Source: Sphingomonas montanisoli
Lineage (GTDB): Bacteria; Pseudomonadota; Alphaproteobacteria; Sphingomonadales; Sphingomonadaceae
Length of the DNA stretch: 64,000 bases
Reading direction: 5' to 3'
NCBI RefSeq assembly: GCF_008274695.1
Contig: NZ_VTOU01000003.1
Coordinates: 372,001-436,000 of the forward strand
Below, in pieces: positions 1-64,000 of the stretch (position 1 is the first letter of the stretch; each line of letters starts with the position of its first letter). Below the pieces are notes generated by a model. That model searched no databases and was not told the DNA's origin. It was given only the letters and a program-made list of their open reading frames with translations. Made by a program: the position numbers and the translations under genes.

Positions 1-1210
1 GCACCGACAGATGCGTCATCCCCGCTGGATGGCTCGCCAGCGTCTCGGTACCACCCAGCGACACAGCGAGCTTGGCGATTTTGAGCGCATCGAGGAATGC
101 GAACGCCTCCTTTTCCCCGCCCTTGAGGTATAGCGAAAAGGTCGACCCCGCGCCCGTGCAGTGGCGCTGGTAGATGTCGGCCTGCCGCGATCCTTCCTTC
201 AGGAAACCGAGATAGGCGATCCGCTCGACCTTCGGATGATCGCGCAGATAGGCGCAGACCTTCGCCGCATTCTCACCCGCGCGGCTCATGCGCAGTTCCA
301 GCGTCTCGAGCGACCGCAACAGCATCCACGCGGTGTGCGGATCGGTGATCGTTCCGATCGTGTTGCGCATCGCGCGCACTTGATCGATCAGCGCCTTGGA
401 TCCCACCGCGCCGCCCGCGACCAGATCCGAATGCCCACCGGCATATTTTGTGAGGCTGTAGAGGACCAGTTCGGCGCCGTGCAGCAACGGCTTCTGCCAC
501 AGCGGCCCGAGGAAGGTGTTGTCGATCACGACCGGCGGCACCTTCTCCGCGCCACCGAAGGCCGCGTCGCGCGCGGCACGCACCGCCTGAACGTCGACCA
601 GCGCGTTGGTCGGGTTGGCGGGGCTTTCGAGGTAGATCATCGCAACCCGCCCCTTGGCCTTGGCGCCGGCGATCACCGCGTCGATCTCCTCGCGGGTCGC
701 GCCCGCCGGGAAATCGAGCCAATGCACCCCGAAGCGGCCGAGGATCTTGCCGATCAGCCCCTCGGTCGCGGCATAAAGCGGCGCCGAATGGACGATCACA
801 TCGCCCGGCTCGACCATCGCCAGCATCACCGTCGCGATCGCCGACATGCCCGACGAGAAGGTCAACGCCGCCTCGGCATCCTCCCAGATCGCCAGCCGCT
901 CCTCGAGGATCTCCTGATCCGGCCCGTTGAAGCGCGAATAGACGAGCCCCTCCGCGCCGCCCGGCCTTTTGCCGGTCACGCCCTCGAAGTGGCGCTTACC
1001 CGCCGCCGCATTCTCGAACACGAAGGTCGAGGTCAGGAAGATCGGCGGCTTGAGCGATCCTTCGGACAGCATCGGATCATAGCCGTGCCCCATCATCAGC
1101 GTCGCGGGCTTGAGCCTGCGCCCGCCCACCTCGCGCACCCCCGGCTTGGGGCGGCGGCGCTGGGTCGTGCCGGTCAGTTCGGCTTCGTTCGTCTTGTCGT
1201 CGTTCGACAT
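1..1210 (-). CDS. Cystathionine gamma-synthase family PLP-dependent enzyme (partial)
   Basis: The minus-strand frame starts with an ATG at 1210 (MSNDDKTNEAELTG) and stays open to the left window edge, so the C-terminus is missing. The translation reads as a trans-sulfuration enzyme of the Cys/Met metabolism PLP family. It contains SSGMSAI near the PLP phosphate-binding region, YLESPANPTN, VVIDNTF, and the PLP-lysine motif YSLTKYAGGHSD. The visible end (SLGGTETLASHPAGMTH) is the typical substrate-binding segment. Family members act in the cytoplasm on cystathionine, O-acyl-homoserine or methionine; which of these this one uses cannot be told from the sequence. The N-terminal extension of about 30 residues is longer than in minimal family members. 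A palindromic repeat lies directly upstream of the start. Confidence 0.9.
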   Translation of the reverse strand, partial: MSNDDKTNEAELTGTTQRRRPKPGVREVGGRRLKPATLMMGHGYDPMLSEGSLKPPIFLTSTFVFENAAAGKRHFEGVTGKRPGGAEGLVYSRFNGPDQEILEERLAIWEDAEAALTFSSGMSAIATVMLAMVEPGDVIVHSAPLYAATEGLIGKILGRFGVHWLDFPAGATREEIDAVIAGAKAKGRVAMIYLESPANPTNALVDVQAVRAARDAAFGGAEKVPPVVIDNTFLGPLWQKPLLHGAELVLYSLTKYAGGHSDLVAGGAVGSKALIDQVRAMRNTIGTITDPHTAWMLLRSLETLELRMSRAGENAAKVCAYLRDHPKVERIAYLGFLKEGSRQADIYQRHCTGAGSTFSLYLKGGEKEAFAFLDALKIAKLAVSLGGTETLASHPAGMTHLSV

Positions 1211-1230
1211 CGCATCTCTCCTCCTGCGGT

Positions 1231-1352
1231 TCCTCCCCGGAACGGGGAGGGGGACCGCGAAGCGGTGGAGGGGGCGGGCGGCAGGCGCTGCACCCAGCCG
1301 GGCACCCCCTCCACCATGCTACGCATGGTCCCCCTCCCCGTTCCGGGGAGGA
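1231..1352. repeat. REP-like palindromic repeat, copy A
   Basis: Two inverted arms each carry a GC-rich CCTCCCCG...CGGGGAGG hairpin (1232-1250 and 1333-1351). They enclose a second inverted pair, GGACCGCGAAGCGGTGGAGGG on the left and CCCTCCACCATG...CATGGTCCC on the right. The element abuts the stop codon of the minus-strand esterase gene at 1353. It belongs to the same subfamily as the element at 39928-40071. Confidence 0.8.
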
Positions 1353-3233
1353 TCAATCTTGCACCACGGGCAGCATCACCGAACTGGCGGTCGCGCCGCC
1401 GGTGAACACGCTCTGGGTCGCCTTCTGGTAGTCGCCGGTCTTCGCGAAGAAGATGTTCTTCACATAGGTCTGCGGGTTGCGATCGTAGAGCGGGAACCAG
1501 CTCGACTGGACCTGCACCATGATGCGGTGCCCGGGCAGGAAGGCGTGGTTCACCGTCGGCAGCTCGAACTTGTAATTCTCGACCTGGCCCGGCTTCAGCG
1601 CATGCGGCTTGTCGAACCCGTCGACATAGCGGCCGCGGAAGATTTCCATGCCCACGCCCAGCTGGAAGCCGGCGAGCTTGGGATCGGACGTATATTCCTC
1701 CGGATAGACGTCGATGAGTTTTACCACCCAATCGCTGTCGGTGCCCGTGGTCGCTGCATAGAGATCGACCTTCGGCCGCCCGCGAATGTGGACTGCCTTA
1801 GTCAGCGGCTCGGTGACGTAGGTCAGCACGTCGGGGCGGCTGTCGGCGAAACGCTGGTCGCTGACGAGCCACGGCTTCCACTGATCGGCATCGCCCCAGT
1901 GGACCGGGCGCGGCACGAACGGCACAGGCTTGGCCGGATCGGACAGATAGGTGTCGCGGTCGGCCTTCGCCGCCTTGTCCCAGCCGAGGCTCGAGCCCGC
2001 GCCGAGATAGAGCGGCTTGAGCGGCGTATCGAGGATGTCCGCCGTCCCCTGCCATTTATCGAGGCCGGTCGCATAGGTGTAGGCGGCGGGCACGTCGAAC
2101 TTCGGCGCGCCGGGCTTGAGATACTGGTCGAGCCACGGCTTCATCACGTCCCGGCGAAACTGGAGCGCGGTGTCGCCCGCGAAGCGCAGCGCGCCCAGCG
2201 ACGACCCGTCATAATTCACCCCCGAATGCCGCCACGGCCCGACGACGAGGTGGAGATTGCCGCCCGGATCCTTGGCCTTCAGCGCGCGGAATACGGCAGG
2301 CGCGCCATAGCTGTCCTCCTGGTCCCACTGCCCGACCACCAGCATCATCGGCACGGTGAAAGGCCGCGCGCCGAGCAGCTTGTCGACCGCTTGGCCTTTC
2401 CAGAAATCGTCATAGGCCGGATGCTCCTGCATCTTCCGGCTCTGCGGCAGCTTATCGAGGCCATAGGCCTTCACATAATCGCCCGCCGATCCCGCCTTGA
2501 GCCAAAGCGCATATTGATCGCCGGTGCCCGATGCGACGTCGTCGCCATCGCCCTTCTGCGCCATCTGGGACACGAAATAGTCGTAGCCCGCCTGACGATA
2601 GGCGCCGTTGTGGAACCAGTCGTCCCCCATCCAGCCGTCGACCATCGGTGACATCGGTACCACGGCCTTGAGCGCCGGATGCGGATCGATCGTCGCCATC
2701 AATGTGGTGAAGCCCGGATAGGACGATCCCGTCATCGCGACGCGCCCGTTGGTCTCGGGCACGTTCTTCACCAGCCAGTCGATCGTATCATAGGCGTCGG
2801 TCGCATGATCGGTGTCGGTGGCGTTGAGCGGACCGCGCAGCGGCCGGTTCATCACATAGTCGCCCTCGGATCCGTTGCGCCCGCGCACATCCTCATAGAC
2901 GCGGATATAGTTGTCGTTGACGAACTCGGCGTCGGAGATCGGCACGATCTCCTCGATCTTCTGGCTCGCATTGCGGCTCGTCGCCTTGGCGGCATTGTAG
3001 GGTGTGCGCGTCAGCAGGATCGGCGCTGTGGTGGTGCCCTTACGCATGACGATGACGGCGAACATCTTCTTGCCATCGCGCATCGGGATCATCACTTCGC
3101 GCCGGATATAATCGGCGGCAGGCGTGGTCGCGTCGAAACTCGACGGGATGTCGACCTCCATCGGCGGCGTTTGCGCCATCGCAGCCGACGACGCCGTCAG
3201 CGAGAGAAGCAGCAGCGCGCGCGACAATTTCAT
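1353..3233 (-). CDS. CocE/NonD family hydrolase (alpha-amino acid ester hydrolase type)
   Basis: This 626-residue serine hydrolase has an N-terminal signal peptide (MKLSRALLLLSLTASSAAMAQ), so it is probably periplasmic or secreted. The X-Pro dipeptidyl-peptidase S15 fold is shown by YIRREVMIPMRDG, the strand-nucleophile motif GSSYPGFT (nucleophile Ser) and the segment WMGDDWFHNGAYRQ, which is typical of alpha-amino acid ester hydrolases. It also has the C-terminal jelly-roll domain (KVDLYAATTGTDSDWVVKLIDV, HRIMVQVQSSWFP). Length matches the family. Known members cleave or transfer amino-acyl esters and amides, including beta-lactam side chains; the natural substrate here is unknown. The gene stands alone, with a repeat at its 3' end and about 235 bp of non-coding DNA upstream. 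Confidence 0.9.
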   Translation of the reverse strand: MKLSRALLLLSLTASSAAMAQTPPMEVDIPSSFDATTPAADYIRREVMIPMRDGKKMFAVIVMRKGTTTAPILLTRTPYNAAKATSRNASQKIEEIVPISDAEFVNDNYIRVYEDVRGRNGSEGDYVMNRPLRGPLNATDTDHATDAYDTIDWLVKNVPETNGRVAMTGSSYPGFTTLMATIDPHPALKAVVPMSPMVDGWMGDDWFHNGAYRQAGYDYFVSQMAQKGDGDDVASGTGDQYALWLKAGSAGDYVKAYGLDKLPQSRKMQEHPAYDDFWKGQAVDKLLGARPFTVPMMLVVGQWDQEDSYGAPAVFRALKAKDPGGNLHLVVGPWRHSGVNYDGSSLGALRFAGDTALQFRRDVMKPWLDQYLKPGAPKFDVPAAYTYATGLDKWQGTADILDTPLKPLYLGAGSSLGWDKAAKADRDTYLSDPAKPVPFVPRPVHWGDADQWKPWLVSDQRFADSRPDVLTYVTEPLTKAVHIRGRPKVDLYAATTGTDSDWVVKLIDVYPEEYTSDPKLAGFQLGVGMEIFRGRYVDGFDKPHALKPGQVENYKFELPTVNHAFLPGHRIMVQVQSSWFPLYDRNPQTYVKNIFFAKTGDYQKATQSVFTGGATASSVMLPVVQD

Positions 3234-3469
3234 ACCGGTGCCTTTCCGAAAATTTCGTCCGTTGTGGCAAATCGGATCGGCGCCGTCGAGCCAAGCCGTG
3301 CCGCGGACGGGCCTATGGGATTCCCCTTATGGCCGACTTATCCACAGGCAAGTGATACTCTTCGTGCACCGCAGCCCCGACCCCGAGTCGCGAAGCGGGC
3401 CGAGGTGCGGGTAACCGCGTATCGGCAAGGAGAGGATGCCCCGAAGAGGGCGTGGCAAGGAGAGGCCCG

Positions 3470-3631
3470 ATGACCTGTGACCTCAACTATCTTTACCACC
3501 GCCAGCAGGTCGCGCTCATCCGCGCCGACTATGCCCCCACCGTCGAAGCCCGCCGCGGCCAGCAACGCATCGCCGGCCGCTACCGAGAGCTGATCAGCAA
3601 TTACAAGCGTGACCGCGCCGCGCGGATGTAG
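3470..3631 (+). CDS. Small conserved-looking hypothetical protein (53 aa)
   Basis: A short frame begins MTCDLNYLYHRQQVALIRADYAP and ends YKRDRAARM. An AAGGAGAGG ribosome-binding site sits just before the ATG, and the coding frame has the codon usage of the neighbouring genes. The protein is charged, with no membrane segment or signal peptide. A Tyr/Arg-rich helix with a repeated YxxxxxNYKR flavour is the only recognisable character. I do not know a function. It is flanked by the divergent esterase gene and the convergent MoxR gene, so it is probably monocistronic. Confidence 0.6.
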   Translation: MTCDLNYLYHRQQVALIRADYAPTVEARRGQQRIAGRYRELISNYKRDRAARM

Positions 3632-3639
3632 CGCCCTCT

Positions 3640-3666
3640 AATCTCCCCTTCCCGCAAGGGAGGGGA
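3640..3666. terminator. Bulged GC-rich hairpin between convergent genes
   Basis: TCCCC-TTCCC-GCAA-GGGA-GGGGA forms an imperfect hairpin between the stop of the 53-aa gene and the stop of the MoxR gene. It may terminate both convergent transcripts. There is no clear U-tract, so the call is weak. Confidence 0.35.
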
Positions 3667-3674
3667 CGCTCACG

Positions 3675-4532
3675 TCAGTTCCCCTGCCGCCGGCTCAGGA
3701 ACGCCAGCCGTTCGAACAGCATGATGTCCTGCTCGTTCTTGAGCAGTGCGCCGTGGAGCGGCGGGATCGCCTTCTTGGGGTCGGCAGACTGGAGCACCTC
3801 CAGCGGCATGTCCTCCGCCAGCAGCAGCTTCAGCCAGTCGAGCAATTCGCTGGTCGACGGCTTCTTCTTGAGGCCGGGAACGTCGCGAATGTTGTAGAAG
3901 ATGTCCATCGCGCGGCTGACCAGCGACTTCTGGATGCCGGGGAAGTGGACGTCGACGATCGACTGCATCGTCTCGCGATCGGGGAACTTGATATAGTGGA
4001 AGAAGCAGCGGCGCAGGAAAGCGTCGGGCAGTTCCTTCTCGTTGTTCGATGTGATGACGACGATCGGCCGTTCCTTCGCCGCGATCGTCTCGCCGGTCTC
4101 GTACACGTCGAACGACATGCGATCGAGCTCCTGGAGCAGATCGTTCGGAAACTCGATGTCGGCCTTGTCGATCTCGTCGATCAGCAGCACGGGCAGCACG
4201 GGCGCGGTGAAGGCGTCCCACAATTTACCGCGGCGGATATAATTCTTGATGTCGTGGACGCGTTCGTCGCCCAGCTGGCCGTCGCGAAGCCGCGCCACGG
4301 CGTCATATTCGTACAGACCCTGGTGGGCCTTGGTCGTCGACTTGACGTGCCACTGGATCAGCGGCGCGCCGGTCGCGGCCGCAATCTCGTGCGCGAGAAC
4401 GGTCTTGCCGGTCCCCGGCTCGCCCTTCACCAGCAATGGGCGCCGCAGCGTCACCGCAGCGTTGACCGCGACCTTCAGGTCCGCGGTGGCAATATAGTTG
4501 CTGGTTCCTTCGAAACGCACGCCGATCTCCAT
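3675..4532 (-). CDS. MoxR family AAA+ ATPase
   Basis: A 285-residue single-domain AAA+ ATPase of the MoxR/CoxD type. The Walker A motif is GEPGTGKT (about residues 37-44), Walker B is VLLIDEIDKAD, sensor 1 is VVITSNNEKELPDAF, and RRCFFHYIKFPD carries the arginine-finger/sensor region. MoxR proteins act as cytoplasmic chaperones for metal insertion or complex assembly, normally with a von Willebrand factor A (CoxE-like) partner encoded next door. No VWA gene is adjacent here, because the downstream neighbour is convergent. The upstream gene (4591-5253) is on the same strand 58 bp away and could be cotranscribed. The specific client cannot be inferred. Confidence 0.92.
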   Translation of the reverse strand: MEIGVRFEGTSNYIATADLKVAVNAAVTLRRPLLVKGEPGTGKTVLAHEIAAATGAPLIQWHVKSTTKAHQGLYEYDAVARLRDGQLGDERVHDIKNYIRRGKLWDAFTAPVLPVLLIDEIDKADIEFPNDLLQELDRMSFDVYETGETIAAKERPIVVITSNNEKELPDAFLRRCFFHYIKFPDRETMQSIVDVHFPGIQKSLVSRAMDIFYNIRDVPGLKKKPSTSELLDWLKLLLAEDMPLEVLQSADPKKAIPPLHGALLKNEQDIMLFERLAFLSRRQGN

Positions 4533-4590
4533 AACCCGTTATGGAGATCGATAAGGCGGCGTGCGCTGCGGCGCAACGAAAAGGCGGTAT

Positions 4591-5253
4591 TTATCCGGCA
4601 GCGCGGGCGGCGGCGCGCGACGCGAGCAGATCCCACAGCCCCCGATGCTGAGCGAGCATCTGCTGCGCACCGAAGGCAATCGCGCGCTCGACGCCGGGGG
4701 TGGCACCCGTCGGCACGTCCAGCGTCGCGCCACGGGGCGGAAGCGCGGGGGGGACGAGATCGACCCCGAAACGCTGCGCCGCCGCATCGATCAGACTGCG
4801 GATCGCGCGCCAATCGAGCATCAGCGTGAGGGCGGCGCCCAGCGCGCAGCCGGTGCGATCCGACTTGCCCAGCATCTCGATCGCGTGCCGTTGCCCCGCA
4901 AGCGCCTGTTCGCAATGCGCCTGGCCCGGCGTGCTCGGCAACGGGCCGACCGCTGTCACCACCTTGAACAGATAGAGGCGTTCGGCGGCGAAGCCCTGTG
5001 CGGCTTCGTCGAGCCAACGCTGCTCGTGCTCCGCCCCGCCCTTCTCGCGCGCCCAATCGACGATGCCGCGCTGCCCGCCGTGGATATTCGCGATATGGTG
5101 AACCGCATCGGCCAGGTTGCGCGACGTTTCGCGCCCGGACTGGAAGATGTCGTGCGAAATCCAGGGGTGGCCGGCGGCGCCATCCGCGCGCAGCAGAGAG
5201 CCCATAACCTCGGCCGCGCCCGCAAGCGCGGCGTTCGCCTGAATCAACGCCAT
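4591..5253 (-). CDS. Hypothetical protein upstream of moxR
   Basis: A 220-residue, mostly alpha-helical, alanine-rich protein without signal peptide or membrane segment. It starts MALIQANAALAGAAEVMGSLL and contains HxxxH-like spacing in LADAVHHIANIHGGQRG, plus several conserved-looking aromatic/acidic positions (RWLDEAAQGFAAERLYLFKVVTAVGPLPSTPGQ). The coding pattern is convincing and the other frames overlapping it are less so. The family looks like an uncharacterised sphingomonad protein; I cannot name a domain with confidence. It is in the same orientation as the MoxR gene and lies 58 bp upstream of it. Confidence 0.7.
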   Translation of the reverse strand: MALIQANAALAGAAEVMGSLLRADGAAGHPWISHDIFQSGRETSRNLADAVHHIANIHGGQRGIVDWAREKGGAEHEQRWLDEAAQGFAAERLYLFKVVTAVGPLPSTPGQAHCEQALAGQRHAIEMLGKSDRTGCALGAALTLMLDWRAIRSLIDAAAQRFGVDLVPPALPPRGATLDVPTGATPGVERAIAFGAQQMLAQHRGLWDLLASRAAARAAG

Positions 5254-5456
5254 GATACTACCCCGAATACAACCAGGTTACGCCGTGGCCCCGGCACACT
5301 CTCCCGAACCACGTCGAACGGTGTAGCCCGGGGGGCGTAAAATTCGCGTTACTGATGGCGTTGGAAACCGTTCACCAAACTCATCAATTGATCGGAAGCG
5401 ATATTTTTGGTCGCTGCAATGGCCCGTTCACGGCTCGCGCGTTATGATGGGATCTT

Positions 5457-5987
5457 ATGGCGCGACCATCCTCTCGATCGAACGACTGGGGTTTCCCCCG
5501 CTGGCGCGGCTATGGCAGCGAGCGCGGGGCGACCAAGGTGCGCATCTGCGACCGGCATGGTTGCGAGAATCCGGGCGATTGCCCTGCGCCGAAATCGCCC
5601 AACAGCCCCGATCGCTGGTATTTCTGCCCCGACCATGCGGCCGAATATAACAAGAACTGGGACTATTTTCAGGGCTTGAGCGCCGAAGAAGCTGCCGAGC
5701 GCGAGCGCGATGAGCGCCGTTCGTCCGCCGGCTATGCCGAGGCATCGCATTATGGCTGGGCCGGACCCGGCGACGGTCGCTGGACCGGCGACCAGCTACG
5801 CGCGCTCGAAACGCTCGAACTGGAAAGCGACGCGACGTTCGAGGCGATCCAGACGGCATGGCGACGGCTGGTGAAGGCCAATCACCCCGACGTGAACCGC
5901 AACGACGCGCAGGCGGCGGTGCGTTTCCAGGCGGTGCAGGCGGCATTCGAAATCCTGCGCCGTGCAGAGGAACGTCGCCCGCAATAA
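5457..5987 (+). CDS. J-domain protein with Cys/His-rich N-terminus
   Basis: A 176-residue protein whose C-terminal 60 residues form a J domain: ALETLELESDATFEAIQTAWRRLVKANHPDVNRND, with the HPD tripeptide that stimulates DnaK ATPase activity, and helix III/IV (AAVRFQAVQAAFEILRRA). The N-terminal half is unusual: CDRHGCENPGDCPAPKS and YFCPDHAAEYN give four cysteines and two histidines that could bind zinc, followed by NKNWDYF. No signal peptide or membrane segment is seen. It is probably a cytoplasmic DnaK co-chaperone. It is not linked to dnaK here and looks monocistronic. The client is unknown. Confidence 0.88.
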   Translation: MARPSSRSNDWGFPRWRGYGSERGATKVRICDRHGCENPGDCPAPKSPNSPDRWYFCPDHAAEYNKNWDYFQGLSAEEAAERERDERRSSAGYAEASHYGWAGPGDGRWTGDQLRALETLELESDATFEAIQTAWRRLVKANHPDVNRNDAQAAVRFQAVQAAFEILRRAEERRPQ

Positions 5988-6074
5988 TCCGGAATTCCGG
6001 ATCGGGCGTCATCGCAGGACTCGATCGCCGGCGCCCCGCGCTAACCTCCTGTCGAAAGACAGAGAGGATCGTTC

Positions 6075-7076
6075 GTGCCGCGCATCATGAATTTCGACCT
6101 GCGCCATCCGCCCGAATTCGGTGTGTCGGGCGCCGATATCTATGCCGGTGCGCTCGATTGCCTCGCCTGGGCCGACGAACAGGGCTTTGCGCATACCGGG
6201 GTGGGCGAGCATCACCAGAATGACGACGGGTTCAGTTCCTGTCCGCTGATCTTCGCGGCGGCGGTGGGGGCGCGGACGAAGACGATCCGCTTCCAGACCA
6301 ACGTCGTCCTGGCCCCGCTCTACGAGCCATTGCGGCTGGCGGAGGAGGTGGCGGTCGCCGATCTCTGCCTCAACGGGCGGCTGATCCTGGGCATGGGAAT
6401 CGGCACCCAGCCCGCCGATTTCCAGGCATTCGGCGCCGACTTCACCAAGCGCGGCAAGACGATGGACGCGCTGATCCCCTTCCTGCGCACGGCGTGGACA
6501 GGCGAGCCGTTCGACTATCGCGGGACAACGGTGCGGCTGCGCCCGCTTCCCGTCCAAAGCCATGTCCCGATCAATCTGGGCGGCGTCACCCCCGCCGCGA
6601 TCGATCGGGCCGCGCGGCTCGCCGACAGCTTCCAGTCGGCTACGGTCGCGCATTGGGAGCTGTATCGCGAAGCCTGCCAGCGCCACGGTAAGCCCGATCC
6701 CGGCCCGCGCGCCAGGCGCGGCCCGATGTTCCTGTGGGTGACGAAGGACGACAAGGCGAAGGTCGAGGCCGAACTGATGCCCCACATCGACCATGTGAAC
6801 CGCACCTATGTCGAGCAGACCAACCAGATCCGCGACGATGGCGGCAAGGCGCCGAGCGAAGGCGGCGTCCTCTTCCGCGGCCCCTATGTCCGCGAAGCCG
6901 GCAAGCCCGAACCCTATCTGATCCTGAACCCCGAGGAAGCGATCGCGCTGATCGACGATCTGGGACCGGAAGGCGAAGTGCTGTTCAACCCCCTGCTCGC
7001 CGGCATCGCACCCGCCAAGGCGCTCAAGATGCTCAAGCTGGTCGAGGAAGAGGTGTTTCCCTTCGTCCGCTCCTAA
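6075..7076 (+). CDS. LLM-class flavin-dependent oxidoreductase
   Basis: A 333-residue luciferase-like (bacterial luciferase/F420-type barrel) oxidoreductase. Supporting segments are HTGVGEHHQND, RFQTNVVLAPLYEPLRLAEEVAVADLCLNGRLILGMGIGTQPADFQAFG and VPINLGGVTPAAIDRAARLADSF. The start chosen is GTG at 6075, preceded by AGAGAGGA with suitable spacing; the ATG four codons later has no better ribosome-binding site. Family members oxidise organic substrates with FMN or F420. The substrate is not predictable. The gene ends by overlapping the convergent topoisomerase gene by four bases. Confidence 0.9.
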   Translation: MPRIMNFDLRHPPEFGVSGADIYAGALDCLAWADEQGFAHTGVGEHHQNDDGFSSCPLIFAAAVGARTKTIRFQTNVVLAPLYEPLRLAEEVAVADLCLNGRLILGMGIGTQPADFQAFGADFTKRGKTMDALIPFLRTAWTGEPFDYRGTTVRLRPLPVQSHVPINLGGVTPAAIDRAARLADSFQSATVAHWELYREACQRHGKPDPGPRARRGPMFLWVTKDDKAKVEAELMPHIDHVNRTYVEQTNQIRDDGGKAPSEGGVLFRGPYVREAGKPEPYLILNPEEAIALIDDLGPEGEVLFNPLLAGIAPAKALKMLKLVEEEVFPFVRS

Positions 7077-8026
7077 GCGGTCAGCACCGCCAGGCTCGCC
7101 CGTTCGTTCGCGCGCAGAGCCTTCGGGGTCGCGGGGATGGCGATCGTCTCGCCTGCCTTGGCGATGTCGATGAAGGCGGGGGCGACATAGGATTTACGGC
7201 AGACGGCGGGGGTGTTGCCAAGGCTGTCGGCCACCGCCTCGAGCATCGTCTTGACCGAGGTGCGCTTGCCGCGTGCGAGCATGCCCGCCGCGATCGCGCA
7301 GGCACGCCAGGTGCGGAAGGTCTTGGCCGTGCCGTGACCTTCGGTCAGTTCGCAGATCCATTCGTTCACGTCGGCCGCATGGACGCGCAGCCCCGGGCGT
7401 AGCGCGAAGAGATCGCCGCTGGCCGATTTCTTGAGCTCGGCCAGCGCGGCGGCCAGCGCGGCATCCTTGCCCGACAGGTCGGCGCGGATGCCATGCTTGC
7501 CGTAGAAGCAGAGCGTCACCGTATCGCCCTTGATCCGCGCATGCCGGTTGAGCAGGGTCGTCGCGCCATAGCTGCCGTGGAGCGCGGAATCGCTCGATCC
7601 CACGCGGATCGCGAAGCCATCGAGCAGCCGCACCGCCGCCGCCAGCGCGCGTTCCCACGGATCGTCGCTCTTCAACGATTTGCGGACCTGCGCCCGCACT
7701 CGCGGAAGATATTCGGCGAAGGCGGGCAGATTCGCGAACTTCGCCTCGTCCTGCGCCTCGCGCCAGCTGGTGTGATAGCGATATTGCTTGCGCCCGGCGG
7801 CATCGATCCCGGTTGCCTGCACAGGCGCCTTGGAATCGGGATTGATCCACACTTTCTTCCATGCCGGCGGGATACCGAGGCCGAGGATGCGCATCCGATC
7901 ATCGGCGTCACGAACCAGATCGCCATCCGGCCCCGTGAACCGCCAACCCCTGCCCCGTCGGCTCCGGCGAATCCCCGGCTGCGAGTCTATCGTGTCGACG
8001 CGGTCAATGGGCTGAAGCTTCATCAC
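7073..8026 (-). CDS. DNA topoisomerase IB
   Basis: A 317-residue bacterial homologue of poxvirus/eukaryotic type IB topoisomerase, which relaxes supercoils through a 3'-phosphotyrosine intermediate. The N-terminal domain reads GWRFTGPDGDLVRDADDRMRILGLGIPPAWKKVWI. The catalytic domain shows HSSWRE-like YHTSWREAQDEAKF, LLNRHARIKGDTVTLCFYGKHGIRADLSG (catalytic Lys region), TFRTWRACAIAAG (catalytic Arg), and VCRKSYVAPAFID, whose Tyr is the nucleophile. Length is normal for the bacterial family. A good sigma70-like promoter lies about 170 bp upstream on the same strand. Confidence 0.93.
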   Translation of the reverse strand: MMKLQPIDRVDTIDSQPGIRRSRRGRGWRFTGPDGDLVRDADDRMRILGLGIPPAWKKVWINPDSKAPVQATGIDAAGRKQYRYHTSWREAQDEAKFANLPAFAEYLPRVRAQVRKSLKSDDPWERALAAAVRLLDGFAIRVGSSDSALHGSYGATTLLNRHARIKGDTVTLCFYGKHGIRADLSGKDAALAAALAELKKSASGDLFALRPGLRVHAADVNEWICELTEGHGTAKTFRTWRACAIAAGMLARGKRTSVKTMLEAVADSLGNTPAVCRKSYVAPAFIDIAKAGETIAIPATPKALRANERASLAVLTA

Positions 8027-8202
8027 GCTCCGAACGCGGATCGAGGCAAAAGGGTGCCGGAGAGATCATCGATTCGCAGCGTCGGAAGTTGTGGAAGTTG
8101 TCACTACGTCATAGCCGGAATCTCTTCCCCGAAGAAACTTACGCGAGAGTGAAGTCCGCCCGACCGTGAGAAAGAGCCACGCGCATATGCGTAACGAACA
8201 AA

Positions 8203-8231
8203 TTTGTACTCCATTTGTTCTAATTTGTCAA
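8203..8231 (-). promoter_or_regulatory. Sigma70-like promoter with ATTTGT repeats
   Basis: On the minus strand TTGACA (8226-8231) and TACAAA (8203-8208) are 17 bp apart. On the plus strand ATTTGT occurs three times at 10-11 bp steps over the same stretch, so the promoter is also a candidate regulator-binding region. The first gene downstream on this strand is topoisomerase IB. Confidence 0.5.
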
Positions 8232-8260
8232 GGCGAATCGTTGTCGAGCGAACGATAGCC

Positions 8261-9676
8261 TTAGGGCTTTTGCGCGAGGGCCGTCCTGTCGAAACCACCA
8301 CCGAGCGCGCGGACCAGTTGCACCGATGCCTGAAGCCGACGCACGCGCACCCCGATCGCCTCGCGTTCGGCCTGAAGGGCAGCCGTCTGCGCGATGACGA
8401 CCTCGAGATAATCCGACGCGCCGTCATGATAGCGCGTGAGCGCAAGATCGCCGGTGCGCGTCGCCGCGGCGGCGGCGGCATCCTGATCGCGCTCAGCCGA
8501 CGTCAGCTCGCGCGCGGCGGCGAGATTGTCCTCGACCTCGCGGAAGGCGCCCAGCACCGTGCCGCGATACTCGGCCGACGCCTCATCGAATTCACCGCGC
8601 GCACGTTTAACGTCGGCGGTGCGGCGGCCCGCGTCGAAGATCGGGCCGAGCAGCGACAGCGGGCCCAGCGCCCAGAAGCTGTTCGCCTTGGTCAGGATAT
8701 CGCCGCTGGTCGTCTGCCACCCGCCGTCGAGGCCCAGCGTGAGCGCGGGAAACCACGCCGCACGCGCCACGCCGATCCGTTGGTTCGCGGCGGCCATGCG
8801 GCGTTCGGCCGCCGCGATATCCGGACGGCGTTCGAGCAACTGGCTGGGCGTGGCGACCGGCGCCGCGATCGGCCTGGCCGACATCGCCGCCGAAGCGATC
8901 GTGAAGGTCGACGGGCTTTCGCCGATGAGCGCAGCCAGCGCATGTTCGAGCATCGCGCGATCGAGCAAAGCCTCCGACAGATCGGCTCGTGCACCCGACA
9001 GCTGCGTCTGCGCACGGCCGAGATCGAGGCCCGAGGCGATGCCGCCTTCGTGGCGATCGTCGGTCAGCTTCTCGGCGCGCGCGAACTCATCGATCGTCCG
9101 TCGCAGCAGCGCGATTTCGGCGTCCGATCCGCGCAGCGCGAAATAGCCGCTGGCGACCGCCGCCTGCAGGCTCAGCCGCGCCGAGGCGAGATCGGCGGCG
9201 CTCGCCTGCCGTTCGAGGACGCCAGCGCGTGCACCATCGCGCAGCCGGCCCCACAGGTCGATTTCCCAATCGAAGCTGCCGCCGATCGTCTTGTCGGTAT
9301 ATTTGGGGCGGGTGCCGTTGGACTGCGGCCGTCCGGCCGACAGCCGCTCGCGCGATATCGTGCCGCCGCCCGATATTTCGGGGAAGATTTCGGCATTGGC
9401 GCGGCGCGCGATCGCGGTCGCCTGATCATAGCGCGCGACCGCCGCTGCGATCGTCGGGCTCGCCGTCGCCGCACGGGCTTCGAGATCGTCGAGCACCGGA
9501 TCGCCAAACGCCGTCCACCAATCGCCGCGCGGTGCTGCGTCGGCGGGCGCCGCCTCTGCCCAGCCGGGGACCTGTTCCTTATATGCCGCCGCGACCGGCG
9601 CCTGTGCAGGCCGATAGGCAGGCGCCATCGAACAGCCGGCGAGGAGAAGCGCAGGCAGGAACGCGAAAGGCCGCAT
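8261..9676 (-). CDS. RND efflux outer-membrane factor, NodT family lipoprotein
   Basis: A TolC-like outer-membrane channel of the NodT family, 471 residues. The start at 9676 (MRPFAFLPALLLAGCSMAPAYRP) follows a GAGG ribosome-binding site and gives a lipoprotein signal with lipobox LAGC; an upstream in-frame ATG is less plausible. Two OEP repeats are visible: DDLEARAATASPTIAAAVARYDQA with the GGGTISRERLSAGRPQS periplasmic region, then the second repeat with LLERRPDIAAAERRMAAANQRIGVARAAWFPALTL. It is the last gene of a three-gene efflux operon, 10 bp after the adaptor gene. It would form the exit duct of the tripartite pump. Confidence 0.92.
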   Translation of the reverse strand: MRPFAFLPALLLAGCSMAPAYRPAQAPVAAAYKEQVPGWAEAAPADAAPRGDWWTAFGDPVLDDLEARAATASPTIAAAVARYDQATAIARRANAEIFPEISGGGTISRERLSAGRPQSNGTRPKYTDKTIGGSFDWEIDLWGRLRDGARAGVLERQASAADLASARLSLQAAVASGYFALRGSDAEIALLRRTIDEFARAEKLTDDRHEGGIASGLDLGRAQTQLSGARADLSEALLDRAMLEHALAALIGESPSTFTIASAAMSARPIAAPVATPSQLLERRPDIAAAERRMAAANQRIGVARAAWFPALTLGLDGGWQTTSGDILTKANSFWALGPLSLLGPIFDAGRRTADVKRARGEFDEASAEYRGTVLGAFREVEDNLAAARELTSAERDQDAAAAAATRTGDLALTRYHDGASDYLEVVIAQTAALQAEREAIGVRVRRLQASVQLVRALGGGFDRTALAQKP

Positions 9677-9686
9677 CCCGCTTACC

Positions 9687-10841
9687 TCAGCCCTTCGCAG
9701 GGGTGGCGGGAGGGACGGCAACGGGGCGGACCGGATCGCCATTCTCGATCGAGTCGGGCGGGCTGTCGATCACGCGCTCCGTGCCCGTCAGGCCCGTGCC
9801 AATCTCGACAGTGGCGCCATTGTCGCGCGTAATCGTGACCGGGCGAATGCGCGCCTTGCCGTCGGCGCCGACGATCGCGACGCTGGTGCCGTCATCGCGC
9901 ACCATCAGCGCGCTGGCGGGCAGGCTGATCGTGCCGGCATTGTGGACCGGGAATTCGACCTGCGAGAACGACCCCGGCTTGAGCGCGCGATCGCCATTGG
10001 CGACCTGCAGTTCGACCAGCACGGTGCCCGACGTCGGATCGACCGCGCCGGCGGTGCGCGTCAGCACCGCGTCGAAGCTGCGGCCCGGATATTCGGGAAC
10101 GGTCAGCCTGGCATGCAGCCCTTGCCGGATCTGGCCCGAAAAGCCCTGCGGCACGCGGACGTAGATGCGCATGCGGTGAACGTCGGCAACGGTGTAGATC
10201 GGTTGCGCGGCGGCATTACCCGCGACGATCAGCGCGCCGATCTGGGCATTGCGCTGCGTGACGACACCGGCGAAGGGCGCGGTGATGCGGGTGAAGCCCT
10301 GCAGCGCGCGCAGCCGCTGCACGTTCGCCGCCTGCGCGTTGGCGACCGCGCGCTTGGCCGCAAGATCGCCGCGCTTCTCGTCGGTTTCCTGCTTCGAAAC
10401 CGCATCCTTGGCGAGCATCGCTTCCCAACGCTTGGCCGTGGTCTGCGCCAGCGACTGATTGGCGGCGGCGGTCTGATAATCAGCCTGCGCGGCGACCAGC
10501 TGCTGGTCGATATCGGGCGCATCGATGATCGCCAGCGTCTGCCCCGCCACGACATTGTCGCCGATGTCGGCGAGCCAGCGGCGCATGAAGCCGTTGCTGC
10601 GCGCATAGAGCGCCGCGCTGTTGAACGCCTGGACGTTGCCCGGCAGCATCAATCCGTCGCTTTCGGCGCCGCGTGTCGGCTTGATCACGCTGACGGCCTG
10701 GATGTCGTTGTCGGCAGCGACATCGGCCAGTTCGCGATCGGCCATGACACGGGTGCCGATCCCGATCGCGACGATCGCCAGGGCTACGACCCCGGCGCCG
10801 ATGCCGTAGCGGCGGAGGTTGCGGTCGCGGAGATCAGACAT
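9687..10841 (-). CDS. RND efflux periplasmic adaptor subunit (HlyD/MFP family)
   Basis: A 384-residue membrane-fusion protein. The start at 10841 (MSDLRDRNLRRYGIGAGVVALAIVAIGIGTRVM) overlaps the end of the permease gene by 8 bp and gives one N-terminal membrane anchor. The barrel-sandwich halves are visible as GNVQAFNSAALYARSNGFMRRWLADIGDNVVAGQTLAIIDAPDID and FTRITAPFAGVVTQRNAQIGALI, with an alpha-hairpin of about 70 residues between them. The C-terminal beta-barrel/MP domains follow (LHARLTVPEYPGRSFDAVLTRTAGAVDPTSGTVLVELQV). It links the inner-membrane pump encoded upstream to the NodT channel encoded downstream. Confidence 0.93.
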   Translation of the reverse strand: MSDLRDRNLRRYGIGAGVVALAIVAIGIGTRVMADRELADVAADNDIQAVSVIKPTRGAESDGLMLPGNVQAFNSAALYARSNGFMRRWLADIGDNVVAGQTLAIIDAPDIDQQLVAAQADYQTAAANQSLAQTTAKRWEAMLAKDAVSKQETDEKRGDLAAKRAVANAQAANVQRLRALQGFTRITAPFAGVVTQRNAQIGALIVAGNAAAQPIYTVADVHRMRIYVRVPQGFSGQIRQGLHARLTVPEYPGRSFDAVLTRTAGAVDPTSGTVLVELQVANGDRALKPGSFSQVEFPVHNAGTISLPASALMVRDDGTSVAIVGADGKARIRPVTITRDNGATVEIGTGLTGTERVIDSPPDSIENGDPVRPVAVPPATPAKG

Positions 10842-13800
10842 GGGCGAGTTCCGGTTCGGAAGGCTTCGACGCGCGGCGCGAATGGACGACCGCGAAGACG
10901 ACGGGGACGAAAAGAAGCGTGGCGATCGTGGCGAAGGCAAGCCCGCCGATCACGGCGCGGCCGAGCGGCGCGTTCTGCTCGCCACCTTCGCCGAGACCGA
11001 AGGCCATCGGCGCCATGCCGATGATCATCGCGAGTGCCGTCATCAGCACCGGGCGGAAACGGACCATGCCCGCTTCGAGCGCGGCCTTGGTCGCGTCACC
11101 CAGCTCGGCCAGCCGTTCACGCGCGAAACTGACGACCAGGATCGAGTTGGCGGTCGCCACGCCCATGCACATGATCGCGCCGGTCAGCGCAGGTACCGAC
11201 AATGTCGTGCCGCTCGCGAACAGCATCCAGACGATCCCTGCCAGCGCGGCGGGAAGTGCTGTGATGATTACGAACGGATCGAGCCAGCTCTGGAAGTTCA
11301 CGACGATCAACAGGTAGATCAAAACGATCGCGCCGAGCAGGCCGTAGCCCAGGCCCGAAAAAGCCGCGTTCATCGTCTGATACTGGCCACGCATCGTGAC
11401 GGTGATGCCGTCTGGCTTGTCCTTTTCCAGCCGCTTGATCACCTTGGCGATGTCGCCCGACACCGCGCCCAGATCGCGGCCCGCGGGGGCGGCATAGATG
11501 TCGATCACCGGCTGGATATTATAGTGGCTGGCGACGGCCGCCGTGCTCGACCGCTTGATATCGGCGATGCCGCCCAAGACCTGCTGGCCCCCGGTGCCCG
11601 CCGGCCCCGCGATCGGGATGTTGGACAGGCTGGCTACCGAATCGATCTGATATTCCGGCGTCTGGCCGACCACCGGATAGGTGATGCCGTTCTGCGGGTT
11701 CAGGTAGAAGACCGGAGCGGTCTGCAGCGTGCCCGCCAGCGTCGTCGCCACGCTGTTGGTCACGTCGCGCTCAGTGAGCCCGAACTGGCCGATGCGCGAT
11801 CGGTTCACGTTGACGTCGAGCTGCGGATAGCGCGCCGATTGCTGAATACGCGCATCGGCGACGCCGGGGATGCTGCGAATGCCCTTCAGAATCTTGGTGG
11901 CGAAGGCGCGGTTCGCGGCGACGTTGCGGCCCGTCACCTGAATGTCGATCGGCGCGGGCGAGCCGAAGTTCAGGATCTGGCTGGTGATGTCGGCGGGCAG
12001 GAAGGAGAAGGTGAACGACGGGAACAGCTTGGGCAGTTCGCGCCGTAGCGTCGCCATATGCTCCTGGGTCGGGGCATGCCCCTCCTTGAGCGAGATCAGG
12101 ATGTCGCCGTCCTGTGGGCCGACGGTGCCCGAATTGTTATAGACGACGTTGATGCCGCTGACCGGCAATCCGATATTGTCGATGATCGTTTCGACTTCGC
12201 CCGCCGGCAGGATGCGGCGGATATGCCGCTGGATCCGATCGAATTCGGCCGACGTGTTCTCGATCCGCGAACCGATCGGCGCGCGGACGTGGAGCATCAT
12301 CTGCCCCGAATCGACCGTCGGGAAGAAATTGCGGCCGAGGAACGGCACCAGCACGAAGCTGATCAGCACCACGGCGAGGAAGCCGATGATGAACGGCTTG
12401 CGGGCGTTCAGCGCGCGGCCGAGCAGGTCGCCATAGCCATCACGCACCTTTTCGAACCGCACCTCGAACCCACGCTGGAAGCGGACCAGCGGGTTGCGCG
12501 AACCCGGTTCGCCAGCCTCGTGGCCATGACCGGGTGCATGCGGCTTCAACAGATACATCGCCATCGTCGGCACCAACGTACGTGACAGGATGAACGACGC
12601 GATCATCGCGAACACCACCGACAGCGCCATCGGCACGAACAGGAAGCCCGCGACGCCCGGAAGCGCAAACATCGGCACGAACACGATGCAGATACACAGC
12701 AGCGAGACGAAGGCTGGCGTCACGATCTGCGCCGCGCCGTCGAGGATCGCGGGCACCACGCCCTTGCCCTGTTCGAGATGCCAGTTGATGTTCTCGATCG
12801 TCACCGTCGCATCGTCGACGAGGATGCCGACCGCGAGCGCGAGGCCGCCCAGCGTCATCACGTTCAGCGTCTGTCCGAACATCGCCAGCGCCGCGATCGC
12901 CGCCAGCACCGCGAGCGGGATCGAGACCGCGATGATCACGGTCGACCGCCACGATCCGAGGAACAGCAGGATCATCAGCGAGGTGAGCGCGGCGGCGAGC
13001 GCGCCCTCCTTCACCACGCCTTCGAGCGCAGCCTTCACGAACAGCGACTGATCGCCGATCGGCAGCACCTTCAGCGTCGGCGGCAGGCCGCTCATCAGTT
13101 CGGGGATCTTGGCCTTGACCCCCTCGACGATCGCGATCGTCGAGGTCGCACCGTTCTTCAGCACCGTCAGCAGCGCCGAACGATGCCCGTCGACATGGAC
13201 GACGTTCGTCTGCGGCGCGCTGCCGTCGCGGACGTGCGCGACGTCACGCATGTAGATCGTCGCGCCGTTCACGACCTTGATCGGGAGGTTGTTGAGCTCC
13301 TCGACCGAGGACGGGGCGTTGTTCAGGTGGATGCTGTACTGGAAGATGCCGATCTTGGCGAAGCCGGCCGGATTGATCTGGTTCTGCGCGGCGACCGCAT
13401 TGGCGACGTCCTGCGCCGACAGGCCGTTGGTCTGCAACGCGACCGGATCGATATCGATCTGGATCTGGCGCTGGCGCCCGCCCGACGGGAACGGCATCGC
13501 CGCGCCGGGGATCGTCACCAGCGCCGGCCGGATCTGGTTCTGCCCGAGATCAAACAATTGCTGCTCGTTCAGCCCCTGCCCCGACAAGGCAAGCTGCAGG
13601 ATCGGCACGGTCGATGCGTTGTAGTTCAGCACCAGCGGCGGATTGACGCCCGGCGGCATGTTGCGAAGCACCGTCTGCGACACCGAAGTGACCTGCGCGG
13701 TCGCGGTGCGGATGTCGGCGCCCGGCTGGAAGAAGATCTTGATCACGCCGATGCCCTGCATCGACTGGCTTTCGATATGTTCGATATCGTTGACCGTCGT

Positions 13801-14019
13801 CGTCAGCACGCGTTCGTGATTGCCGATGATGCGGCCTTCCATCTCGGACGGCGGCAGGCCGGCATAGCCCCACACCACTGCGACGACAGGGATCTTGATC
13901 TCGGGGAAGATATCGACCGGCGTGCGCAGCGCCGCGATCGTACCGCCGATCAGGATCAGCAGCGCCATCACGATGAACGTCAACGGTCGCGTAAGCGCAA
14001 TCCGGACGAGGGCGGTCAT
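10834..14019 (-). CDS. RND efflux transporter permease (AcrB/MdtB-like)
   Basis: A 1061-residue inner-membrane proton-driven pump with two halves of six helices. N-terminal features are MTALVRIALTRPLTFIVMALLILIGGTIAALRTPVDIFPEIKIPVVAVVWGYAGLPPSEMEGRI. The proton-relay helix 4 carries LGGLALAVGILVDDATVTIENI with the paired acidic residues. The second half repeats the pattern, ending LLFVPVVFAVVHSRR. Length fits the HAE/MdtB group. It is the first gene of the operon with adaptor and NodT channel, and is divergent from a LysR gene across about 150 bp that contains a perfect dyad. The substrate is probably hydrophobic toxic compounds, but this is an inference from the family. Confidence 0.94.
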   Translation of the reverse strand: MTALVRIALTRPLTFIVMALLILIGGTIAALRTPVDIFPEIKIPVVAVVWGYAGLPPSEMEGRIIGNHERVLTTTVNDIEHIESQSMQGIGVIKIFFQPGADIRTATAQVTSVSQTVLRNMPPGVNPPLVLNYNASTVPILQLALSGQGLNEQQLFDLGQNQIRPALVTIPGAAMPFPSGGRQRQIQIDIDPVALQTNGLSAQDVANAVAAQNQINPAGFAKIGIFQYSIHLNNAPSSVEELNNLPIKVVNGATIYMRDVAHVRDGSAPQTNVVHVDGHRSALLTVLKNGATSTIAIVEGVKAKIPELMSGLPPTLKVLPIGDQSLFVKAALEGVVKEGALAAALTSLMILLFLGSWRSTVIIAVSIPLAVLAAIAALAMFGQTLNVMTLGGLALAVGILVDDATVTIENINWHLEQGKGVVPAILDGAAQIVTPAFVSLLCICIVFVPMFALPGVAGFLFVPMALSVVFAMIASFILSRTLVPTMAMYLLKPHAPGHGHEAGEPGSRNPLVRFQRGFEVRFEKVRDGYGDLLGRALNARKPFIIGFLAVVLISFVLVPFLGRNFFPTVDSGQMMLHVRAPIGSRIENTSAEFDRIQRHIRRILPAGEVETIIDNIGLPVSGINVVYNNSGTVGPQDGDILISLKEGHAPTQEHMATLRRELPKLFPSFTFSFLPADITSQILNFGSPAPIDIQVTGRNVAANRAFATKILKGIRSIPGVADARIQQSARYPQLDVNVNRSRIGQFGLTERDVTNSVATTLAGTLQTAPVFYLNPQNGITYPVVGQTPEYQIDSVASLSNIPIAGPAGTGGQQVLGGIADIKRSSTAAVASHYNIQPVIDIYAAPAGRDLGAVSGDIAKVIKRLEKDKPDGITVTMRGQYQTMNAAFSGLGYGLLGAIVLIYLLIVVNFQSWLDPFVIITALPAALAGIVWMLFASGTTLSVPALTGAIMCMGVATANSILVVSFARERLAELGDATKAALEAGMVRFRPVLMTALAMIIGMAPMAFGLGEGGEQNAPLGRAVIGGLAFATIATLLFVPVVFAVVHSRRASKPSEPELAHV

Positions 14020-14107
14020 TGAACAGCAACCATGAGAAGCGGCGCGAACCCCGGACTTCTCCGCTTCCCCCCAGTCGCGGACGATTAATTATTTCCGCAC
14101 TGCATCA

Positions 14108-14125
14108 TAGACGCTGGGGCGTCTA
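14108..14125. promoter_or_regulatory. Perfect dyad in the RND-lysR intergenic region
   Basis: TAGACGC and GCGTCTA form a perfect 7-bp inverted repeat with a 4-bp spacer. It lies between the divergent RND operon and the LysR gene, which is the expected place for a LysR-type operator controlling both. The ends do not fit the strict T-N11-A spacing, so LysR binding is inferred from position only. Confidence 0.5.
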
Positions 14126-14170
14126 ATATCGATTGCACCTTGATTGATACATGATCCATATCGATCGCAA

Positions 14171-15079
14171 ATGGAACTGCGCCATCTCCGCTATTTCGTA
14201 GGCGTCGCCGAAACGCTGCATTTTGGCCGCGCTGCGGCACGGCTCGGCATATCGCAGCCGCCGCTCAGCCAGCAGATCCGCGCGCTGGAGGACGAGCTGG
14301 GCGTCGCGTTGTTCGAACGGACCAGCCGGCGCGTCGGATTGACCGAGGCGGGCACACTGTTTCTGATCGAGGCGCGGCGCACACTCGACCAGGCGGACCA
14401 TGCGATCGACGTCGCGCGACGCGCGCAGCGCGGCGAGCTTGGCGAATTGTCGGTCGGATTTTCGGCGTCGGTTCCGTTCAACGCGGTCGTGGCGAATGCG
14501 CTTTCGTCCTTCCGCGAAGCCTTTCCTGCGGTGCGGCTCAACCTGGCCGAGATGGCGCGCGGCGAGCAGCTCGACCGGATCCGCGAGGAACGGCTCGACG
14601 TCGGCTTCGTCCGCGGCCTGGGCGAACCGCCGATGGCGCCCACGCTGGTCGCGACCCGGCTGTTCGACGAACCGTTGATGGTCGCGATGCGCAGCGATCA
14701 TCCGCTCGCCGCCCGCCGTCGCGCGCCGTCTATCGCCGACCTGCGCGACGAAGCCTTCGTCCTTTACGGGCCGGATTATGGCGCGGGCTTCAACGAGCAT
14801 CTGGAGGCGCTGTGCGCCAAGGCCGGCTTTACCCCGCACGTCGTACAGGAAGCGGCCGGCCTGACGACGTTGCTCGGCCTCGTCGCGGTGGGAATGGGTA
14901 TCACGGTCATTACGCGCTCGCTTGCCGCGCTCCACCCGGACAATATCATGTTCCGCGAACTGGACGATCAGCAGGCGATGAGCAGCCTGTGGATGATCCG
15001 GCGCAGGGAATTGTCGACGGCCGCGCGGCGGTTCGTCGATCTGGTGGAGACGGGGCACGCCGATCTGAAGGGGGAATAA
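14171..15079 (+). CDS. LysR family transcriptional regulator
   Basis: A 302-residue regulator starting [61 protein letters not shown], the classical LysR winged helix-turn-helix. The rest is a periplasmic-binding-protein-like effector domain ([56 protein letters not shown]). The ATG at 14171 was chosen because the N-terminus then matches the family exactly; the upstream ATG adds nine residues without support. It is divergent from the RND pump operon and only 5 bp upstream of the glutaminase gene. Either could be a target, and a small-molecule co-inducer is expected but unknown. Confidence 0.92.
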
Positions 15080-15084
15080 GGGGA

Positions 15085-16026
15085 ATGACCGAAGGGCTCG
15101 ATCTGGACGCCATCCTGACCGAAATCGCAGGCGACATGGCCCGCGAGGAGGATCGCGGCAAAGTCGCCGACTATATTCCCGGCCTCGCCGGGGTCGATCC
15201 GCGCCATTTCGGCATAGCGGTCGTGCTGGCCGACGGCACCATGCACGTTGCCGGCGACGCTGACGTGCCCTTTTCGATCCAGTCGATATCGAAGGTGTTC
15301 GCGCTGACGATCGCGCTCGGCAAGGTGGGCGATCAGCTGTGGCGGCGCGTGGGACACGAGCCCTCGGGATCGGCCTTCAATTCGATCGTCCAGTTGGAGG
15401 CCGAGCATGGCATTCCACGCAACCCGTTCATCAACGCCGGCGCGATCGTGGTCAGCGACGTGATCCTGGGCGGCAGCCGACCGACCGAAGCGGTGGGCGA
15501 GATATTGCGCTTCACCCGCCACCTCGCGAGCGACGAGGGCATCCGCATCGACGAGGATGTCGCGCAGGGCGAGAAGGAGACCGGCTTCCGCAACATGGCG
15601 CTCGCCAACTATATGCGTGCCTTCGGCAACCTCGATCATGCCGCCGAAGATGTGCTGCAGGTCTATTTCCACCAATGCGCGCTCTCGATGACCTGCCGGC
15701 AACTCGCGATGGCGGGGCGATATCTGATGGCGGGCGGCGCGCATCCCGACACAGGCCACAATGTCGTATCGGCGCTGCGTGCGCGCCGGATCAACGCGCT
15801 GATGATGATGTGCGGCCATTATGACGGATCGGGCGAATTCTCCTTCCGCGTCGGCATGCCGGGGAAGTCGGGTGTCGGTGGCGGAATTCTGGCGGTCGTA
15901 CCGGGCGTCGCCTCGCTAGCGGTCTGGTCCCCCGGCCTCAACGATCGCGGCAATTCTCAGCTGGGCGCGCTTGCACTCCAGCAACTCGCGGTCGCGACGG
16001 GCTGGTCAGTCCTCAACCCGCGCTGA
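15085..16026 (+). CDS. glsA: Glutaminase A
   Basis: A 313-residue serine-dependent beta-lactamase-fold glutaminase that hydrolyses L-glutamine to glutamate and ammonia in the cytoplasm. The catalytic Ser-x-x-Lys is in [12 protein letters not shown]. Other family segments are [67 protein letters not shown] and [17 protein letters not shown]. The start follows the lysR stop by 5 bp with a GGGGAATAAGGGGA purine stretch, so the two genes are probably cotranscribed. Length is normal for single-domain GlsA. Conversion of glutamine may serve nitrogen supply or acid resistance; the context does not decide. Confidence 0.94.
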
Positions 16027-16231
16027 TCCGTAAGAATGCCTAGCGGATACCCGGTATTTTCAGGGCAGCGAAATCGTGATGTCATGCGGTTGGATGGAGC
16101 GAAACGAGTTAGAAATCGTGGCGCTTTCGTCCTAATGATATGAGGGGAAATACGTAGTCGATCGATTGCAACCGGGCGGGTGGGGAACATTGATCCACCC
16201 TGGATCATAAAAGCCCGGCGCTGTTGGGAGA

Positions 16232-16762
16232 ATGCAGGTGCTGGGTTTGAAAGGGCAAAAGGTGTCGACCGTTGCGGTCGCGTTGCTCGCGTTCCTGACG
16301 GTGGGTGCGAGTTCCGAACGCACGGCCAATCTCGACGATCGCCTGCTCGCCGCACATAATCGGGTGCGCGCGCAGGCCGGCGTGCCGCCGCTGGTTTGGG
16401 ACGATCGGCTCGCTGGCGAAGCCGGCCTGTGGGGTCGCCATCTCAGCCGCGTCGGCCATCTCGTTCATTCGCGCGATTCCTCGCTCAATCCACAAGGCGA
16501 GAATCTGTGGGCCGGCACGCGCGGCCATTACACGCCGGAGATGATGGTCGGGCTGTGGGCGGCCGAGCGGCGGCATTTCCGCCCCGGCATCTTCCCGATC
16601 AACAGCCGCACCGGCCGACTGGACGATGTCGGCCACTATACCCAGTTGATCTGGCGATCGACCAAGCGCGTCGGTTGCGCCCTGATCCAAGGGCGACATG
16701 ACGAGTTTCTCGTGTGTCGCTACCTCGAAGGCGGCAACGTGATCGGCGAGTCTCCGGTCTGA
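16232..16762 (+). CDS. CAP (SCP/PR1) domain secreted protein
   Basis: A 176-residue protein with an N-terminal hydrophobic signal (VSTVAVALLAFLTVGASS) followed by one CAP domain. Supporting motifs are LLAAHNRVRAQAGVPPLVWDDRLAGEAGLWGRHLS, GENLWAG, and VGHYTQLIWRSTKRVGCALIQ, which are the diagnostic CAP signatures including the HYTQ histidine. CAP proteins are extracytoplasmic with varied roles such as sterol or lipid binding and peptidase-like activities; none can be assigned. Start choice: ATG at 16232 is only 2 bp after GGGAG, while the in-frame GTG at 16238 has better spacing, so either is possible. The gene precedes marR by about 93 bp. Confidence 0.85.
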   Translation: MQVLGLKGQKVSTVAVALLAFLTVGASSERTANLDDRLLAAHNRVRAQAGVPPLVWDDRLAGEAGLWGRHLSRVGHLVHSRDSSLNPQGENLWAGTRGHYTPEMMVGLWAAERRHFRPGIFPINSRTGRLDDVGHYTQLIWRSTKRVGCALIQGRHDEFLVCRYLEGGNVIGESPV

Positions 16763-16774
16763 AACCCTCCTCAG

Positions 16775-16798
16775 CAATAGTCCAGAAATAGACTATTG
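16775..16798. promoter_or_regulatory. Perfect dyad CAATAGTC-N8-GACTATTG
   Basis: An 8-bp perfect inverted repeat with an 8-bp spacer lies between the CAP gene and marR. It lacks a U-tract, so an operator is as likely as a terminator. Its centre is about 52 bp from the centre of the second dyad at 16825-16851, which is five helical turns. Confidence 0.5.
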
Positions 16799-16824
16799 CG
16801 ACTCGACTGACATGGTTGTAAACG

Positions 16825-16851
16825 CTGCCTATGCAGTGATTGCACAGGCAG
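16825..16851. promoter_or_regulatory. 27-bp dyad directly upstream of marR (candidate MarR operator)
   Basis: Outer arms CTGCCT/AGGCAG and inner arms TGCA/TGCA are symmetric around GTGAT, with one mismatched pair per half. The dyad ends 4 bp before the marR start codon, so a bound protein would block the ribosome-binding region and probably the promoter. MarR-family autoregulation at such dyads is common; binding here is inferred. Confidence 0.6.
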
Positions 16852-16855
16852 TCGA

Positions 16856-17323
16856 ATGTCCGATCCGTTTTATACCAAGGCTGATTTCGTTCCCGAACGA
16901 TCGATCGGCTACCTTGTTCACCGGCTGAAGAAGCTGGGAACGGCGCGCGCCGAAACGCTCTTCGCCGATCAGGACATCAACCTGAGCCAGTGGATCGCGA
17001 TGTTCCACATCCGCTATCGGATGGCGATCACCGCAGCGGAAATCTCCAAATGCCTCGGCCATAATAGCGGCGCGGTGACGCGCATGCTCGACCAGCTCGA
17101 CGAGCGCGGGTTGATCCTGCGCACCCGTGATCAGGCCGACCGCCGCGTCGTCAAGCTCGAGATGACCGAAGCGGGCCAGACTATGCTCAGCCGGCTGACG
17201 CCGGTGATGATGGACCTGTGGAACGAGCATCTTTCGATTTTCACGCGAGACGAAGCCGAAACGCTGATCACCCTGCTTCAGCGTCTGCTCGGCACCCTCG
17301 CCGACGGGGAAGACAAGGCATGA
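16856..17323 (+). CDS. MarR family transcriptional regulator
   Basis: A 155-residue winged helix-turn-helix repressor. The DNA-binding core reads ITAAEISKCLGHNSGAVTRMLDQLDERGLILRTRDQADRRVVKLEMTEAG, with the MarR wing DxRxV-type motif (ADRRVVKLEMT). Flanking helices form the dimerisation domain. It is the first gene of an operon with NodT, EmrA-like and EmrB-like genes: its stop overlaps the next start (ATGA). It most likely represses its own operon through the dyads at 16775 and 16825 and is released by phenolic or other toxic ligands. That is inferred from the EmrR/EmrAB paradigm. Confidence 0.93.
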   Translation: MSDPFYTKADFVPERSIGYLVHRLKKLGTARAETLFADQDINLSQWIAMFHIRYRMAITAAEISKCLGHNSGAVTRMLDQLDERGLILRTRDQADRRVVKLEMTEAGQTMLSRLTPVMMDLWNEHLSIFTRDEAETLITLLQRLLGTLADGEDKA

Positions 17324-18762
17324 AGAGTTTCGTTGGAGGCGCGGCACTCGCCGCCCTGCTGCTGGCGGGCTGTGCGCCGCGCGGGATCACGCCCGCGCTC
17401 AAGCCGATCGGTGCACCCGACGTGGGCCTGACGGGCGGCGTCGCGGGCGTGCCCGTGGCGGTCGACTGGTGGAAGGCGCTGGGCGATCCCCAGCTCGACC
17501 GGATCATGGCCGATGCACTGTCGGGCAGCCCGACGCTGGCCGGTGCGATGGCGCGGATGCGGATCGCGCAGGCGGGGATCGAGACGGCACGCGCGGGCAC
17601 TCTGCCCAGCGTATCGGTAAGCGCGCAGGAACAGCGCACGCGCCTTCCCGAAAACTACATCATCCCGCCCCCCTTCGGCGGATCGTCCCAGTGGGTCGGC
17701 AATGCCGCTGCCAATGTCAGCTGGTCGCTCGATTTCTTCGGCAGGCAGAAGGCCGCGCTCGATGAGGCGAAGGCGAGTGCCGACGCCGCTTCGCTCGACG
17801 CCGCCGCCGCGCGGCTCGCCCTGAGTTCCGCAGTCGCGCAGACCTATGTCGAGCTTGCCCGCGCCGAACAGCAGACCCGCGTCGCCGCCGATTTCGTGAC
17901 GGCGCGCCAGCGCTCGGTCACGCTGATCCAGTCGCGGATCCGCAACCAGCTTTCGAGCAATTTCGAGGCCCGCGCGGCCGAGACCCTGCTCGCCCAGGCC
18001 CGCCAGGCCGAACTGCGTGCACGGGCCCAGCGCGAAACGATCGTCCATGCGCTCGCGGCGCTCGCCGGTCGCGGCGCCGACTATTACGCGACGGTCGGGA
18101 CGACGGCTCTCGCCTTCGATCGCGCCGTACCGCTGCCCACCGCTTTGCCAGCCGACCTGCTGGGCCGTCGCCCCGACCTGCTGGCGGGACAGGCGCGGAT
18201 CGCCGCCGCCAGCGCGGGCCGCCAGGTCGCGAAGAAGGCTTTCTACCCGAATATCAATCTGCTCGGCATGTTCGGTTTTCAGGCGCTCGGCCTGGGCAAC
18301 ATCACCGAATGGGGATCGCGCACCTATGGCGCGGGCCCGTCGCTGAGCCTGCCGATCTTCGAGGGCGGGCGGCTGACCGCCGACTATAAGCGCGCCACGG
18401 GCCAGGTCGACGTCGCCATTGCCGACTATAACGACTCGGTCGTCCGCGCCATCCGCGACACCGCCGATGCGATCGCGCTCGTCCGCGCCAATCAGGGCGA
18501 TGCCGCCGAACAGGCCAATGTGTTGACCGGCCTCCAGGATGTCGTCCGCCTCGATCGCACCCGCATCCAGACCGGCCTCGCGTCGCAGCTCGACATCCTC
18601 GAATCCGACACCCGGCTGCTCGCCGCGCGGCAGGGACAGATCGATCTGGCCGCCGACGGCGCGATCCGCCGTATCCAACTCGTCGCCGCAATCGGCGGCG
18701 ACTTCGCCCCCACTCCCGCGCTTGCCGTCGCGACCCAGACCCCCACCGAGGCCCAGCCATGA
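17320..18762 (+). CDS. Efflux outer-membrane factor, NodT family lipoprotein
   Basis: A 480-residue outer-membrane channel subunit. The start at 17320 overlaps the marR stop by ATGA and gives MKSFVGGAALAALLLAGCAPRG, a lipoprotein signal with LAGC. OEP repeats are visible as WWKALGDPQLDRIMADALSGSPTLAGAMARMRIAQAGIETARAGTLPSVSVSAQEQRTRLPENYIIPPPFGG and LLGRRPDLLAGQARIAAASAGRQVAKKAFYPNINLLGMFGFQALGLGNI. This is a second, distinct NodT protein in the window. It would pair with the EmrA-like adaptor and EmrB-like transporter encoded just downstream to form a tripartite MFS pump. Confidence 0.93.
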   Translation: MKSFVGGAALAALLLAGCAPRGITPALKPIGAPDVGLTGGVAGVPVAVDWWKALGDPQLDRIMADALSGSPTLAGAMARMRIAQAGIETARAGTLPSVSVSAQEQRTRLPENYIIPPPFGGSSQWVGNAAANVSWSLDFFGRQKAALDEAKASADAASLDAAAARLALSSAVAQTYVELARAEQQTRVAADFVTARQRSVTLIQSRIRNQLSSNFEARAAETLLAQARQAELRARAQRETIVHALAALAGRGADYYATVGTTALAFDRAVPLPTALPADLLGRRPDLLAGQARIAAASAGRQVAKKAFYPNINLLGMFGFQALGLGNITEWGSRTYGAGPSLSLPIFEGGRLTADYKRATGQVDVAIADYNDSVVRAIRDTADAIALVRANQGDAAEQANVLTGLQDVVRLDRTRIQTGLASQLDILESDTRLLAARQGQIDLAADGAIRRIQLVAAIGGDFAPTPALAVATQTPTEAQP

Positions 18763-19994
18763 CCGACAACAGCTCCAGCCGCCCCGACGCCGCCGTGGCC
18801 GACACCGACGTGCCCGGCGCCACGCCCCCCGCCGCCCCGCCGCCGGTCGACGAGACGCAGGGCAATCAACGCACCCGCAAGCGCGCCTTCCTGATCCTCG
18901 GCGTCGTTGTCCTCCTCGGCCTCATCGCCTGGGGCGTCCACGCGCTGTTCTTCGCCGGCGACGTGCAGGAGACCGACGACGCCTATGTCGCCGGCGACGT
19001 CGTCGCGATCACGAGCCGCGAACCCGCGACCGTGCTGGCTATCCACGCCGACAATACCGAGGGCGTGAAGGCGGGCGATCCGCTGATCGACCTCGATCCC
19101 GCGCAGGCCGACGTCACGCTCGCCCAGGCGGCGGCCGAACTCGCCCGCGCCGTTCGCGCGGTCCGCTCCGACTTCTCCGCAGTCGACGAAGGCCGCGCGT
19201 CCGTCGCGCAGGCTTCGGCCGAACTTGCCAAGGCACGCAACGATCTCGGCCGCCGCCAGCGCGCGGCCGCCGACGGCGCGGTATCGGGCGAAGAGGTCGC
19301 GCATGCCCGCGACGCAGTCACCACCGCCAATGCAGCGCTCCAGCTCGCGCAAAGCCGACTCGCCCAGGCGCGCACCAGCGTGCAGGGCGCTAGCGTCGAG
19401 GCGAACCCCGCCGTCCTCGCGGCGATTGCGCGCTATCGCACCGCCGCCATCTCACGCGGTCACATGCACCTGACCGCGCCGGTCGACGGCGTCATCGCGC
19501 AGCGCAGCGTCCAGCTGGGCCAGCAGGTCGCCCCAGGCACCCCGCTGATGGCGGTCGTGCCGCTGGACAAGGTGTGGATCGACGCGAACTTCCGCGAAAC
19601 CCAGCTGCGCAACATCCGCATCGGCCAGCCCGCCACCGTCACCGCCGACGTCTATGGCGACGATGCGGTCTATCACGGCCATGTGATCGGTCTGGGCGCC
19701 GGCACCGGCAACGCCTTCGCGCTGCTGCCCCCGCAAAATGCCAGCGGCAACTGGATCAAGATCGTCCAGCGCCTGCCTGTTCGCATCGCGCTTGATCCCA
19801 AGGAGTTGCGTGAGCACCCCTTGCGGATCGGCATGTCTGTGATGGCCGAGGTCGACGTGGCCGATCGTTCGGGTCCGCTTCTCGCCCAGCCCGCCTCGGG
19901 CGGTTTCCAGAGCAAACAGAGCGATGCGCTGGGCGCCAGCGTCGAAGCTGATATCCAGCGGATCATCGCCGCCAACCGCGGCACGGGCCGGTAA
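18759..19994 (+). CDS. EmrA-like membrane-fusion adaptor (HlyD family)
   Basis: A 411-residue adaptor overlapping the NodT gene by ATGA. The cytoplasmic N-terminus is Pro/Ala-rich and followed by one membrane helix (RAFLILGVVVLLGLIAWGVHALFF). Then comes the EmrA signature DVQETDDAYVAGDVVAITSREPATVLAIHADNTEGVKAGDPLIDLDPAQADV, a long coiled-coil hairpin (about residues 115-215), and the second lipoyl half HMHLTAPVDGVIAQRSVQLGQQVAPGTPLMAVVPLDKVWIDANFRETQLRNIRIGQP. It bridges the inner-membrane EmrB-like transporter and the NodT channel. Confidence 0.94.
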   Translation: MTDNSSSRPDAAVADTDVPGATPPAAPPPVDETQGNQRTRKRAFLILGVVVLLGLIAWGVHALFFAGDVQETDDAYVAGDVVAITSREPATVLAIHADNTEGVKAGDPLIDLDPAQADVTLAQAAAELARAVRAVRSDFSAVDEGRASVAQASAELAKARNDLGRRQRAAADGAVSGEEVAHARDAVTTANAALQLAQSRLAQARTSVQGASVEANPAVLAAIARYRTAAISRGHMHLTAPVDGVIAQRSVQLGQQVAPGTPLMAVVPLDKVWIDANFRETQLRNIRIGQPATVTADVYGDDAVYHGHVIGLGAGTGNAFALLPPQNASGNWIKIVQRLPVRIALDPKELREHPLRIGMSVMAEVDVADRSGPLLAQPASGGFQSKQSDALGASVEADIQRIIAANRGTGR

Positions 19995-19995
19995 G

Positions 19996-21552
19996 ATGGC
20001 CGGCCCCGCCGCCGCGGGTGGCGCCGAAATCCCGCCGCTTTCCGGCGGGGCCCTCGGCCTCACCGCCTTTGCGCTCGCGCTCGGCACCTTCATGCAGGTG
20101 CTCGATTCGACGATCGCGAACGTCTCGCTGCCGACGATTGCCGGCAATCTGGGCGTCAGTTCGGACAACGCGACCTGGGTCATCACCAGCTTCGCGGTCG
20201 CGAACGGCGTCGCGGTGCCACTGACCGGGTGGCTGATGGGCCGCTATGGCGTGGTCCGCACCTTCACCGTCTCGGTGATCCTGTTCACGATCGCATCGTT
20301 CCTGTGCGGCATCGCCTGGAATCTATCCTCGCTGATCGCCTTCCGCGTCATTCAGGGCGCGGTGTCCGGGCCGATGATCCCTGGCAGCCAGGCGCTGCTG
20401 ATCTCGATCTTTCCGCCCCATAAGAGGGCGACGGCGCTTGGCATATGGTCGATGACCACGCTGGTCGCACCGATCATGGGGCCGATCCTGGGCGGCTTTA
20501 TCTCCGACAATTATCACTGGAGCTGGATCTTCCTGATCAACCTGCCGGTCGGCCTGTTCTGCGCCGCCGTGTCCTGGTTCTCGCTGTCGAGCCGCGAGAC
20601 GCCGACGCGCAAGCTGCCGATCGACTCGGTCGGCCTCGGCCTGCTGGTCGTCTGGGTCGGTGCGCTGCAGATGGTGCTCGATCTCGGCAAGAATGACGAC
20701 TGGTTCAATTCGCCGCGGATCGTGATCATGACGGTCGTCTGCGCGGTCGGCTTCATCTCCTGGCTGATCTGGGAACTGACCGAGAAGCATCCCGCGATCG
20801 ACCTGAGCCTGTTCAAGGAACGCAACTTCCTGATCGGCACGATCGCCTTGTGCGCGGGCTATGCCCTGTTCTTCGGCGCGGCACTGCTGCTGCCTTTGTG
20901 GCTGCAGACCCAGATGGGCTACACCGCCACCTGGGCCGGGCTGGTTGCGGCGCCGAGCGGTGCCGTGGCCGTGCTCCTCACACCGTTCGCGGCCAAGTTG
21001 TCGACCAAGATCGACGTGCGCTGGCTGGCGACGGTGGCGTTCGTAGCCTTCGCCGCATCCTATTTCATGCGCGCAGGCTACACGACCTATGCCGACTTCT
21101 ACTCGCTGACGCTGCCGATGCTCGTCCAGGGCATATCGATGGGCACCTTCTTCCTGGCGATGGTGACGATCGCGCTCGGCGGCGTCCCGCCCGAAAAGCT
21201 GCCGTCGGCGACGGGCATCTCAAACTTCGCGCGCATCACCGCGGGCAGCTTCGCCGCATCGCTGATCACCACATTCTGGGACCGGCGCGAAGCGCTGCAC
21301 CAGAGCCGGATGGTCGAAGGACTGAACCACCTTGGCGGCGCTTACCCCTATGCCGCCAATGCTTTGGGTGCGCTGGGGCCGAACGAGACCCAGGCGGCGG
21401 CGATCGTCACGCGACAGGTCGTGGGCCAGGCCTATCTGCTGAGCCTGACCGACATCTTCTGGGCGTGCGGATGGGCGATGCTGGTCGTCACCATCCTCGT
21501 ATGGTTCACCAAGCGCCCGCCCGCACCGACCGGGCCGGTGGCGGCGGACTGA
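19996..21552 (+). CDS. DHA2 family MFS multidrug transporter (EmrB-like)
   Basis: A 518-residue 14-helix drug:proton antiporter. The start at 19996 lies one base after the emrA-like stop. Family motifs are ALGTFMQVLDSTIANVSLPTIAGNLGVSSDNATWVITSFAVANGVAVPLTGWLMGRYGVVRTFTVSV (motif D1 and A), VIQGAVSGPMIPGSQALLISIFP and WSWIFLINLPVG (motif C region). It is the last gene of the marR operon and the energy-coupled component of the tripartite pump. The substrate is unknown. A strong hairpin terminator follows at 21563-21587. Confidence 0.94.
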   Translation: MAGPAAAGGAEIPPLSGGALGLTAFALALGTFMQVLDSTIANVSLPTIAGNLGVSSDNATWVITSFAVANGVAVPLTGWLMGRYGVVRTFTVSVILFTIASFLCGIAWNLSSLIAFRVIQGAVSGPMIPGSQALLISIFPPHKRATALGIWSMTTLVAPIMGPILGGFISDNYHWSWIFLINLPVGLFCAAVSWFSLSSRETPTRKLPIDSVGLGLLVVWVGALQMVLDLGKNDDWFNSPRIVIMTVVCAVGFISWLIWELTEKHPAIDLSLFKERNFLIGTIALCAGYALFFGAALLLPLWLQTQMGYTATWAGLVAAPSGAVAVLLTPFAAKLSTKIDVRWLATVAFVAFAASYFMRAGYTTYADFYSLTLPMLVQGISMGTFFLAMVTIALGGVPPEKLPSATGISNFARITAGSFAASLITTFWDRREALHQSRMVEGLNHLGGAYPYAANALGALGPNETQAAAIVTRQVVGQAYLLSLTDIFWACGWAMLVVTILVWFTKRPPAPTGPVAAD

Positions 21553-21562
21553 GCACAAACAA

Positions 21563-21587
21563 AAAGGGCGGCCAGTGGCCGCCCTTT
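21563..21587. terminator. Bidirectional intrinsic terminator
   Basis: AAAGGGCGGCC and GGCCGCCCTTT form a perfect 11-bp stem around a 3-base loop, flanked by an A-tract on the left and a T-tract on the right. It lies between the convergent emrB-like and Rieske oxygenase genes and can serve both. Confidence 0.85.
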
Positions 21588-21607
21588 CCGTATCGAGACC
21601 CGCCCGT

Positions 21608-22726
21608 TTATTCGGCGGCGAGCTTGTCCGGCGTCGGCGCCTTGCGGCGGCTGAGGTAGAACTGGTCGGTATATTGCCAGTTGCGGCCGAACGGACCGTC
21701 GCCGTCGCAGACGAGCGGGCGCGCCAGGCGGCGATAGCCGTCGAGGATCACCTTATCCTCGTCGAACTGCCAGCAGATGTCCTTGATGATCGCGCGGGCA
21801 AGGCCGCCCTTCGGCCCTTCGGCTTCTTCCTTGGGCTGAATGAAGCCGTAGAGATACTGGATCTTGTCGCGCTCGATCGGGACGATCGCCGGGATCATGA
21901 TCGTATCCGAAATGCCCTGGAAGCGGGTGAAGCCCTGCCCCATGCCGACCGACGAGCTCATGATCACACCATCGACGGTGCCCATCGGCGTACCCAGCTT
22001 GGCACGCGCGATCGTCGATCGCTTGATGCCGTCATAGCTGAACTCATATTCGGGCACGTTCTGGGTGCGGTGGACATAGCGGAAATGCGCGATGTCGACG
22101 CCATTGTCGGCGACATTGTCCATCGCGCCGTAGATGTGCCACTTCGCCTTGGTGAAGCCGGTCCAGTCGGGGTGGCCGAATTCCTCGATCGTGCGCATCT
22201 CCCACATCGGGGCGACGCCCTCGGGGTGATACCACATGTAGATATAGCCGTTGGCTTCCTCGATCGTGTAGCTCGGCACGCAATTGTCGCGCTTGGCCTG
22301 CGGCGGGATGTTGCGGGCGTAGGGGATTTCCTTGACCGCACCGTTGCCGTCGATCCGCCAGGCGTGGAACGGGCACTGCACATAATTGCCGTGAACCTCG
22401 CCACTGCCGAGATGCGCGCCATAATGCGGGCAATAGGCGTCGAGCAGGCGGGCCTTGCCGTCCTCGCCGCGCCACAGGACCATGTCCTTGGCGAAGTAGC
22501 GCACCGACTTGACCTCACCCACCGCCAGCTCATCCGACCACATGATGCCGAACCAGCCGAAGGGGAATTCGTCGGGCAGGTTGCGTGCATCGGGATCGCG
22601 CCGCTCGACCGACGGCTCGAGCCGCCACGCCGCGCGTTCTTCCTTCGAAAGCAGCTTGAGCCGCTCCCAGGTTGCCGATTTCTCGGTGCGGGTATCCTGC
22701 TGCGGTGCGCTTGCGCCCTGGTCCAT
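21608..22726 (-). CDS. Rieske [2Fe-2S] oxygenase, terminal oxygenase component
   Basis: A 372-residue protein with an N-terminal Rieske domain: C99-P-H101 in AYCPHYGAHLGSGEVHGNYVQ and C118-P-F-H121 bind the [2Fe-2S] cluster. The catalytic domain has DNVADNGVDIAHFRYVHRTQNVPEYEF, the mononuclear-iron segment of KshA/DAF-36-like oxygenases. The start at 22726 (MDQGASAPQQ) follows AGGAGA; the longer frame upstream lacks a ribosome-binding site and crosses a promoter-like dyad. Family members hydroxylate steroids or aromatic compounds using electrons from a separate reductase, which is not encoded nearby. The substrate is uncertain. A 16-bp dyad lies about 41 bp upstream. Confidence 0.9.
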   Translation of the reverse strand: MDQGASAPQQDTRTEKSATWERLKLLSKEERAAWRLEPSVERRDPDARNLPDEFPFGWFGIMWSDELAVGEVKSVRYFAKDMVLWRGEDGKARLLDAYCPHYGAHLGSGEVHGNYVQCPFHAWRIDGNGAVKEIPYARNIPPQAKRDNCVPSYTIEEANGYIYMWYHPEGVAPMWEMRTIEEFGHPDWTGFTKAKWHIYGAMDNVADNGVDIAHFRYVHRTQNVPEYEFSYDGIKRSTIARAKLGTPMGTVDGVIMSSSVGMGQGFTRFQGISDTIMIPAIVPIERDKIQYLYGFIQPKEEAEGPKGGLARAIIKDICWQFDEDKVILDGYRRLARPLVCDGDGPFGRNWQYTDQFYLSRRKAPTPDKLAAE

Positions 22727-22766
22727 GACGAATCTCCTGTGCCGACCTCCGCTGCCCTGGAGGTTT

Positions 22767-22782
22767 CTATAATGCGTTATAG
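22767..22782. promoter_or_regulatory. Palindrome CTATAA-TGCG-TTATAG upstream of the Rieske gene
   Basis: A perfect 6-bp inverted repeat with a 4-bp centre overlaps TATAAC, a plausible minus-strand -10 element. The half-site AATGCGTT recurs at 22836-22843. It looks like an operator, for example for a TetR-type repressor; no such regulator is encoded in the window. Confidence 0.45.
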
Positions 22783-22848
22783 CATATCTGGCGCAGACAC
22801 AACGGCCCACGCACCTGCGCGCTCAAAATCGCTGCAATGCGTTTTAAT

Positions 22849-24144
22849 TTAGGGCTTCTTGGCGAGAACGTCCAGCGCGGCGCTCGTCATCGCCTCGGTG
22901 GCGGTGCCGATCACGGCTTCCGCGTCGGGCGCCCAGTGGGCGCTATGGATCGACGGCAACTTGGTAACATCGCCCTTCGCCGCATCCCATTTCGCCTTCG
23001 GCACGCCGCCGACCCAGAATAGCAGCGCCTGCTTCGATTGATCGGCCAGCCAGAATTCGGAGAAATCCTCGCCTCCCATCTGCGGCTTGTCCATCCTCAC
23101 CCGATCCGCGCCGAACCGCTTGGTAAAGACGTCGCTCATCCGCGCGGTGAGATCATGGGTGTTGAAGGTCGCCGGTGTGTTCTGATCGGCGATCGTGACG
23201 ACGGGCATCAGATCGTCGGGCAGGCCCGCGGCGATCGCCTCGCCCTTCGCGATCCGGCCGATACCGTCGAGCAGATGCTGCCGCACCTCGGGCTTGTAGC
23301 TGCGCACCGTCAGCTGGAGATGGGCATCGGACGGGATGATGTTGTGCTTGGTGCCTGCCTGGAAGCTGCCGACGGTCACCACCGCCGATTCGAGCGGATT
23401 GGTCTCCCGCGACACCAAAGTCTGCAGCGTGCCGACGATGCGCGAGGCAAGCACGATCGGATCGTTGGCGAGATGCGGATAGGCGCCGTGCCCGCCGACG
23501 CCCTTCACCACGATGTCGACCGAATTGACGTTGGCCATCACATAGCCGTCGACCAGACCGATCGTCCCCGCGGGGAGGGTCGCCGAATCGTGGAAAGCGA
23601 TCGCGACGTCGGGCTTGGGAAATTTGGTGTAGAGCCCGTCCTTCAGCATCGCGCGTGCGCCCGATCCGATCTCCTCGGCGGGCTGGGCGATCATCACGAG
23701 CGTGCCCGACCACTGATCCTTCATCGCCGCCATCCGCCGCGCGACCGCGATCCATGTGGTCATATGGGTGTCGTGGCCGCAGGCGTGCATCACGCCCTTA
23801 TTCTGGCTGGCATAGGGAACGCCGGTCGCTTCGGTGACGGGCAGCGCGTCCATGTCGGCGCGGAGCAACAGCACCGGGCCGGGGCCGTTCTTCAGCACCG
23901 CGACCACCCCGGTCTGGCCGACGCCGCTGGTGACGGTGAAGCCCGCCTTCTTGGCCTCTGCCGCCAGGATCCCCGCGCTACGGGTTTCCTTGAAACTCAG
24001 TTCGGGATGGGCGTGCAGATCCTTGTAGATCGTGAGCAGCCCCGGCATGTCCGCCTTGACCGCGTCACCCAGCGGGTCCGCCAGCGCAGGCGTGGCGGCG
24101 ATCATGGCGACAAAGGCGATCAGCGGAGCAATCTTCATCATCAT
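22849..24144 (-). CDS. M20D family amidohydrolase, exported
   Basis: A 431-residue hippuricase/IAA-amino-acid-hydrolase-type peptidase with a signal peptide (MMMKIAPLIAFVAMIAATPALA). It has LHAHPELSFKE, LRADMDALPV, MHACGHDTHMT (metal ligands Cys/His), QPAEEIGSGARAMLKDG and the C-terminal MGGEDFSEF. It probably hydrolyses N-acyl amino acids in the periplasm. The start overlaps the stop of the upstream DUF4893 gene, giving a two-gene operon. The substrate remains open. Confidence 0.92.
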   Translation of the reverse strand: MMMKIAPLIAFVAMIAATPALADPLGDAVKADMPGLLTIYKDLHAHPELSFKETRSAGILAAEAKKAGFTVTSGVGQTGVVAVLKNGPGPVLLLRADMDALPVTEATGVPYASQNKGVMHACGHDTHMTTWIAVARRMAAMKDQWSGTLVMIAQPAEEIGSGARAMLKDGLYTKFPKPDVAIAFHDSATLPAGTIGLVDGYVMANVNSVDIVVKGVGGHGAYPHLANDPIVLASRIVGTLQTLVSRETNPLESAVVTVGSFQAGTKHNIIPSDAHLQLTVRSYKPEVRQHLLDGIGRIAKGEAIAAGLPDDLMPVVTIADQNTPATFNTHDLTARMSDVFTKRFGADRVRMDKPQMGGEDFSEFWLADQSKQALLFWVGGVPKAKWDAAKGDVTKLPSIHSAHWAPDAEAVIGTATEAMTSAALDVLAKKP

Positions 24145-24818
24145 CCCTTCGGGGTCAGTTCCATTACGTCGATCAGCGATTCCCAGCGCGGATAGGGGAA
24201 GGCGATGCGCCAGCGCGCCTGCCCGACCCGTTCGACCACGCCGACCATGTCGCGTTCGGTATCGCGCCCGTAGCGCAGCGGGCGCGTCTCATCCCCCAGC
24301 ATGAGCGATCCGAGGAAGATCATGCGGGTGCCGTCGTCAGGATAGATGGTGCCGACATGCCGTTGCGATCCGTCGAGCTTGGCGAAACGCAGCACCGCCC
24401 CCTCAGCCGAGACCCGGCAGGTAAAGGCGGGATAAGCGGTATAGTTCGGCATCCCCTTGGCCTGCGCGCCCATCTTGATCACGCGGCAGGCATAGTCGCC
24501 GGCAGGAAGCGACGGGCCGGGCATCGAAAGATCGGGCTTCATCAGCATGCCCTGCGCCGCGATCGCCTTTGCCTGTCCGGCCGCGCCCGCCTTTTCGAGC
24601 CCCGCCATCCACGATTGTCGCCAGCGCGCGAGCCGATCGCGATCGGCGTCGCTGATGATCTCGCGCCAGTCGCTCGGCTGCGGCTTGGGCGGCTTGCTGG
24701 CGGCCGGTTGGCTGGCTGGCTGGGGCCGATCTTCGACGCCGTCGCCCCCACACCCCGCCAGGCAGCCGAGCGCGGCGGGGATGATCAGCATGCGGGCGGC
24801 AGTCGTCAGCAGGGTCAT
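24141..24818 (-). CDS. DUF4893 family lipoprotein
   Basis: A 225-residue protein starting MTLLTTAARMLIIPAALGCLAGCGGDG after a GGAG ribosome-binding site, with lipobox LAGC. A Pro/Ala-rich linker leads into the domain: DWREIISDADRDRLARWRQSWMAGLEKA, typical of the DUF4893 family. Further segments are PAGDYACRVIKMG, TCRVSAEGAVLRFAKLDGSQRHVGTIYPDDGTRMIFLGSLMLGDE and RDMVGVVERVGQARWRIAFPYPRWESLIDVMELTP. The function of the family is unknown; it is common in sphingomonads. The last codons overlap the start of the amidohydrolase gene, so translational coupling is likely. Confidence 0.85.
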   Translation of the reverse strand: MTLLTTAARMLIIPAALGCLAGCGGDGVEDRPQPASQPAASKPPKPQPSDWREIISDADRDRLARWRQSWMAGLEKAGAAGQAKAIAAQGMLMKPDLSMPGPSLPAGDYACRVIKMGAQAKGMPNYTAYPAFTCRVSAEGAVLRFAKLDGSQRHVGTIYPDDGTRMIFLGSLMLGDETRPLRYGRDTERDMVGVVERVGQARWRIAFPYPRWESLIDVMELTPKG

Positions 24819-25027
24819 GGTCTCCGCCTGAGAATTCGGAGAAGAGTGACGCCCGCCTGCCCAAACCGCAAGCCCGTCGTCGCGATCGAATCGGGACGAC
24901 AGGAAATGGCGCAAATCCGCGACACGCCGTTCACGTGTTCGGACCAATGGAAAGAGTCGCGACGCTGACGGTTATAGCCCTTTCGCGCGCCCGACATCGG
25001 CTGCGCTTTCCGGAAAGGGTCGTGGCG

Positions 25028-25420
25028 ATGGCCGACCGAATGAGAACCCTGCTCGTCGAGGATGAAGACGATATCCGCTTCGTCGTCGAACTCGCCCTCG
25101 CCCATCGCTCCAATTTCGACCTCACATCCTTCGCCAGCGGCGTCGAAGCGCTCGAGGCGTTGAGCGAAGGAGGACCGTCCTTCGATCTTGCCTTGGTCAA
25201 CCTCAACCTGCCGGCGATGAGCGGCGCGACCTTCGCGAAGCGGATGGCCAGCTTGCCATGCTGCGCCGATACGCCTGTGATCTTCGTGACCGCATCCTTA
25301 TACGGGCGGGACGAGGCACAGCTTCGCGGCGGGAACAGCATCGGCGTGATCACCAAGCCGTTCGACGCCGTCGCGCTGCCGGATCAGATCCGCGACATGC
25401 TCGAACAGACCAGGGTCTGA
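25028..25420 (+). CDS. Receiver-domain protein lacking the phospho-acceptor Asp
   Basis: A 130-residue stand-alone receiver (CheY-like) domain. The acidic pocket is present (LLVEDEDD, residues 8-15), as are the switch Thr88 (FVTAS) and Lys110 (ITKPF). The residue aligned to the phosphorylated aspartate is Asn58 in DLALVNLNLPAMSG; the codon is AAC. The protein therefore probably cannot be phosphorylated in the normal way and may work as a constitutive or protein-interaction module. The start is MADRMRTLLV at 25028; a start at Met5 is also possible. It has no output domain and no kinase neighbour. It converges on the hydroxybutyrate dehydrogenase gene with a 10-bp gap. Confidence 0.85.
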   Translation: MADRMRTLLVEDEDDIRFVVELALAHRSNFDLTSFASGVEALEALSEGGPSFDLALVNLNLPAMSGATFAKRMASLPCCADTPVIFVTASLYGRDEAQLRGGNSIGVITKPFDAVALPDQIRDMLEQTRV

Positions 25421-25430
25421 CCCCTGCGCA

Positions 25431-26216
25431 TCACTGCGCGGTCCAGCCGCCATCGATCGACATGTTGGCGCCGGTGATGCCCGCCGCATCGTCACGACAC
25501 AGGAACACCGCCATCGCCGCGACCTGCTCCACCGTCACGAACTGCTTGGTCGGCTGACCCGCGAGGAAGACGTCGTTCATCACCTGCTCGCGCGTCATGC
25601 CCCGCGCCTTCATCGTGTCGGGAATCTGCTTTTCGACCAGCGGGGTCCACACATAACCCGGCGAGATGCAGTTGGCGGTGATGCCGAACGTCGCGGTTTC
25701 CAGCGCGACCGTCTTGGTCAGGCCGGCCAGACCATGCTTGGCCGTCACATAAGCACTCTTGAACGGCGACGCGGTGAGCGAGTGCGCTGACGCCGTCTGG
25801 ATGATCCGCCCCCACTTTTTCGACTTCATATAGGGCACGGCAAGGCGGGTGGTGTGGAATGCACTGCTCAGGTTCAGCGCGATGATCAGATCCCATTTCT
25901 CGACCGGGAACTCCTCGATCGGGGCGACATGCTGCATGCCCGCATTGTTGATCAGGATGTCGACGCCGCCGAAAGCGTCCGCCGCCTCCTTCATCATCGC
26001 CTCAATCTGATCGACCTTGGTGAGATCATGTCCGCTGTAGAGCGCCTTCGCGCCGCTCGCGGCCTCGAGCGCGACCCGTTCCTTTTCGATATCGGCCGCA
26101 TCGCCGAAGCCGTTGATGACGACGTTCGCGCCCTCGGCCGCCAGCGACTTGGCATAAGCCAGGCCGATGCCCGAGGTGGAACCGGTGATCAGCGCGGTCT
26201 TGCCCTTCAGGAACAT
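25431..26216 (-). CDS. bdhA: 3-hydroxybutyrate dehydrogenase
   Basis: A 261-residue short-chain dehydrogenase that interconverts 3-hydroxybutyrate and acetoacetate with NAD. It has TGSTSGIG for cofactor binding, NNAGMQHVAPIEEFP, the catalytic Ser in TASAHS and YVTAKHG, and the BDH-type end QPTKQFVTVEQVAAMAVFLCRDDAAGITGANMSIDGGWTAQ. The sequence is close to bacterial BDH throughout and of the usual length. It follows the patatin-like gene by 14 bp on the same strand, suggesting an operon in polyhydroxybutyrate or ketone-body use. Confidence 0.93.
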   Translation of the reverse strand: MFLKGKTALITGSTSGIGLAYAKSLAAEGANVVINGFGDAADIEKERVALEAASGAKALYSGHDLTKVDQIEAMMKEAADAFGGVDILINNAGMQHVAPIEEFPVEKWDLIIALNLSSAFHTTRLAVPYMKSKKWGRIIQTASAHSLTASPFKSAYVTAKHGLAGLTKTVALETATFGITANCISPGYVWTPLVEKQIPDTMKARGMTREQVMNDVFLAGQPTKQFVTVEQVAAMAVFLCRDDAAGITGANMSIDGGWTAQ

Positions 26217-26230
26217 GGGAAGAAATCTCC

Positions 26231-27379
26231 TCAGCGTTTGGTCAGGTCGAACGCAGCGCTCGTCCCGTCATAGATATTCTGCGCGATGACTTCGGACCTT
26301 GTCATCGTTTCGGCAATCGCCTGCCGGCCTGCCTCGATATGCTCGTTCATCGTGCGCGCGGAAAATTCATAGTCGCGCGATCCGCCCTCCCACGCATTGG
26401 CGCGGTAGATAAGCTGGACGAGGCTGAGACTGGATTCGCGAGTGAGGTCGCGCAGCTTTTGCGCATCGGGATCCTCGCGCAGTTCGGGCGGCAGTTTGTC
26501 GAGCAGCCGGGCGATCATTTCATGCTCGCGCCGCTGGCGGACGAGCATGTTCGAAATCTGGCGCGTGCGGCTGGAAAACTGAATCTCCTTCTGCCGCGAC
26601 ATCACATCCATGATGTTCTTCGGCCGATCATGCGCGGCCGAAAACAGATCGACCTGGAATACCAGCAGATCGCTGTCCTGATTGTCGACGATCCACGACA
26701 GCGGCGTGTTCGACACGATGCCGCCGTCCCACCACAATTTGCCGTCGATCTCGACCGGCGGCAGCCCCGGCGGCAGCGCGCCCGACGCCATGATGTGGCG
26801 CTTGTCGATCCGTTCGGTCTTGCTGTCGAAGAAGCGGAAGTTGCCGCTCTCCACCTCGACCGCACCCACCGACAGCCGCATCGGTCCATCGTTGAGCAGA
26901 TCCCAGTCGACCAACTCGTCGAGCGTCTCGGCCAGCGGCCCGCTTTCGTAGAAACTCATCGCGTCGATCGACCCCGACGGCGCGAGAAAAGGCGACAGGA
27001 AGCGCGGGCGGAACATGCCCGGCACGCCGAACAGCCCGACCGTGGCCGCAGACAGCTCGTGCAGCATTTCGCGCCCGAAATCGCCCGTCAGCAATGGGAA
27101 GCTGGGCATCAGCCCGGTCGCGCGATCCCAGAATTTATGGAGCCGCTCCATGCGCCGCTCGCACGGATTGCCGGCGATGATCGCGGCGTTGATCGCGCCG
27201 ATCGAAATGCCCGCGACCCAATCGACCTCGATCCGCGCAGCATCGAGCGCCTCATAGACGCCCACCTGAAACGATCCCAGCGCGCCGCCCCCCTGGAGCA
27301 CCAGCGCGACATTATCGGGCAGCGGCAGGCCGGTCGCGGCCCGTTTGCGCGCGATATGGCGCGGTTCTGCGTCTGCCAT
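26231..27379 (-). CDS. Patatin-like phospholipase family protein (DUF3734 type)
   Basis: A 382-residue patatin-fold hydrolase. The oxyanion hole is LVLQGGGALGSFQVGVYEAL, the nucleophile elbow is AGISIGAINAAI (GxSxG), and the catalytic Asp is in WWDGGIVSNTPL. The C-terminal third (RPKNIMDVMSRQKEIQFSSRTRQISNMLVRQRREH ... YRANAWEGGSRDYEFSARTMNEHIEAG) is the DUF3734 extension. There is no signal peptide. It is directly upstream of bdhA on the same strand. A lipid or possibly polyhydroxyalkanoate-related hydrolase role is inferred from that context only. Confidence 0.9.
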   Translation of the reverse strand: MADAEPRHIARKRAATGLPLPDNVALVLQGGGALGSFQVGVYEALDAARIEVDWVAGISIGAINAAIIAGNPCERRMERLHKFWDRATGLMPSFPLLTGDFGREMLHELSAATVGLFGVPGMFRPRFLSPFLAPSGSIDAMSFYESGPLAETLDELVDWDLLNDGPMRLSVGAVEVESGNFRFFDSKTERIDKRHIMASGALPPGLPPVEIDGKLWWDGGIVSNTPLSWIVDNQDSDLLVFQVDLFSAAHDRPKNIMDVMSRQKEIQFSSRTRQISNMLVRQRREHEMIARLLDKLPPELREDPDAQKLRDLTRESSLSLVQLIYRANAWEGGSRDYEFSARTMNEHIEAGRQAIAETMTRSEVIAQNIYDGTSAAFDLTKR

Positions 27380-27499
27380 CCGATTCCGACTCCGTTGTGC
27401 AGCGCATCAAAGGCCGACTGACGACGAAGTTCCAGTGATATTTGCGCACGCACGAAGGCGCATTACGCACTCTGCGTGATACATGTCGCGTAACGAAAA

Positions 27500-27523
27500 A
27501 GGGCCGACCCTAAGGCCGGCCCT
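27500..27523 (-). terminator. Intrinsic terminator of the DUF2171 gene
   Basis: On the minus strand AGGGCCG and CGGCCCT pair around a 10-base loop and are followed by TTTTTCG. It lies 26 bp after the stop of the DUF2171 gene. Confidence 0.8.
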
Positions 27524-27548
27524 CCTCTCGCGAAGCGCGATCGGAAAC

Positions 27549-28409
27549 TTAGTAGGTTCCCGAGAAAGCCCGGTTCAGATTGTGCGGGCCTTCGTTGCGC
27601 TCCTCATCCTTCCAGGCCTGCTTGGCCTGCGCGGCGGTGCGGTTGATCGTAACCTTGTCGGCGACCGATACGATCCACGACGATGGGATCGAATGGTGAT
27701 GGCCGCCGGCATCCTTGTCGGTCTTCGTCAGCAGGATGCGGTCTCCGCGAACATGATCGACGGTGCCGACATGCTGGCCGTCCGAACCGACGACCTCCTG
27801 ATGCTCCTGCGCCTGATTCAGCGCGTTGCGCTGGCCGGTGCGATTGGTCCGCCACGACGCGAAGTCATCGTTAAAACGCGACTGATTTTCGCGGCGATAA
27901 TCTTCATAGTCGTTATCGAGTTCGGCGAGCTGACGGCGGCGCCAGTTCGAATAATTGGGGTCGCGACCCCACCCGTCATGGCTCGCGCCGCCGCCGAGTC
28001 CCCAGGTGCTGGTCGCACCGGCACCGCGGCCGACGCCATAGGTGTCGCCCTGCAGCCCGAAGCCCGCATCATAAGGCGCGTAGCCGGCATCGTAACCAGT
28101 GAAGCCCGTACGGGCACCCGCATAGCTGCCTGCACCATATTGGCGCTCATATTCGCGCTGCTGGAGCCGTTCATCCCAACGACGACGGCGCTCTGCCTCT
28201 TCATCGCCGAACCACGAACGGACCTCGTCACCCGCACGGTCGAAGAAGCCGCGATCGTCATAGTCATAGTCACGAGGCGGACGGCCCTGATCGCGCCCGT
28301 AATCGCTGCGCTCGCGATAGCCGTAGCTCTCACGGCCATAGCGCGGATCGCGGTCGCGCGGATCGCGATCGAAGCGATTATCGCGGCGGCCGTAGCGTTC
28401 GTAACCCAT
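27549..28409 (-). CDS. DUF2171 domain protein with Arg/Asp/Tyr-rich N-terminus
   Basis: A 286-residue protein. The start at 28409 (MGYERYGRRDNRF) is five bases after AGGAGG. The N-terminal 60 residues are a low-complexity RDY-rich segment (DRDPRDRDPRYGRESYGYRERSDYGRD), followed by FFDRAGDEVRSWFGDEEAERRRRWDERLQ, the SWFGDEEAERRR signature of sphingomonad stress proteins. A Gly/Tyr-rich linker leads to a C-terminal DUF2171 domain (EHQEVVGSDGQHVGTVDHVRGDRILLTKTDKDAGGHHHSIPSSWIVSV), a PRC-barrel-like fold. It is cytoplasmic with no signal peptide. Related proteins are often stress-induced; function is unknown. The disordered N-terminus could favour condensate or nucleic-acid interactions, which is speculation. 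Confidence 0.85.
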   Translation of the reverse strand: MGYERYGRRDNRFDRDPRDRDPRYGRESYGYRERSDYGRDQGRPPRDYDYDDRGFFDRAGDEVRSWFGDEEAERRRRWDERLQQREYERQYGAGSYAGARTGFTGYDAGYAPYDAGFGLQGDTYGVGRGAGATSTWGLGGGASHDGWGRDPNYSNWRRRQLAELDNDYEDYRRENQSRFNDDFASWRTNRTGQRNALNQAQEHQEVVGSDGQHVGTVDHVRGDRILLTKTDKDAGGHHHSIPSSWIVSVADKVTINRTAAQAKQAWKDEERNEGPHNLNRAFSGTY

Positions 28410-28639
28410 TGCATCCTCCTGCATTTCTGATGGGACGACCGGACGACGGAAAGGGGGGAACCACCGTCCGGTCTATGGATGCAAAACGCATTTTCTGGAT
28501 GCGCGTTCCTGCAGGACCGGCGAAACGAGGGCAGCGGGCGACGGGCCGTGCGGCATCGGCGCGAAACCAACGCGCGTTCGTCGATTTGTGCTGTTGCATC
28601 GCGGATGCGGGCCCGCTAGGGGGAGCGTCCGGCGTGTGC

Positions 28640-28715
28640 GGGGCTGTAGCTCAGATGGGAGAGCGCTGCAATCGCACTGCAGAGGTCAGGGGTTCGATTC
28701 CCCTCAGCTCCACCA
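28640..28715 (+). tRNA. tRNA-Ala (anticodon CGC)
   Basis: A 76-base cloverleaf can be drawn: acceptor GGGGCTG/CAGCTCC with encoded CCA, D-arm containing AGCTCAGATGGGAGAGC, anticodon stem CTGCA/TGCAG with loop ATCGCAC (anticodon CGC, reading GCG), and T-arm AGGGGTTCGATTCCCCT. It decodes a frequent alanine codon in this high-GC genome. Confidence 0.97.
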
Positions 28716-28743
28716 GTCGCACCGCCGGACTATCGTCGAGACG

Positions 28744-29532
28744 CTAGCCCGCCCGATCGGCCTCCTTCGCCAGGAAGCCATCCCAGTCGCGCGCGCGATC
28801 GACCAGCAGGTCGGTGATGCCTTCATCGGTCGGCAGCATGAAGCGATCGGCGAGGATCGCGTCGACCACCATCTGCCCCACCACGTCGGGTTCGAGCAGC
28901 GGGAAGCCCGCATGCGGCCCGCGCGTCTCGATCGGCGGGCCGAAGGTCTTGAGGCTGCGGGCGATGTTGGTCTTGACCGGGCCGGGGCACAGGCAGGTGA
29001 CGCCCACGCCCTGCGGCTTCAGATAGAGCCACAAGGCCTCCGACATCTGCACCACCGCCGCCTTGCTGGCCGCATAGGGGATGCGATCGAAGGCGTAGGT
29101 GTAGAGGCCGCCGAACGAGGCGGTGTTGACGATATGCCCCGATCCTTGCGCGATCAGATGCGGCACGAACACCAGGTTCGATCGCACGATCGACATGAGG
29201 TTGGTGTCGATCACGCGGCGCCATTCGTCGAACGGGATATGATCGGGCAGGCCGCGCGTCAGCACGCCCGCATTGTTCATCACGATATCGACCCGGCCGA
29301 AGCGATCGATCGCGGCGGCCTTGAGCCGATCGAACGCATCGTCCTGCGTCACGTCGCACGCAATGCCGATCGCTTCGCCCGTCAGCCCTGCGGCGGCGCG
29401 TTCGGCGCCTTCCCCGTCGATGTCGGCAATCACCAGCTTCGCGCCGGCCCGCGACAGCGCGCCTGCCGATCCCAGCCCGATCCCGCTCGCGCCGCCGGTG
29501 ACGATCGCGACCTTTCCGGCGACCGCGGTCAT
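28744..29532 (-). CDS. SDR family NAD(P)-dependent oxidoreductase
   Basis: A 262-residue classical short-chain dehydrogenase: TGGASGIGLGSAGALSRAGAKLVIADID (Rossmann, Asp suggests NAD preference), NNAGVLTRGLPDHIPFDEW, catalytic Ser in NTASFGG and YAASKAAV. The C-terminal part (PGPVKTNIARSLKTFGPPIETRGPHAGFPLLEPDVVG) is less typical. The start overlaps the stop of the upstream carboxymuconolactone-decarboxylase-family gene (ATGA), so the two are translated together. The substrate is unknown; the pairing suggests a small catabolic or detoxification step. Confidence 0.9.
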   Translation of the reverse strand: MTAVAGKVAIVTGGASGIGLGSAGALSRAGAKLVIADIDGEGAERAAAGLTGEAIGIACDVTQDDAFDRLKAAAIDRFGRVDIVMNNAGVLTRGLPDHIPFDEWRRVIDTNLMSIVRSNLVFVPHLIAQGSGHIVNTASFGGLYTYAFDRIPYAASKAAVVQMSEALWLYLKPQGVGVTCLCPGPVKTNIARSLKTFGPPIETRGPHAGFPLLEPDVVGQMVVDAILADRFMLPTDEGITDLLVDRARDWDGFLAKEADRAG

Positions 29533-29903
29533 GCGATCAGCCCTTCGCCGCGCAGCGCCTCGATCGCCGTCACGCGCGCACTGTTGGCGGCGGGGAAGCC
29601 GGCATAGCCGCTGGCATGGTAGATCACCTCCTCCACCTCCTCGACAGTGCAGCCATTGGCGACCGCGAGGGGGATGTGGACACGCAACTCGTCATGCGCC
29701 CTGAGCGCGATCAGTATGCCCAGCGTGACGAGACTGCGCGATTTCGCGTCGAGCCCCGGCCGCCCCCACAAAGACAGGAAGACGTTGCTGTGGGCCAGCG
29801 CGCCCATTTCGCCCGCGAAGCTCGATCCCTGCGCATCGCCGCGCATCTTCGCGATCACCTTGAGCGATGCGAGCCGTTCGACGATGCCCGTGCCGTCCGC
29901 CAT
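29529..29903 (-). CDS. Carboxymuconolactone decarboxylase family protein
   Basis: A 124-residue all-helical AhpD-like fold protein. The ATG at 29903 (MADGTGIVERL) is preceded by GGAGAGG; a start four codons earlier lacks this. Core motifs are GALAHSNVFLSLWGRPGLDAKSRSLVTLGILIALRAHDELRVHIPLAVANGCTVEEVEEVIYHASGYAGFPAANSA, close to 4-carboxymuconolactone decarboxylase. The CxxC of AhpD peroxidase partners is absent, so a redox role is unlikely. It is the first gene of a two-gene operon with the SDR. Confidence 0.88.
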   Translation of the reverse strand: MADGTGIVERLASLKVIAKMRGDAQGSSFAGEMGALAHSNVFLSLWGRPGLDAKSRSLVTLGILIALRAHDELRVHIPLAVANGCTVEEVEEVIYHASGYAGFPAANSARVTAIEALRGEGLIA

Positions 29904-29991
29904 TATCCTCTCCATTCATTGGTTTGGCGCCAGCCTATTCAGCCAGAACCAAACCGCGAAAAAGAAAAAATGAAGAACCGTTAGTTAAAGA

Positions 29992-30633
29992 CTAGCGCGT
30001 GGCGTTATACGCCAGCTGCTCTTCGGTCAGCTGGAAGCCGACGAGCATTTCGAAGTTCGCCTTGAGCACGGCGTCGCGCACGCTCGGTTCGGTCAGCGGG
30101 TCGAGCGCGGCATCGGCATCGCCGACCTTGCGCTTGCGGGTGATGCGCTCAAGCACCTCCCGCGGGAGCGTGGCGAGCGCGCGCGAGACCGAGCCGGTCA
30201 CGCTGGCATGACCGGTGCCGCGGGTCGCCCCGTCGGCGAAGGTCACCACAACCTGCCCGGTCTGCTTCGACTGGATGTCGTTTCCACCCCGGATCAGCGT
30301 CGCGAACCAGGGCAGCACCACCTGGCGTGCCGGGCCGGCCGTGGGGCGGGTCGCCTGTACGTCGAAACTGGCGGTGACGCCGATCGGGTCGGTCTCGCCC
30401 GTGCAGCTGGTCTGCAGATTGGTGATCGCGGCGGTCACGTCAATCGCGCCGACGGTGCGCTGCGTGGGCGAGGTGAAGGTGGTGACATCCCCCGTGTAAG
30501 TCGCGATCGCGACCGCGGGGCAAGCCGAGCGCGCGATCTTCACCCCGCCGGTCTCGTCGAAGTCCATGCTGGACTTGCAACCAGCGAGAGCAATGGCGGC
30601 GAGGAGGATCGCTTGAGTCTTCAGCTTCAGCAC
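29992..30633 (-). CDS. Hypothetical lipoprotein
   Basis: A 213-residue protein with a lipoprotein signal (MLKLKTQAILLAAIALAGCKSSMDFDETGGVKIARSACPAVAIATYTGDVTTF, lipobox LAGC). The mature part is beta-rich with one later cysteine in LQTSCTGETDPIG, and ends in a basic segment (REVLERITRKRKVGDADAALDPLTEPSVRDAVLKANFEMLVGFQLTEEQLAYNATR). I do not recognise a named domain, though proteins of this design are frequent in sphingomonads. It is probably anchored in the outer membrane facing the periplasm. It is divergent from ispH across about 110 bp. Confidence 0.75.
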   Translation of the reverse strand: MLKLKTQAILLAAIALAGCKSSMDFDETGGVKIARSACPAVAIATYTGDVTTFTSPTQRTVGAIDVTAAITNLQTSCTGETDPIGVTASFDVQATRPTAGPARQVVLPWFATLIRGGNDIQSKQTGQVVVTFADGATRGTGHASVTGSVSRALATLPREVLERITRKRKVGDADAALDPLTEPSVRDAVLKANFEMLVGFQLTEEQLAYNATR

Positions 30634-30743
30634 GGAAAAGGCATCCTTGAATCGAACGTGCCGGATGCCAGGATCCGGTGGGCTTGCGCGCGATCATAGG
30701 AAGCGGCTTCCGCGCAGGCAAGCAATCGCGTAAGCGGCCGGGC

Positions 30744-31703
30744 ATGGACGTTGCCACCGCCCCCTCGAAGCCGCCGCTGACGCTGCTGATCGCGGCACCC
30801 CGCGGTTTTTGCGCCGGCGTCGACCGCGCGATCCGCATCGTCGAACTGGCGATCGAGAAATATGGCGCGCCGGTCTATGTGCGGCACGAGATCGTCCACA
30901 ACAAATATGTCGTCGACGATCTGAAGGCCAAGGGTGCGATCTTCGTCGAGGAACTGGACGAGGTGCCCGACGGCGTACCCGTCGTTTTTTCCGCACATGG
31001 CGTGCCCAAGGTGGTGCCGGCCAAGGCCGAGGAGCGCGGGCTGAACTATCTCGACGCCACCTGCCCGCTCGTCTCCAAGGTACACCGCCAGGCCGAGCGG
31101 CTCGTGTCGAACGGCCACCACATCCTGTTCATCGGCCATCGCGGCCATCCCGAGGTTATCGGCACGTTCGGCCAGGTGCCCGATGGCGTGATGACCCTGA
31201 TCGAGACGGTCGAGGACGCCGAGGCGATCACGCCGCCCGCCGGCCAGCCGCTTGCCTTCCTGAGCCAGACGACCTTGTCGGTGGACGACACCATCGAGAT
31301 CATCACCGCGCTGCGCCGCCGTTTCCCCGAGATCGGAGCGCCGCGCAGCGAGGACATCTGTTACGCGACGTCGAACCGGCAAGCCGCCGTCAAGGCGATC
31401 ACCGAGCGTTGCGACGCGATGCTGGTGATCGGCGCGCCCAACAGCTCGAACTCGCTGCGCCTCGTCGAAGTCGCCGAGCGGCGCGGCACCCGCGCGGTGC
31501 TGATCCAACGCGCCGACGAGATCGACTTCGGCTTTCTCGACGGCGTCCGCACATTGGGCATCACTGCGGGCGCTTCGGCCCCCGAACTGCTCGTGCGCGA
31601 GGTCGTCGATCGGCTCGCCACGCGCTTCGCGATCGAGGAGCATGAGGTCGAAAGCGCGACCGAGGACATGCTGTTCAAGCTGCCCCGCAGCCTGGTCGCG
31701 TAA
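30744..31703 (+). CDS. ispH: 4-hydroxy-3-methylbut-2-enyl diphosphate reductase
   Basis: A 319-residue iron-sulfur enzyme for the last step of the MEP isoprenoid pathway, producing IPP and DMAPP. The three cluster cysteines are in [25 protein letters not shown] and [11 protein letters not shown]. Substrate motifs [31 protein letters not shown] and GAPNSSNS are present. The ATG at 30744 was chosen because it gives the normal N-terminus; the longer frame upstream overlaps the promoter region. It is followed 5 bp later by thrB, an arrangement I recognise from sphingomonads. Confidence 0.96.
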
Positions 31704-31708
31704 CCGAC

Positions 31709-32665
31709 ATGGCCGTCTATACGCAGGTTTCCACCGAGGAAATGGCTGCCTTCCTCAACCGCTATGATTGCGGCACTTTGCTGTCGGCCAAGGGGATTGC
31801 CGAGGGTGTCGAGAACAGCAACTTCCTGGTCGACACGACCAAGGGCCGCTTCATCCTGACGCTGTACGAGAAGCGCGTCGACGCAGGCGACCTGCCCTTT
31901 TTCCTCGCGCTGACCGATCATCTGGCGGCCAAGGGGCTGAACATTCCGCGCGCGTTGCGCGACCGGCGTGGCGAGCAGTTGCAGGAACTCTGCGGTCGCC
32001 CCGCCTGCCTGATCGAATTCCTGCAGGGCGTCTCGGTGAGCCATCCGACGCCCGCGCAGGCCAAGGCCGCAGGCGGCGCGCTGGGCGACATGCACAAGGC
32101 ACTGGGCGACTTCCGCCTGAGCCGCCCCAACACGCTGGGCCTCGACGGCTGGCACGCGCTGGCCGACAGATGCGGCAACCAGCTCGACCAGATCGAGGCG
32201 GGCCTGGGCGACCGCGTGGCGCGCGAACTCGCCTTCCTCGACGCCGAATGGCCGCGCCACCTGCCGACCTCGGTCGTCCATGCCGACATGTTCCCCGACA
32301 ATGTCCTGATGCTGGGCGATACCGTCGGAGGGGTGATCGATTTCTACTTCGCCTGCACCGAAATTCGCGCGTGGGACGTGGCGGTGACGCATTCGGCGTG
32401 GTGCTTCTCGAGCGACGGGCGCACCTATCGGCCCGAACTCGGCCGCGCGCTGATCGCCGGCTATGATCAGCAATTCGGCCTGTCCGACCTCGAGCGCGCC
32501 GCCTTCCCGGTCCTCGCGCGCGGTTCGGCGCTGCGCTTCCTCCTGACGCGCGCATGGGACTGGCTCAACACGCCCGCCGATGCGCTGGTGACGCGCAAGG
32601 ATCCGCTGGCTTTCAAACGCCGGCTCGATTTCTACGCCGAGGCCGATCCGGCGACGTTGATATGA
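31709..32665 (+). CDS. thrB: Homoserine kinase (APH-fold type)
   Basis: A 318-residue ThrB of the aminoglycoside-phosphotransferase fold, which phosphorylates homoserine with ATP in threonine synthesis. It begins [57 protein letters not shown], and the catalytic loop is [13 protein letters not shown] followed by VIDFYFAC (metal Asp). Length and sequence match the alphaproteobacterial enzyme. It sits between ispH and rnhA, with its stop overlapping the rnhA start. Confidence 0.95.
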
Positions 32666-33117
32666 GCGATCTGCCCCTGGTCGAGATCGCGACCGACGGC
32701 GCGTGCAAGGGCAATCCCGGGCCGGGCGGCTGGGGCGCGCTGCTGCGTTTCGGCACGACCGAGAAGGAATTGTCGGGCGCCGAAAACCCGAGCACCAACA
32801 ACCGCATGGAGCTGATGGCGGCGATCAGCGCGCTGGAAGCACTGAAGAAGCCGTGCCGGGTCAAGCTGTCGACCGACAGCCGCTACGTCATGGACGGCCT
32901 GACCAAGTGGATCCACGGCTGGCGCAAGAATGGCTGGAAGACCGCCGACAAGAAGCCGGTCAAGAATGCCGAACTGTGGCAACGCCTGCTCGCCGCCGCG
33001 GCCCCGCACCGGATCGAATGGCTGTGGGTGAAGGGCCATGCCGGCCATCCCGACAACGAACGCGCCGATAAGCTCGCGAGCGACGCGGCCATCGGACGGA
33101 TCGGCACGGACACATAA
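32662..33117 (+). CDS. rnhA: Ribonuclease HI
   Basis: A 151-residue RNase HI that cleaves RNA in RNA-DNA hybrids. The four catalytic acids are visible: Asp in [17 protein letters not shown], Glu in [13 protein letters not shown], Asp in [11 protein letters not shown] and Asp in [16 protein letters not shown]. The basic handle region ([20 protein letters not shown]) is present. The ATG at 32662 overlaps the thrB stop (ATGA). It ends the ispH-thrB-rnhA operon. Confidence 0.97.
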
Positions 33118-33216
33118 CATTACCGCTACGTAACAAGACTGTCATCGATACGCAGTCGCGGTTTCATCCACCCCGCCTAGGGCGCCCGCAGACAATAAGT
33201 CGCTCTGGGGGAAAAC

Positions 33217-36012
33217 ATGAAGCCGACCACGTTCGGGCGGGCGCTGCGCGCTGCCGCCCTCTCCACTGTTGCATTCACCGTGTTCGGTGCCGCCGCCCAC
33301 GCACAGGACGTCGCTGACAGCGCTGCTGCGGAAGGTGACGCGATCGTCGTCACCGGCGCACGCCCGATCGCCGAATCCGAAGCCGCAGCGTTGCAGATCC
33401 AGCGCAATTCGGACTCGCTGGTCGCGGTCGCCGCGTCCGACTCGGTCGGCCGTCTGCCGGACCAGAACATCGCTGCCGCCGTCGGCCGCCTGCCCGGCAT
33501 CAGCGTCGAGCGCGATCAGGGCCAAGCCCGCTACGTCAACCTGCGCGGTGCGCCCAAGACCTGGACCACGCTGTCGTTCGACGGCATCAACGTGGTGAGC
33601 CCGGAAGGCCGCGACGCACGCTTCGATTCGATCCCCTCGGCGATCGCGGGCAAGATCATCGTGTCGAAGGCGGTGACGCCCGACATGCCGGGTGAAACCG
33701 TCGCCGGCAACGTCAACGTCATCACCCGCTCGGCCTTCGACTATTCGGGCTTCCACACCGCCGGCAAGCTGGGCGGCGGTGTCGCCGAGCTGGGCGATCG
33801 GCGCGAATATGAAGCCAATGCCGTCATCTCCAACCGCTTCAAGGCGGGCGAAGGCGAGATCGGCGTGCTGGTTTCGGGCAGCTATTACGAACGCAACATG
33901 ATCACCGACAATTTCGAGGTCGATTATGAACCCGTTTCTCGCGATCAGCGTCCCGGCAACGCCACCCGCTTCTGGGCGCACGAAGCCGAGAACAAACTCT
34001 ATCGCCTGACCCGCAAGAACTGGTCGGTTTCGGGCCGTCTCGATTGGCGCCCCGACGACGACAATCAGATCTCGCTGCGGTCGGTCTATACGATCTTCAC
34101 CGACGACGAGGCGCGCGACAATTACCGCTTCGACCTTGACGACCGCGAATCCGATCTGTCGAACAGCAGCGCCGCCTGCACCCCAACCGTGAACGCCACG
34201 CCGACCACGTCGGGCTATGCCGACGTCTGCATCGGCAACACCCCGCAGAAGGGCACAGTGTACGGCATCGACATCCGCCAGCGTTCGACACTGCGCGCCT
34301 TCCGCCAGTCGGTGTTCACCAATACCTTGGCGGGCGATCACAAATTCGGTGACGGCGCGTGGACGCTCGCCTGGGTCGCCAATTACACCGAATCGAAGGA
34401 TGATCGTTCGGTCGTCGGCGAAACGACGTGGGACAGCCCCAGCACGCGCAACCTGCGTCCGACCGTTGCTTACGACTTCTCGAACCCGAACCGCTCGAGC
34501 GTGAGCCTGTTCCGCACCAACCAGCTGTCGGGGCCGACCCGCTTTTCGGCTGGTGATCGCGTAGTCGGTGTCGATGCCTTCACCAAGCCGCTGTCATCGT
34601 TCAACGTGCTCGACGCTGTCGACACGACCAAGGCCTATACCGGCAAGCTGGTGCTGGGCCACACGGCCGAAATGCTGGGCGGCGAGACGACCTTTAAGAT
34701 CGGCGCGCAATATGACCAGCGCACCAAGATGGCCGACGAGAAGAACATCAACCTGACGACTGCAGCGCAGTTTGCTCAGGCGGGCCTGCCGACCGACTAC
34801 AACCAGTTCTCGCTGGACAAGAAGTTCCTCGGCAAAGTCCCGATGGATTACACCTTCCGCTATTTCGATCTCACGAAGATGCGCGCCGCTTCGGACGCGG
34901 CGAAGGCCGCCTTCCCCTTCGTTCCCGCTACGGCCAACAATTATGACGTGCGCGAACAGGTGCTCGCCGGCTTCGTGATGGGCACGGTGAAGTACGATTG
35001 GGGTTCGGTGATCGGCGGCGTTCGCGTCGAGCATATCAAGAACCGCGGCAAGGCGTTCGCGACGGTGGGCACCGTAACCGGTCCCGTAGAAGCCAACGCC
35101 GAACAGACGCTTGCCTTCCCCAGCCTGCACATCAACTACAATGTCGACGACACCAAGAAGCTGCGTCTGTCGTTCAACAGCGGTGCAGCCCGCGCCGATT
35201 ATGATCAGCTGCGTCCGAACGTCGTGATCAACGACATCGCGCAGACGATTTCCGGCGGCAATCCGGCGGTGAAGCCTGAGCGGGCTTATGGCGTCGATGG
35301 CTACTTCGAATGGTATATGAAGCCGCAGGGCTATTTGATGGTCGGTGTTTTCTACAAGAAGATCAAGGACGTGCTGTACAACCAGTCGCGCACGTTCAAT
35401 TCGAGCGCGCTCGACGCGAACGGCTTCGATCGTTCGACCTATGTCTTCTCGGGCATCACCAACGGCGGCGACGGACGCCTGTACGGTATGGAAGCCGCAG
35501 CCCAGCTACAGCTCGAACCGTGGACCGAAAATCTGGGCCTGCCCGATTTCATGGGCGGTTTCGGCGTGTCGGCCAACCTGACGCTTAACAACAGCCGCAT
35601 CTCCAAGCCGGCATCGGGCGCCATCCCGGCGCGCCGCGTTCGCCTGCCCGGCACGTCGGACTTCGTTTACAACATCGGCGCCTATTACGAGAAGTACGGC
35701 CTGTCGCTGCGCCTGCAGTATCAGAACCGTGGCAAGTGGCTCGACTCGATCGCCGACACGCTGGTCGATGCGGGCGATACCTATTGGGCTTCGGACGACG
35801 AACTCGATTTCTCGGCACGCTATGCGGTCACCAAGAATTTCGAGGTCTATTTCGACGCTTCGAACCTGCTGAACCACCCGGGCCGCCGCTTCTCCGATCC
35901 GGGCAACCTGCTGACCGCAACGGGCATCCCGACCAAGAGCAGCAGTGCGCAGACGATCGAGTGGGAGCGGTTCGGTCGCCGCTACACCGGCGGCATCCGG
36001 TTCAACTTCTGA
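33217..36012 (+). CDS. TonB-dependent receptor linked to phytase
   Basis: A 931-residue outer-membrane receptor with signal peptide (ending AAAHAQ). The plug domain shows DSVGRLPDQNIAAAVGRLPGISVERDQGQARYVNLRGAPKTWTTLSFDGINVVSPEGRDARFDSIPSAIAGKIIVSKAVTPDMPGETVAGNVNVITRSAFD, as in the large receptors common in sphingomonads and caulobacters. The 22-stranded barrel ends with the aromatic C-terminus GIRFNF. The stop codon overlaps the start of the beta-propeller phytase gene (TGATG). The pairing suggests import of phytate-derived inositol phosphates or another organophosphate through this receptor; ligand identity is inferred. Confidence 0.92.
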   Translation: MKPTTFGRALRAAALSTVAFTVFGAAAHAQDVADSAAAEGDAIVVTGARPIAESEAAALQIQRNSDSLVAVAASDSVGRLPDQNIAAAVGRLPGISVERDQGQARYVNLRGAPKTWTTLSFDGINVVSPEGRDARFDSIPSAIAGKIIVSKAVTPDMPGETVAGNVNVITRSAFDYSGFHTAGKLGGGVAELGDRREYEANAVISNRFKAGEGEIGVLVSGSYYERNMITDNFEVDYEPVSRDQRPGNATRFWAHEAENKLYRLTRKNWSVSGRLDWRPDDDNQISLRSVYTIFTDDEARDNYRFDLDDRESDLSNSSAACTPTVNATPTTSGYADVCIGNTPQKGTVYGIDIRQRSTLRAFRQSVFTNTLAGDHKFGDGAWTLAWVANYTESKDDRSVVGETTWDSPSTRNLRPTVAYDFSNPNRSSVSLFRTNQLSGPTRFSAGDRVVGVDAFTKPLSSFNVLDAVDTTKAYTGKLVLGHTAEMLGGETTFKIGAQYDQRTKMADEKNINLTTAAQFAQAGLPTDYNQFSLDKKFLGKVPMDYTFRYFDLTKMRAASDAAKAAFPFVPATANNYDVREQVLAGFVMGTVKYDWGSVIGGVRVEHIKNRGKAFATVGTVTGPVEANAEQTLAFPSLHINYNVDDTKKLRLSFNSGAARADYDQLRPNVVINDIAQTISGGNPAVKPERAYGVDGYFEWYMKPQGYLMVGVFYKKIKDVLYNQSRTFNSSALDANGFDRSTYVFSGITNGGDGRLYGMEAAAQLQLEPWTENLGLPDFMGGFGVSANLTLNNSRISKPASGAIPARRVRLPGTSDFVYNIGAYYEKYGLSLRLQYQNRGKWLDSIADTLVDAGDTYWASDDELDFSARYAVTKNFEVYFDASNLLNHPGRRFSDPGNLLTATGIPTKSSSAQTIEWERFGRRYTGGIRFNF

Positions 36013-37064
36013 TGAACCATCTGTCCGTGACGACCGCGTGGTCGGCGATGCTTCTGCTTGCCGGCTGCGCGACCAGCCGGCAAGCGATCCCGACCTCGGC
36101 GGCCACCACCGCCGAGGTTCTCGCGTCCGGAGAAACCGAAGCCGTCGGCACCGCAAATGCCGATGCGGCCGACGATCCCGCAATCTGGCGCAACCCGCGC
36201 CGGCCCGCCGACAGCCTGATCATCGGCACCGACAAGAAGGCCGGGCTCTATGTCTATGGCCTCGACGGCAAGCGCCGTGATTTCGTCGATGCGGGCCGCG
36301 TCAACAATGTCGACCTGCGCGACGGTGTGGCCGTTGCGGGCAAGCCCGGCATCCTCGTCGCCGCGAGCGACCGCAACGATGTCGCGCATGCCAAAATCGC
36401 TTTGTTCCGGCTCGATCCGACCACCGCAAAGCTGACGTCGCTCGGCACCGTGGCGGCGGGCGACGGCGAGGCTTATGGCATCTGCCTGACCCGCGTGAAG
36501 GGCGCCGCCCACGCCTTCGTCGTGATGAAGGACGGCACGATCAACCAGGTCGCGCTCGACCTCGCGGCCGCGACGCCGGCGGGCAGGATCGTTCGCACGA
36601 TGAAGCTCGGCACCCAGTCCGAAGGCTGCGCGGTCGATGATCGCACGGCCAAGCTCTACGTCGCCGAGGAGGATGTCGGCCTGTGGCGCTTCGACGCGCG
36701 CGCCAGCGGCCCCGTCGAGCCGACGTCGATCGCCAAGGTCGACGGCACCCGCCTCGTCGCCGATGCCGAAGGCGTTGCGATCGCGCCGATGGGTCGCAGC
36801 GGTGGCTATGTGCTGGTGTCGAGCCAGGGCGACAATGCCTATGCGGCGTGGCGCCTGTCGGACGGCGGCTATGCCGGCCGCTTCCGCATCGCGCAGGGTA
36901 AGTTCGGCAGCACCGAGGAAACCGACGGCATCGACCTGATGCTCGGCAATTTCGGCCGCGACTATCCGACCGGCATCTTCGTCGCGCAGGACGGGCACAC
37001 CCCGGACGGCGCCCAGAACTTCAAGCTGGTCCGCTGGGACGCGATCGCCAAGCTGATCAAGTAA
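36012..37064 (+). CDS. Beta-propeller (3-)phytase
   Basis: A 350-residue exported protein starting MNHLSVTTAWSAMLLLAGCATS with a lipoprotein-like signal (LAGC). The phytase signature is strong: ANADAADDPAIWRNPRRPADSLIIGTDKKAGLYVYGLDGKRRDFVDAGRVNNVDLRDG, then DGEAYGICL, QSEGCAVDDRTAKLYVAEEDVGLWRFDA, ADAEGVAIAP, SSQGDNAYAAWRLSDG and ETDGIDLMLGNFGRDYPTGIFVAQDG. These acidic residues bind calcium and phosphate in the six-bladed propeller. It releases phosphate from phytate at the cell envelope. It is translationally coupled to the TonB receptor upstream. Confidence 0.94.
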   Translation: MNHLSVTTAWSAMLLLAGCATSRQAIPTSAATTAEVLASGETEAVGTANADAADDPAIWRNPRRPADSLIIGTDKKAGLYVYGLDGKRRDFVDAGRVNNVDLRDGVAVAGKPGILVAASDRNDVAHAKIALFRLDPTTAKLTSLGTVAAGDGEAYGICLTRVKGAAHAFVVMKDGTINQVALDLAAATPAGRIVRTMKLGTQSEGCAVDDRTAKLYVAEEDVGLWRFDARASGPVEPTSIAKVDGTRLVADAEGVAIAPMGRSGGYVLVSSQGDNAYAAWRLSDGGYAGRFRIAQGKFGSTEETDGIDLMLGNFGRDYPTGIFVAQDGHTPDGAQNFKLVRWDAIAKLIK

Positions 37065-37072
37065 CTTTGAAA

Positions 37073-37198
37073 TCCTCCCCCGCCAGGGGGAGGTGTCAGC
37101 GCAAGCTGACGGAGGGGGAGGATGCGGCCAACTCGTTTTGAGCCGCCGCCCTCCCCCTCCGTCGCCTTCGGCGCCACCTCCCCCTGGCGGGGGAGGAT
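37073..37198. repeat. REP-like palindromic repeat, copy B
   Basis: Long inverted arms each contain a CCTCCCCC..GGGGGAGG hairpin; the left arm adds GTCAGCGCAAGCTGAC. It starts 9 bp after the phytase stop. Its left arm is identical by eye to that of the element at 53976-54100. Confidence 0.85.
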
Positions 37199-37206
37199 GT
37201 AAGTGG

Positions 37207-38184
37207 TCAGCCCAGCATACCGCCCAACCGCTTCGCGATGATCGCTTCGGCGTCGCGCATGATGCCGCTGATCAGCTCGTCACAGGTGGGGATGTCGTTG
37301 ATCAGGCCCTGGACCATCCCGGTCCAGACGAGGCCAGCCTCGATATTGCCGGTCTCGAGCGCCTCGCGGCCCTTGGCGCCGGCGACGTAGGGGCGGATAT
37401 CCTCGAACACCGAGCCTTCCTGCGCAGAGATTTCGACCACCTTGTCCGACACCGGCGTCTTGCCGACGCGGCCGGTGTTGTGGAATTTGCGCAGGATCAG
37501 GTTGGTCCCGCGCTCGTCGCTGTCGACGATGAACTGCTTGATATTCTCGTGGATCGGGGCTTCCTTGGTCGCGCAGAAGCGCGTGCCCATGTTGATGCCT
37601 TCCGCACCCAGCGCCAGCGCCGCGACGAGGCCGCGCCCGTCGCCGATACCGCCCGACGCGAGCATCGGAATGTCGATCTTGTCGGCTGCGGCCGGGATCA
37701 GGACGAGGCCGCCAATGTCGTCCTCACCCGGATGGCCGGCGCATTCGAAGCCGTCGATCGAGATGATGTCGACACCCATCCGCACCGACGACAGCGCGTG
37801 GCGGACCGAGGTGCACTTGTGGATGACCGTCAGGCCGTGCGCCTTGAAATCCTCGACATGCTCCTGCGGCTTGTTGCCGGCTGTCTCGACGATCTTGATG
37901 CCCGATTCGATGATCGCCTTGCGATATTCGGGATAAGGCGGCGCGTTCATCGACGGCAGCAGGGTGACGTTCACGCCGAACGGCTTGTCGGTCATGGTGC
38001 GGCAGCGTTCGATTTCGCGGCGCAGATCGTCGGGCGTCGGCTGGGTCAGCGCGGTCAGGATGCCCAGGCCACCAGCATTCGAGACCGCCGCCGCCAGTTC
38101 GGCGCGGCCGACCCACATCATGCCGCCCTGGACGATCGGATGCTCGATCCCCAGCATTTCGGTGACGCGCGTGCGGATGGCCAT
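37207..38184 (-). CDS. Nitronate monooxygenase (2-nitropropane dioxygenase family)
   Basis: A 325-residue FMN-dependent TIM-barrel enzyme: MLGIEHPIVQGGMMWVGRAELAAAVSNAGGLGILTAL, KPFGVNVTLLPS, IDGFECAGHPGEDD, MLASGGIGDGRGLVAALALGAEGINMGTRFCATKEAPIHENIKQ. These are the phosphate-binding and active-site segments of the family (the HPG histidine region included). It oxidises alkyl nitronates in the cytoplasm; many homologues have unknown natural substrates. It is divergent from the D-aminoacylase-like gene across about 100 bp. Confidence 0.92.
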   Translation of the reverse strand: MAIRTRVTEMLGIEHPIVQGGMMWVGRAELAAAVSNAGGLGILTALTQPTPDDLRREIERCRTMTDKPFGVNVTLLPSMNAPPYPEYRKAIIESGIKIVETAGNKPQEHVEDFKAHGLTVIHKCTSVRHALSSVRMGVDIISIDGFECAGHPGEDDIGGLVLIPAAADKIDIPMLASGGIGDGRGLVAALALGAEGINMGTRFCATKEAPIHENIKQFIVDSDERGTNLILRKFHNTGRVGKTPVSDKVVEISAQEGSVFEDIRPYVAGAKGREALETGNIEAGLVWTGMVQGLINDIPTCDELISGIMRDAEAIIAKRLGGMLG

Positions 38185-38285
38185 CGATTCCCTTTCCAGA
38201 AAGATATAACTCTATTGCGCGACGCCAAAGCGTGAAGGCGTGGCGCGGTCAAGCGTAAAGCAGCGCGGACGGAGAGGACAAGCGT

Positions 38286-39923
38286 GTGAGCAAGACAATC
38301 GTCGTGAAGGGCGGGCTGGTCGCCGACGGCACCGGCGGTGAACTGTACGAAGCCGATGTGGCCATCAAGGACGGCCGCATAGCCGCGATCGGCCAGGGGC
38401 TGAACGGCGATGAGGAACTCGACGCGCGCGGGCAGATCGTCGCGCCGGGCTTCATCGACATGCACACCCATTATGACGCGCAACTGTTCTGGGATCCCGA
38501 TTGCACCCCGTCGAGCTGGCAGGGGGTCACGTCGGTCGTCATCGGCAATTGCGGGTTCGCGCTGGCGCCGTGCCGGCCGGAGAATCGCGAGACTCTGGTG
38601 CAGATGCTCGTCGAGCTGGAGGACATGCCGGCCAAGGTGCTGAATGCGGGCATCCAATGGTCGTTCACCGATTTCGCGGGCTATATGGCGAGCGTCGAGG
38701 CGCTTCGCCCCACGCTGAACATCGCGGCCTATGTCGGCCATTCGCCGGTGCGCGTCGATGTGATGGGCGCCGACGCTTATGATCGCGCCGCGACCGATGA
38801 AGAGATTGCGCGGATGGCGGCGATCGTGGGCCAGGCGATGGACGCGGGCGCGATCGGCTTCGCATCGTCGAGCGCGCCGACCGGGCGGCGATCGGCGACG
38901 GGCAAGGCCGATGCGCGCGAATTGCTGGCGCTGGGCAAGGCGATGGCGAAGGACGGGCGCGGCGTGATGGCGATGGTGCCGGGCGGCCAGCACCTGTCGC
39001 GCGAGGCGATGTACGACATGCAGGCCGATATCGGCCGCCCCTTCACCTGGACCGCATTGATGCAGACCGCCGATGGCGGGCATCGCGCGTCGGCCGCGCT
39101 GCACGCCGAACGCTATGCGAAGGGCGCTAGGGTGCATCCGCAGGTGTCGTGCCGGCCGATCGTGTCGATGACCACGCTGCGCACCGCCTTTGCGATGCGC
39201 GCGGCGTCGATGCTGGCACTCGAAGGCAAATCGGATGCCGAGCGGATCGCCGCCTTCCGCGATCCGGCGTGGCGCGCGACGGTGAAGACCGAACTGGCCA
39301 ATTATGCCTTCACGATCAGCTGGGATCGCTGGACGATATCCGAATCGCCGACGTCGCCCGAACTGGAGGGGATGACGATCGAGGCGCTGGCGAAGCGGCT
39401 GGGCGTCGACGGGCTGGATGCCGCGATCGACCTGGCGCTGGCCGATGGGCTGGCGACGCGGTTCACCGTGGTGCAGGTCAATTATGAGGAGGACGAGGTC
39501 GCCAAGCTGCTGCGGATCGACGGCGCGGTGCTGGGTCTGGCGGACTCGGGCGCGCACCCCGATCAGATTTGCGACGCGATCCTGCCGACCGATCTGCTGG
39601 GCAAATGGGTGCGCGATAAGAAAGTCCTCCCCATCGAAACCGCGGTGCGCAAGCTGACCGGCGAACTGGCCGATCTGTTCGGGCTCGATCGCGGCTATCT
39701 GAAGATCGCCGCGCCCGCCGATATTACCGTGTTCGATCCCGCGACGATCGGGCCGGGGCCGGTACGGCGCGTCTATGACCAGCCGGCGGGCGGCGAGCGG
39801 CTGATCGCCGACCGCGCGACCGGGCTGACGCACATGCTGGTCAACGGCGTGCCGATCCGGCGCGACGGCGCGGCGCTGGCGCGCGGTGCCGCGGGCGGGC
39901 CGGGTCGGATGTTGCGGGGGTAA
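38286..39923 (+). CDS. N-acyl-D-amino-acid deacylase family amidohydrolase
   Basis: A 545-residue metal-dependent hydrolase. The GTG start at 38286 follows GGAGAGGA. The metal site begins IVAPGFIDMHTHYDAQLFWDPDCTPSSWQGVTSVVIGNCGFALAPCRPENR (HxH and the NCG cysteine), and continues with YVGHSPVRVDVMG, GLADSGAHPDQ and the C-terminal composite domain RGYLKIAAPADITVFDPATI. This is the D-aminoacylase/N-acyl-D-glutamate deacylase pattern. It would release D-amino acids from N-acyl derivatives in the cytoplasm; substrate specificity is open. A palindromic repeat begins immediately after the stop. Confidence 0.92.
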   Translation: MSKTIVVKGGLVADGTGGELYEADVAIKDGRIAAIGQGLNGDEELDARGQIVAPGFIDMHTHYDAQLFWDPDCTPSSWQGVTSVVIGNCGFALAPCRPENRETLVQMLVELEDMPAKVLNAGIQWSFTDFAGYMASVEALRPTLNIAAYVGHSPVRVDVMGADAYDRAATDEEIARMAAIVGQAMDAGAIGFASSSAPTGRRSATGKADARELLALGKAMAKDGRGVMAMVPGGQHLSREAMYDMQADIGRPFTWTALMQTADGGHRASAALHAERYAKGARVHPQVSCRPIVSMTTLRTAFAMRAASMLALEGKSDAERIAAFRDPAWRATVKTELANYAFTISWDRWTISESPTSPELEGMTIEALAKRLGVDGLDAAIDLALADGLATRFTVVQVNYEEDEVAKLLRIDGAVLGLADSGAHPDQICDAILPTDLLGKWVRDKKVLPIETAVRKLTGELADLFGLDRGYLKIAAPADITVFDPATIGPGPVRRVYDQPAGGERLIADRATGLTHMLVNGVPIRRDGAALARGAAGGPGRMLRG

Positions 39924-39927
39924 CTTG

Positions 39928-40071
39928 ATCCTCCCCCGGAGGGGGAGGGGGACCGCCCGAAGGGTGGTGGAGGGGTAAGCGTCGCAAGGAGTGCGCTGGA
40001 GACGATAAGTACCGTTGCCGGCCAATACCCCTCCACCGCTGCGCGGTCCCCCTCCCCCTCCGGGGGAGGAT
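39928..40071. repeat. REP-like palindromic repeat, copy D
   Basis: The left arm (TCCTCCCCCGGAGGGGGAGG followed by GGACCGCCCGAAGGGTGG) and the right arm (CCACCGCTGCGCGGTCC followed by a CCTCCCCC..GGGGGAGGA hairpin) are inverted copies around a unique centre. It resembles the element at 1231-1352. Confidence 0.85.
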
Positions 40072-40598
40072 CTGAAGAGGACGCACCTGTGGCGTAGAAT
40101 CAGGACAGGGATCGGTCGGCGCGTCCTTCCGCGGGCATCCGGGTTGGACATGTCGTGTGTTCAGGGCCGGCTTTCATGGGGTCCGGGGGCGGAGCAAGCC
40201 CCGCGTGCGGAATCGAAAGCCGATTGTCAGGCGGCTTTCCCGATATCGGTGGCGTCCGGTGGTCGGATCGGGGCTACCCGGGATACGCCCGAAGACGCAG
40301 TGGATCGGCCCTGTCTTTTCTTCGCACCATAGCCGCCGCGATCGGCGGACAGTCCCAAGCCGGCCGGATGTTGCGAAGCTTCGGCTGAACCGGATGACTT
40401 CGCGCCGACCGTTCGGCCCGGTGCGGAGCAAGCGCTAAGCTCCGGGCCGGTCCTGCATCCCGTTCGCTTGTACCGAGCGACAGGATGAGCGTGTAAATAA
40501 CCCATTAGGTTCTTTTTGTCAAGAGATCGTTCCTTAAATGTTCCAGGACAATCGGGAAGGATTGAGGTGGGGGCAAGCGGAGCCTAAAGGTCCGCCCC
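40072..40598. other. 527-bp region without a convincing protein gene
   Basis: No frame here has a plausible start with coding character. The stretch contains several hairpins: GGCCC..GGGCC enclosing GGAGC..GCTCC near 40414-40447, CCGCCGCGATCGGCGG near 40331, and GGGGC..GCCCC near 40187. GCGGAGCAAGC occurs in two of them. A well-formed minus-strand promoter sits at 40494-40522 (separate entry), so a non-coding transcript is possible. The right end must also contain the leader of the M28 peptidase gene. Confidence 0.5.
40494..40522 (-). promoter_or_regulatory. Consensus-like minus-strand sigma70 promoter
   Basis: On the minus strand TTGACA (40517-40522) and TATTTA (40494-40499) are separated by exactly 17 bp in an AT-rich pocket of otherwise GC-rich DNA. 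No protein gene lies downstream on that strand before the D-aminoacylase 3' end. Confidence 0.55.
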
Positions 40599-42257
40599 AT
40601 GAAGACGATCCTCCTCGCGCTGGCCGCAACCGTCGCCGCGCCCGCCCTCGCCCAGAACACCGACCCTGCCCGCATCGAACAGACGGTGCGCACATTGGCG
40701 TCCGACATTTTCGAAGGGCGCGCGCCGGGGACGGCGGGCGAGGAGCGGACGATCGGCTATCTGATCGCGCGTTTCCAGGATCTGGGGCTGGAGCCGGCGG
40801 GGCCGGACGGGCAGTGGACGCAGACGGTGCCGTTGCTCCACACTAAGCTGGGTACGGGGCTGGGCGCGGGCGCGATGCGGTTCGACAGCCCCAAGGGCGT
40901 GGTTCCGGCCGAGCAGCTGAAGGACGTCTATGTTTCGACGATCCGCCCCGACGATGCCGCGAAGATTGCGGGTGCGCCGGTGGTGTTCATCGGCCACGGC
41001 GTGAAGGCGCCCGAGCGCAAGTGGGACGATTTCAAGGGCGCGAACCTGAAGGGCAAGGTCGTGATCTTCCTGGTCAACGACCCCGATTTCGCGGCGCAGC
41101 CGGGCGAGCCGGTGGCGGGCAAGTTCGGCGGGCGGACGATGACCTATTATGGCCGCTGGACCTACAAGTTCGAGGAAGCGGCGCGGCAGGGCGCGGTCGG
41201 CGCGCTGATCGTCCATGAGAGCGCGGGTGCGGGCTATGGCTGGAACGTGGTGGTCAGCAGCGGGGGCGAGAATTACGACATCGTCCGCGCACCCGACAAA
41301 CTCAGCAGCCTCGCTTTGCAAGGATGGATCACGGGCGATGCGGCGACGAAATTGTTCGCATCGGCGGGCCTTGACCTCGCCAAACTGCAGGTCGCGGCGC
41401 GCAAGGCGAACTTCAAGCCGGTGCCGCTGCCGGGCGTGACCTTCACCGCCGACGTGCCCGTCGCCCATGAGGAGGTCGCGAGCCGCAATGTGCTGGCGAA
41501 AATCCCCGGCACGACCAAGGCCGACGAGGTGGTGATGATCGGCGCGCATTGGGACGCTTATGGCCGTGGCAAACCCGATGCGCAGGGCCGCGTGTTCCGC
41601 AGCGGCGCCAACGACGACGCGCTCGGCATCGCGGGCATGTTCGAGATTGCGCGCGCAATGAAGGCGAGGCCGGCGCCGAAGCGCAGCGTCGTCTTCGCCG
41701 CGTGGACGGCGGAGGAGCGCGGGCTGCTGGGATCCGAATATTATGCCGCGAACCCGACGGTGCCGGCGGCGAAGACCGTCGCCAACCTCGCGATCGACAT
41801 CCTGCAGACCGCGGGGCCGGCGAATGACGTCGTGCTGGTCGGCAAGGGCCAGAACAGCCTGGAGGACGACATGGCGCGCGTCGCCGCGACCCAGGGCCGC
41901 CGGGTGACGCCCGAAAGCCTGCCCGAGCGCGGCCTGTTCTACCGCGCCGACCATTTCAGCTTCGCCAAGCGCGGGGTGCCCACCCTGCTGCTGATGGGCA
42001 TTGCGGGCGCATCCGACCTGAAGACCGGCGGCGTCGCAGGCGGGCAGGCGTGGATCGATGCCTATACCGGCCAATGCTATCATCAGGCGTGCGATGCGTG
42101 GAGCCCCGAATGGAATCTGGCGGGCGCGGTGCAGGACATCGATCTGGTCGGCACGATCGGCGCCGAGCTGGCCAATTCGGATAAGTGGCCGACGTGGAAG
42201 GCGGGGTCCGAATTCAAGGCGATCCGCGACAAAAGCCTGAGCGCGACGGCCAAGTGA
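40599..42257 (+). CDS. M28 family metallopeptidase, exported
   Basis: A 552-residue zinc aminopeptidase with signal peptide (MKTILLALAATVAAPALAQ). A protease-associated (PA) insert spans roughly residues 120-230. The peptidase domain carries VVMIGAHWDAYG (first ligand HxD), GANDDALGIAGMFEIARAM (bridging Asp), AAWTAEERGLLGSEYYA (catalytic and ligand Glu), and the late His in YHQACDAW. It probably trims peptides in the periplasm. The stop is 2 bp before the btuF-like gene, an unexpected pairing that suggests cotranscription. Confidence 0.93.
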   Translation: MKTILLALAATVAAPALAQNTDPARIEQTVRTLASDIFEGRAPGTAGEERTIGYLIARFQDLGLEPAGPDGQWTQTVPLLHTKLGTGLGAGAMRFDSPKGVVPAEQLKDVYVSTIRPDDAAKIAGAPVVFIGHGVKAPERKWDDFKGANLKGKVVIFLVNDPDFAAQPGEPVAGKFGGRTMTYYGRWTYKFEEAARQGAVGALIVHESAGAGYGWNVVVSSGGENYDIVRAPDKLSSLALQGWITGDAATKLFASAGLDLAKLQVAARKANFKPVPLPGVTFTADVPVAHEEVASRNVLAKIPGTTKADEVVMIGAHWDAYGRGKPDAQGRVFRSGANDDALGIAGMFEIARAMKARPAPKRSVVFAAWTAEERGLLGSEYYAANPTVPAAKTVANLAIDILQTAGPANDVVLVGKGQNSLEDDMARVAATQGRRVTPESLPERGLFYRADHFSFAKRGVPTLLLMGIAGASDLKTGGVAGGQAWIDAYTGQCYHQACDAWSPEWNLAGAVQDIDLVGTIGAELANSDKWPTWKAGSEFKAIRDKSLSATAK

Positions 42258-42259
42258 GG

Positions 42260-43066
42260 ATGCGGGCGGCGATCATCGCGGCGCTGGCGATCGGGGCGCT
42301 GGCGACGCCGCTGCATGCCGCGCCGAAGCGCATCGTCTCGCTCAACCTGTGCGCCGACCAGCTGATCCTGACGCTGGCCGATCGATCACAGATTGCGGGG
42401 CTGACGCGCAACGCCGCCAAGGCGAACATGTCGGCCGAGGCGGCGCGGACCAAGGGGCTGCGCATTCTCGGCACGTCAGCGGAGGAGATATTGGAGATCG
42501 ATCCCGATCTCGTCGTCGGCATCCCCGCGCGGCGCAACGCGATCCTGCGCGCGCTCAAGATGCGGAAATATCCTGCGGTCGACCTGAAAAGCGCCGACAC
42601 GCTGGAGGATATCTACGCATCGATCCGCACCGTATCGGAGGCGGTGGGCCATCCCGATCGCGGCGAGGCCATGATCGCGCAGATGGAGCGCGATCTGGCC
42701 GGCACGCCCGGGATCGGGCGACATCGGGTCGCAGCTTATTATCAGCGCCGGGGCTATATGACCGGCGCGGGCACGCTGGTCGACGACCTGATGACACGGA
42801 TCGGGCTGGTCAATCTTGCGACGAAGCTCGGCAAGCCCGCGCTCTCCCAGCTGAGCCTGGAGGAAATGGTGGCGGCGCGGCCCGATTTCCTGATCGTCGA
42901 AAGCGCGACCGACAAGATCACCGATCAGGGCACCGAGATGCTGCACCACCCCGCACTCAACGCCATCCCGCGCCTGCACATTCCCGAGGCGTGGACGGTG
43001 TGCGGCGGGCCAGCCTACACCAAGGCGGTTCGCACCCTGACCGAGCAACTCCGGCGCTACCGCTGA
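42260..43066 (+). CDS. btuF: BtuF-like periplasmic substrate-binding protein
   Basis: A 268-residue helical-backbone (class III) ABC binding protein with signal peptide (MRAAIIAALAIGALATPLHAA). It starts KRIVSLNLCADQLILTLADRSQIAGLTRNA and contains EEILEIDPDLVVGIPARRNAILRAL and LSLEEMVAARPDFLIVESA, as in BtuF/FecB-type proteins. The mature N-terminal segment and the location just before a cobalamin riboswitch and btuB argue for a corrinoid ligand. It lies upstream of the riboswitch, in the transcription unit of the M28 peptidase, so the riboswitch would not control it. No BtuC or BtuD gene is in the window. Confidence 0.82.
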   Translation: MRAAIIAALAIGALATPLHAAPKRIVSLNLCADQLILTLADRSQIAGLTRNAAKANMSAEAARTKGLRILGTSAEEILEIDPDLVVGIPARRNAILRALKMRKYPAVDLKSADTLEDIYASIRTVSEAVGHPDRGEAMIAQMERDLAGTPGIGRHRVAAYYQRRGYMTGAGTLVDDLMTRIGLVNLATKLGKPALSQLSLEEMVAARPDFLIVESATDKITDQGTEMLHHPALNAIPRLHIPEAWTVCGGPAYTKAVRTLTEQLRRYR

Positions 43067-43119
43067 AGCGTGCGCCGCGCGCGCCGGATTGACGCAGCGC
43101 ACCCAAAGGCGTAGTCGCC

Positions 43120-43300
43120 GCGCCGCGACAGGTTCCCCCTTAAGACGGGGATGAAAAGGGAACGGGGTTCAAGACCCCGGCTGCCCCTGCAACTGTGAGC
43201 GGCGAGCTATCGCGCCATCAAGCCATTGGGACTTCGGTTCTGAGAAGGCGGCGCGAAACGGCGATGACCCGCAAGCCAGGAGACCTGCCCGTCGCGGTCG
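43120..43300 (+). promoter_or_regulatory. Cobalamin (AdoCbl) riboswitch
   Basis: The conserved elements are all present in order: a closing stem CGCGAC (43124) with GTCGCGG (43291), GGTTCCCC, AAAAGGGAA, the GCTGCCCCTGCAACTGT core around 43180, and the B12 box AAGCCAGGAGACCTGCC at about 43273-43289. It lies 140 bp before btuB. Binding of cobalamin would lower expression of the btuB-cob operon. Confidence 0.95.
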
Positions 43301-43439
43301 TCTTTCGTGCGGACAGGGTGTGCCGGGCGGACGGGGGTTAACCCGAGTGACGACAGATCCGGACCGTGTTCGCGCGGGGGATAGGTCGTGCCCTGCCCCC
43401 GAACGAACGCGATCCCTTTGTCTTGGGGCTAGACGTTCG

Positions 43440-45392
43440 ATGTTGAAATATTCGTTTCTAATCTCCCTCCTGCTCTCCACCACGGCCTATGCCGAGGAGC
43501 AGCAGGCGGCGCAGCCCGACGCGGCAGCGGAGGCCGACGCCTCCGACATCCTGGTCACCGCGACCCGCATTGCCACGCCCGCCGAAAAAGTGCCCGTTTC
43601 GGTCACCGTGCTCGACAAGGCGGCGATCGACCGCAACCAGGATATGGGCGTGACCGAGCTGCTGCAGCGCACGCCGGGCGTCAGCATGTCGCGCAACGGC
43701 GGCTATGGCACCGCCACCTCGCTGCGCATCCGTGGCGCCGAAGCCGACCAGACCGTGGTGGTGATCGACGGCGTGAAGCTGAACGATCCTTCGTCGGCGG
43801 GCGGCGGCTACAACTTCGCCAATCTGCTGGTGGGCGATGCGTCGCGGATCGAGGTGCTGCGCGGGCCGCAGTCGATCCTCTGGGGCAGCCAGGCGATTGG
43901 CGGCGTCGTGAACGTCGTCACCGCGCTGCCGCAAAAGGAGCTCGAAGGCAGCTTCGACGTCGAGGCCGGATCGCGCCAGACCGCAAGCGCACGCGCCGCA
44001 GTGGGCGGCAAGCAAGGCGCGCTGACGTGGCGCCTGGGCGGGCAGGCCTTCTCGACCGACGGCATCTCCGCGATCGCCCCGGCCTTCGGCGGACGCGAGA
44101 AGGACGGTTACACCAACCGCAACCTGTCCGGCCGCGTCGAAGTGGCTATCACCGAGAACGTCACCGCCGACTTTCGCGGTTATTTCTCCAAGGGCCGCAC
44201 CGACATCGACTCGACCACTGCCGACAACCCGACCTATGCGCTGAGCCGCGAGTTCGTGGGCTATGCGGGGTTGAAGATCGACCTGCTCGACAAGCGCCTG
44301 CGCAACCGCATCGCTTATGGCTACACCGACACCAACCGCGACAATTTCGATCCGCGCAACCAGCGCACCAAGACGTTCGACAGCGCGGGCCGGAACAAGC
44401 GTTTGGAGTATCAGGGCGCCTTCGCGATCGCCGATGGCTGGACGGCGCTGTTCGGCGCGGAGAATGAACGCTCGCGCTTCCGCAGCGTTTCTCCGCCCGC
44501 TTCGCTCGCTACGCCCATCCCCGCAGCGGCGCGCGGCAAGGCCGAGATCACGAGCTTCTACGGCCAGCTGCTCGCCGAGCCGATCGCGGGGCTGAGCCTC
44601 AACGTCGGCGTGCGCAACGACGATCATAGCCGCGCGGGCAACAAGACGCTGTTCTCGGCGGGTGGCGCGTGGTCGCTGCCGACCGGCACGATCATTCGCG
44701 CGGCCTATGGCGAGGGCTTCAAGGCGCCGACGCTCTACCAGCTCTTCTCCGAATTCGGGAACGAAGCGCTCGCTCCCGAAGAGGCCGACGGCTGGGAAGC
44801 GGGGGCCGAGCAGAAGCTGCTCGACGGCAAGCTGAGCTTCGGTGCGACCTATTTCGAGCGCACGACGACCAACCAGATCGTGTTCAACAGCTGCTCGGCG
44901 ACGTCGACCCTGGCGCTGTGTCGCCAGCCCGGCACGACGATCCGTCGCTCGGGCTATTACCTCAACGTCGCGCGCGCCGAAGCGCATGGGATCGAGGCGC
45001 AGGCTTCGCTTCAGCCGATCGAAGGCCTGATCGTCGACGGCAACTATAGCTGGACGGTCGCGGAGGATCGATCGAAGGGCACGACGACGTTCGGCAAGTG
45101 GCTGCCGCGCCGCCCACGCAACCAGGCGAACGGATCGATCAGCTATCGCTGGCCGGTGGGCCTGACGACGGGCGGTGCGATCCGCTGGTCGGGCCACAGC
45201 TTCGACAACGCGTCCAACGCCCAGCGGCTCGACAGCTATACGCTGGTCGATCTGCGCGCCGAACTGGAGCTGTCCGAACAGTTCCGCCTGTTCGCCCGCG
45301 TCGAGAACCTGTTCGACAAGGACTATATGACCGCGTTCCGCTATGGCACGCTGGGCCGCAGCATATACGCCGGCTTCCGGGGCCGCTTCTGA
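43440..45392 (+). CDS. btuB: TonB-dependent cobalamin receptor BtuB
   Basis: A 650-residue outer-membrane receptor with signal peptide (MLKYSFLISLLLSTTAYAEE). The TonB box is ILVTATR, and the plug contains VPVSVTVLDKAAIDRNQDMGVTELLQRTPGVSMSRNGGYGTATSLRIRGAEADQTVVVIDGVKLNDPSSAGGGYNFANLLVGDASRIEVLRGPQSILWGSQAIGGVVNVVT. The barrel ends GFRGRF. The ATG at 43440 is preferred because it begins the signal peptide; the longer frame runs into the riboswitch. The riboswitch directly upstream identifies the ligand as a corrinoid. It is the first gene of a long overlapping operon. Confidence 0.94.
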   Translation: MLKYSFLISLLLSTTAYAEEQQAAQPDAAAEADASDILVTATRIATPAEKVPVSVTVLDKAAIDRNQDMGVTELLQRTPGVSMSRNGGYGTATSLRIRGAEADQTVVVIDGVKLNDPSSAGGGYNFANLLVGDASRIEVLRGPQSILWGSQAIGGVVNVVTALPQKELEGSFDVEAGSRQTASARAAVGGKQGALTWRLGGQAFSTDGISAIAPAFGGREKDGYTNRNLSGRVEVAITENVTADFRGYFSKGRTDIDSTTADNPTYALSREFVGYAGLKIDLLDKRLRNRIAYGYTDTNRDNFDPRNQRTKTFDSAGRNKRLEYQGAFAIADGWTALFGAENERSRFRSVSPPASLATPIPAAARGKAEITSFYGQLLAEPIAGLSLNVGVRNDDHSRAGNKTLFSAGGAWSLPTGTIIRAAYGEGFKAPTLYQLFSEFGNEALAPEEADGWEAGAEQKLLDGKLSFGATYFERTTTNQIVFNSCSATSTLALCRQPGTTIRRSGYYLNVARAEAHGIEAQASLQPIEGLIVDGNYSWTVAEDRSKGTTTFGKWLPRRPRNQANGSISYRWPVGLTTGGAIRWSGHSFDNASNAQRLDSYTLVDLRAELELSEQFRLFARVENLFDKDYMTAFRYGTLGRSIYAGFRGRF

Positions 45393-45979
45393 TGCCCGCG
45401 CTCGCTGTCGATCGGCCGATCGAGAAGCGGGTGACCAAGGTGGACGGCCGGACCGAGGAGGTCTGGCCGCTTCCCCTCGATCGCGACTGGCTGTTCGCCA
45501 TGTTCTCCGAACTGTTCGACGATCATTGGGACAAGCTGACCTGGGGTCCGCTGATCCCGGGCGCCGCCTATGAGCTGAAATGCCCGGGCAAGCCGGAGAA
45601 GATCACCCTCTCCAAGCTCGGCTATTTCACCGTTCACTGGGGCGCGAAGGGGCATTTCCACCTGTGCCTGGGCGCGGGCCCGGCGATGGCGCCCGAGGAT
45701 GCAATCAAGCGCAGCCCCGCGCGGGTCGAACTGGTCCGCCGGCTCGATGCCGACGAGATGCCGATCTCGTGGAGCATCCGCATGTTCAACGGGGCGGGCG
45801 ATCCGCAAATCTCGATCTACCTGCCCAACCCCTTCCTGCGCCCCGAAGACCGGATCGCCGACGAACCCGACTGGGATCGCCTGACGCTCTGGGACGACCT
45901 GTTTCCCCGCCTGACCGGCCAGCCGACCGACGGCCGTGACCGGATGGGCAAGGGCTATGTCAAAACCACGACCAACTGA
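45392..45979 (+). CDS. Uncharacterised protein in the cobalamin operon (195 aa)
   Basis: The start overlaps the btuB stop (TGATG), so it is translationally coupled. The protein has no signal peptide or membrane segment and is rich in Trp and Pro: EEVWPLPLDRDWLFAMFSELFDDHWDKLTWGPLIPGAAYELKCPGKPEKITLSKLGYFTVHWGAKGHFHLCLG. HWG, GHFHLCLG and the single Cys residues could bind a metal or cofactor. It ends with LWDDLFPRLTGQPTDGRDRMGKGYVKTTTN. I do not recognise a characterised family. The context suggests a cytoplasmic role in corrinoid or cobalt handling. Confidence 0.8.
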   Translation: MPALAVDRPIEKRVTKVDGRTEEVWPLPLDRDWLFAMFSELFDDHWDKLTWGPLIPGAAYELKCPGKPEKITLSKLGYFTVHWGAKGHFHLCLGAGPAMAPEDAIKRSPARVELVRRLDADEMPISWSIRMFNGAGDPQISIYLPNPFLRPEDRIADEPDWDRLTLWDDLFPRLTGQPTDGRDRMGKGYVKTTTN

Positions 45980-45992
45980 AAGGACCGAGACT

Positions 45993-46535
45993 ATGACGAC
46001 GACGCTCTCCAAATCCGGCGCCTCGATGCTCTGGATCCTGTTGCTGACCGCCGCGAGCACGGTGACCACCCTGGTGCTCGCCTGTGCGACGCCCTTCCCT
46101 TCGCTCGCGGCGCTCGCCGCCGTCCACATGCGCCGCCGCGACGGCATCGCGACGATGCTGCTCGCCTGGGCGGCAAGCCAGGCGGTGGGATTCGGCCTGC
46201 TCAACTATGCGCACAAGGCGACGACCTTCGCCTGGGGCGGCGCGCTCGCGATCGGCGCGGTCGCTTCGGTGCTGGCGGCGCGCGTGCCGCTGCCCCGCTT
46301 CGCACAGGCACCGGTCTGGGCGCGACTCGCGATCGCTTATGTCGCGGGGTTCCTGGGCTTCAAGCTGGTGATGCTCGCCTCGGCGCTCGTCCTGGGCGGG
46401 GTGCACACGGCGGTCGATCCGATGATCATGGCCAACCAGTTCGTGCGCAACGCCGCGATCCTGGCAGGGCTCTATGCGCTCTATCGCGGTCTGCTGGCGC
46501 TCGGGGTCCCGGCCCCGGTCGCCGCGACCGCGTGA
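45993..46535 (+). CDS. Small five-helix membrane protein in the cobalamin operon
   Basis: A 180-residue inner-membrane protein starting MTTTLSKSGASMLWILLLTAASTVTTLVLACATPFPSLAALAAVHM. Five hydrophobic helices are visible, at about residues 12-43, 53-72, 77-97, 108-134 and 148-170. A single cysteine sits in ACATPFPSLAALAA, and WAASQAVGFGLLNY follows. The size, cysteine and operon position recall solitary ECF S-component-like cobalamin transporters such as BtuM, but the resemblance is by design, not by a motif I can align. It could import corrinoid, cobinamide or dimethylbenzimidazole. The start is chosen at 45993 with AAAGGACCGAGA upstream. Confidence 0.8.
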   Translation: MTTTLSKSGASMLWILLLTAASTVTTLVLACATPFPSLAALAAVHMRRRDGIATMLLAWAASQAVGFGLLNYAHKATTFAWGGALAIGAVASVLAARVPLPRFAQAPVWARLAIAYVAGFLGFKLVMLASALVLGGVHTAVDPMIMANQFVRNAAILAGLYALYRGLLALGVPAPVAATA

Positions 46536-46681
46536 ACCTGGACTCGCGGGCTCTGCGTGAGATCGAAAGGCTGGAAGACGAAAATCGCCGGTTGCGCGAC
46601 CTCGTCTCGACACTGCAAAGCGATCTCGCGCAGTTGCGCGAACTGAAGCGACGGGAGGGCGGGCGATGCTCCGGCCAGTGA
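46532..46681 (+). CDS. 49-aa coiled-coil microprotein nested in the cob operon
   Basis: A GTG-initiated frame overlaps the stop of the membrane-protein gene (GTGA) and ends 16 bases inside the next gene. The translation begins VNLDSRALREIERLEDENRR and continues LRDLVSTLQSDLAQLRELKRRE, a run of leucine heptads predicting a parallel coiled coil, and ends GGRCSGQ. Position and overlaps match the tight spacing of every other junction in this operon, and no other explanation of the 130-bp gap is apparent. It may be a small scaffold or regulator of a neighbouring protein. Function is unknown. Confidence 0.65.
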   Translation: MNLDSRALREIERLEDENRRLRDLVSTLQSDLAQLRELKRREGGRCSGQ

Positions 46682-47073
46682 AGAACGGCCCGGCGGTGGT
46701 GGCATGCAACACATGCCGCCATTCGGCCGAATCCCGCGACGACGGCGAAGGCGTGCGCGGCGGCGCGCGCCTGGCCGCCGCGCTCCATGCGGTGAAAGCC
46801 AGCGACGATCTCTATGCGGGGGTCGAGGTGCAGGAAATGGCCTGCCTGTTCGCGTGCAGCGACTATTGCACCGTCCACCTGCGCGCACCCGGCAAGGTGA
46901 GCTATATCCTCGGCCGCTTCACACCCGATGAGGAGGCTGCCCGCGCCATCCTCGATTATGCCGTCCATTATGCGGCGAGCGAGCATGGCCGCGTGCCCTT
47001 TTCGCAATGGCCGGCGGGAGTGAAGGGCCATTTCATCACGAGGTCGCCCCCCGAAGGGTTCGTCGCCGAATGA
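46666..47073 (+). CDS. DUF1636 family cysteine-containing protein
   Basis: A 135-residue protein starting MLRPVKNGPAVVACNTCRHSAESRDDGEGVRGG after GGGAGGGCGGGCG. Cysteines occur as CNTC and as CLFACSDYC, in a thioredoxin-like/[2Fe-2S] ferredoxin-like arrangement typical of DUF1636 (predicted metal-binding). It continues VHLRAPGKVSYILGRFTPDEEAARAILDYAVHYAASEHGRVPFSQWP. DUF1636 genes are frequent in cobalamin clusters of alphaproteobacteria, and a role in cobalt delivery or redox of cobalt has been an open question. The stop overlaps the cobT start. Confidence 0.85.
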   Translation: MLRPVKNGPAVVACNTCRHSAESRDDGEGVRGGARLAAALHAVKASDDLYAGVEVQEMACLFACSDYCTVHLRAPGKVSYILGRFTPDEEAARAILDYAVHYAASEHGRVPFSQWPAGVKGHFITRSPPEGFVAE

Positions 47074-48083
47074 GCTTTGCGAGCATCGACACCTTCGAAA
47101 GCGCGCTGGCCAGCCTGACGCGGCCGGACGGTGCGGCGATTGCAGCGGCGCAGGCGCGACAGGCGCAGCTGACCAAGCCGGCAGGGTCGCTCGCCCGGCT
47201 GGAGGAGATAGCGATCTTCTTCGCGGGCTGGCAGGGGCGCGAACGGCCGCGTATCGATCGCGGTCGCGTCGCGGTGTTCGCGGGCAATCATGGCATCACC
47301 GTCCACGGCGTGAGCGCCTTTCCGGCCGACGTGACCGTGCAGATGGTCGCCAACTTCCGCGCCGGGGGCGCCGCGATCAACGCGCTGGCGAAGGCGGCGG
47401 ACCTTGAGCTGATCATCGTTCCGATCGATCTCGACACACCGACGGCAGATTTCACCGTGGCGCCGGCGATGAGCGAGGCGGAATGCCTCGCGGCGCTGTC
47501 CGCAGGGGCCGAGGCGGTCGAACCCGGCCTCGACCTGATCGTGGTGGGCGAGATGGGGATCGGCAATTCGACGGCAGCCGCCGCGCTGGCCACGCGCAGC
47601 TTTGGCGGCGCGGTGGCCGATTGGACCGGGCCGGGCACGGGCCTCGACGGAGCAGGAATCGCGCGCAAGATCGACGTGATCGAACGCGCCTTGCAGCACC
47701 ACGGATCGGCGCCGATGACGCCTTTCGAAACTTTGCGCCGCGTGGGTGGGCGCGAGATTGGGGCGATTGCGGGCGCGATCCTGCGCGCGCGGCAATTGGG
47801 CATTCCGGTGGTGCTCGACGGCTTCATAACGACGTCCGCGATTGCGCCGCTGGCGGTCGCCAATCCGGACATCACCGCGCATTGCATCGCCGGCCATTGT
47901 TCTGCCGAGCCGGGGCATCAGAAATTGCTGGATCAGCTTGGCCTCGCCCCCCTGCTCCGCCTCGACATGCGGCTGGGCGAAGCGAGCGGCGGCGCGGTGG
48001 CGGTGAACATCATCCGATCGGCGCTGGCCGCGCACGCACAGATGGCGACCTTTGCCGAAGCGGCCGTATCCGGCAGGGAATGA
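47070..48083 (+). CDS. cobT: Nicotinate-nucleotide--dimethylbenzimidazole phosphoribosyltransferase
   Basis: A 337-residue enzyme that makes alpha-ribazole phosphate from nicotinate mononucleotide and a lower-ligand base. It has the LTKPAGSLARLEEIA start, VAVFAGNHGITVHGVSAFPADVTVQMVANFRAGGAAINALA, VGEMGIGNSTAAAAL, and GFITTSAIAPLAVANPDITAHCIAGHCSAEPGHQKLLDQLGLAPLLRLDMRLGEASGGAVAVNIIR with the catalytic Glu. Start at 47070 by overlap with the DUF1636 stop. It begins the nucleotide-loop assembly block. Confidence 0.96.
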   Translation: MSFASIDTFESALASLTRPDGAAIAAAQARQAQLTKPAGSLARLEEIAIFFAGWQGRERPRIDRGRVAVFAGNHGITVHGVSAFPADVTVQMVANFRAGGAAINALAKAADLELIIVPIDLDTPTADFTVAPAMSEAECLAALSAGAEAVEPGLDLIVVGEMGIGNSTAAAALATRSFGGAVADWTGPGTGLDGAGIARKIDVIERALQHHGSAPMTPFETLRRVGGREIGAIAGAILRARQLGIPVVLDGFITTSAIAPLAVANPDITAHCIAGHCSAEPGHQKLLDQLGLAPLLRLDMRLGEASGGAVAVNIIRSALAAHAQMATFAEAAVSGRE

Positions 48084-48649
48084 CCGACTTCGCCCTCTAT
48101 CTGCTCCGGCACGGCGCGCCCGAGACGCCCGGATTGCTGATGGGGCGCAGCGACGGCCTGCCGACGCCCGCCGGGATCGCCGCGTGCCTCGACCAGGCGG
48201 ACGGGCTCGACTTCGCGACGCTGATCGCGTCCGATCTTGCGCGATCGAGGCTGGCCGCCGAAGCGATCGGGGCGAGGCGCGATATTGCCCCAGTCATCGA
48301 TCCACGTTGGCGCGAACTCGATTTCGGCGATTGGGACGGGCAACCGGCGTCGGCGGTCCCGCCCGATGCGCTGGCGCAATTCTGGGGCGATCCGGACACA
48401 AATCCGCCCCCCAATGGCGAGCGCTGGTCGACGCTGCTGACGCGCGTGGGCGCCGCGATCGAGGCAATCGACCCGCGGCCGACCCTGATCGTCACACATG
48501 GCGGCGCGATGCGAGCCGCGCTTTCCTATCTGTGCGGCTTCGATCAACGCCAGATCTGGAGCTTCGAACTGGGCTATGCAGCGCTGATTTCGCTGCGCAT
48601 CTGGCCAGGCGAGCGACGCTCGGCGCAGATCGTCGGGCTTTGGCCGTGA
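48080..48649 (+). CDS. cobC: Histidine phosphatase (alpha-ribazole phosphatase type)
   Basis: A 189-residue phosphoglycerate-mutase-fold phosphatase. The catalytic RHG is in YLLRHGAPETPGLLMGRSDGLPTPAG, WRELDFGDWDGQPASAVPP is the second signature, and the second His is in LIVTHGGAMRAALSYL. In this context it should dephosphorylate alpha-ribazole 5'-phosphate or adenosylcobalamin phosphate. The start overlaps the cobT stop and the end overlaps the cobS start. The symbol cobC is used in the Salmonella sense. Confidence 0.88.
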   Translation: MTDFALYLLRHGAPETPGLLMGRSDGLPTPAGIAACLDQADGLDFATLIASDLARSRLAAEAIGARRDIAPVIDPRWRELDFGDWDGQPASAVPPDALAQFWGDPDTNPPPNGERWSTLLTRVGAAIEAIDPRPTLIVTHGGAMRAALSYLCGFDQRQIWSFELGYAALISLRIWPGERRSAQIVGLWP

Positions 48650-49365
48650 AGGGGCTGATCGTCGCGATCCAGTTCCTCACGCGCCTGCCGACGCCACGCA
48701 TTGCCGTGTCGGATGCAGAGTTCGCGGGATCGATGCGCTGGTTTCCAGCCGTCGGCCTGATCGTCGGCGCGATTCTGGCGGGTGGCGCCTGGGTGGGCGC
48801 GTGGATCGATCCGTGGGTCGGCGCGCTGGCAGCACTGCTGCTGTGGATCGGCATGACGGGGGCGTTGCACCTCGACGGGCTGGGCGACATTGCGGACGCA
48901 TCGGGCGCGGCGCACAAGGATCGCGCGCGGATGATCGCGGTGATGTCCGACCCGCACGTCGGCAGCTTCGGCGTCGTGGCGATCGCGCTGCAGATCGCGG
49001 CGAAGCTGGTGCTGCTGCACGGTGCCGTCGCGGAGCAACTGTGGTGGGCGATTGCGCTGATCCCGTTCGCCGCGCGGATCGGGCCGCTGCTGTGGACCCG
49101 TATGCTGCCGCCACTGCACGCGGGGCTGGCGGCGCGCTTCGCGCATGTGATCCGGCCGGTGCACCTCGCCATCTGGGCGGGGGTGTTGCTGATCGCCTGC
49201 TGGTTCGCGCCCTCTCTGGTGGCCGCGCCGGTGGCGATGCTGGCATGGACGTCGTGGCTGCGACGGCGGATCGGGGGAATTTCTGGTGACGGGCACGGCG
49301 CGGGGATCGAACTGACCGAAAGCACTCTGCTGCTCGCCGCGCTGATCGTGGCGCGGATGGCATGA
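48646..49365 (+). CDS. cobS: Adenosylcobinamide-GDP ribazoletransferase
   Basis: A 239-residue polytopic membrane enzyme joining adenosylcobinamide-GDP and alpha-ribazole. The GTG start at 48646 overlaps the previous stop. Motifs are VAIQFLTRLPTPRI, SMRWFPAVGLIVGAILAG, LLWIGMTGALHLDGLGDIADASGAAHKDRARMIAVMSDPHVGSFGVVAI (metal/substrate Asp and HLDGLGD) and GISGDGHGAGIELTESTLLLAAL. Sits in the inner membrane as the final assembly step. Confidence 0.95.
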   Translation: MKGLIVAIQFLTRLPTPRIAVSDAEFAGSMRWFPAVGLIVGAILAGGAWVGAWIDPWVGALAALLLWIGMTGALHLDGLGDIADASGAAHKDRARMIAVMSDPHVGSFGVVAIALQIAAKLVLLHGAVAEQLWWAIALIPFAARIGPLLWTRMLPPLHAGLAARFAHVIRPVHLAIWAGVLLIACWFAPSLVAAPVAMLAWTSWLRRRIGGISGDGHGAGIELTESTLLLAALIVARMA

Positions 49366-50333
49366 GCGATCGGTGGACCTGGCATGGCGGCGGCCTTGCC
49401 GCAGCGCGCGCGCATTATGGCGATGGCGACTGGATCGACCTTTCGACGGGGATCAACCCGCATCCTTGGCCGGGCGTCGATGCACTGGCAGTCGACTGGC
49501 GGCGCCTCCCGGACGAGGCGGATCTGCGCGCGCTGGAAACTGCGGCAGCGGCGCATTTCGGGGCCAACCCGACGCATGTCTGCGCGGTGCCGGGGAGCGA
49601 GATCGGGCTGCGGCTTACCGGGCATCTGCTGGACGAGAAGGGATTGTGGTGCGAACCTGCCTATCGCACGCATGGAGACATGCTGATTGATGCACAGCCC
49701 CTGTCCTTCGATCGAGCGGGCGAGGCCGACGGGCGCACATTGATCCTCGCCAATCCGAACAATCCCGACGGGCGGCTGATCGATCGCGATGCGATGCGCG
49801 ACCTGCTGGCGCGGCGCGGCGACGGATGGCTGCTGGTCGACGAAGCCTTTGGCGATGCGCATCCCGAGTGCAGCATTGCGAGCGAGGTCGGCGAACGGCG
49901 GCTGATCGTGTTCCGTTCGTTCGGCAAATTTTTCGGGCTGGCCGGAGTGCGGCTCGGCTTCGTGATCGGGCCGCGCGCGATCGTCGATCGACTGCGCAAC
50001 CTGATCGGCGCGTGGCCGCTGTCGGCGGCGGCGGTGGCGATCGGGACGGCGGCCTATCGCGATCGGGCGTGGGTCGCGCAGACCGGCGGTCTGCTGCGCA
50101 GCGACGCGGCCGCGCTCGACACGTTGCTGCGCCAGCGCGGTTTTGCGCCGCACGGCGCCTGCCCGCTGTTCCGGCTGATCGAAACCGCTGACGCGCGCCG
50201 CCTGTTCGAACGGCTCGCTGCCGCCAGAATCCTGACGCGACCGTTCGACGAGAATCCGCGCTGGCTGCGCATCGGCCTGCCCGGCAACGCCGACGAATTC
50301 GCGCGGCTCGACGCGGCGCTGGACGGTGTTTGA
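49362..50333 (+). CDS. cobD: Threonine-phosphate decarboxylase / CobC-type aminotransferase
   Basis: A 323-residue PLP enzyme of the aminotransferase I/II fold that supplies (R)-1-amino-2-propanol phosphate for the corrinoid side chain. It has HGGGLAAARAHYGDGDWIDLSTGINPHPWPGV, LILANPNNPDGRLIDRDAM, WLLVDEAFGDAHPE and the PLP lysine in FRSFGKFFGLAGVRLGFVIG. It overlaps cobS and the following cbiB gene. Naming differs by convention: cobD in Salmonella, cobC in Pseudomonas. Confidence 0.93.
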   Translation: MSDRWTWHGGGLAAARAHYGDGDWIDLSTGINPHPWPGVDALAVDWRRLPDEADLRALETAAAAHFGANPTHVCAVPGSEIGLRLTGHLLDEKGLWCEPAYRTHGDMLIDAQPLSFDRAGEADGRTLILANPNNPDGRLIDRDAMRDLLARRGDGWLLVDEAFGDAHPECSIASEVGERRLIVFRSFGKFFGLAGVRLGFVIGPRAIVDRLRNLIGAWPLSAAAVAIGTAAYRDRAWVAQTGGLLRSDAAALDTLLRQRGFAPHGACPLFRLIETADARRLFERLAAARILTRPFDENPRWLRIGLPGNADEFARLDAALDGV

Positions 50334-51249
50334 GCCCCTCGCGCTCGGCGCGCTGATCCTCGATGCGGGGATCGGGTGGCCGGCGGGGCTTTATCGCCGG
50401 ATCGGTCATCCGGTCGGCGCGTTCGCCGCGATCATCGGGGTGTGCGAGCGGCACTGGAACCGGCCGGATATCAGCGAAAGCGGGCGACGGGTGGCCGGCG
50501 TGGCGACGGTGTTGCTGCTGATCGCCGTCGCGGGCGGCGCAGGCTGGGCGTTGCAGGCGCTGGCGATGCGGCTACCCTTCGGCTGGGTGATCGTGGCGCT
50601 GCTGGCCTTTCCCGCGCTGGCGCAGCGCAGCCTGTTCGATCATGTCCGGCCCGTCGCGAGGGCGCTGGCGGCGGGCGATCTGGAGGGGGCGAGGCGCGCG
50701 GTCGGCATGATCGTGGGGCGCGACACCGCGCAACTCGACGAAGCGGGCGTGGCGCGGGCGGGGATCGAGAGTCTGGCCGAAAGCTTCTGCGACGGAATCG
50801 CCGCACCCTTGTTCTGGCTGCTGCTGCTCGGGCTGCCGGGCGTGTGGGCGTATAAGGCGATCAACACCGCCGACAGCCTGATCGGGCACAAGGAGGAGCG
50901 CTGGCGGGCCTTCGGCTGGGCGGCGGCGCGGACCGACGATGTGCTGAACCTTATCCCGGCGCGGATCGCGGGGGTGATGATCTGCCTTGCCGGACCCGGC
51001 GGGTGGCGCGTGATGCTGCGCGATGCGGGCAAGCATGCCTCGCCCAATGCGGGGTGGCCCGAGGCGGCGATGGCGGGCGTGCTGGGGGTGCGTCTCGCCG
51101 GCCCGATCGCCTATGACAATGTGGTGGTGGACAAGGCTTGGATCGGTAACGGGCGGGCGGATGCGAATGCGGACGATCTGCACCGCGCACTCGCCATCTA
51201 TGTCCGGGCGTGCCTGATGCTGTGGGTGATCGCGGGGGTTTGCGCATGA
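50326..51249 (+). CDS. cbiB: Adenosylcobinamide-phosphate synthase
   Basis: A 307-residue integral membrane protein. The GTG start at 50326 overlaps the previous gene by 8 bases and gives (V/M)FEPLALGALILDAGIGWPAGLYRRIGHPVGAFAAII. Other family segments are VGRDTAQLDEAGVARAGIESLAESFCDGIAAPLFWLLLLGLPGVWAYKAINTADSLIGHKEERWRAFGWAAARTDDVLNLIPARI and LGVRLAGPIAYDNVVVDKAWIGNG. It attaches aminopropanol phosphate to adenosylcobyric acid. Named cbiB (Salmonella) or cobD (Pseudomonas). Confidence 0.95.
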   Translation: MFEPLALGALILDAGIGWPAGLYRRIGHPVGAFAAIIGVCERHWNRPDISESGRRVAGVATVLLLIAVAGGAGWALQALAMRLPFGWVIVALLAFPALAQRSLFDHVRPVARALAAGDLEGARRAVGMIVGRDTAQLDEAGVARAGIESLAESFCDGIAAPLFWLLLLGLPGVWAYKAINTADSLIGHKEERWRAFGWAAARTDDVLNLIPARIAGVMICLAGPGGWRVMLRDAGKHASPNAGWPEAAMAGVLGVRLAGPIAYDNVVVDKAWIGNGRADANADDLHRALAIYVRACLMLWVIAGVCA

Positions 51250-51752
51250 GTTCGTTGCTGGTTCTGGGTGGAGCACGATCGGGCAAGAGCCGCCACGCGC
51301 AGGCGCGCGCCGAGGCGATCGCGGGCGAGCTGGTATTCGTCGCGACGGCGCAGGCGTTCGACGATGAGATGCGCGACCGGATCGCGCATCACATCGCCGA
51401 TCGCGGCCCGCGCTGGCGCACGATAGAGGAGCCGATCAATGTGGTCGGCGTGATCGATCGCGAGGCCGCGCCGGGGCGCGTGCTGCTGATCGACTGTCTG
51501 ACCCTGTGGACGTCCAACCTGATGTTCGCCGAGCGCGATATCGCGACGGAGGCGAAGGCGCTGGCCGACGCAATCGGGCGCGCTGCGGGGCCGGTGATCC
51601 TCGTCGCGAACGAAGTCGGCTTGGGCATCGTGCCCGACAATGCGCTCGCCCGCCGCTTCCGCGACGCCGCCGGGACCATCAATCAGGCGGTCGCGTCGGC
51701 GGTGGACGAGGCGTTGTTCATGGCTGCCGGCCTGCCCCTGAAGCTGAAGTAA
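51246..51752 (+). CDS. cobU: Adenosylcobinamide kinase/guanylyltransferase
   Basis: A 168-residue bifunctional enzyme that phosphorylates adenosylcobinamide and transfers GMP to it. The P-loop is VLGGARSGKSRHAQARAEA, followed by FVATAQAFDDEMRDRIAHHIADRGPRWRTIEEP with the guanylylated His region, LIDCLTLWTSNLMFAE and VILVANEVGLGIVPDNALARRFRDAAGTINQAVA. It starts inside the end of cbiB. It is the last gene of the riboswitch-controlled operon; its stop is adjacent to the stop of the convergent PQQ dehydrogenase gene. Confidence 0.95.
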   Translation: MSSLLVLGGARSGKSRHAQARAEAIAGELVFVATAQAFDDEMRDRIAHHIADRGPRWRTIEEPINVVGVIDREAAPGRVLLIDCLTLWTSNLMFAERDIATEAKALADAIGRAAGPVILVANEVGLGIVPDNALARRFRDAAGTINQAVASAVDEALFMAAGLPLKLK

Positions 51753-53870
51753 TTACTTCTTCTCCTGCTTCTGGAGCAGCTTCGCGCGTTCGGCGACATA
51801 GGCGCGCAGATCCTCGGCATCGGCGGGGGTCAGATATTTGCCGAAGCCGATCATGCCGCGTTCCTTGAGCGCACCGTCGATCACCACCGATTTCCAAGCG
51901 GCCGCATCGGTCAGCGCACCCGAGCGGCGCAGATCGGGGACCACTCCGCTCGAGATCGCACCGGGGCCGTGGCACACCCAGCAGTCGCGCTCGAACAAGT
52001 GGCGGCCATGTGTCATCTGCGCATCGCTGAACTTTTCGGCGGGCGGGTTGGCGGGTGCCCAGGGGATGTGGTCGATCTTCGGCAGAGCGGCCTTGGCGCC
52101 GAGCCGGAAGACGTAGATCCGCCCGTTCGGCCGCACGATCGGATTGTCGTTGAAGGCCGAGGTCAGCGCATAGGCACCGCCATAGCCGCCCGCGACCGCG
52201 ATATAGTGCGCGCCGTCCAGTTCGAAGGCGATCGGCGCGGCCATGATCGGCATGCCGAGGTTCATCGTCCACAGCACCTTGCCGCTATCGGCCGCGAAGG
52301 CGCGCAGATTGCCCTTTGTATCGCCCTGGAAGACGAGGTTGCCTGCGGTGGTCAGCAGACCGCTATTCCACGGCTCCGAATAATCGAAGCCCCACGCCTC
52401 GCGCTGGCGGATCGGATCCCACGCGATCAGGCGACCGCCGAGCAACTTGCGGGTCGCCGCGAACGTTGCCGGGTCGTCGGGTGGCGAGGTGTCGTCGGTC
52501 TTGAGGCCTAGGTTCCAGCGGCCGGGACGGATCGCGAAGTTCGCGTCGTCCTGATAGCCGAACAGGGCCTTGTTGCCCGGGATATAGGCGAGGCCCGTCT
52601 GCGGGCTGAAGGCCATCGGCTGCCAATTGTGCGCGCCCAGCGCGCCGGGGGTGACGACCACCGCCTTGCCGCCTTGGTAGCGCGCCTCCGGATTTTCGAT
52701 CGGGCGGCCGGTCTTGAGATCATAGCTGGTGGCCCAGTTCACATCGACATAGTTCTTGGCCGAGATCAGCTTGCCGTCGGTGCGATCGATCACGAAGAAG
52801 AAGCCGTTCTTCGGCGCCTGCATCAGCACCTTGCGCGGCTTGCCGTCGATCGTCAGCGTCGCGAGCGTGATCGTCTGGGTATGGGTGTAATCCCAGCTTT
52901 CGCCGGGCGTGCCCTGATAATGCCAGCGATATTCGCCGGTATCGGGATCGAGCGCGACGATCGACGAGAGGAACAGATTGTCGCCCTTCCCGTCGCTGCG
53001 CAGCTTGTGATTCCACGGACTCCCGTTGCCGACGCCCAGATAAAGCTGGTCGAGTTCGGCATCGTAAACGATCGAATCCCAGACGGTGCCGCCGCCACCA
53101 TTCTTCCAATATCGGCCGAACCACGTCTGGCCCGCCTTTTCGGCGAACACCTTGTCCGACGCGGCATGATCGGGGCCGTCGGCGGGGTTGCCGGGGACGG
53201 TGTAGAAGCGCCACGCCTGCTTGCCCGTCTGCGCATCATAAGCGGTAACGTAGCCGCGCGCGCCCAGCTCCGCGCCGCCATTGCCGATGACGACCCGGCC
53301 CTTCACGATGCGCGGCGCGCCGGTGATCGTATAGGTCTTCGTCTGATCGACCGTGACGACCGACCAGACCACCTTGCCCGTCTTGATATCGAGCGCGACG
53401 AGCCGGCCGTCGAACGTGCCGACATAGAGCTTGCCGTCGTAGAGCGCGGCGCCGCGATTGCCGACGTCGCAGCATCCCTTGGCGCCATATTCGCCGGGCA
53501 CCTTGGGATCATAGAACCAGAGCTGCTTTCCGGTCCTGGCATCGAGGGCATAGACCTTCGACCAGGCGGTCGTGACGTAGAGGACGCCCTGATATTCGAG
53601 CGGGGTCGATTCCTGCGCGCGGTTGGTATCGAACTCGTGGGACCAGGCGAAGCCGAGGCCGCTCACGGTCTTGTCGTTGATCGCGGTCAGCCGGCTGAAC
53701 CGCTGTTCGTCAAAAGTGCCGCCATAGGTAACCCAGTCGCCCGGATTCTGCGTCGCCGCGAGCAGGCCGGACCAGGCATTGTCGACTTTGGGCGGAGGAG
53801 CGTTCGAACAGCCCGAGATCAAGGCGGTCGTCATCACAGCGGCGATCGCCGCCAGCCACGCTGCGCGCAT
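51753..53870 (-). CDS. PQQ-dependent alcohol dehydrogenase with fused cytochrome c domain
   Basis: A 705-residue quinohemoprotein. The N-terminus is lipoprotein-like (LISGC, residues 17-21). The eight-bladed propeller has W motifs, the vicinal disulfide GCC (133-134) over PQQ, the catalytic Asp327 in ESWDYTH and metal-side NGSPWN. The residue two after the catalytic Asp is Thr329, not the Asp typical of lanthanide-dependent XoxF-type enzymes, so calcium is expected. The C-terminal domain binds heme c through CWVCH (630-634). It should oxidise alcohols in the periplasm and pass electrons to the respiratory chain. PQQ biosynthesis genes are not in the window. Confidence 0.93.
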   Translation of the reverse strand: MRAAWLAAIAAVMTTALISGCSNAPPPKVDNAWSGLLAATQNPGDWVTYGGTFDEQRFSRLTAINDKTVSGLGFAWSHEFDTNRAQESTPLEYQGVLYVTTAWSKVYALDARTGKQLWFYDPKVPGEYGAKGCCDVGNRGAALYDGKLYVGTFDGRLVALDIKTGKVVWSVVTVDQTKTYTITGAPRIVKGRVVIGNGGAELGARGYVTAYDAQTGKQAWRFYTVPGNPADGPDHAASDKVFAEKAGQTWFGRYWKNGGGGTVWDSIVYDAELDQLYLGVGNGSPWNHKLRSDGKGDNLFLSSIVALDPDTGEYRWHYQGTPGESWDYTHTQTITLATLTIDGKPRKVLMQAPKNGFFFVIDRTDGKLISAKNYVDVNWATSYDLKTGRPIENPEARYQGGKAVVVTPGALGAHNWQPMAFSPQTGLAYIPGNKALFGYQDDANFAIRPGRWNLGLKTDDTSPPDDPATFAATRKLLGGRLIAWDPIRQREAWGFDYSEPWNSGLLTTAGNLVFQGDTKGNLRAFAADSGKVLWTMNLGMPIMAAPIAFELDGAHYIAVAGGYGGAYALTSAFNDNPIVRPNGRIYVFRLGAKAALPKIDHIPWAPANPPAEKFSDAQMTHGRHLFERDCWVCHGPGAISSGVVPDLRRSGALTDAAAWKSVVIDGALKERGMIGFGKYLTPADAEDLRAYVAERAKLLQKQEKK

Positions 53871-53975
53871 TCAAAGCTCTCCCTCGTCCCGTCGGCCGGT
53901 CATGCGCCGGCTTTTCCGATACTAGATCGGAAAAGCGGCAAGCCTTCAAGACGTGGTGAGTATCTGCCCACTCAA

Positions 53976-54100
53976 TCCTCCCCCGCCAGGGGGAGGTGTC
54001 AGCGCAAGCTGACGGAGGGGGAGGATGCGATGATCCAAAGTTGGCTGCCGCCCTCCCCCTCCGTCGCCTTCGGCGCCACCTCCCCCTGGCGGGGGAGGAT
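53976..54100. repeat. REP-like palindromic repeat, copy C
   Basis: Same organisation and nearly the same sequence as the element at 37073-37198: two outer CCTCCCCC hairpins, GTCAGCGCAAGCTGAC in the left arm and GTCGCCTTCGGCGCC in the right arm. It lies just after the actP stop (minus strand). Confidence 0.85.
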
Positions 54101-54111
54101 TAGAGGGTTGC

Positions 54112-55809
54112 TTAGTGGTCAGCGGGGCTGTGGACGCCGATGCCGGTTTCGGAACGGACACGCTGCAGCGGATAGCCGGCCTTGTCGATAGCCGCGCGGG
54201 GCGAGCGATCGAGCAGCGAGATCAGCCAGATACCGAGGAACCCGGCAGGGACCGAGAACAGAGCCGGCGAGCTATAGGGGAAGATCGCCTCCGCATAGCC
54301 GAACACCGCGACCCAGATGACCGGCGACAACACCGTGAGCACGAAGGCGGTGAGCAGGCCGATCGCCCCGCCCCACGCCGCGCCCTTGGTCGTGCAATCC
54401 TTCCACAGCAGCGACATCACCAGCACCGGGAAATTGCCCGAAGCGGCGAGCGCGAAGGCGAGGCTGACCATGAAGGCGACGTTCTGTTTCTGGAATACGA
54501 TGCCGAGAATGATCGCAGTGATACCGAGCAGAATCGTGGTGATGCGCGAGACGCGCAGTTCCTTGACCGGATCGGCGTCGCCCTTTCGGATGACGCTGGC
54601 ATAGATGTCGTGCGAGATCGCCGAAGCTGCCGACAAGGTGAGGCCCGCCACGACCGCGAGGATCGTCGCAAAGGCGACCGCCGAGATGAAGCCGAGGAAC
54701 AGGTTGCCGCCGATCGCGTGGGCCAAATGCATCACCGCCATATTGCCGCCGCCGCGCAGCGCCCCGGTCGCGACGTCGACATAATCGGGGTTGAAGGAGA
54801 TCAGCACGATCGCGCCGAAGCCGAGGATGAAGGTGAGCGCGTAGAAATAGCCGATCCACACCGTCGCCCACAGGATCGACTTGCGCGCCTCGCGGGCATC
54901 GGGAACGGTGAAGAAGCGCATCAGGATATGCGGCAGGCCGGCCGTGCCGAGCATCAGCGCGAAGCCGAACGACAAGGCCGAGATCGGATCCTTGATGAAC
55001 CCGCCCGGCCCCATGATCGCGCGGCCCTTCGCCGCCGCTTCGTCTGGGGAAAGGCCATTGTCGAGCGCGACCTTGGTCTTCACCTCGACCGCTTTCGAGA
55101 ACAAGGCTTCGAACGAGAAGCCGACATGCGCCATCACACCGACGACGAGGAACGTGGCACCCAACAGCAGCATCACCGCCTTGATGATCTGCACCCATGA
55201 TGTCGCGCGCATCCCGCCGAACAGGACATAGACCATCATAAGCCCGCCCACGACGGTGATCGCGTAGAGATAGGGCAGGCCGAACAGCAGCTGGATAAGT
55301 TGCCCCGCGCCGACCATCTGCGCGATCAGGTAGAAGGCGACGACCAGCAATGTGCTGACCGCCGCGAAGCTGCGCACCGGCCCCTGCAGGAAGCGGTAGG
55401 AGGCGACGTCGGCGAAGGTGAAGCGGCCGAGGTTTCGCAGCTTCTCCCCTATCAGGAAGAGCACGATCGGCCAGCCGACGAGGAAGCCGATCGCGTAGAT
55501 CAGCCCGTCATAACCGTCGTTGAAGATCTGCGACGTGATGCCGAGGAAGGAGGCGGCCGAGCAATAGTCGCCCGCCATCGCCAACCCGTTCTGAAAGCCG
55601 GTGATGCCCCCGCCGGTGTAAAAATCCGAAACCGTGCGCGTGCGCCGCGCGGCCGTAGCGGTGATCCAAAGCGTCGCCGCGACGAACCCTGCGAACATCA
55701 GGATCGCGGTCCAGTTGGTCGGTTGCTGGACGATCGTGCCGTGGATCCCGGCGTGGGCCGCGGTGGCTCCGCCCAGCAGAGCGACCAGCGCAATTGCGAT
55801 GCGGATCAT
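54112..55809 (-). CDS. actP: Cation/acetate symporter
   Basis: A 565-residue sodium:solute symporter family permease with about 13-14 helices and a signal-like first segment. Characteristic parts are [154 protein letters not shown] and [11 protein letters not shown]. It imports acetate and related short acids. It overlaps the DUF485 gene upstream by 4 bp, the usual yjcH-actP pair. Confidence 0.94.
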
Positions 55810-56132
55810 GCGTCGATTCCGGCGAGCAGTTCGGCGACCCGCGCATCGTAACGGCCATTGGCGCGGTGGACGTAGATCGCGCAGATCGCGACCGTGCCGA
55901 TGAGCATCGCGATACCCAGAACGACCGCGAGGCTCGTCGCACCACCCGCGATCGACTGCGCCATGAACGGCTTGTCGAACGCGATCAGCGAGATGAACCC
56001 GCTATAGACCAGCACCGTGATCGCGGTGAGCGTCCAGGAGAAACGCTGCCGCTCGCGAACGAGCGCGGTGTAGCGCGGATCGGCGGCGATGCGCGCTTCG
56101 ACGGTGCCATCGGCGGTGCTGGGTGTGGACAT
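55806..56132 (-). CDS. DUF485 family membrane protein
   Basis: A 108-residue protein with two membrane helices ([22 protein letters not shown] and [29 protein letters not shown]). The N-terminal [19 protein letters not shown] motif is diagnostic of the YjcH/DUF485 family, which is encoded with acetate permeases. It is the first gene of the two-gene operon with actP and may help assemble or regulate the symporter. Confidence 0.93.
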
Positions 56133-56265
56133 CCCCCCTCATCGTCGAGGACGCGGCCGATGGCAACTCGTCTGCGATAAGGCACGAAGCGTGTTTCGGC
56201 TCAGGAGCATTCGCGGTAGGCGTGGGCTGTCAGCACCGACATATGTGGAAAGGACGCCGCGCATC

Positions 56266-56730
56266 GTGTTTCCGTTCGCCGGTTTCCGCCTCATGCTGCC
56301 CGCCATCATGCCGTCGTGGCGTTTCTTCGATGGCGTGAGCGCCAGCCCCCGCGTCGACTATGCGCTGCTGCGCGACCCCGAAGCGGCGGCCGACCACTGG
56401 CAGGAATTCCGCCCTCGCCCCGCCGAACTGACTCTGCGCGCGATGCTGTTGCGGCTGGTTTGGAACCCGCAGTGGAACGAGAACCTGTTTCTGGTCAGCC
56501 TTGCCGAGCGATTGATCCGCGCCGACAGCGCGGAAACGGTGGCACACAGCCAGCACGAATTGCTGCTGCGCGTGGCCCGGCATCTCGATCGCGATGGGGG
56601 CTGCGATCGTAGCGCCTGCCTGCAGATCCGCCTGCGCCTCGTCCGCCGCGTCGGGCCGCGCGAGGATGTCGAGAGCGAGATCGCGTTTCTCTCGGGCGCC
56701 CAGCCGATCGCCGATCTGGTGACGCGATGA
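56266..56730 (+). CDS. Hypothetical protein upstream of an HTTM-like protein
   Basis: A 154-residue protein. The GTG at 56266 follows GGAAAGGA and gives (V/M)FPFAGFRLMLPAIMPSWRFFDGVSASPRVDYALL; an in-frame ATG at 56293 has no ribosome-binding site. The sequence continues DHWQEFRPRPAELTLRAMLLRLVWNPQWNENLFLVSLAERLI and ends with CDRSACLQIRLRLVRRVGPREDVESEIAFLSG. Trp-rich and without a signal peptide. It overlaps the next gene by 4 bp. The pattern resembles soluble partners of HTTM membrane proteins, but the function is unknown. Confidence 0.7.
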   Translation: MFPFAGFRLMLPAIMPSWRFFDGVSASPRVDYALLRDPEAAADHWQEFRPRPAELTLRAMLLRLVWNPQWNENLFLVSLAERLIRADSAETVAHSQHELLLRVARHLDRDGGCDRSACLQIRLRLVRRVGPREDVESEIAFLSGAQPIADLVTR

Positions 56731-57440
56731 CGTTCGAAGAAGCCCTGCAGCTGACATCCGCCATAACGGCACTGGCCTTCGTCCAGCAGAGCCTGGAGCA
56801 TCTGCGCCCCGCCGTGCGCCTGCACGAACGCCTGCTGTTCGCGCCGCGCCTGATCCTGTCGTTGCTGCTGGGTACGGCCAGCCTGAGCGCGCCGTCGCTC
56901 GGCCTTTCACCCGGCGTCCTGACGCTCGCGCTGGTGGTGAACCACCTCCTGATCCTGCCCTTCTTCAACGGCCCCTATAATGGTGGGGCGGATCGGATGA
57001 GCTTGCTCATCCTGCTATGCCTGGCGGGTGCCTATAATCTGCCAGAACCGGCATGGCGCGAACTGGCGTTCGGCTATCTCGGGATGCAGTTGCTGCTGAG
57101 CTATTTCATGGCGGGCTGGGTCAAGATCGCGAACCCGGACTGGCGAACGGGCCGCGCCCTGCGCGACGTTTTCCTGTTTTCGGCTTATCCGGCCGGGGAG
57201 AATATCCGGCGATGGGCCGCCCATCCCCGCCTGCTGCTGGGTGCGGGATGGGCAGTGATCGGGTTCGAACTCGCCTTCCCGCTGACCTTCCTGTCGCGCC
57301 CCGCGCTGCTGGTGGGGCTGGCGATCGCGGCATTGTTCCACGGTGCCAACGCCTGCCTGTTCGGCCTCAATCGCTTCTTCTGGATCTGGATCTGCGCCTA
57401 TCCGTCGATCCTGTGGCTCCACGATCGCGTGATAGGCTGA
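56727..57440 (+). CDS. HTTM-like membrane protein
   Basis: A 237-residue polytopic membrane protein with about six hydrophobic helices. Segments such as GYLGMQLLLSYFMAGWVKIANPDWRTGRALRDVFLFSAYP, GAGWAVIGFELAFPLTFLSRPALLVGLAIAALFHGANACLFGLNRFFWIWICAYPSILW resemble HTTM (horizontally transferred transmembrane, gamma-carboxylase-like) proteins, especially the helix with the H and the NRFFWIW end. Its start overlaps the stop of the 154-aa gene. HTTM proteins are often envelope-associated with unclear roles. A long hairpin follows the stop. Confidence 0.75.
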   Translation: MTFEEALQLTSAITALAFVQQSLEHLRPAVRLHERLLFAPRLILSLLLGTASLSAPSLGLSPGVLTLALVVNHLLILPFFNGPYNGGADRMSLLILLCLAGAYNLPEPAWRELAFGYLGMQLLLSYFMAGWVKIANPDWRTGRALRDVFLFSAYPAGENIRRWAAHPRLLLGAGWAVIGFELAFPLTFLSRPALLVGLAIAALFHGANACLFGLNRFFWIWICAYPSILWLHDRVIG

Positions 57441-57458
57441 CCGACGGGTGCAGACGGA

Positions 57459-57496
57459 ATTTCGGGGCTCCTGCCGAAGCAGGAGGACCCCGAAAT
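57459..57496. terminator. Long hairpin after the HTTM-like gene
   Basis: ATTTCGGGG-CTCCTGC and GCAGGAG-GA-CCCCGAAAT pair over 16 bp with a CGAA tetraloop and a two-base bulge. It lies 18 bp after the stop. There is no clean T-run, so it may be a rho-aided terminator or an RNA-stabilising structure. Confidence 0.6.
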
Positions 57497-58029
57497 CCAG
57501 ATGTCACTAAGGACAGGGTGGTGCAGCTATCAGTCCTTCGCAAACCCGTCTCCGCAGGTAGTTTCCCGTTAGAACGTGAAAATAACGCGAAACGCTGCCT
57601 TCTCCGGGGTCGAATGAAGAGTTTCGCCTACCACAAAGAGCAGAAAACCGGGGCTCTTGATCGCGCGTTCCCGTACTGAGCGAAACGGGAAAATCATTTG
57701 TCTCAACGGGCATCGTCCGACCGCAGTCGGGTATTCCGGTTCGCATCAGAAGAGCAGAAGCCGGCCAGCGCTTTTACGCATAAACCGCTGCCAGATTTCA
57801 ATTTTTGACTAGCTTCAGCTGCTCAACCGTTCAGGGTGTTCCTTGAAAATTCCGGCAATATAAATGGACTCCCTTGTCCGCAGGGAGTGCAATCCATGGC
57901 CGATCTCGCGACCCAAATCGTTTCGTTTACACGGCGTATCACCGACAAATTGCCCAACCGCAATTCAGCCTTTCGCAGCCATTTTTGTTGTAATAAATGG
58001 ATGCCCTCTTTCACCGAGGGCGACCGCCG
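57497..58029. other. Region without a recognised gene at the left edge of the mobile segment
   Basis: No convincing protein or RNA gene is seen. The DNA is less GC-rich than the genes to the left. TTTCCCGTT (around 57563) and AACGGGAAA (around 57684) form a distant inverted pair. ACTCCCT/AGGGAGT (57868-57888) is a small hairpin just after the AT-rich TATAAAT. A 45-residue frame from 57896 (MADLATQIVSFTRRITDKL) is possible but has weak support. The insertion boundary and any attachment site probably lie here or a little to the left. Confidence 0.4.
58003..58021 (+). promoter_or_regulatory. Hairpin covering the ribosome-binding site of the ParB-methyltransferase gene
   Basis: GCCCTC and GAGGGC pair around a 7-base loop just before the ATG at 58030. 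The GAGGG that would pair with 16S rRNA is inside the stem, so translation could be reduced until the stem opens. Confidence 0.4.
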
Positions 58030-59337
58030 ATGACACCGCTTCAGATCATTTACCGCCAGCCACAGATGCTGTCGGAGCATGGCCGCAACGCACGTCGACA
58101 CAGCACAAAACAGATCGATCGGCTGAAGTCTTCCATCCGCTCGTTCGGTTTCAACGCCCCTGTCGTGATCAACGAACAGGGTGAGATTCTTGCCGGTCAT
58201 GGCCGGGTCCGCGCTGCGATCGAATTGAAGCTTGGTGAGATTCCGACTGTGACGCTCAATCACCTGAGCCCTGCGCAGGCGCGCGCCTTCATGCTCGCAG
58301 ACAATCGGATCGCCGAACTGTCGACCTGGGACGAAGCCCTGCTGGCGGAGGAACTCGAGGAGTTATCTGCCACTGACGAGCCGTTCGAGATTACCGACAC
58401 CGGCTTCGAGCTGGCCCGGATCGATGTTTTGATCGAGGAGCGTCACAAACCAAAATCAGACGCGGATCCGGCCGACGCGCCAGTAGATCCGGGCGCTGTG
58501 GAAACCGTGTCGCGACCGGGCGACCTGTGGCTGCTCGGTAAGCATCGCCTGCTTGTCGGCAATGCGCTCGACCCGCTCAGCTACCGCGTTCTGCTCGGTG
58601 AGGAGCGCGCTCAGATGGTTTTCATCGACTCGCCCTACAACGTGCCGATCGATGGCCACGTGTCCGGCAAGGGTAAGGTTCGCCATAGCGAATTCGTGAT
58701 GGGCTCGGGCGAGATGAGCGATACCGAATTCGAGGCTTTCCTGCGAACAACTTTCGAGCGCCTTATCGATGCCAGCATCGATGGTGCCATCCACTATTCC
58801 TGCATGGACTGGCGCGGGCTCAGCGCAATGCTGTCGGCGGGGTCGATATATTCCGAGCTAAAGAACATATGCTGCTGGGTCAAAAGCCAAGGCGGAATGG
58901 GTTCGCTCTACCGTTCGCAGCACGAGCTGATTGCGGTCTTCAAATCGGGTACGGCGCCGCACATCAACAATGTCGCGCTCGGCAAACACGGCCGGAACCG
59001 CACCAATGTTTGGGCCATGCCCGGCATGAACAGTTTTCAACGCGGGCGGGCCGCCAAGCTGGCGATGCATCCGACGGTGAAGCCGGTCGCGCTGGTCGCA
59101 GATGCCATGCTCGACTGCTCGCACCGCGGCGGGCTGGTGCTCGATGTTTTCTCAGGCTCAGGCACGACAATGATCGCGGCCGAGCGCACCGGCCGCATTG
59201 CCGCTGCGATGGAACTCGATCCGCATTATGCAGACGTGTCGCTCCGCCGTTTCTGCGATGTGACGGGCATCGAACCGGTGAATGCCTGGACAGGACAAAT
59301 CGTTCGGCGCCGGGAACCGACGGGGGGCGGCCGATGA
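58030..59337 (+). CDS. ParB-domain DNA methyltransferase fusion
   Basis: A 435-residue protein. Residues about 1-110 form a ParB/Srx-like domain (LKSSIRSFGFNAPVVINEQGEILAGHGRVRAAIELKLGEIPTVTLNHLSPAQARAFMLADNRIAELSTWD). The C-terminal half is an N4-cytosine/N6-adenine methyltransferase of the beta order: motif IV appears as DSPY (200-203) before motif I FSGSGTT (374-380), with HPTVKPVALVADAM between. The usual motif is DPPY, so the Ser is unusual. The start at 58030 has GAGGG upstream; an ATG 33 bases earlier lacks one. It overlaps the DUF5681 gene. Such fusions are frequent in alphaproteobacterial prophages. Confidence 0.9.
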   Translation: MTPLQIIYRQPQMLSEHGRNARRHSTKQIDRLKSSIRSFGFNAPVVINEQGEILAGHGRVRAAIELKLGEIPTVTLNHLSPAQARAFMLADNRIAELSTWDEALLAEELEELSATDEPFEITDTGFELARIDVLIEERHKPKSDADPADAPVDPGAVETVSRPGDLWLLGKHRLLVGNALDPLSYRVLLGEERAQMVFIDSPYNVPIDGHVSGKGKVRHSEFVMGSGEMSDTEFEAFLRTTFERLIDASIDGAIHYSCMDWRGLSAMLSAGSIYSELKNICCWVKSQGGMGSLYRSQHELIAVFKSGTAPHINNVALGKHGRNRTNVWAMPGMNSFQRGRAAKLAMHPTVKPVALVADAMLDCSHRGGLVLDVFSGSGTTMIAAERTGRIAAAMELDPHYADVSLRRFCDVTGIEPVNAWTGQIVRRREPTGGGR

Positions 59338-59717
59338 GCGACGATTATGAAGTCGGCCGCGGCAAACCTCCGCGCGAACATCAGTTCAAGGCCGGCAATC
59401 AGGCAGCACGCGGACGCAAAAAGCGCCAGTCGATCTCACTGCCGGAGATGCTGGAAAAGGCCTTTAACCGGCGACGCCAGATCAAACGCGGTGGCGAGAT
59501 CGTGTCGATGAGGGCGGGCGAGATCATGATCGAGCGCTTCGTCCAGATGATGACGACTGGTTCGCCGCGTGAGTTGGTTATGATGTTCAGTCTCATCGAA
59601 AAGCATGCACCGAAGTTTCTCGAGCAGCATGCCGCCGAGATCGCGATCACATATCAGGCTGCCGAGGGGACCAATATCGATCTGCCGCCTTCCGATCTGT
59701 GGGAGACAGACAAATGA
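59334..59717 (+). CDS. DUF5681 domain protein (putative small-terminase-like)
   Basis: A 127-residue protein starting MSDDYEVGRGKPPREHQFKAGNQAARGRKKRQSISLPEMLEKAFNRRRQIKRGGE. The VGxGKPPxxxQFKxGNxxxxGRKK opening is the DUF5681 signature. The remainder is helical (MIERFVQMMTTGSPRELVMMFSLIEKHAPKFLEQHAAEIAITYQ). It is very basic at the N-terminus, consistent with DNA binding. It lies between the methyltransferase and the terminase large subunit with 4-bp overlaps on both sides, the place of a small terminase subunit in phages. That role is inferred. Confidence 0.82.
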   Translation: MSDDYEVGRGKPPREHQFKAGNQAARGRKKRQSISLPEMLEKAFNRRRQIKRGGEIVSMRAGEIMIERFVQMMTTGSPRELVMMFSLIEKHAPKFLEQHAAEIAITYQAAEGTNIDLPPSDLWETDK

Positions 59718-61138
59718 TCACGGTCAATCTGCCGGCTTGGGCGCAGTGGCTCGATGTGCCGCTTGCCCCTGATCGACTGCCCGTGCGCCATAGGGTGCTG
59801 CTCGGCGGACGCGGTGGTGGTAAGTCGTGGACGATCGCGCACAAGCTCGTCGAACGCGCCATTCGCAATCCCGAGCGAATTCTGTGCACGCGCGAGTATC
59901 AGAACTCGATCCGAGACAGCTCCAAGCGCCTGATCGAAGATGTGATCGACCGCATGCAACTGGGTGCGCGTGGCTCAGGCTTCTTCACCGTTACCGACAA
60001 GGAGATACGCGGCCAAAACGGCTCGCGCTTTGTGTTCATGGGTCTCAACGGCAAGGACAGCGCGATCAAGTCACTCGAAGGCTTCACGCTGGTCTGGGTC
60101 GAGGAAGCCGCTGCAGTCGCGCAAGCCTCGATCGAGGCACTAGTGCCGACGATCCGCCGGGAGCGGTCCGAGATATGGTGGAGCTATAATCCGCGCTACC
60201 GACACGATCCGGTCGATATGATGTTCCGGGGCGGCACGATCCAGCCGCCAGGTTCGATCGTGCAGATCGTTAAATGGTCGGACAACCCATGGTTCCCCAT
60301 AGTGCTGCACCGCGAGATGGAGTTCGACCGGCAGCGCGATCCTGAAAAGCACATGCATGTCTGGGAAGGTCAATATGTCGAGCGCAGCGAAGCGCGCGTC
60401 TTTCACCGCTGGAAAGTCCATGCATTCGACGAGCCGGACGACGCTCTGCATCGTTTCGGCGCCGACTGGGGTTTTGCAAAAGATCCGACAGTGTTGGTGC
60501 GCTGTTTCATCGGCCGTTGGGCGGGTGAACCTTACAATAGCGATATCATCGCCGATCAGAAGGGCGATCATCTCTTCGTCGATGACGAGGCTTACAAGGT
60601 CGGCTGTGCCATAGACGAGACCCCCGCCTTGTTCGCCGGCTTCGATCACCTGCGGCCAGCGCGTTGGCAGAATGGCTTTCTACACCCAGGGATCACCGGC
60701 GCCGCAAGTTACCAGATTACAGCTGACAGCGCTCGGCCCGAGACAATCGACTTCATGCGCAAGCGCGGCTTCAATATAAGCCCCGCGATCAAAGGGCCGG
60801 GGTCAGTCGAAGACGGCATCGCTTTCCTCAAGAGTTTCGATATCGTCGTCCACCCCAGATGCCGGCATCTCATCGACGAACTCGTTCTCTACAGCTGGGC
60901 GTCCGACCGACACACGGGCGAAATCCTCAACAAGCTATCCGACAAAAACAATCATGTAATCGACGCGCTTCGCTACGCGCTCGAGGGAGCACGCAAAGCG
61001 AGCCGGCCCGACTTTCAAGGCTACAGCACTGGTCGCAGCATTATGTTCGATATCCCGGGGTATCTTCCCAGTCGCTGGTCAGAGGTGCATCCAGACTTGC
61101 GGGCCCATAGATCGGTGATTGGAGATCTGTTCCGATAA
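59714..61138 (+). CDS. Phage terminase large subunit (PBSX-type)
   Basis: A 474-residue DNA-packaging motor homologue. The ATPase has Walker A LLGGRGGGKSWT (29-40), Walker B LVWVEEA (126-132), and the coupling region SYNPRYRHDP. The nuclease domain begins FGADWGFAKDPTVLVRCF (DWG at 251-253), with the second acidic residues in TADSARPETIDFMRKRGFNISPAIKGPGSVEDGIAFLKSFDIVVHPRC and LNKLSDKNNHVIDALRYALEG. Length and motifs look complete, so it may be functional. The usual portal gene does not follow; the next gene is convergent. Confidence 0.92.
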   Translation: MITVNLPAWAQWLDVPLAPDRLPVRHRVLLGGRGGGKSWTIAHKLVERAIRNPERILCTREYQNSIRDSSKRLIEDVIDRMQLGARGSGFFTVTDKEIRGQNGSRFVFMGLNGKDSAIKSLEGFTLVWVEEAAAVAQASIEALVPTIRRERSEIWWSYNPRYRHDPVDMMFRGGTIQPPGSIVQIVKWSDNPWFPIVLHREMEFDRQRDPEKHMHVWEGQYVERSEARVFHRWKVHAFDEPDDALHRFGADWGFAKDPTVLVRCFIGRWAGEPYNSDIIADQKGDHLFVDDEAYKVGCAIDETPALFAGFDHLRPARWQNGFLHPGITGAASYQITADSARPETIDFMRKRGFNISPAIKGPGSVEDGIAFLKSFDIVVHPRCRHLIDELVLYSWASDRHTGEILNKLSDKNNHVIDALRYALEGARKASRPDFQGYSTGRSIMFDIPGYLPSRWSEVHPDLRAHRSVIGDLFR

Positions 61139-61160
61139 CGGATCGCCGACGATGGCCAGC

Positions 61161-61541
61161 TCAGAAATGATCGCGGCGACGAGCGTTTTCGAGACGAAAG
61201 CGCGCCAACGCGCCAGCTGCGCGCGCGAGCGCAACCTCGGCTGCGTGAATATCTGCCGCAAGAATGACGTCGTTCCGGTTGATCAACATGAGTACGAGCA
61301 TTGCAACCTCGTTGGAGTTTCGCGCCAACTCGATCAAATTTGCGCCTCTCGGCGGCGTCTCTCCGTGTATCCAAGCGCGGGCGCAGCGATCGCTCACCCC
61401 TGTCCATCGCATGACGATCTTTGCTGCGTGCCCGCTCGTGCCCAGTTCAGCGCGTAGAGCTCGCCCGACCAACTCACTCAACTGCCCATCGGTGAGCAAC
61501 TTTTCTGACTTTGGAAGCTTACTGCCGGTTTTCGGAAGCAT
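61161..61541 (-). CDS. Helix-turn-helix protein divergent from the recombinase
   Basis: A 126-residue basic protein starting MLPKTGSKLPKSEKLLTDGQLSELVGRALRAELG. Residues about 37-58 (GHAAKIVMRWTGVSDRCARAWIHG) have the shape of a helix-turn-helix, followed by ETPPRGANLIELARNSNEVAMLVLMLINR. I recall similar small proteins next to recombinases in alphaproteobacterial mobile elements, with the pattern AKxVxRWTGxSxRxxxxWxxG. It is divergent from the serine recombinase over about 56 bp. Autoregulation and control of the recombinase are likely but inferred. Two GGAAGC-N3-CTGCC repeats overlap its start. Confidence 0.75.
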   Translation of the reverse strand: MLPKTGSKLPKSEKLLTDGQLSELVGRALRAELGTSGHAAKIVMRWTGVSDRCARAWIHGETPPRGANLIELARNSNEVAMLVLMLINRNDVILAADIHAAEVALARAAGALARFRLENARRRDHF

Positions 61542-61547
61542 GCTGCC
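61513..61547. promoter_or_regulatory. Tandem GGAAGC-N3-CTGCC repeats at the HTH gene start
   Basis: GGAAGC-N3-CTGCC occurs at 61513-61526 and again at 61534-61547, a period of 21 bp or two helical turns. The repeats straddle the HTH gene start codon, so they may be an operator; they also encode the repeated LPK of the N-terminus. Confidence 0.4.
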
Positions 61548-61597
61548 AGTCCTTCCGCGCTAAAGCTCCATCTAATAACCAGATCTGGGTGTCAGCG

Positions 61598-63160
61598 ATG
61601 GTGATCCGTTGGAGCGACGATAAATCGGTTCAAAACAGCGTGCCACGGCGCGCCGCGGAATATGTCCGCATGTCGACCGACCATCAGCAATATTCGACCG
61701 AGAACCAGTCAGCAGCGATCCGCAGCTATGCCGAAGCCCGTGGTTTCGCGATCAAAGCAACCTACGCGGACGAAGGAAAAAGTGGCCTAAACATCGGCGG
61801 AAGGGCCGCGCTTCAACGCCTAATCAGCGATATCGAGACCGGTCATGCCGACTTCGAAGCTGTCATCGTTTATGACGTCAGTCGCTTTGGGCGTTTCCAA
61901 GATCCTGATGAGGCCGCGTCTTACGAACTACGCTGCCGACGCGCCGGAGTCGCCGTCCACTACTGCGCCGAGCAGTTCGAAAATGACGGAACGATCGGTT
62001 CGTCGATCATCAAAACCGTCAAACGAGCCATGGCTGGCGAATATAGCCGAGAGCTTTCGGTCAAGGTCTTCGCAGGCCAAGCTCATTTGATCAGGTTGGG
62101 ATATCGGCAAGGCGGGCCGCCCGGGTTTGGCCTGCGACGTCTACTTGTCGATCAGGAGGGGCTACCCAAAGCTGAGCTGTCACGCGGAGAGCACAAAAGC
62201 ATTGCGACGGATCGGGTAGTTCTGACGCCCGGACCATCTGACGAGATCGCGATCGTTCTCGAGGTATATCGTCGATTCGTCGCTGGTGAGGGCGAGCCGC
62301 AAATTGCAGACGACCTCAACAAACGCGGGATAGTAACCGATCTTGGGCGAGCGTGGACCCGCGGGACGATCCATCAGCTCCTCATCAATGAAAAATATCG
62401 CGGCCACAATGTGTGGGCGCGCACCTCTTTCAAGCTTAAACAACGCCACACCACCAACACGCCAGGCGAATGGATCCGCGCCGACGATGCGTTTCAGGCG
62501 ATCGTTCCACTCGAACTTTTTACCGAATCGCAGAAAATTATCGCGGCGCGCTCGGACCGTCTCAGTGATGATGCCATGCTCGAACGGCTCCGCGCGATCT
62601 TCAGTACTGCCGGTCGCCTCTCGGGTCTGATTATCGACGAAGAAGACGGCCCTTCCAGTGGTTCTTATCGCTCTCGTTTTGGCAGCCTATTGCGAGCCTA
62701 TGCCTTGGTCGGCTTCGCTCCCAGCCACGACTATCGATATCTGGAAATCAATCGACGCCTGCGGGCGCTGCATCCGGACCAGCTGACAACGATCGTTGAG
62801 GGTCTTCGCGATGCCGGAGGGACGGTTACGCACGATCCCGCGACAGATATCCTCCATATCAATCAAGAGTTTCGGGCGTCCGTTACAATTTCGCGCTGCC
62901 TCCCAACAGCGGCAGGCACACTCAGGTGGAAAGTTCGGTTAGACAGCGCCCTTTGTCCCGACGTCACGCTGGTCGTCCGCATGGGTCCCGAAAACACCGC
63001 TGTCCTCGACTACTATCTGCTTCCTCGCTTTGACATGCGCGAAGCCATGCTGCGCTTGGCAGAGTGTAATGGCCTGTCGCTCGACGCCTATCGGATCGAC
63101 ACGCTAGCGCCCTTCTTCCAGATGGCTGCCCGGAACACGCGATGGAAAATAGCGGCATAA
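61598..63160 (+). CDS. Serine recombinase (resolvase/invertase plus recombinase domain)
   Basis: A 520-residue large serine recombinase. The resolvase domain starts RRAAEYVRMSTDHQQYSTENQSAAIRSYAEARGF with the nucleophile Ser26, and continues DVSRFGRFQDPDEAASYE with the arginine-rich catalytic motif. A recombinase domain spans about residues 185-300 (FVAGEGEPQIADDLNKRGIVTDLGRAWTRGTIHQLLINEKYRGHNVW). The C-terminal 180 residues lack an obvious CxxC zinc ribbon and instead contain PDVTLVVRMGPENTAVLDYYLLPRF, seen in a mobile-element subgroup. The ATG at 61598 gives the normal N-terminus. It overlaps the following ParB gene by 19 bp. Confidence 0.9.
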   Translation: MVIRWSDDKSVQNSVPRRAAEYVRMSTDHQQYSTENQSAAIRSYAEARGFAIKATYADEGKSGLNIGGRAALQRLISDIETGHADFEAVIVYDVSRFGRFQDPDEAASYELRCRRAGVAVHYCAEQFENDGTIGSSIIKTVKRAMAGEYSRELSVKVFAGQAHLIRLGYRQGGPPGFGLRRLLVDQEGLPKAELSRGEHKSIATDRVVLTPGPSDEIAIVLEVYRRFVAGEGEPQIADDLNKRGIVTDLGRAWTRGTIHQLLINEKYRGHNVWARTSFKLKQRHTTNTPGEWIRADDAFQAIVPLELFTESQKIIAARSDRLSDDAMLERLRAIFSTAGRLSGLIIDEEDGPSSGSYRSRFGSLLRAYALVGFAPSHDYRYLEINRRLRALHPDQLTTIVEGLRDAGGTVTHDPATDILHINQEFRASVTISRCLPTAAGTLRWKVRLDSALCPDVTLVVRMGPENTAVLDYYLLPRFDMREAMLRLAECNGLSLDAYRIDTLAPFFQMAARNTRWKIAA

Positions 63161-64000
63161 GCGCTCGTCCTGCCCAACGGGTCGAGTGGATCCCCATCAA
63201 CCGCATCAGCGTGGTCAACCCGCGCGCGCGCAATAAGAAGGTCTTCAGAGAGATCGTCGACAACATCGCTCAGATTGGGCTGAAACGTCCCATCACCGTA
63301 ACCCGGCGCGCCGAAGCGGACGGCCCCTTTTATGATCTGGTTTGCGGACAAGGACGATTAGATGCCTATTGCGCGCTGGGGCAGGACGAGGTCCCCGCCC
63401 TCGTCGTGTCTGCCGATCCCGAAGATTGCCTCATCGCCAGCCTGGTCGAGAATTGTGCACGTCGACAGCATAATGCGATCGATCTGCTGCAAGACATTGG
63501 TGGTATGCGGCAGCGCGGTCACGACTTTTCCGATATCGCGCGCAAGACTGGCCTGTCGATCGACTATGTGATGGGCGTCTCGAACCTGCTCGAGCGCGGA
63601 GAGCAGCGATTGCTGCGATCCGTGGAATCGCGGGTCATTCCATTGAGCGTCGCGGTAGAGATCGCCGAAGCCGATGATCATGGCGTTCAGCGGGCTCTCT
63701 AAGACGCATATGAACGCGGCGAGCTGCGCGGAAAACGATTGTTGGCGGCCAAAAAGCTCATTGAGACACGGCGACGTCGCGGGAAAGGTTTGGAGTCTCG
63801 GATTACGCGGAATCATGAGCGCGTTTCGTCAGCCGATCTCGTCAAGGCTTATCAGGAGGATACGGCGCGTAAGCGCGACATGATCCGTCGGGCCAACAAC
63901 GCCAATGATCGCCTCATTCTTGTTGTCGAGGCGCTTCGCCGGCTGCGCGCTGACGCCAGCTTCGTCGCCATCCTCGAGGAGGTAGGACTTGATGACATTC
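63142..64000 (+). pseudogene. ParB/RepB-like partition protein gene interrupted by an in-frame stop
   Basis: The frame starts MENSGISARPAQRVEWIPINRISVVNPRARNKKVFREIVDNIAQIGLKRPITVTRR and contains the ParB core CGQGRLDAYCALGQDEVPALVV and SLVENCARRQHNAIDLL, then a helix-turn-helix (SDIARKTGLSIDYVMGVSNLLERG). A TAA at 63700-63702 stops translation after 186 residues (VQRAL). The same frame then stays open to the window end with plausible continuation (DAYERGELRGKRLLAAKKLIETRRRRGKG). That looks like the RepB C-terminal part, so a CAA or CAG to TAA change is the simplest explanation. A truncated 186-residue product may still be made. The gene runs off the window. Confidence 0.75.

Follow-up and report, generated by a model that had tools for sequence, protein, structure and literature searches.

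Many Gram-negative bacteria that need cobalamin possess the receptor BtuB but no BtuCDF, according to the consulted part of PMC6072759. The same source describes BtuM of Thiobacillus denitrificans, a small solitary protein with the fold of an ECF S-component that is linked to btuB, has one invariant cysteine, and occurs in hosts that mostly lack an ECF module. Its essential Cys80 is located in loop L3. In ECF transporters that do use a module, an AxxxA motif is found in helix 1 (PMC11109136, in the part consulted). The consulted sections of PMC4520260 served as the source for thioredoxin-like [2Fe-2S] ferredoxins and DUF1636, and those of PMC6970198, on the B12 riboswitch loci of a Sphingomonas, name no transporter of the kind described below.

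Layout of the locus

We analyzed a stretch of 64,000 nucleotides of Sphingomonas montanisoli, here called the window, that contains a cobalamin riboswitch followed by a run of corrinoid genes (Table 1). The first-pass annotation had placed four genes with overlapping or nearly touching junctions between btuB and cobT behind this riboswitch, and both the coordinates and the Rfam match bear this out. The stop codon of btuB and the ATG of the DUF7676 gene have one base in common (TGATG, 45390-45394), 13 nt separate the latter gene from the ATG of the membrane protein gene (mem, product Mem), and the following junctions are overlaps of 4 nt (mem stop and GTG of the 49-aa ORF), 16 nt (stop of this ORF and DUF1636 ATG) and 4 nt (DUF1636 stop and cobT ATG). 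Genes for BtuF and BtuB were both found as proposed, but btuF lies upstream of the riboswitch and therefore not behind it.

Table 1. Features of the riboswitch-btuB-mem locus, in positions of the window
Feature	Position	Strand	Evidence and remarks
btuF-like periplasmic binding protein	42260..43066	+	PF01497 1.7e-17; 5' of riboswitch
Cobalamin riboswitch	43113..43306	+	RF00174, 131.1 bits, E 1e-32; 5' of btuB
btuB-like TonB-dependent receptor	43440..45392	+	Plug and barrel domains; TIGR01779 TonB-B12 7e-87 is best NCBIfam match, below its cut-off
DUF7676 protein, 195 aa, H-x-H-x-C motif	45392..45979	+	PF24724 1.4e-56; predicted corrinoid-processing partner
mem, 180-aa membrane protein, invariant Cys31	45993..46535	+	Predicted S-component fold; predicted corrinoid transporter
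49-aa coiled-coil-like ORF, GTG start, marginal	46532..46681	+	Recurs in 2 other lineages, 1 with a stop
DUF1636 protein, 135 aa, thioredoxin-like [2Fe-2S] ferredoxin type	46666..47073	+	PF07845 3.7e-33; PDB 9jn8 6e-17
cobT	47070..48083	+	PF02277 6e-113; TIGR03160 over cut-off
cobC-like alpha-ribazole phosphatase	48080..48649	+	PF00300 2.6e-31; TIGR03162 2e-30, below cut-off
cobS	48646..49365	+	PF02654 1.4e-45; TIGR00317 over cut-off
Probable cobD-type aminotransferase	49362..50333	+	ORF and position; label is our assumption
cbiB	50326..51249	+	PF03186 5e-97; TIGR00380 over cut-off

The idea that all four intervening genes are locked together is not supported. Across 45 named operon relatives, btuB, mem, the DUF1636 gene and cobT are mostly co-located, but DUF7676 and the 49-aa ORF are sporadic. 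Among the loci examined the ORF recurs in G088 (57% identity over 37 aa) and in L114, there with a stop; its coiled-coil matches in Pfam and NCBIfam all remain below cut-off. It is barely conserved and possibly a coding spacer.

Fold and conserved residues of Mem

Neither Pfam nor NCBIfam has a family that Mem matches over cut-off, in keeping with its earlier listing as uncharacterised. Weak matches, such as TauE 0.006 for one relative, and GlpB 0.01 and PGM1_C 0.0025 in three of 45, were set aside as far below cut-offs or unrelated. None of the papers listed in the literature search names the family; subscription papers lay mostly outside this search, and an earlier description is possible.

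The AlphaFold2 model (pLDDT 92.0, pTM 0.88) shows a six-helix protein in which one helix is short, instead of the five helices first counted. When this model was compared with known structures by VIA-align, 12 of the best 13 rows were S-components, with Z scores of 8.8-11.4, although helical bundles can also reach Z near 11; the 13th was MreD, and the next row had Z 7.3. The six-helix fold of ThiT, RibU, BioY, PanT and CbiM is matched over most of its length. Foldseek returned nothing significant (best E 0.99). The structural check thus gave an S-component-like fold by VIA-align, with no support from Foldseek alone, and not a fold unrelated to transporters. Mem differs from the ECF S-components in sharing no sequence family with them, in its place behind btuB, and in its hosts: no EcfT (PF02361) was found in the window's genome nor in 41 of the 47 genomes with mem, the other six having an EcfT-type match. 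Of 87 aligned rows, 47 have AxxxA at some position of helix 1; the window's Mem lacks it.

Conservation was examined in a set of 49 mem genes from 47 genomes, which leaves out the weak matches G343 (4e-4) and G623 (7e-4); the tree has 88 rows and keeps the partial G623 sequence. The single cysteine noticed earlier in the motif ACATPFP is confirmed as C31, in loop L1. Together with P34 and Q63 it is invariant in all 87 relatives that have a letter at these positions, and these three, with aromatic and small residues, are the most conserved positions. The alignment has no conserved His, Asp or Glu, and judged from sequence this makes metal transport somewhat less likely, if only weakly.

The resemblance to BtuM that had been proposed is supported for the fold but not beyond it. 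Common size class, linkage to btuB, solitary occurrence, one invariant cysteine and an S-component-like fold would all suit a divergent BtuM, but a search of PDB chains with Mem profiles gave nothing at E <= 10, and Mem has its sole cysteine in L1, with none in L3 (residues 69-75 of the model), the loop that holds the BtuM cysteine in the description consulted (PMC6072759). We therefore consider membership of the BtuM family unlikely. This separation is based on the published description and on the profile searches against PDB chains. Small membrane ORFs in 20 riboswitch regions, taken from the cobalamin-riboswitch matches listed across 249 genomes of the phylum, did not yield BtuM; the best candidate, DUF6580, was rejected as a reference for want of a PDB chain match. 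The BtuM structure is not among the Foldseek or VIA-align matches listed for Mem, which excludes nothing. Mem also differs from BtuM in its distribution, the genes found here coming from a single class of the phylum and from one cyanobacterium, and in being followed in one branch by a BtuF-like protein.

Linkage to corrinoid uptake and exchange with BtuCD

The predicted tie to corrinoid uptake is apparent from the gene neighbourhoods. A cobalamin riboswitch lies 5' of 41 of the 49 mem genes on the same strand (none was found upstream of the other eight), at 125-172 nt in five cases and at 2.0-3.5 kb in 36. A BtuB-like receptor is located in between in 35 of these 36 distant cases; in G611, mem is placed behind a FecCD permease instead. 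Such a receptor adjoins mem in 24 of 26 loci of the window's family, and a BtuB match is present in 44 of 45 named loci, so mem genes do not lie mostly outside cobalamin loci.

Some features of the set would fit an importer of cobalt or another metal, similar to CbiM or NikM, that feeds corrinoid synthesis. Structures of CbiM and other transition-metal transporters match Mem at Z 10.1-10.5, cobalt transporters can be under cobalamin riboswitch control, and one plasmid copy of mem has cobO and a gene for cobyrinate synthase in its vicinity. The cyanobacterial copy, for which the riboswitch search gave no match, adjoins GTP-binding genes, thrS, folE and hisI, in surroundings that we take to be zinc-responsive. 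Besides the lack of conserved His, Asp and Glu noted above, the linkage of mem to btuB and salvage genes (in a search that took in no cobalt-chelatase genes) and its exchange with BtuCD argue against metal import, which we regard as very improbable.

This exchange is visible at two levels. In the window's family, mem occurs in seven of the eight good genomes without a FecCD/BtuC permease, compared to 18 of 179 with one (Fisher p 2.5e-6, uncorrected for kinship); the eight belong to six genera and hence represent few independent events. The exception, G025, has neither, and G108, one of the seven, has an EcfT-type match (7e-16). Within four genera, a mem-free relative with FecCD has riboswitch and btuB followed by btuFCD, btuFC or btuCD, and another member has riboswitch, btuB and mem. 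In the pair G108 and G169 the loci have common genes on both flanks. Like BtuCDF, Mem is thus encoded behind btuB in the same riboswitch operon and is predicted to perform the same step; it differs in being one small protein with no ATPase and with a BtuF-like partner only in some cases.

Substitution is not the whole picture. The first-pass annotation reported BtuCD genes as absent here, which is correct for the locus; the genome's sole FecCD permease, on another contig (G000:C1:940333-941265) and with an ATPase adjacent, is 71% identical to btuC of a btuB-mem locus, and the ATPase 60% to btuD, indicating that BtuCD exists elsewhere. In this genome, Mem is therefore an extra or specialised route beside BtuCD. 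An intact btuCD elsewhere, raised earlier as an objection to a transport role, accordingly applies here but not to the 17 of 47 mem genomes without full FecCD. The other 30 (this genome and 29 more) retain full FecCD, and in these mem does not merely stand in for it. Such co-occurrence would fit a Mem that is no transporter but an accessory of BtuB or BtuCD, e.g., a decyanase or base-off factor that faces the periplasm. The closest parallel in function, BtuM, decyanates according to the consulted part of PMC6072759, and in the K124 clade mem is tied to nucleotide-loop genes. We find an accessory role rather unlikely in view of the S-component-like fold, the enrichment of mem in genomes without FecCD, and its occupation of the operon place of BtuF/C/D genes.

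Because of the fold, the invariant cysteine, the riboswitch, the anticorrelation with FecCD and the exchange within genera, the most likely role of Mem is that of a corrinoid transporter in the inner membrane, able to replace BtuCD. The operon as a whole is probably a riboswitch-regulated unit for corrinoid import and salvage in which Mem acts as a solitary carrier with S-component fold.

Candidate processing partners and predicted route

The 195-aa protein, first listed as unknown, belongs to Pfam DUF7676 (191 bits against a cut-off of 27), and its H-x-H-x-C motif is conserved in the family alignment. Of 14 plasmid records with DUF7676, 12 were examined, a second Methylocella and a second Trichormus record being left out. 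At cobalamin-riboswitch loci of Alpha- and Betaproteobacteria and Cyanobacteria, DUF7676 follows btuB and precedes mem or BtuF/C-type genes. A [2Fe-2S] thioredoxin-like domain follows DUF7676 in all three cyanobacterial proteins scanned, and in Rhodococcus DUF7676 adjoins a FhuF_C protein. Comparison with the PDB gave chance-level matches only, the single-sequence model (pLDDT 51.5) is too poor for use, and no mention of DUF7676 was found in the literature searched.

In the window, the candidate partner is the DUF1636 protein (114.8 bits, cut-off 31.6). As in the thioredoxin-like [2Fe-2S] ferredoxins (PMC4520260, in the part consulted; PDB 9jn8), five cysteines, C14, C17, C60, C64 and C68, are invariant in the family alignment of 19 rows and kept here, and from its sequence the protein is of this type, with a predicted cluster. 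The difference is its encoding inside corrinoid uptake operons, where cluster and redox partner are putative. In the literature searched, two papers mention DUF1636, and none mentions ORF378 jointly with ferredoxin.

DUF7676 with its [2Fe-2S] partner may reduce the corrinoid. That it instead accompanies the receptor or permease in a structural or regulatory capacity is a serious competitor, to which we give somewhat less than even chances: DUF7676 stands beside both mem and BtuF/C-type genes and was found within 8 kb in none of the 45 named mem operons. The motif and the fusion or adjacency to [2Fe-2S]-type proteins across phyla speak against this alternative.

In the route that we propose, BtuB would bring the corrinoid across the outer membrane and Mem would bind it at the periplasmic side, with Cys31 in L1 perhaps near or on the cobalt, and move it across the inner membrane, the job of BtuFCD elsewhere. 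DUF7676, presumably cytosolic, would then handle the incoming corrinoid, probably with electrons from the thioredoxin-like ferredoxin, here DUF1636, so that cobalt is reduced or decyanated, and CobT, CobC, CobS, CobD and CbiB would rebuild the nucleotide loop. Since mem is tied to cobT-cobC-cobS, this second route of the window's genome may possibly serve cobinamide or other incomplete corrinoids. More tentatively, Mem could found a family of solitary S-component-fold importers in which cysteine-based cobalt binding arose independently of BtuM (in L1, not L3), which swapped repeatedly with BtuFCD, which in one branch is fed by a BtuF-like protein without an ABC permease, and which hands over to DUF7676 and a [2Fe-2S] reductase that trap the substrate in the cytosol.

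If the transport reading is right, Mem would fill the BtuCDF gap in some sphingomonads and others of their class, as a family still unnamed, and would be a further, apparently sequence-unrelated solitary S-component that moves a very large substrate. The within-genus exchange of mem and BtuCD makes this directly testable. In several phyla, DUF7676 and its [2Fe-2S] partners are candidates for a corrinoid reductase or decyanase that is still missing.

Exchange with BtuCD

The 180-aa membrane protein of the operon (mem) is commoner in genomes that lack FecCD permeases, the Pfam family that includes BtuC. FecCD was present in 186 of the 199 Sphingomonadaceae genomes and in 179 of the 187 good ones (completeness ≥90%, contamination ≤5%). 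Seven of the eight good genomes without FecCD carry mem (G023, G044, G089, G090, G108, G124 and G149; the exception is G025), compared to 18 of the 179 with FecCD (Fisher p 2.5e-6, without correction for relatedness). With all 199 genomes counted, incomplete ones included, mem occurs in 7/13 without and 18/186 with FecCD (Fisher p 2e-4, again uncorrected for relatedness). Among 47 genomes with mem, a FecCD match was absent from 12, one of them just 77% complete, and weak and partial in five, two of these exceeding the Pfam cut-off. EcfT was absent from 41 of the 47; G108, which has mem and lacks FecCD, does have an EcfT match.

In four genera, a mem-free relative bears FecCD, with btuC-type genes following a riboswitch and btuB: btuF-btuC-btuD in G169 and G153, btuF-btuC in G154, and btuC-btuD in G081. 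The mem genome G108 and mem-free G169 share genes on either flank and their btuB genes are 82% identical, which indicates that the exchange there occurred in place. G149 and G081 have downstream flanks in common, yet their btuB genes are just 35% alike. G090 and G154 share btuB (62% alike) and one further gene, and for G089 and G153 btuB alone matches (42%).

Distribution and surroundings of mem

With the window protein as query, mem was found in 25 of 199 family genomes, and a profile of mem relatives (A1) recovered the identical 25. The class sample gave 18/385 genomes and the phylum sample 11/398, each including one weak match, and all 11 belong to the Alphaproteobacteria; both counts take in the window's genome, and the samples share some genomes. 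A cyanobacterial plasmid copy was detected by tblastn with a mem relative (4e-10) and scores 109 bits with A1. No substitution occurs at C31, P34 or Q63 among 88 distinct sequences (87/87; at each of these columns one row is truncated), and W14, A39, A43, W59, G66 and L160 are nearly invariant. In a tree whose bootstrap was not fully converged, the window's protein falls in a 49-member clade characterised by K124; outside it position 124 is E or Q.

The proposal in the first-pass annotation of a tight operon under a cobalamin riboswitch is borne out: gene ends touch or overlap from btuB through DUF7676, mem, a 49-aa ORF, DUF1636, cobT, cobC, cobS and probable cobD to cbiB on the forward strand, with btuF placed ahead of the riboswitch. 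The K124 clade mostly retains the order btuB-mem-DUF1636-cobT-cobC-cobS. Of the 45 named loci, chiefly from Sphingopyxis, Sphingomonas and Sphingobium, 44 gave matches to btuB, 44 to DUF1636 and 40 to cobT; contig ends truncate some of them. Upstream of more distant members is a BtuB-like receptor with 25-45% resemblance to that of the window, and several have a BtuF-like protein next downstream of mem. Of the 49 mem genes, 41 are preceded by a same-strand cobalamin riboswitch; for five of these the distance is 125-172 nt, which leaves no space for an intervening btuB. None was found upstream of the other eight (G124, G140, G420, G435, G344, G209, G829, G801); mem of G124 lies near a contig start.

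The window's genome has four RF00174 matches, one under the gathering score. Elsewhere, G611 has both transporter types in one operon, the split mem of G053 looks like decay in the presence of BtuCD, and DUF6580 is a candidate further B12-linked membrane family.

Locations of the operon genes, riboswitches and related features
Feature	Location	Context
Cobalamin riboswitch	window 43113-43306	ahead of btuB
DUF7676 (195 aa)	window 45392-45979	
mem	window 45993-46535 (+)	
DUF1636 (135 aa)	window 46666-47073	
Putative prophage start	window 57997-61138	ORFs that we take to resemble ParB/DNA-methylase-like and terminase-like proteins
Second riboswitch	G000:C8:114368-114597 (L174, C8:105000-124000)	at start of 829-aa TonB receptor gene, product 30% like BtuB
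Third riboswitch	G000:C8:768252-768470 (L173, C8:757000-775000)	ahead of 396-aa and 1275-aa genes, by size and order possibly cobW and cobN
mem with FecCD	G611:C1049:1-8000 (L180)	riboswitch, FecCD permease in btuB's place, mem
Split mem	G053:C1:2166449-2166966 (L024, L052)	broken across two frames; genome bears FecCD
Shortened mem	L192:4950-6309, Qipengyuania citrea plasmid	N-terminus and Cys region missing; adjoins annotated cobalamin-binding protein; no TonB receptor annotated in stretch
DUF6580 membrane protein (4e-53)	L152:2240-2746	small; about 2 kb downstream of cobalamin riboswitch; different class, same phylum

Fold and cysteine of mem

The AlphaFold2 model of mem (45-sequence input; pLDDT 92.0, pTM 0.88) has helices at 7-29, 35-45, 48-68, 76-97, 108-134 and 143-169. 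Foldseek by itself gave no significant match to this model. In VIA-align, rows 1-11 and 13 were S-components or metal-transporter counterparts (PanT, ThiT, RibU, CbiM, other transition-metal transporters, BioY, 5edl) with Z of 8.8-11.4, values that helical bundles can attain; row 14 falls to 7.3. Row 12 was MreD, reported in PMC11109136 to share the S-component fold. The model likely represents an S-component fold. Whereas the essential, cobalt-binding Cys80 of BtuM is located in L3, as described in PMC6072759, C31 of mem is in L1, and the chance that it touches cobalt is a little short of even. Corrinoid uptake is very probably the process that mem serves, and it is predicted, with fair confidence, to be a transporter across the inner membrane.

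Partner proteins and the role of the operon

DUF7676 occurs in four of the 199 family genomes, every time immediately downstream of a BtuB-like receptor gene and under riboswitch control, ahead of mem in the window and of btuC in G107, G133 and G088. Cases with mem downstream of it also come from the class and phylum samples, one in L083 (mem assigned by its coordinates) and two in G740. On plasmids with a TonB receptor upstream, it is followed by mem in Methylocella and Gloeocapsopsis, and by a substrate-binding protein and permease in Paracoccus (binding protein annotated only as hypothetical), Diaphorobacter, Azospirillum, Nostoc, Trichormus, Calothrix, Halotia and Acaryochloris, with an ATPase next in six of these eight stretches. 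DUF7676 of Rhodococcus lies downstream of an ABC transporter and an FhuF_C [2Fe-2S] protein; a two-piece match in Streptomyces follows an FhuF_C protein in a stretch without annotated transporter. A cobalamin riboswitch was found at eight of the ten plasmid loci scanned (Halotia and Acaryochloris were outside the scan) and not at those of Gloeocapsopsis and Streptomyces.

In the three cyanobacterial proteins scanned, a region similar to thioredoxin-like [2Fe-2S] ferredoxins comes after DUF7676 (17.5-22.3 bits, below the cut-off of 24.8), and the H-x-H-x-C motif is conserved in the DUF7676 alignment and in the two cyanobacterial proteins inspected. Cyanobacterial plasmids (L188, L189, L190, L193, L194) have operons in which a TonB receptor and a DUF7676-[2Fe-2S]-like protein, its domain checked for L188 and L189, are joined by BtuF/C-like genes; the three scanned, L188-L190, have cobalamin riboswitches. 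DUF1636, which recurs in corrinoid or TonB-receptor operons, matches the solved structure 9jn8, 'ORF378' (E 6e-17), and published modelling in PMC4520260 ties it to thioredoxin-like [2Fe-2S] ferredoxins.

Because of its receptor and riboswitch neighbourhoods, [2Fe-2S] associations and H-x-H-x-C motif, we propose that DUF7676 handles corrinoids in partnership with [2Fe-2S] proteins, with its chemistry inferred; that it reduces corrinoids together with such a protein is a tentative suggestion. Since the genome of Sphingomonas montanisoli retains BtuCD, mem may have a specialised role there, perhaps cobinamide salvage in view of its linkage to cobT-cobC-cobS.
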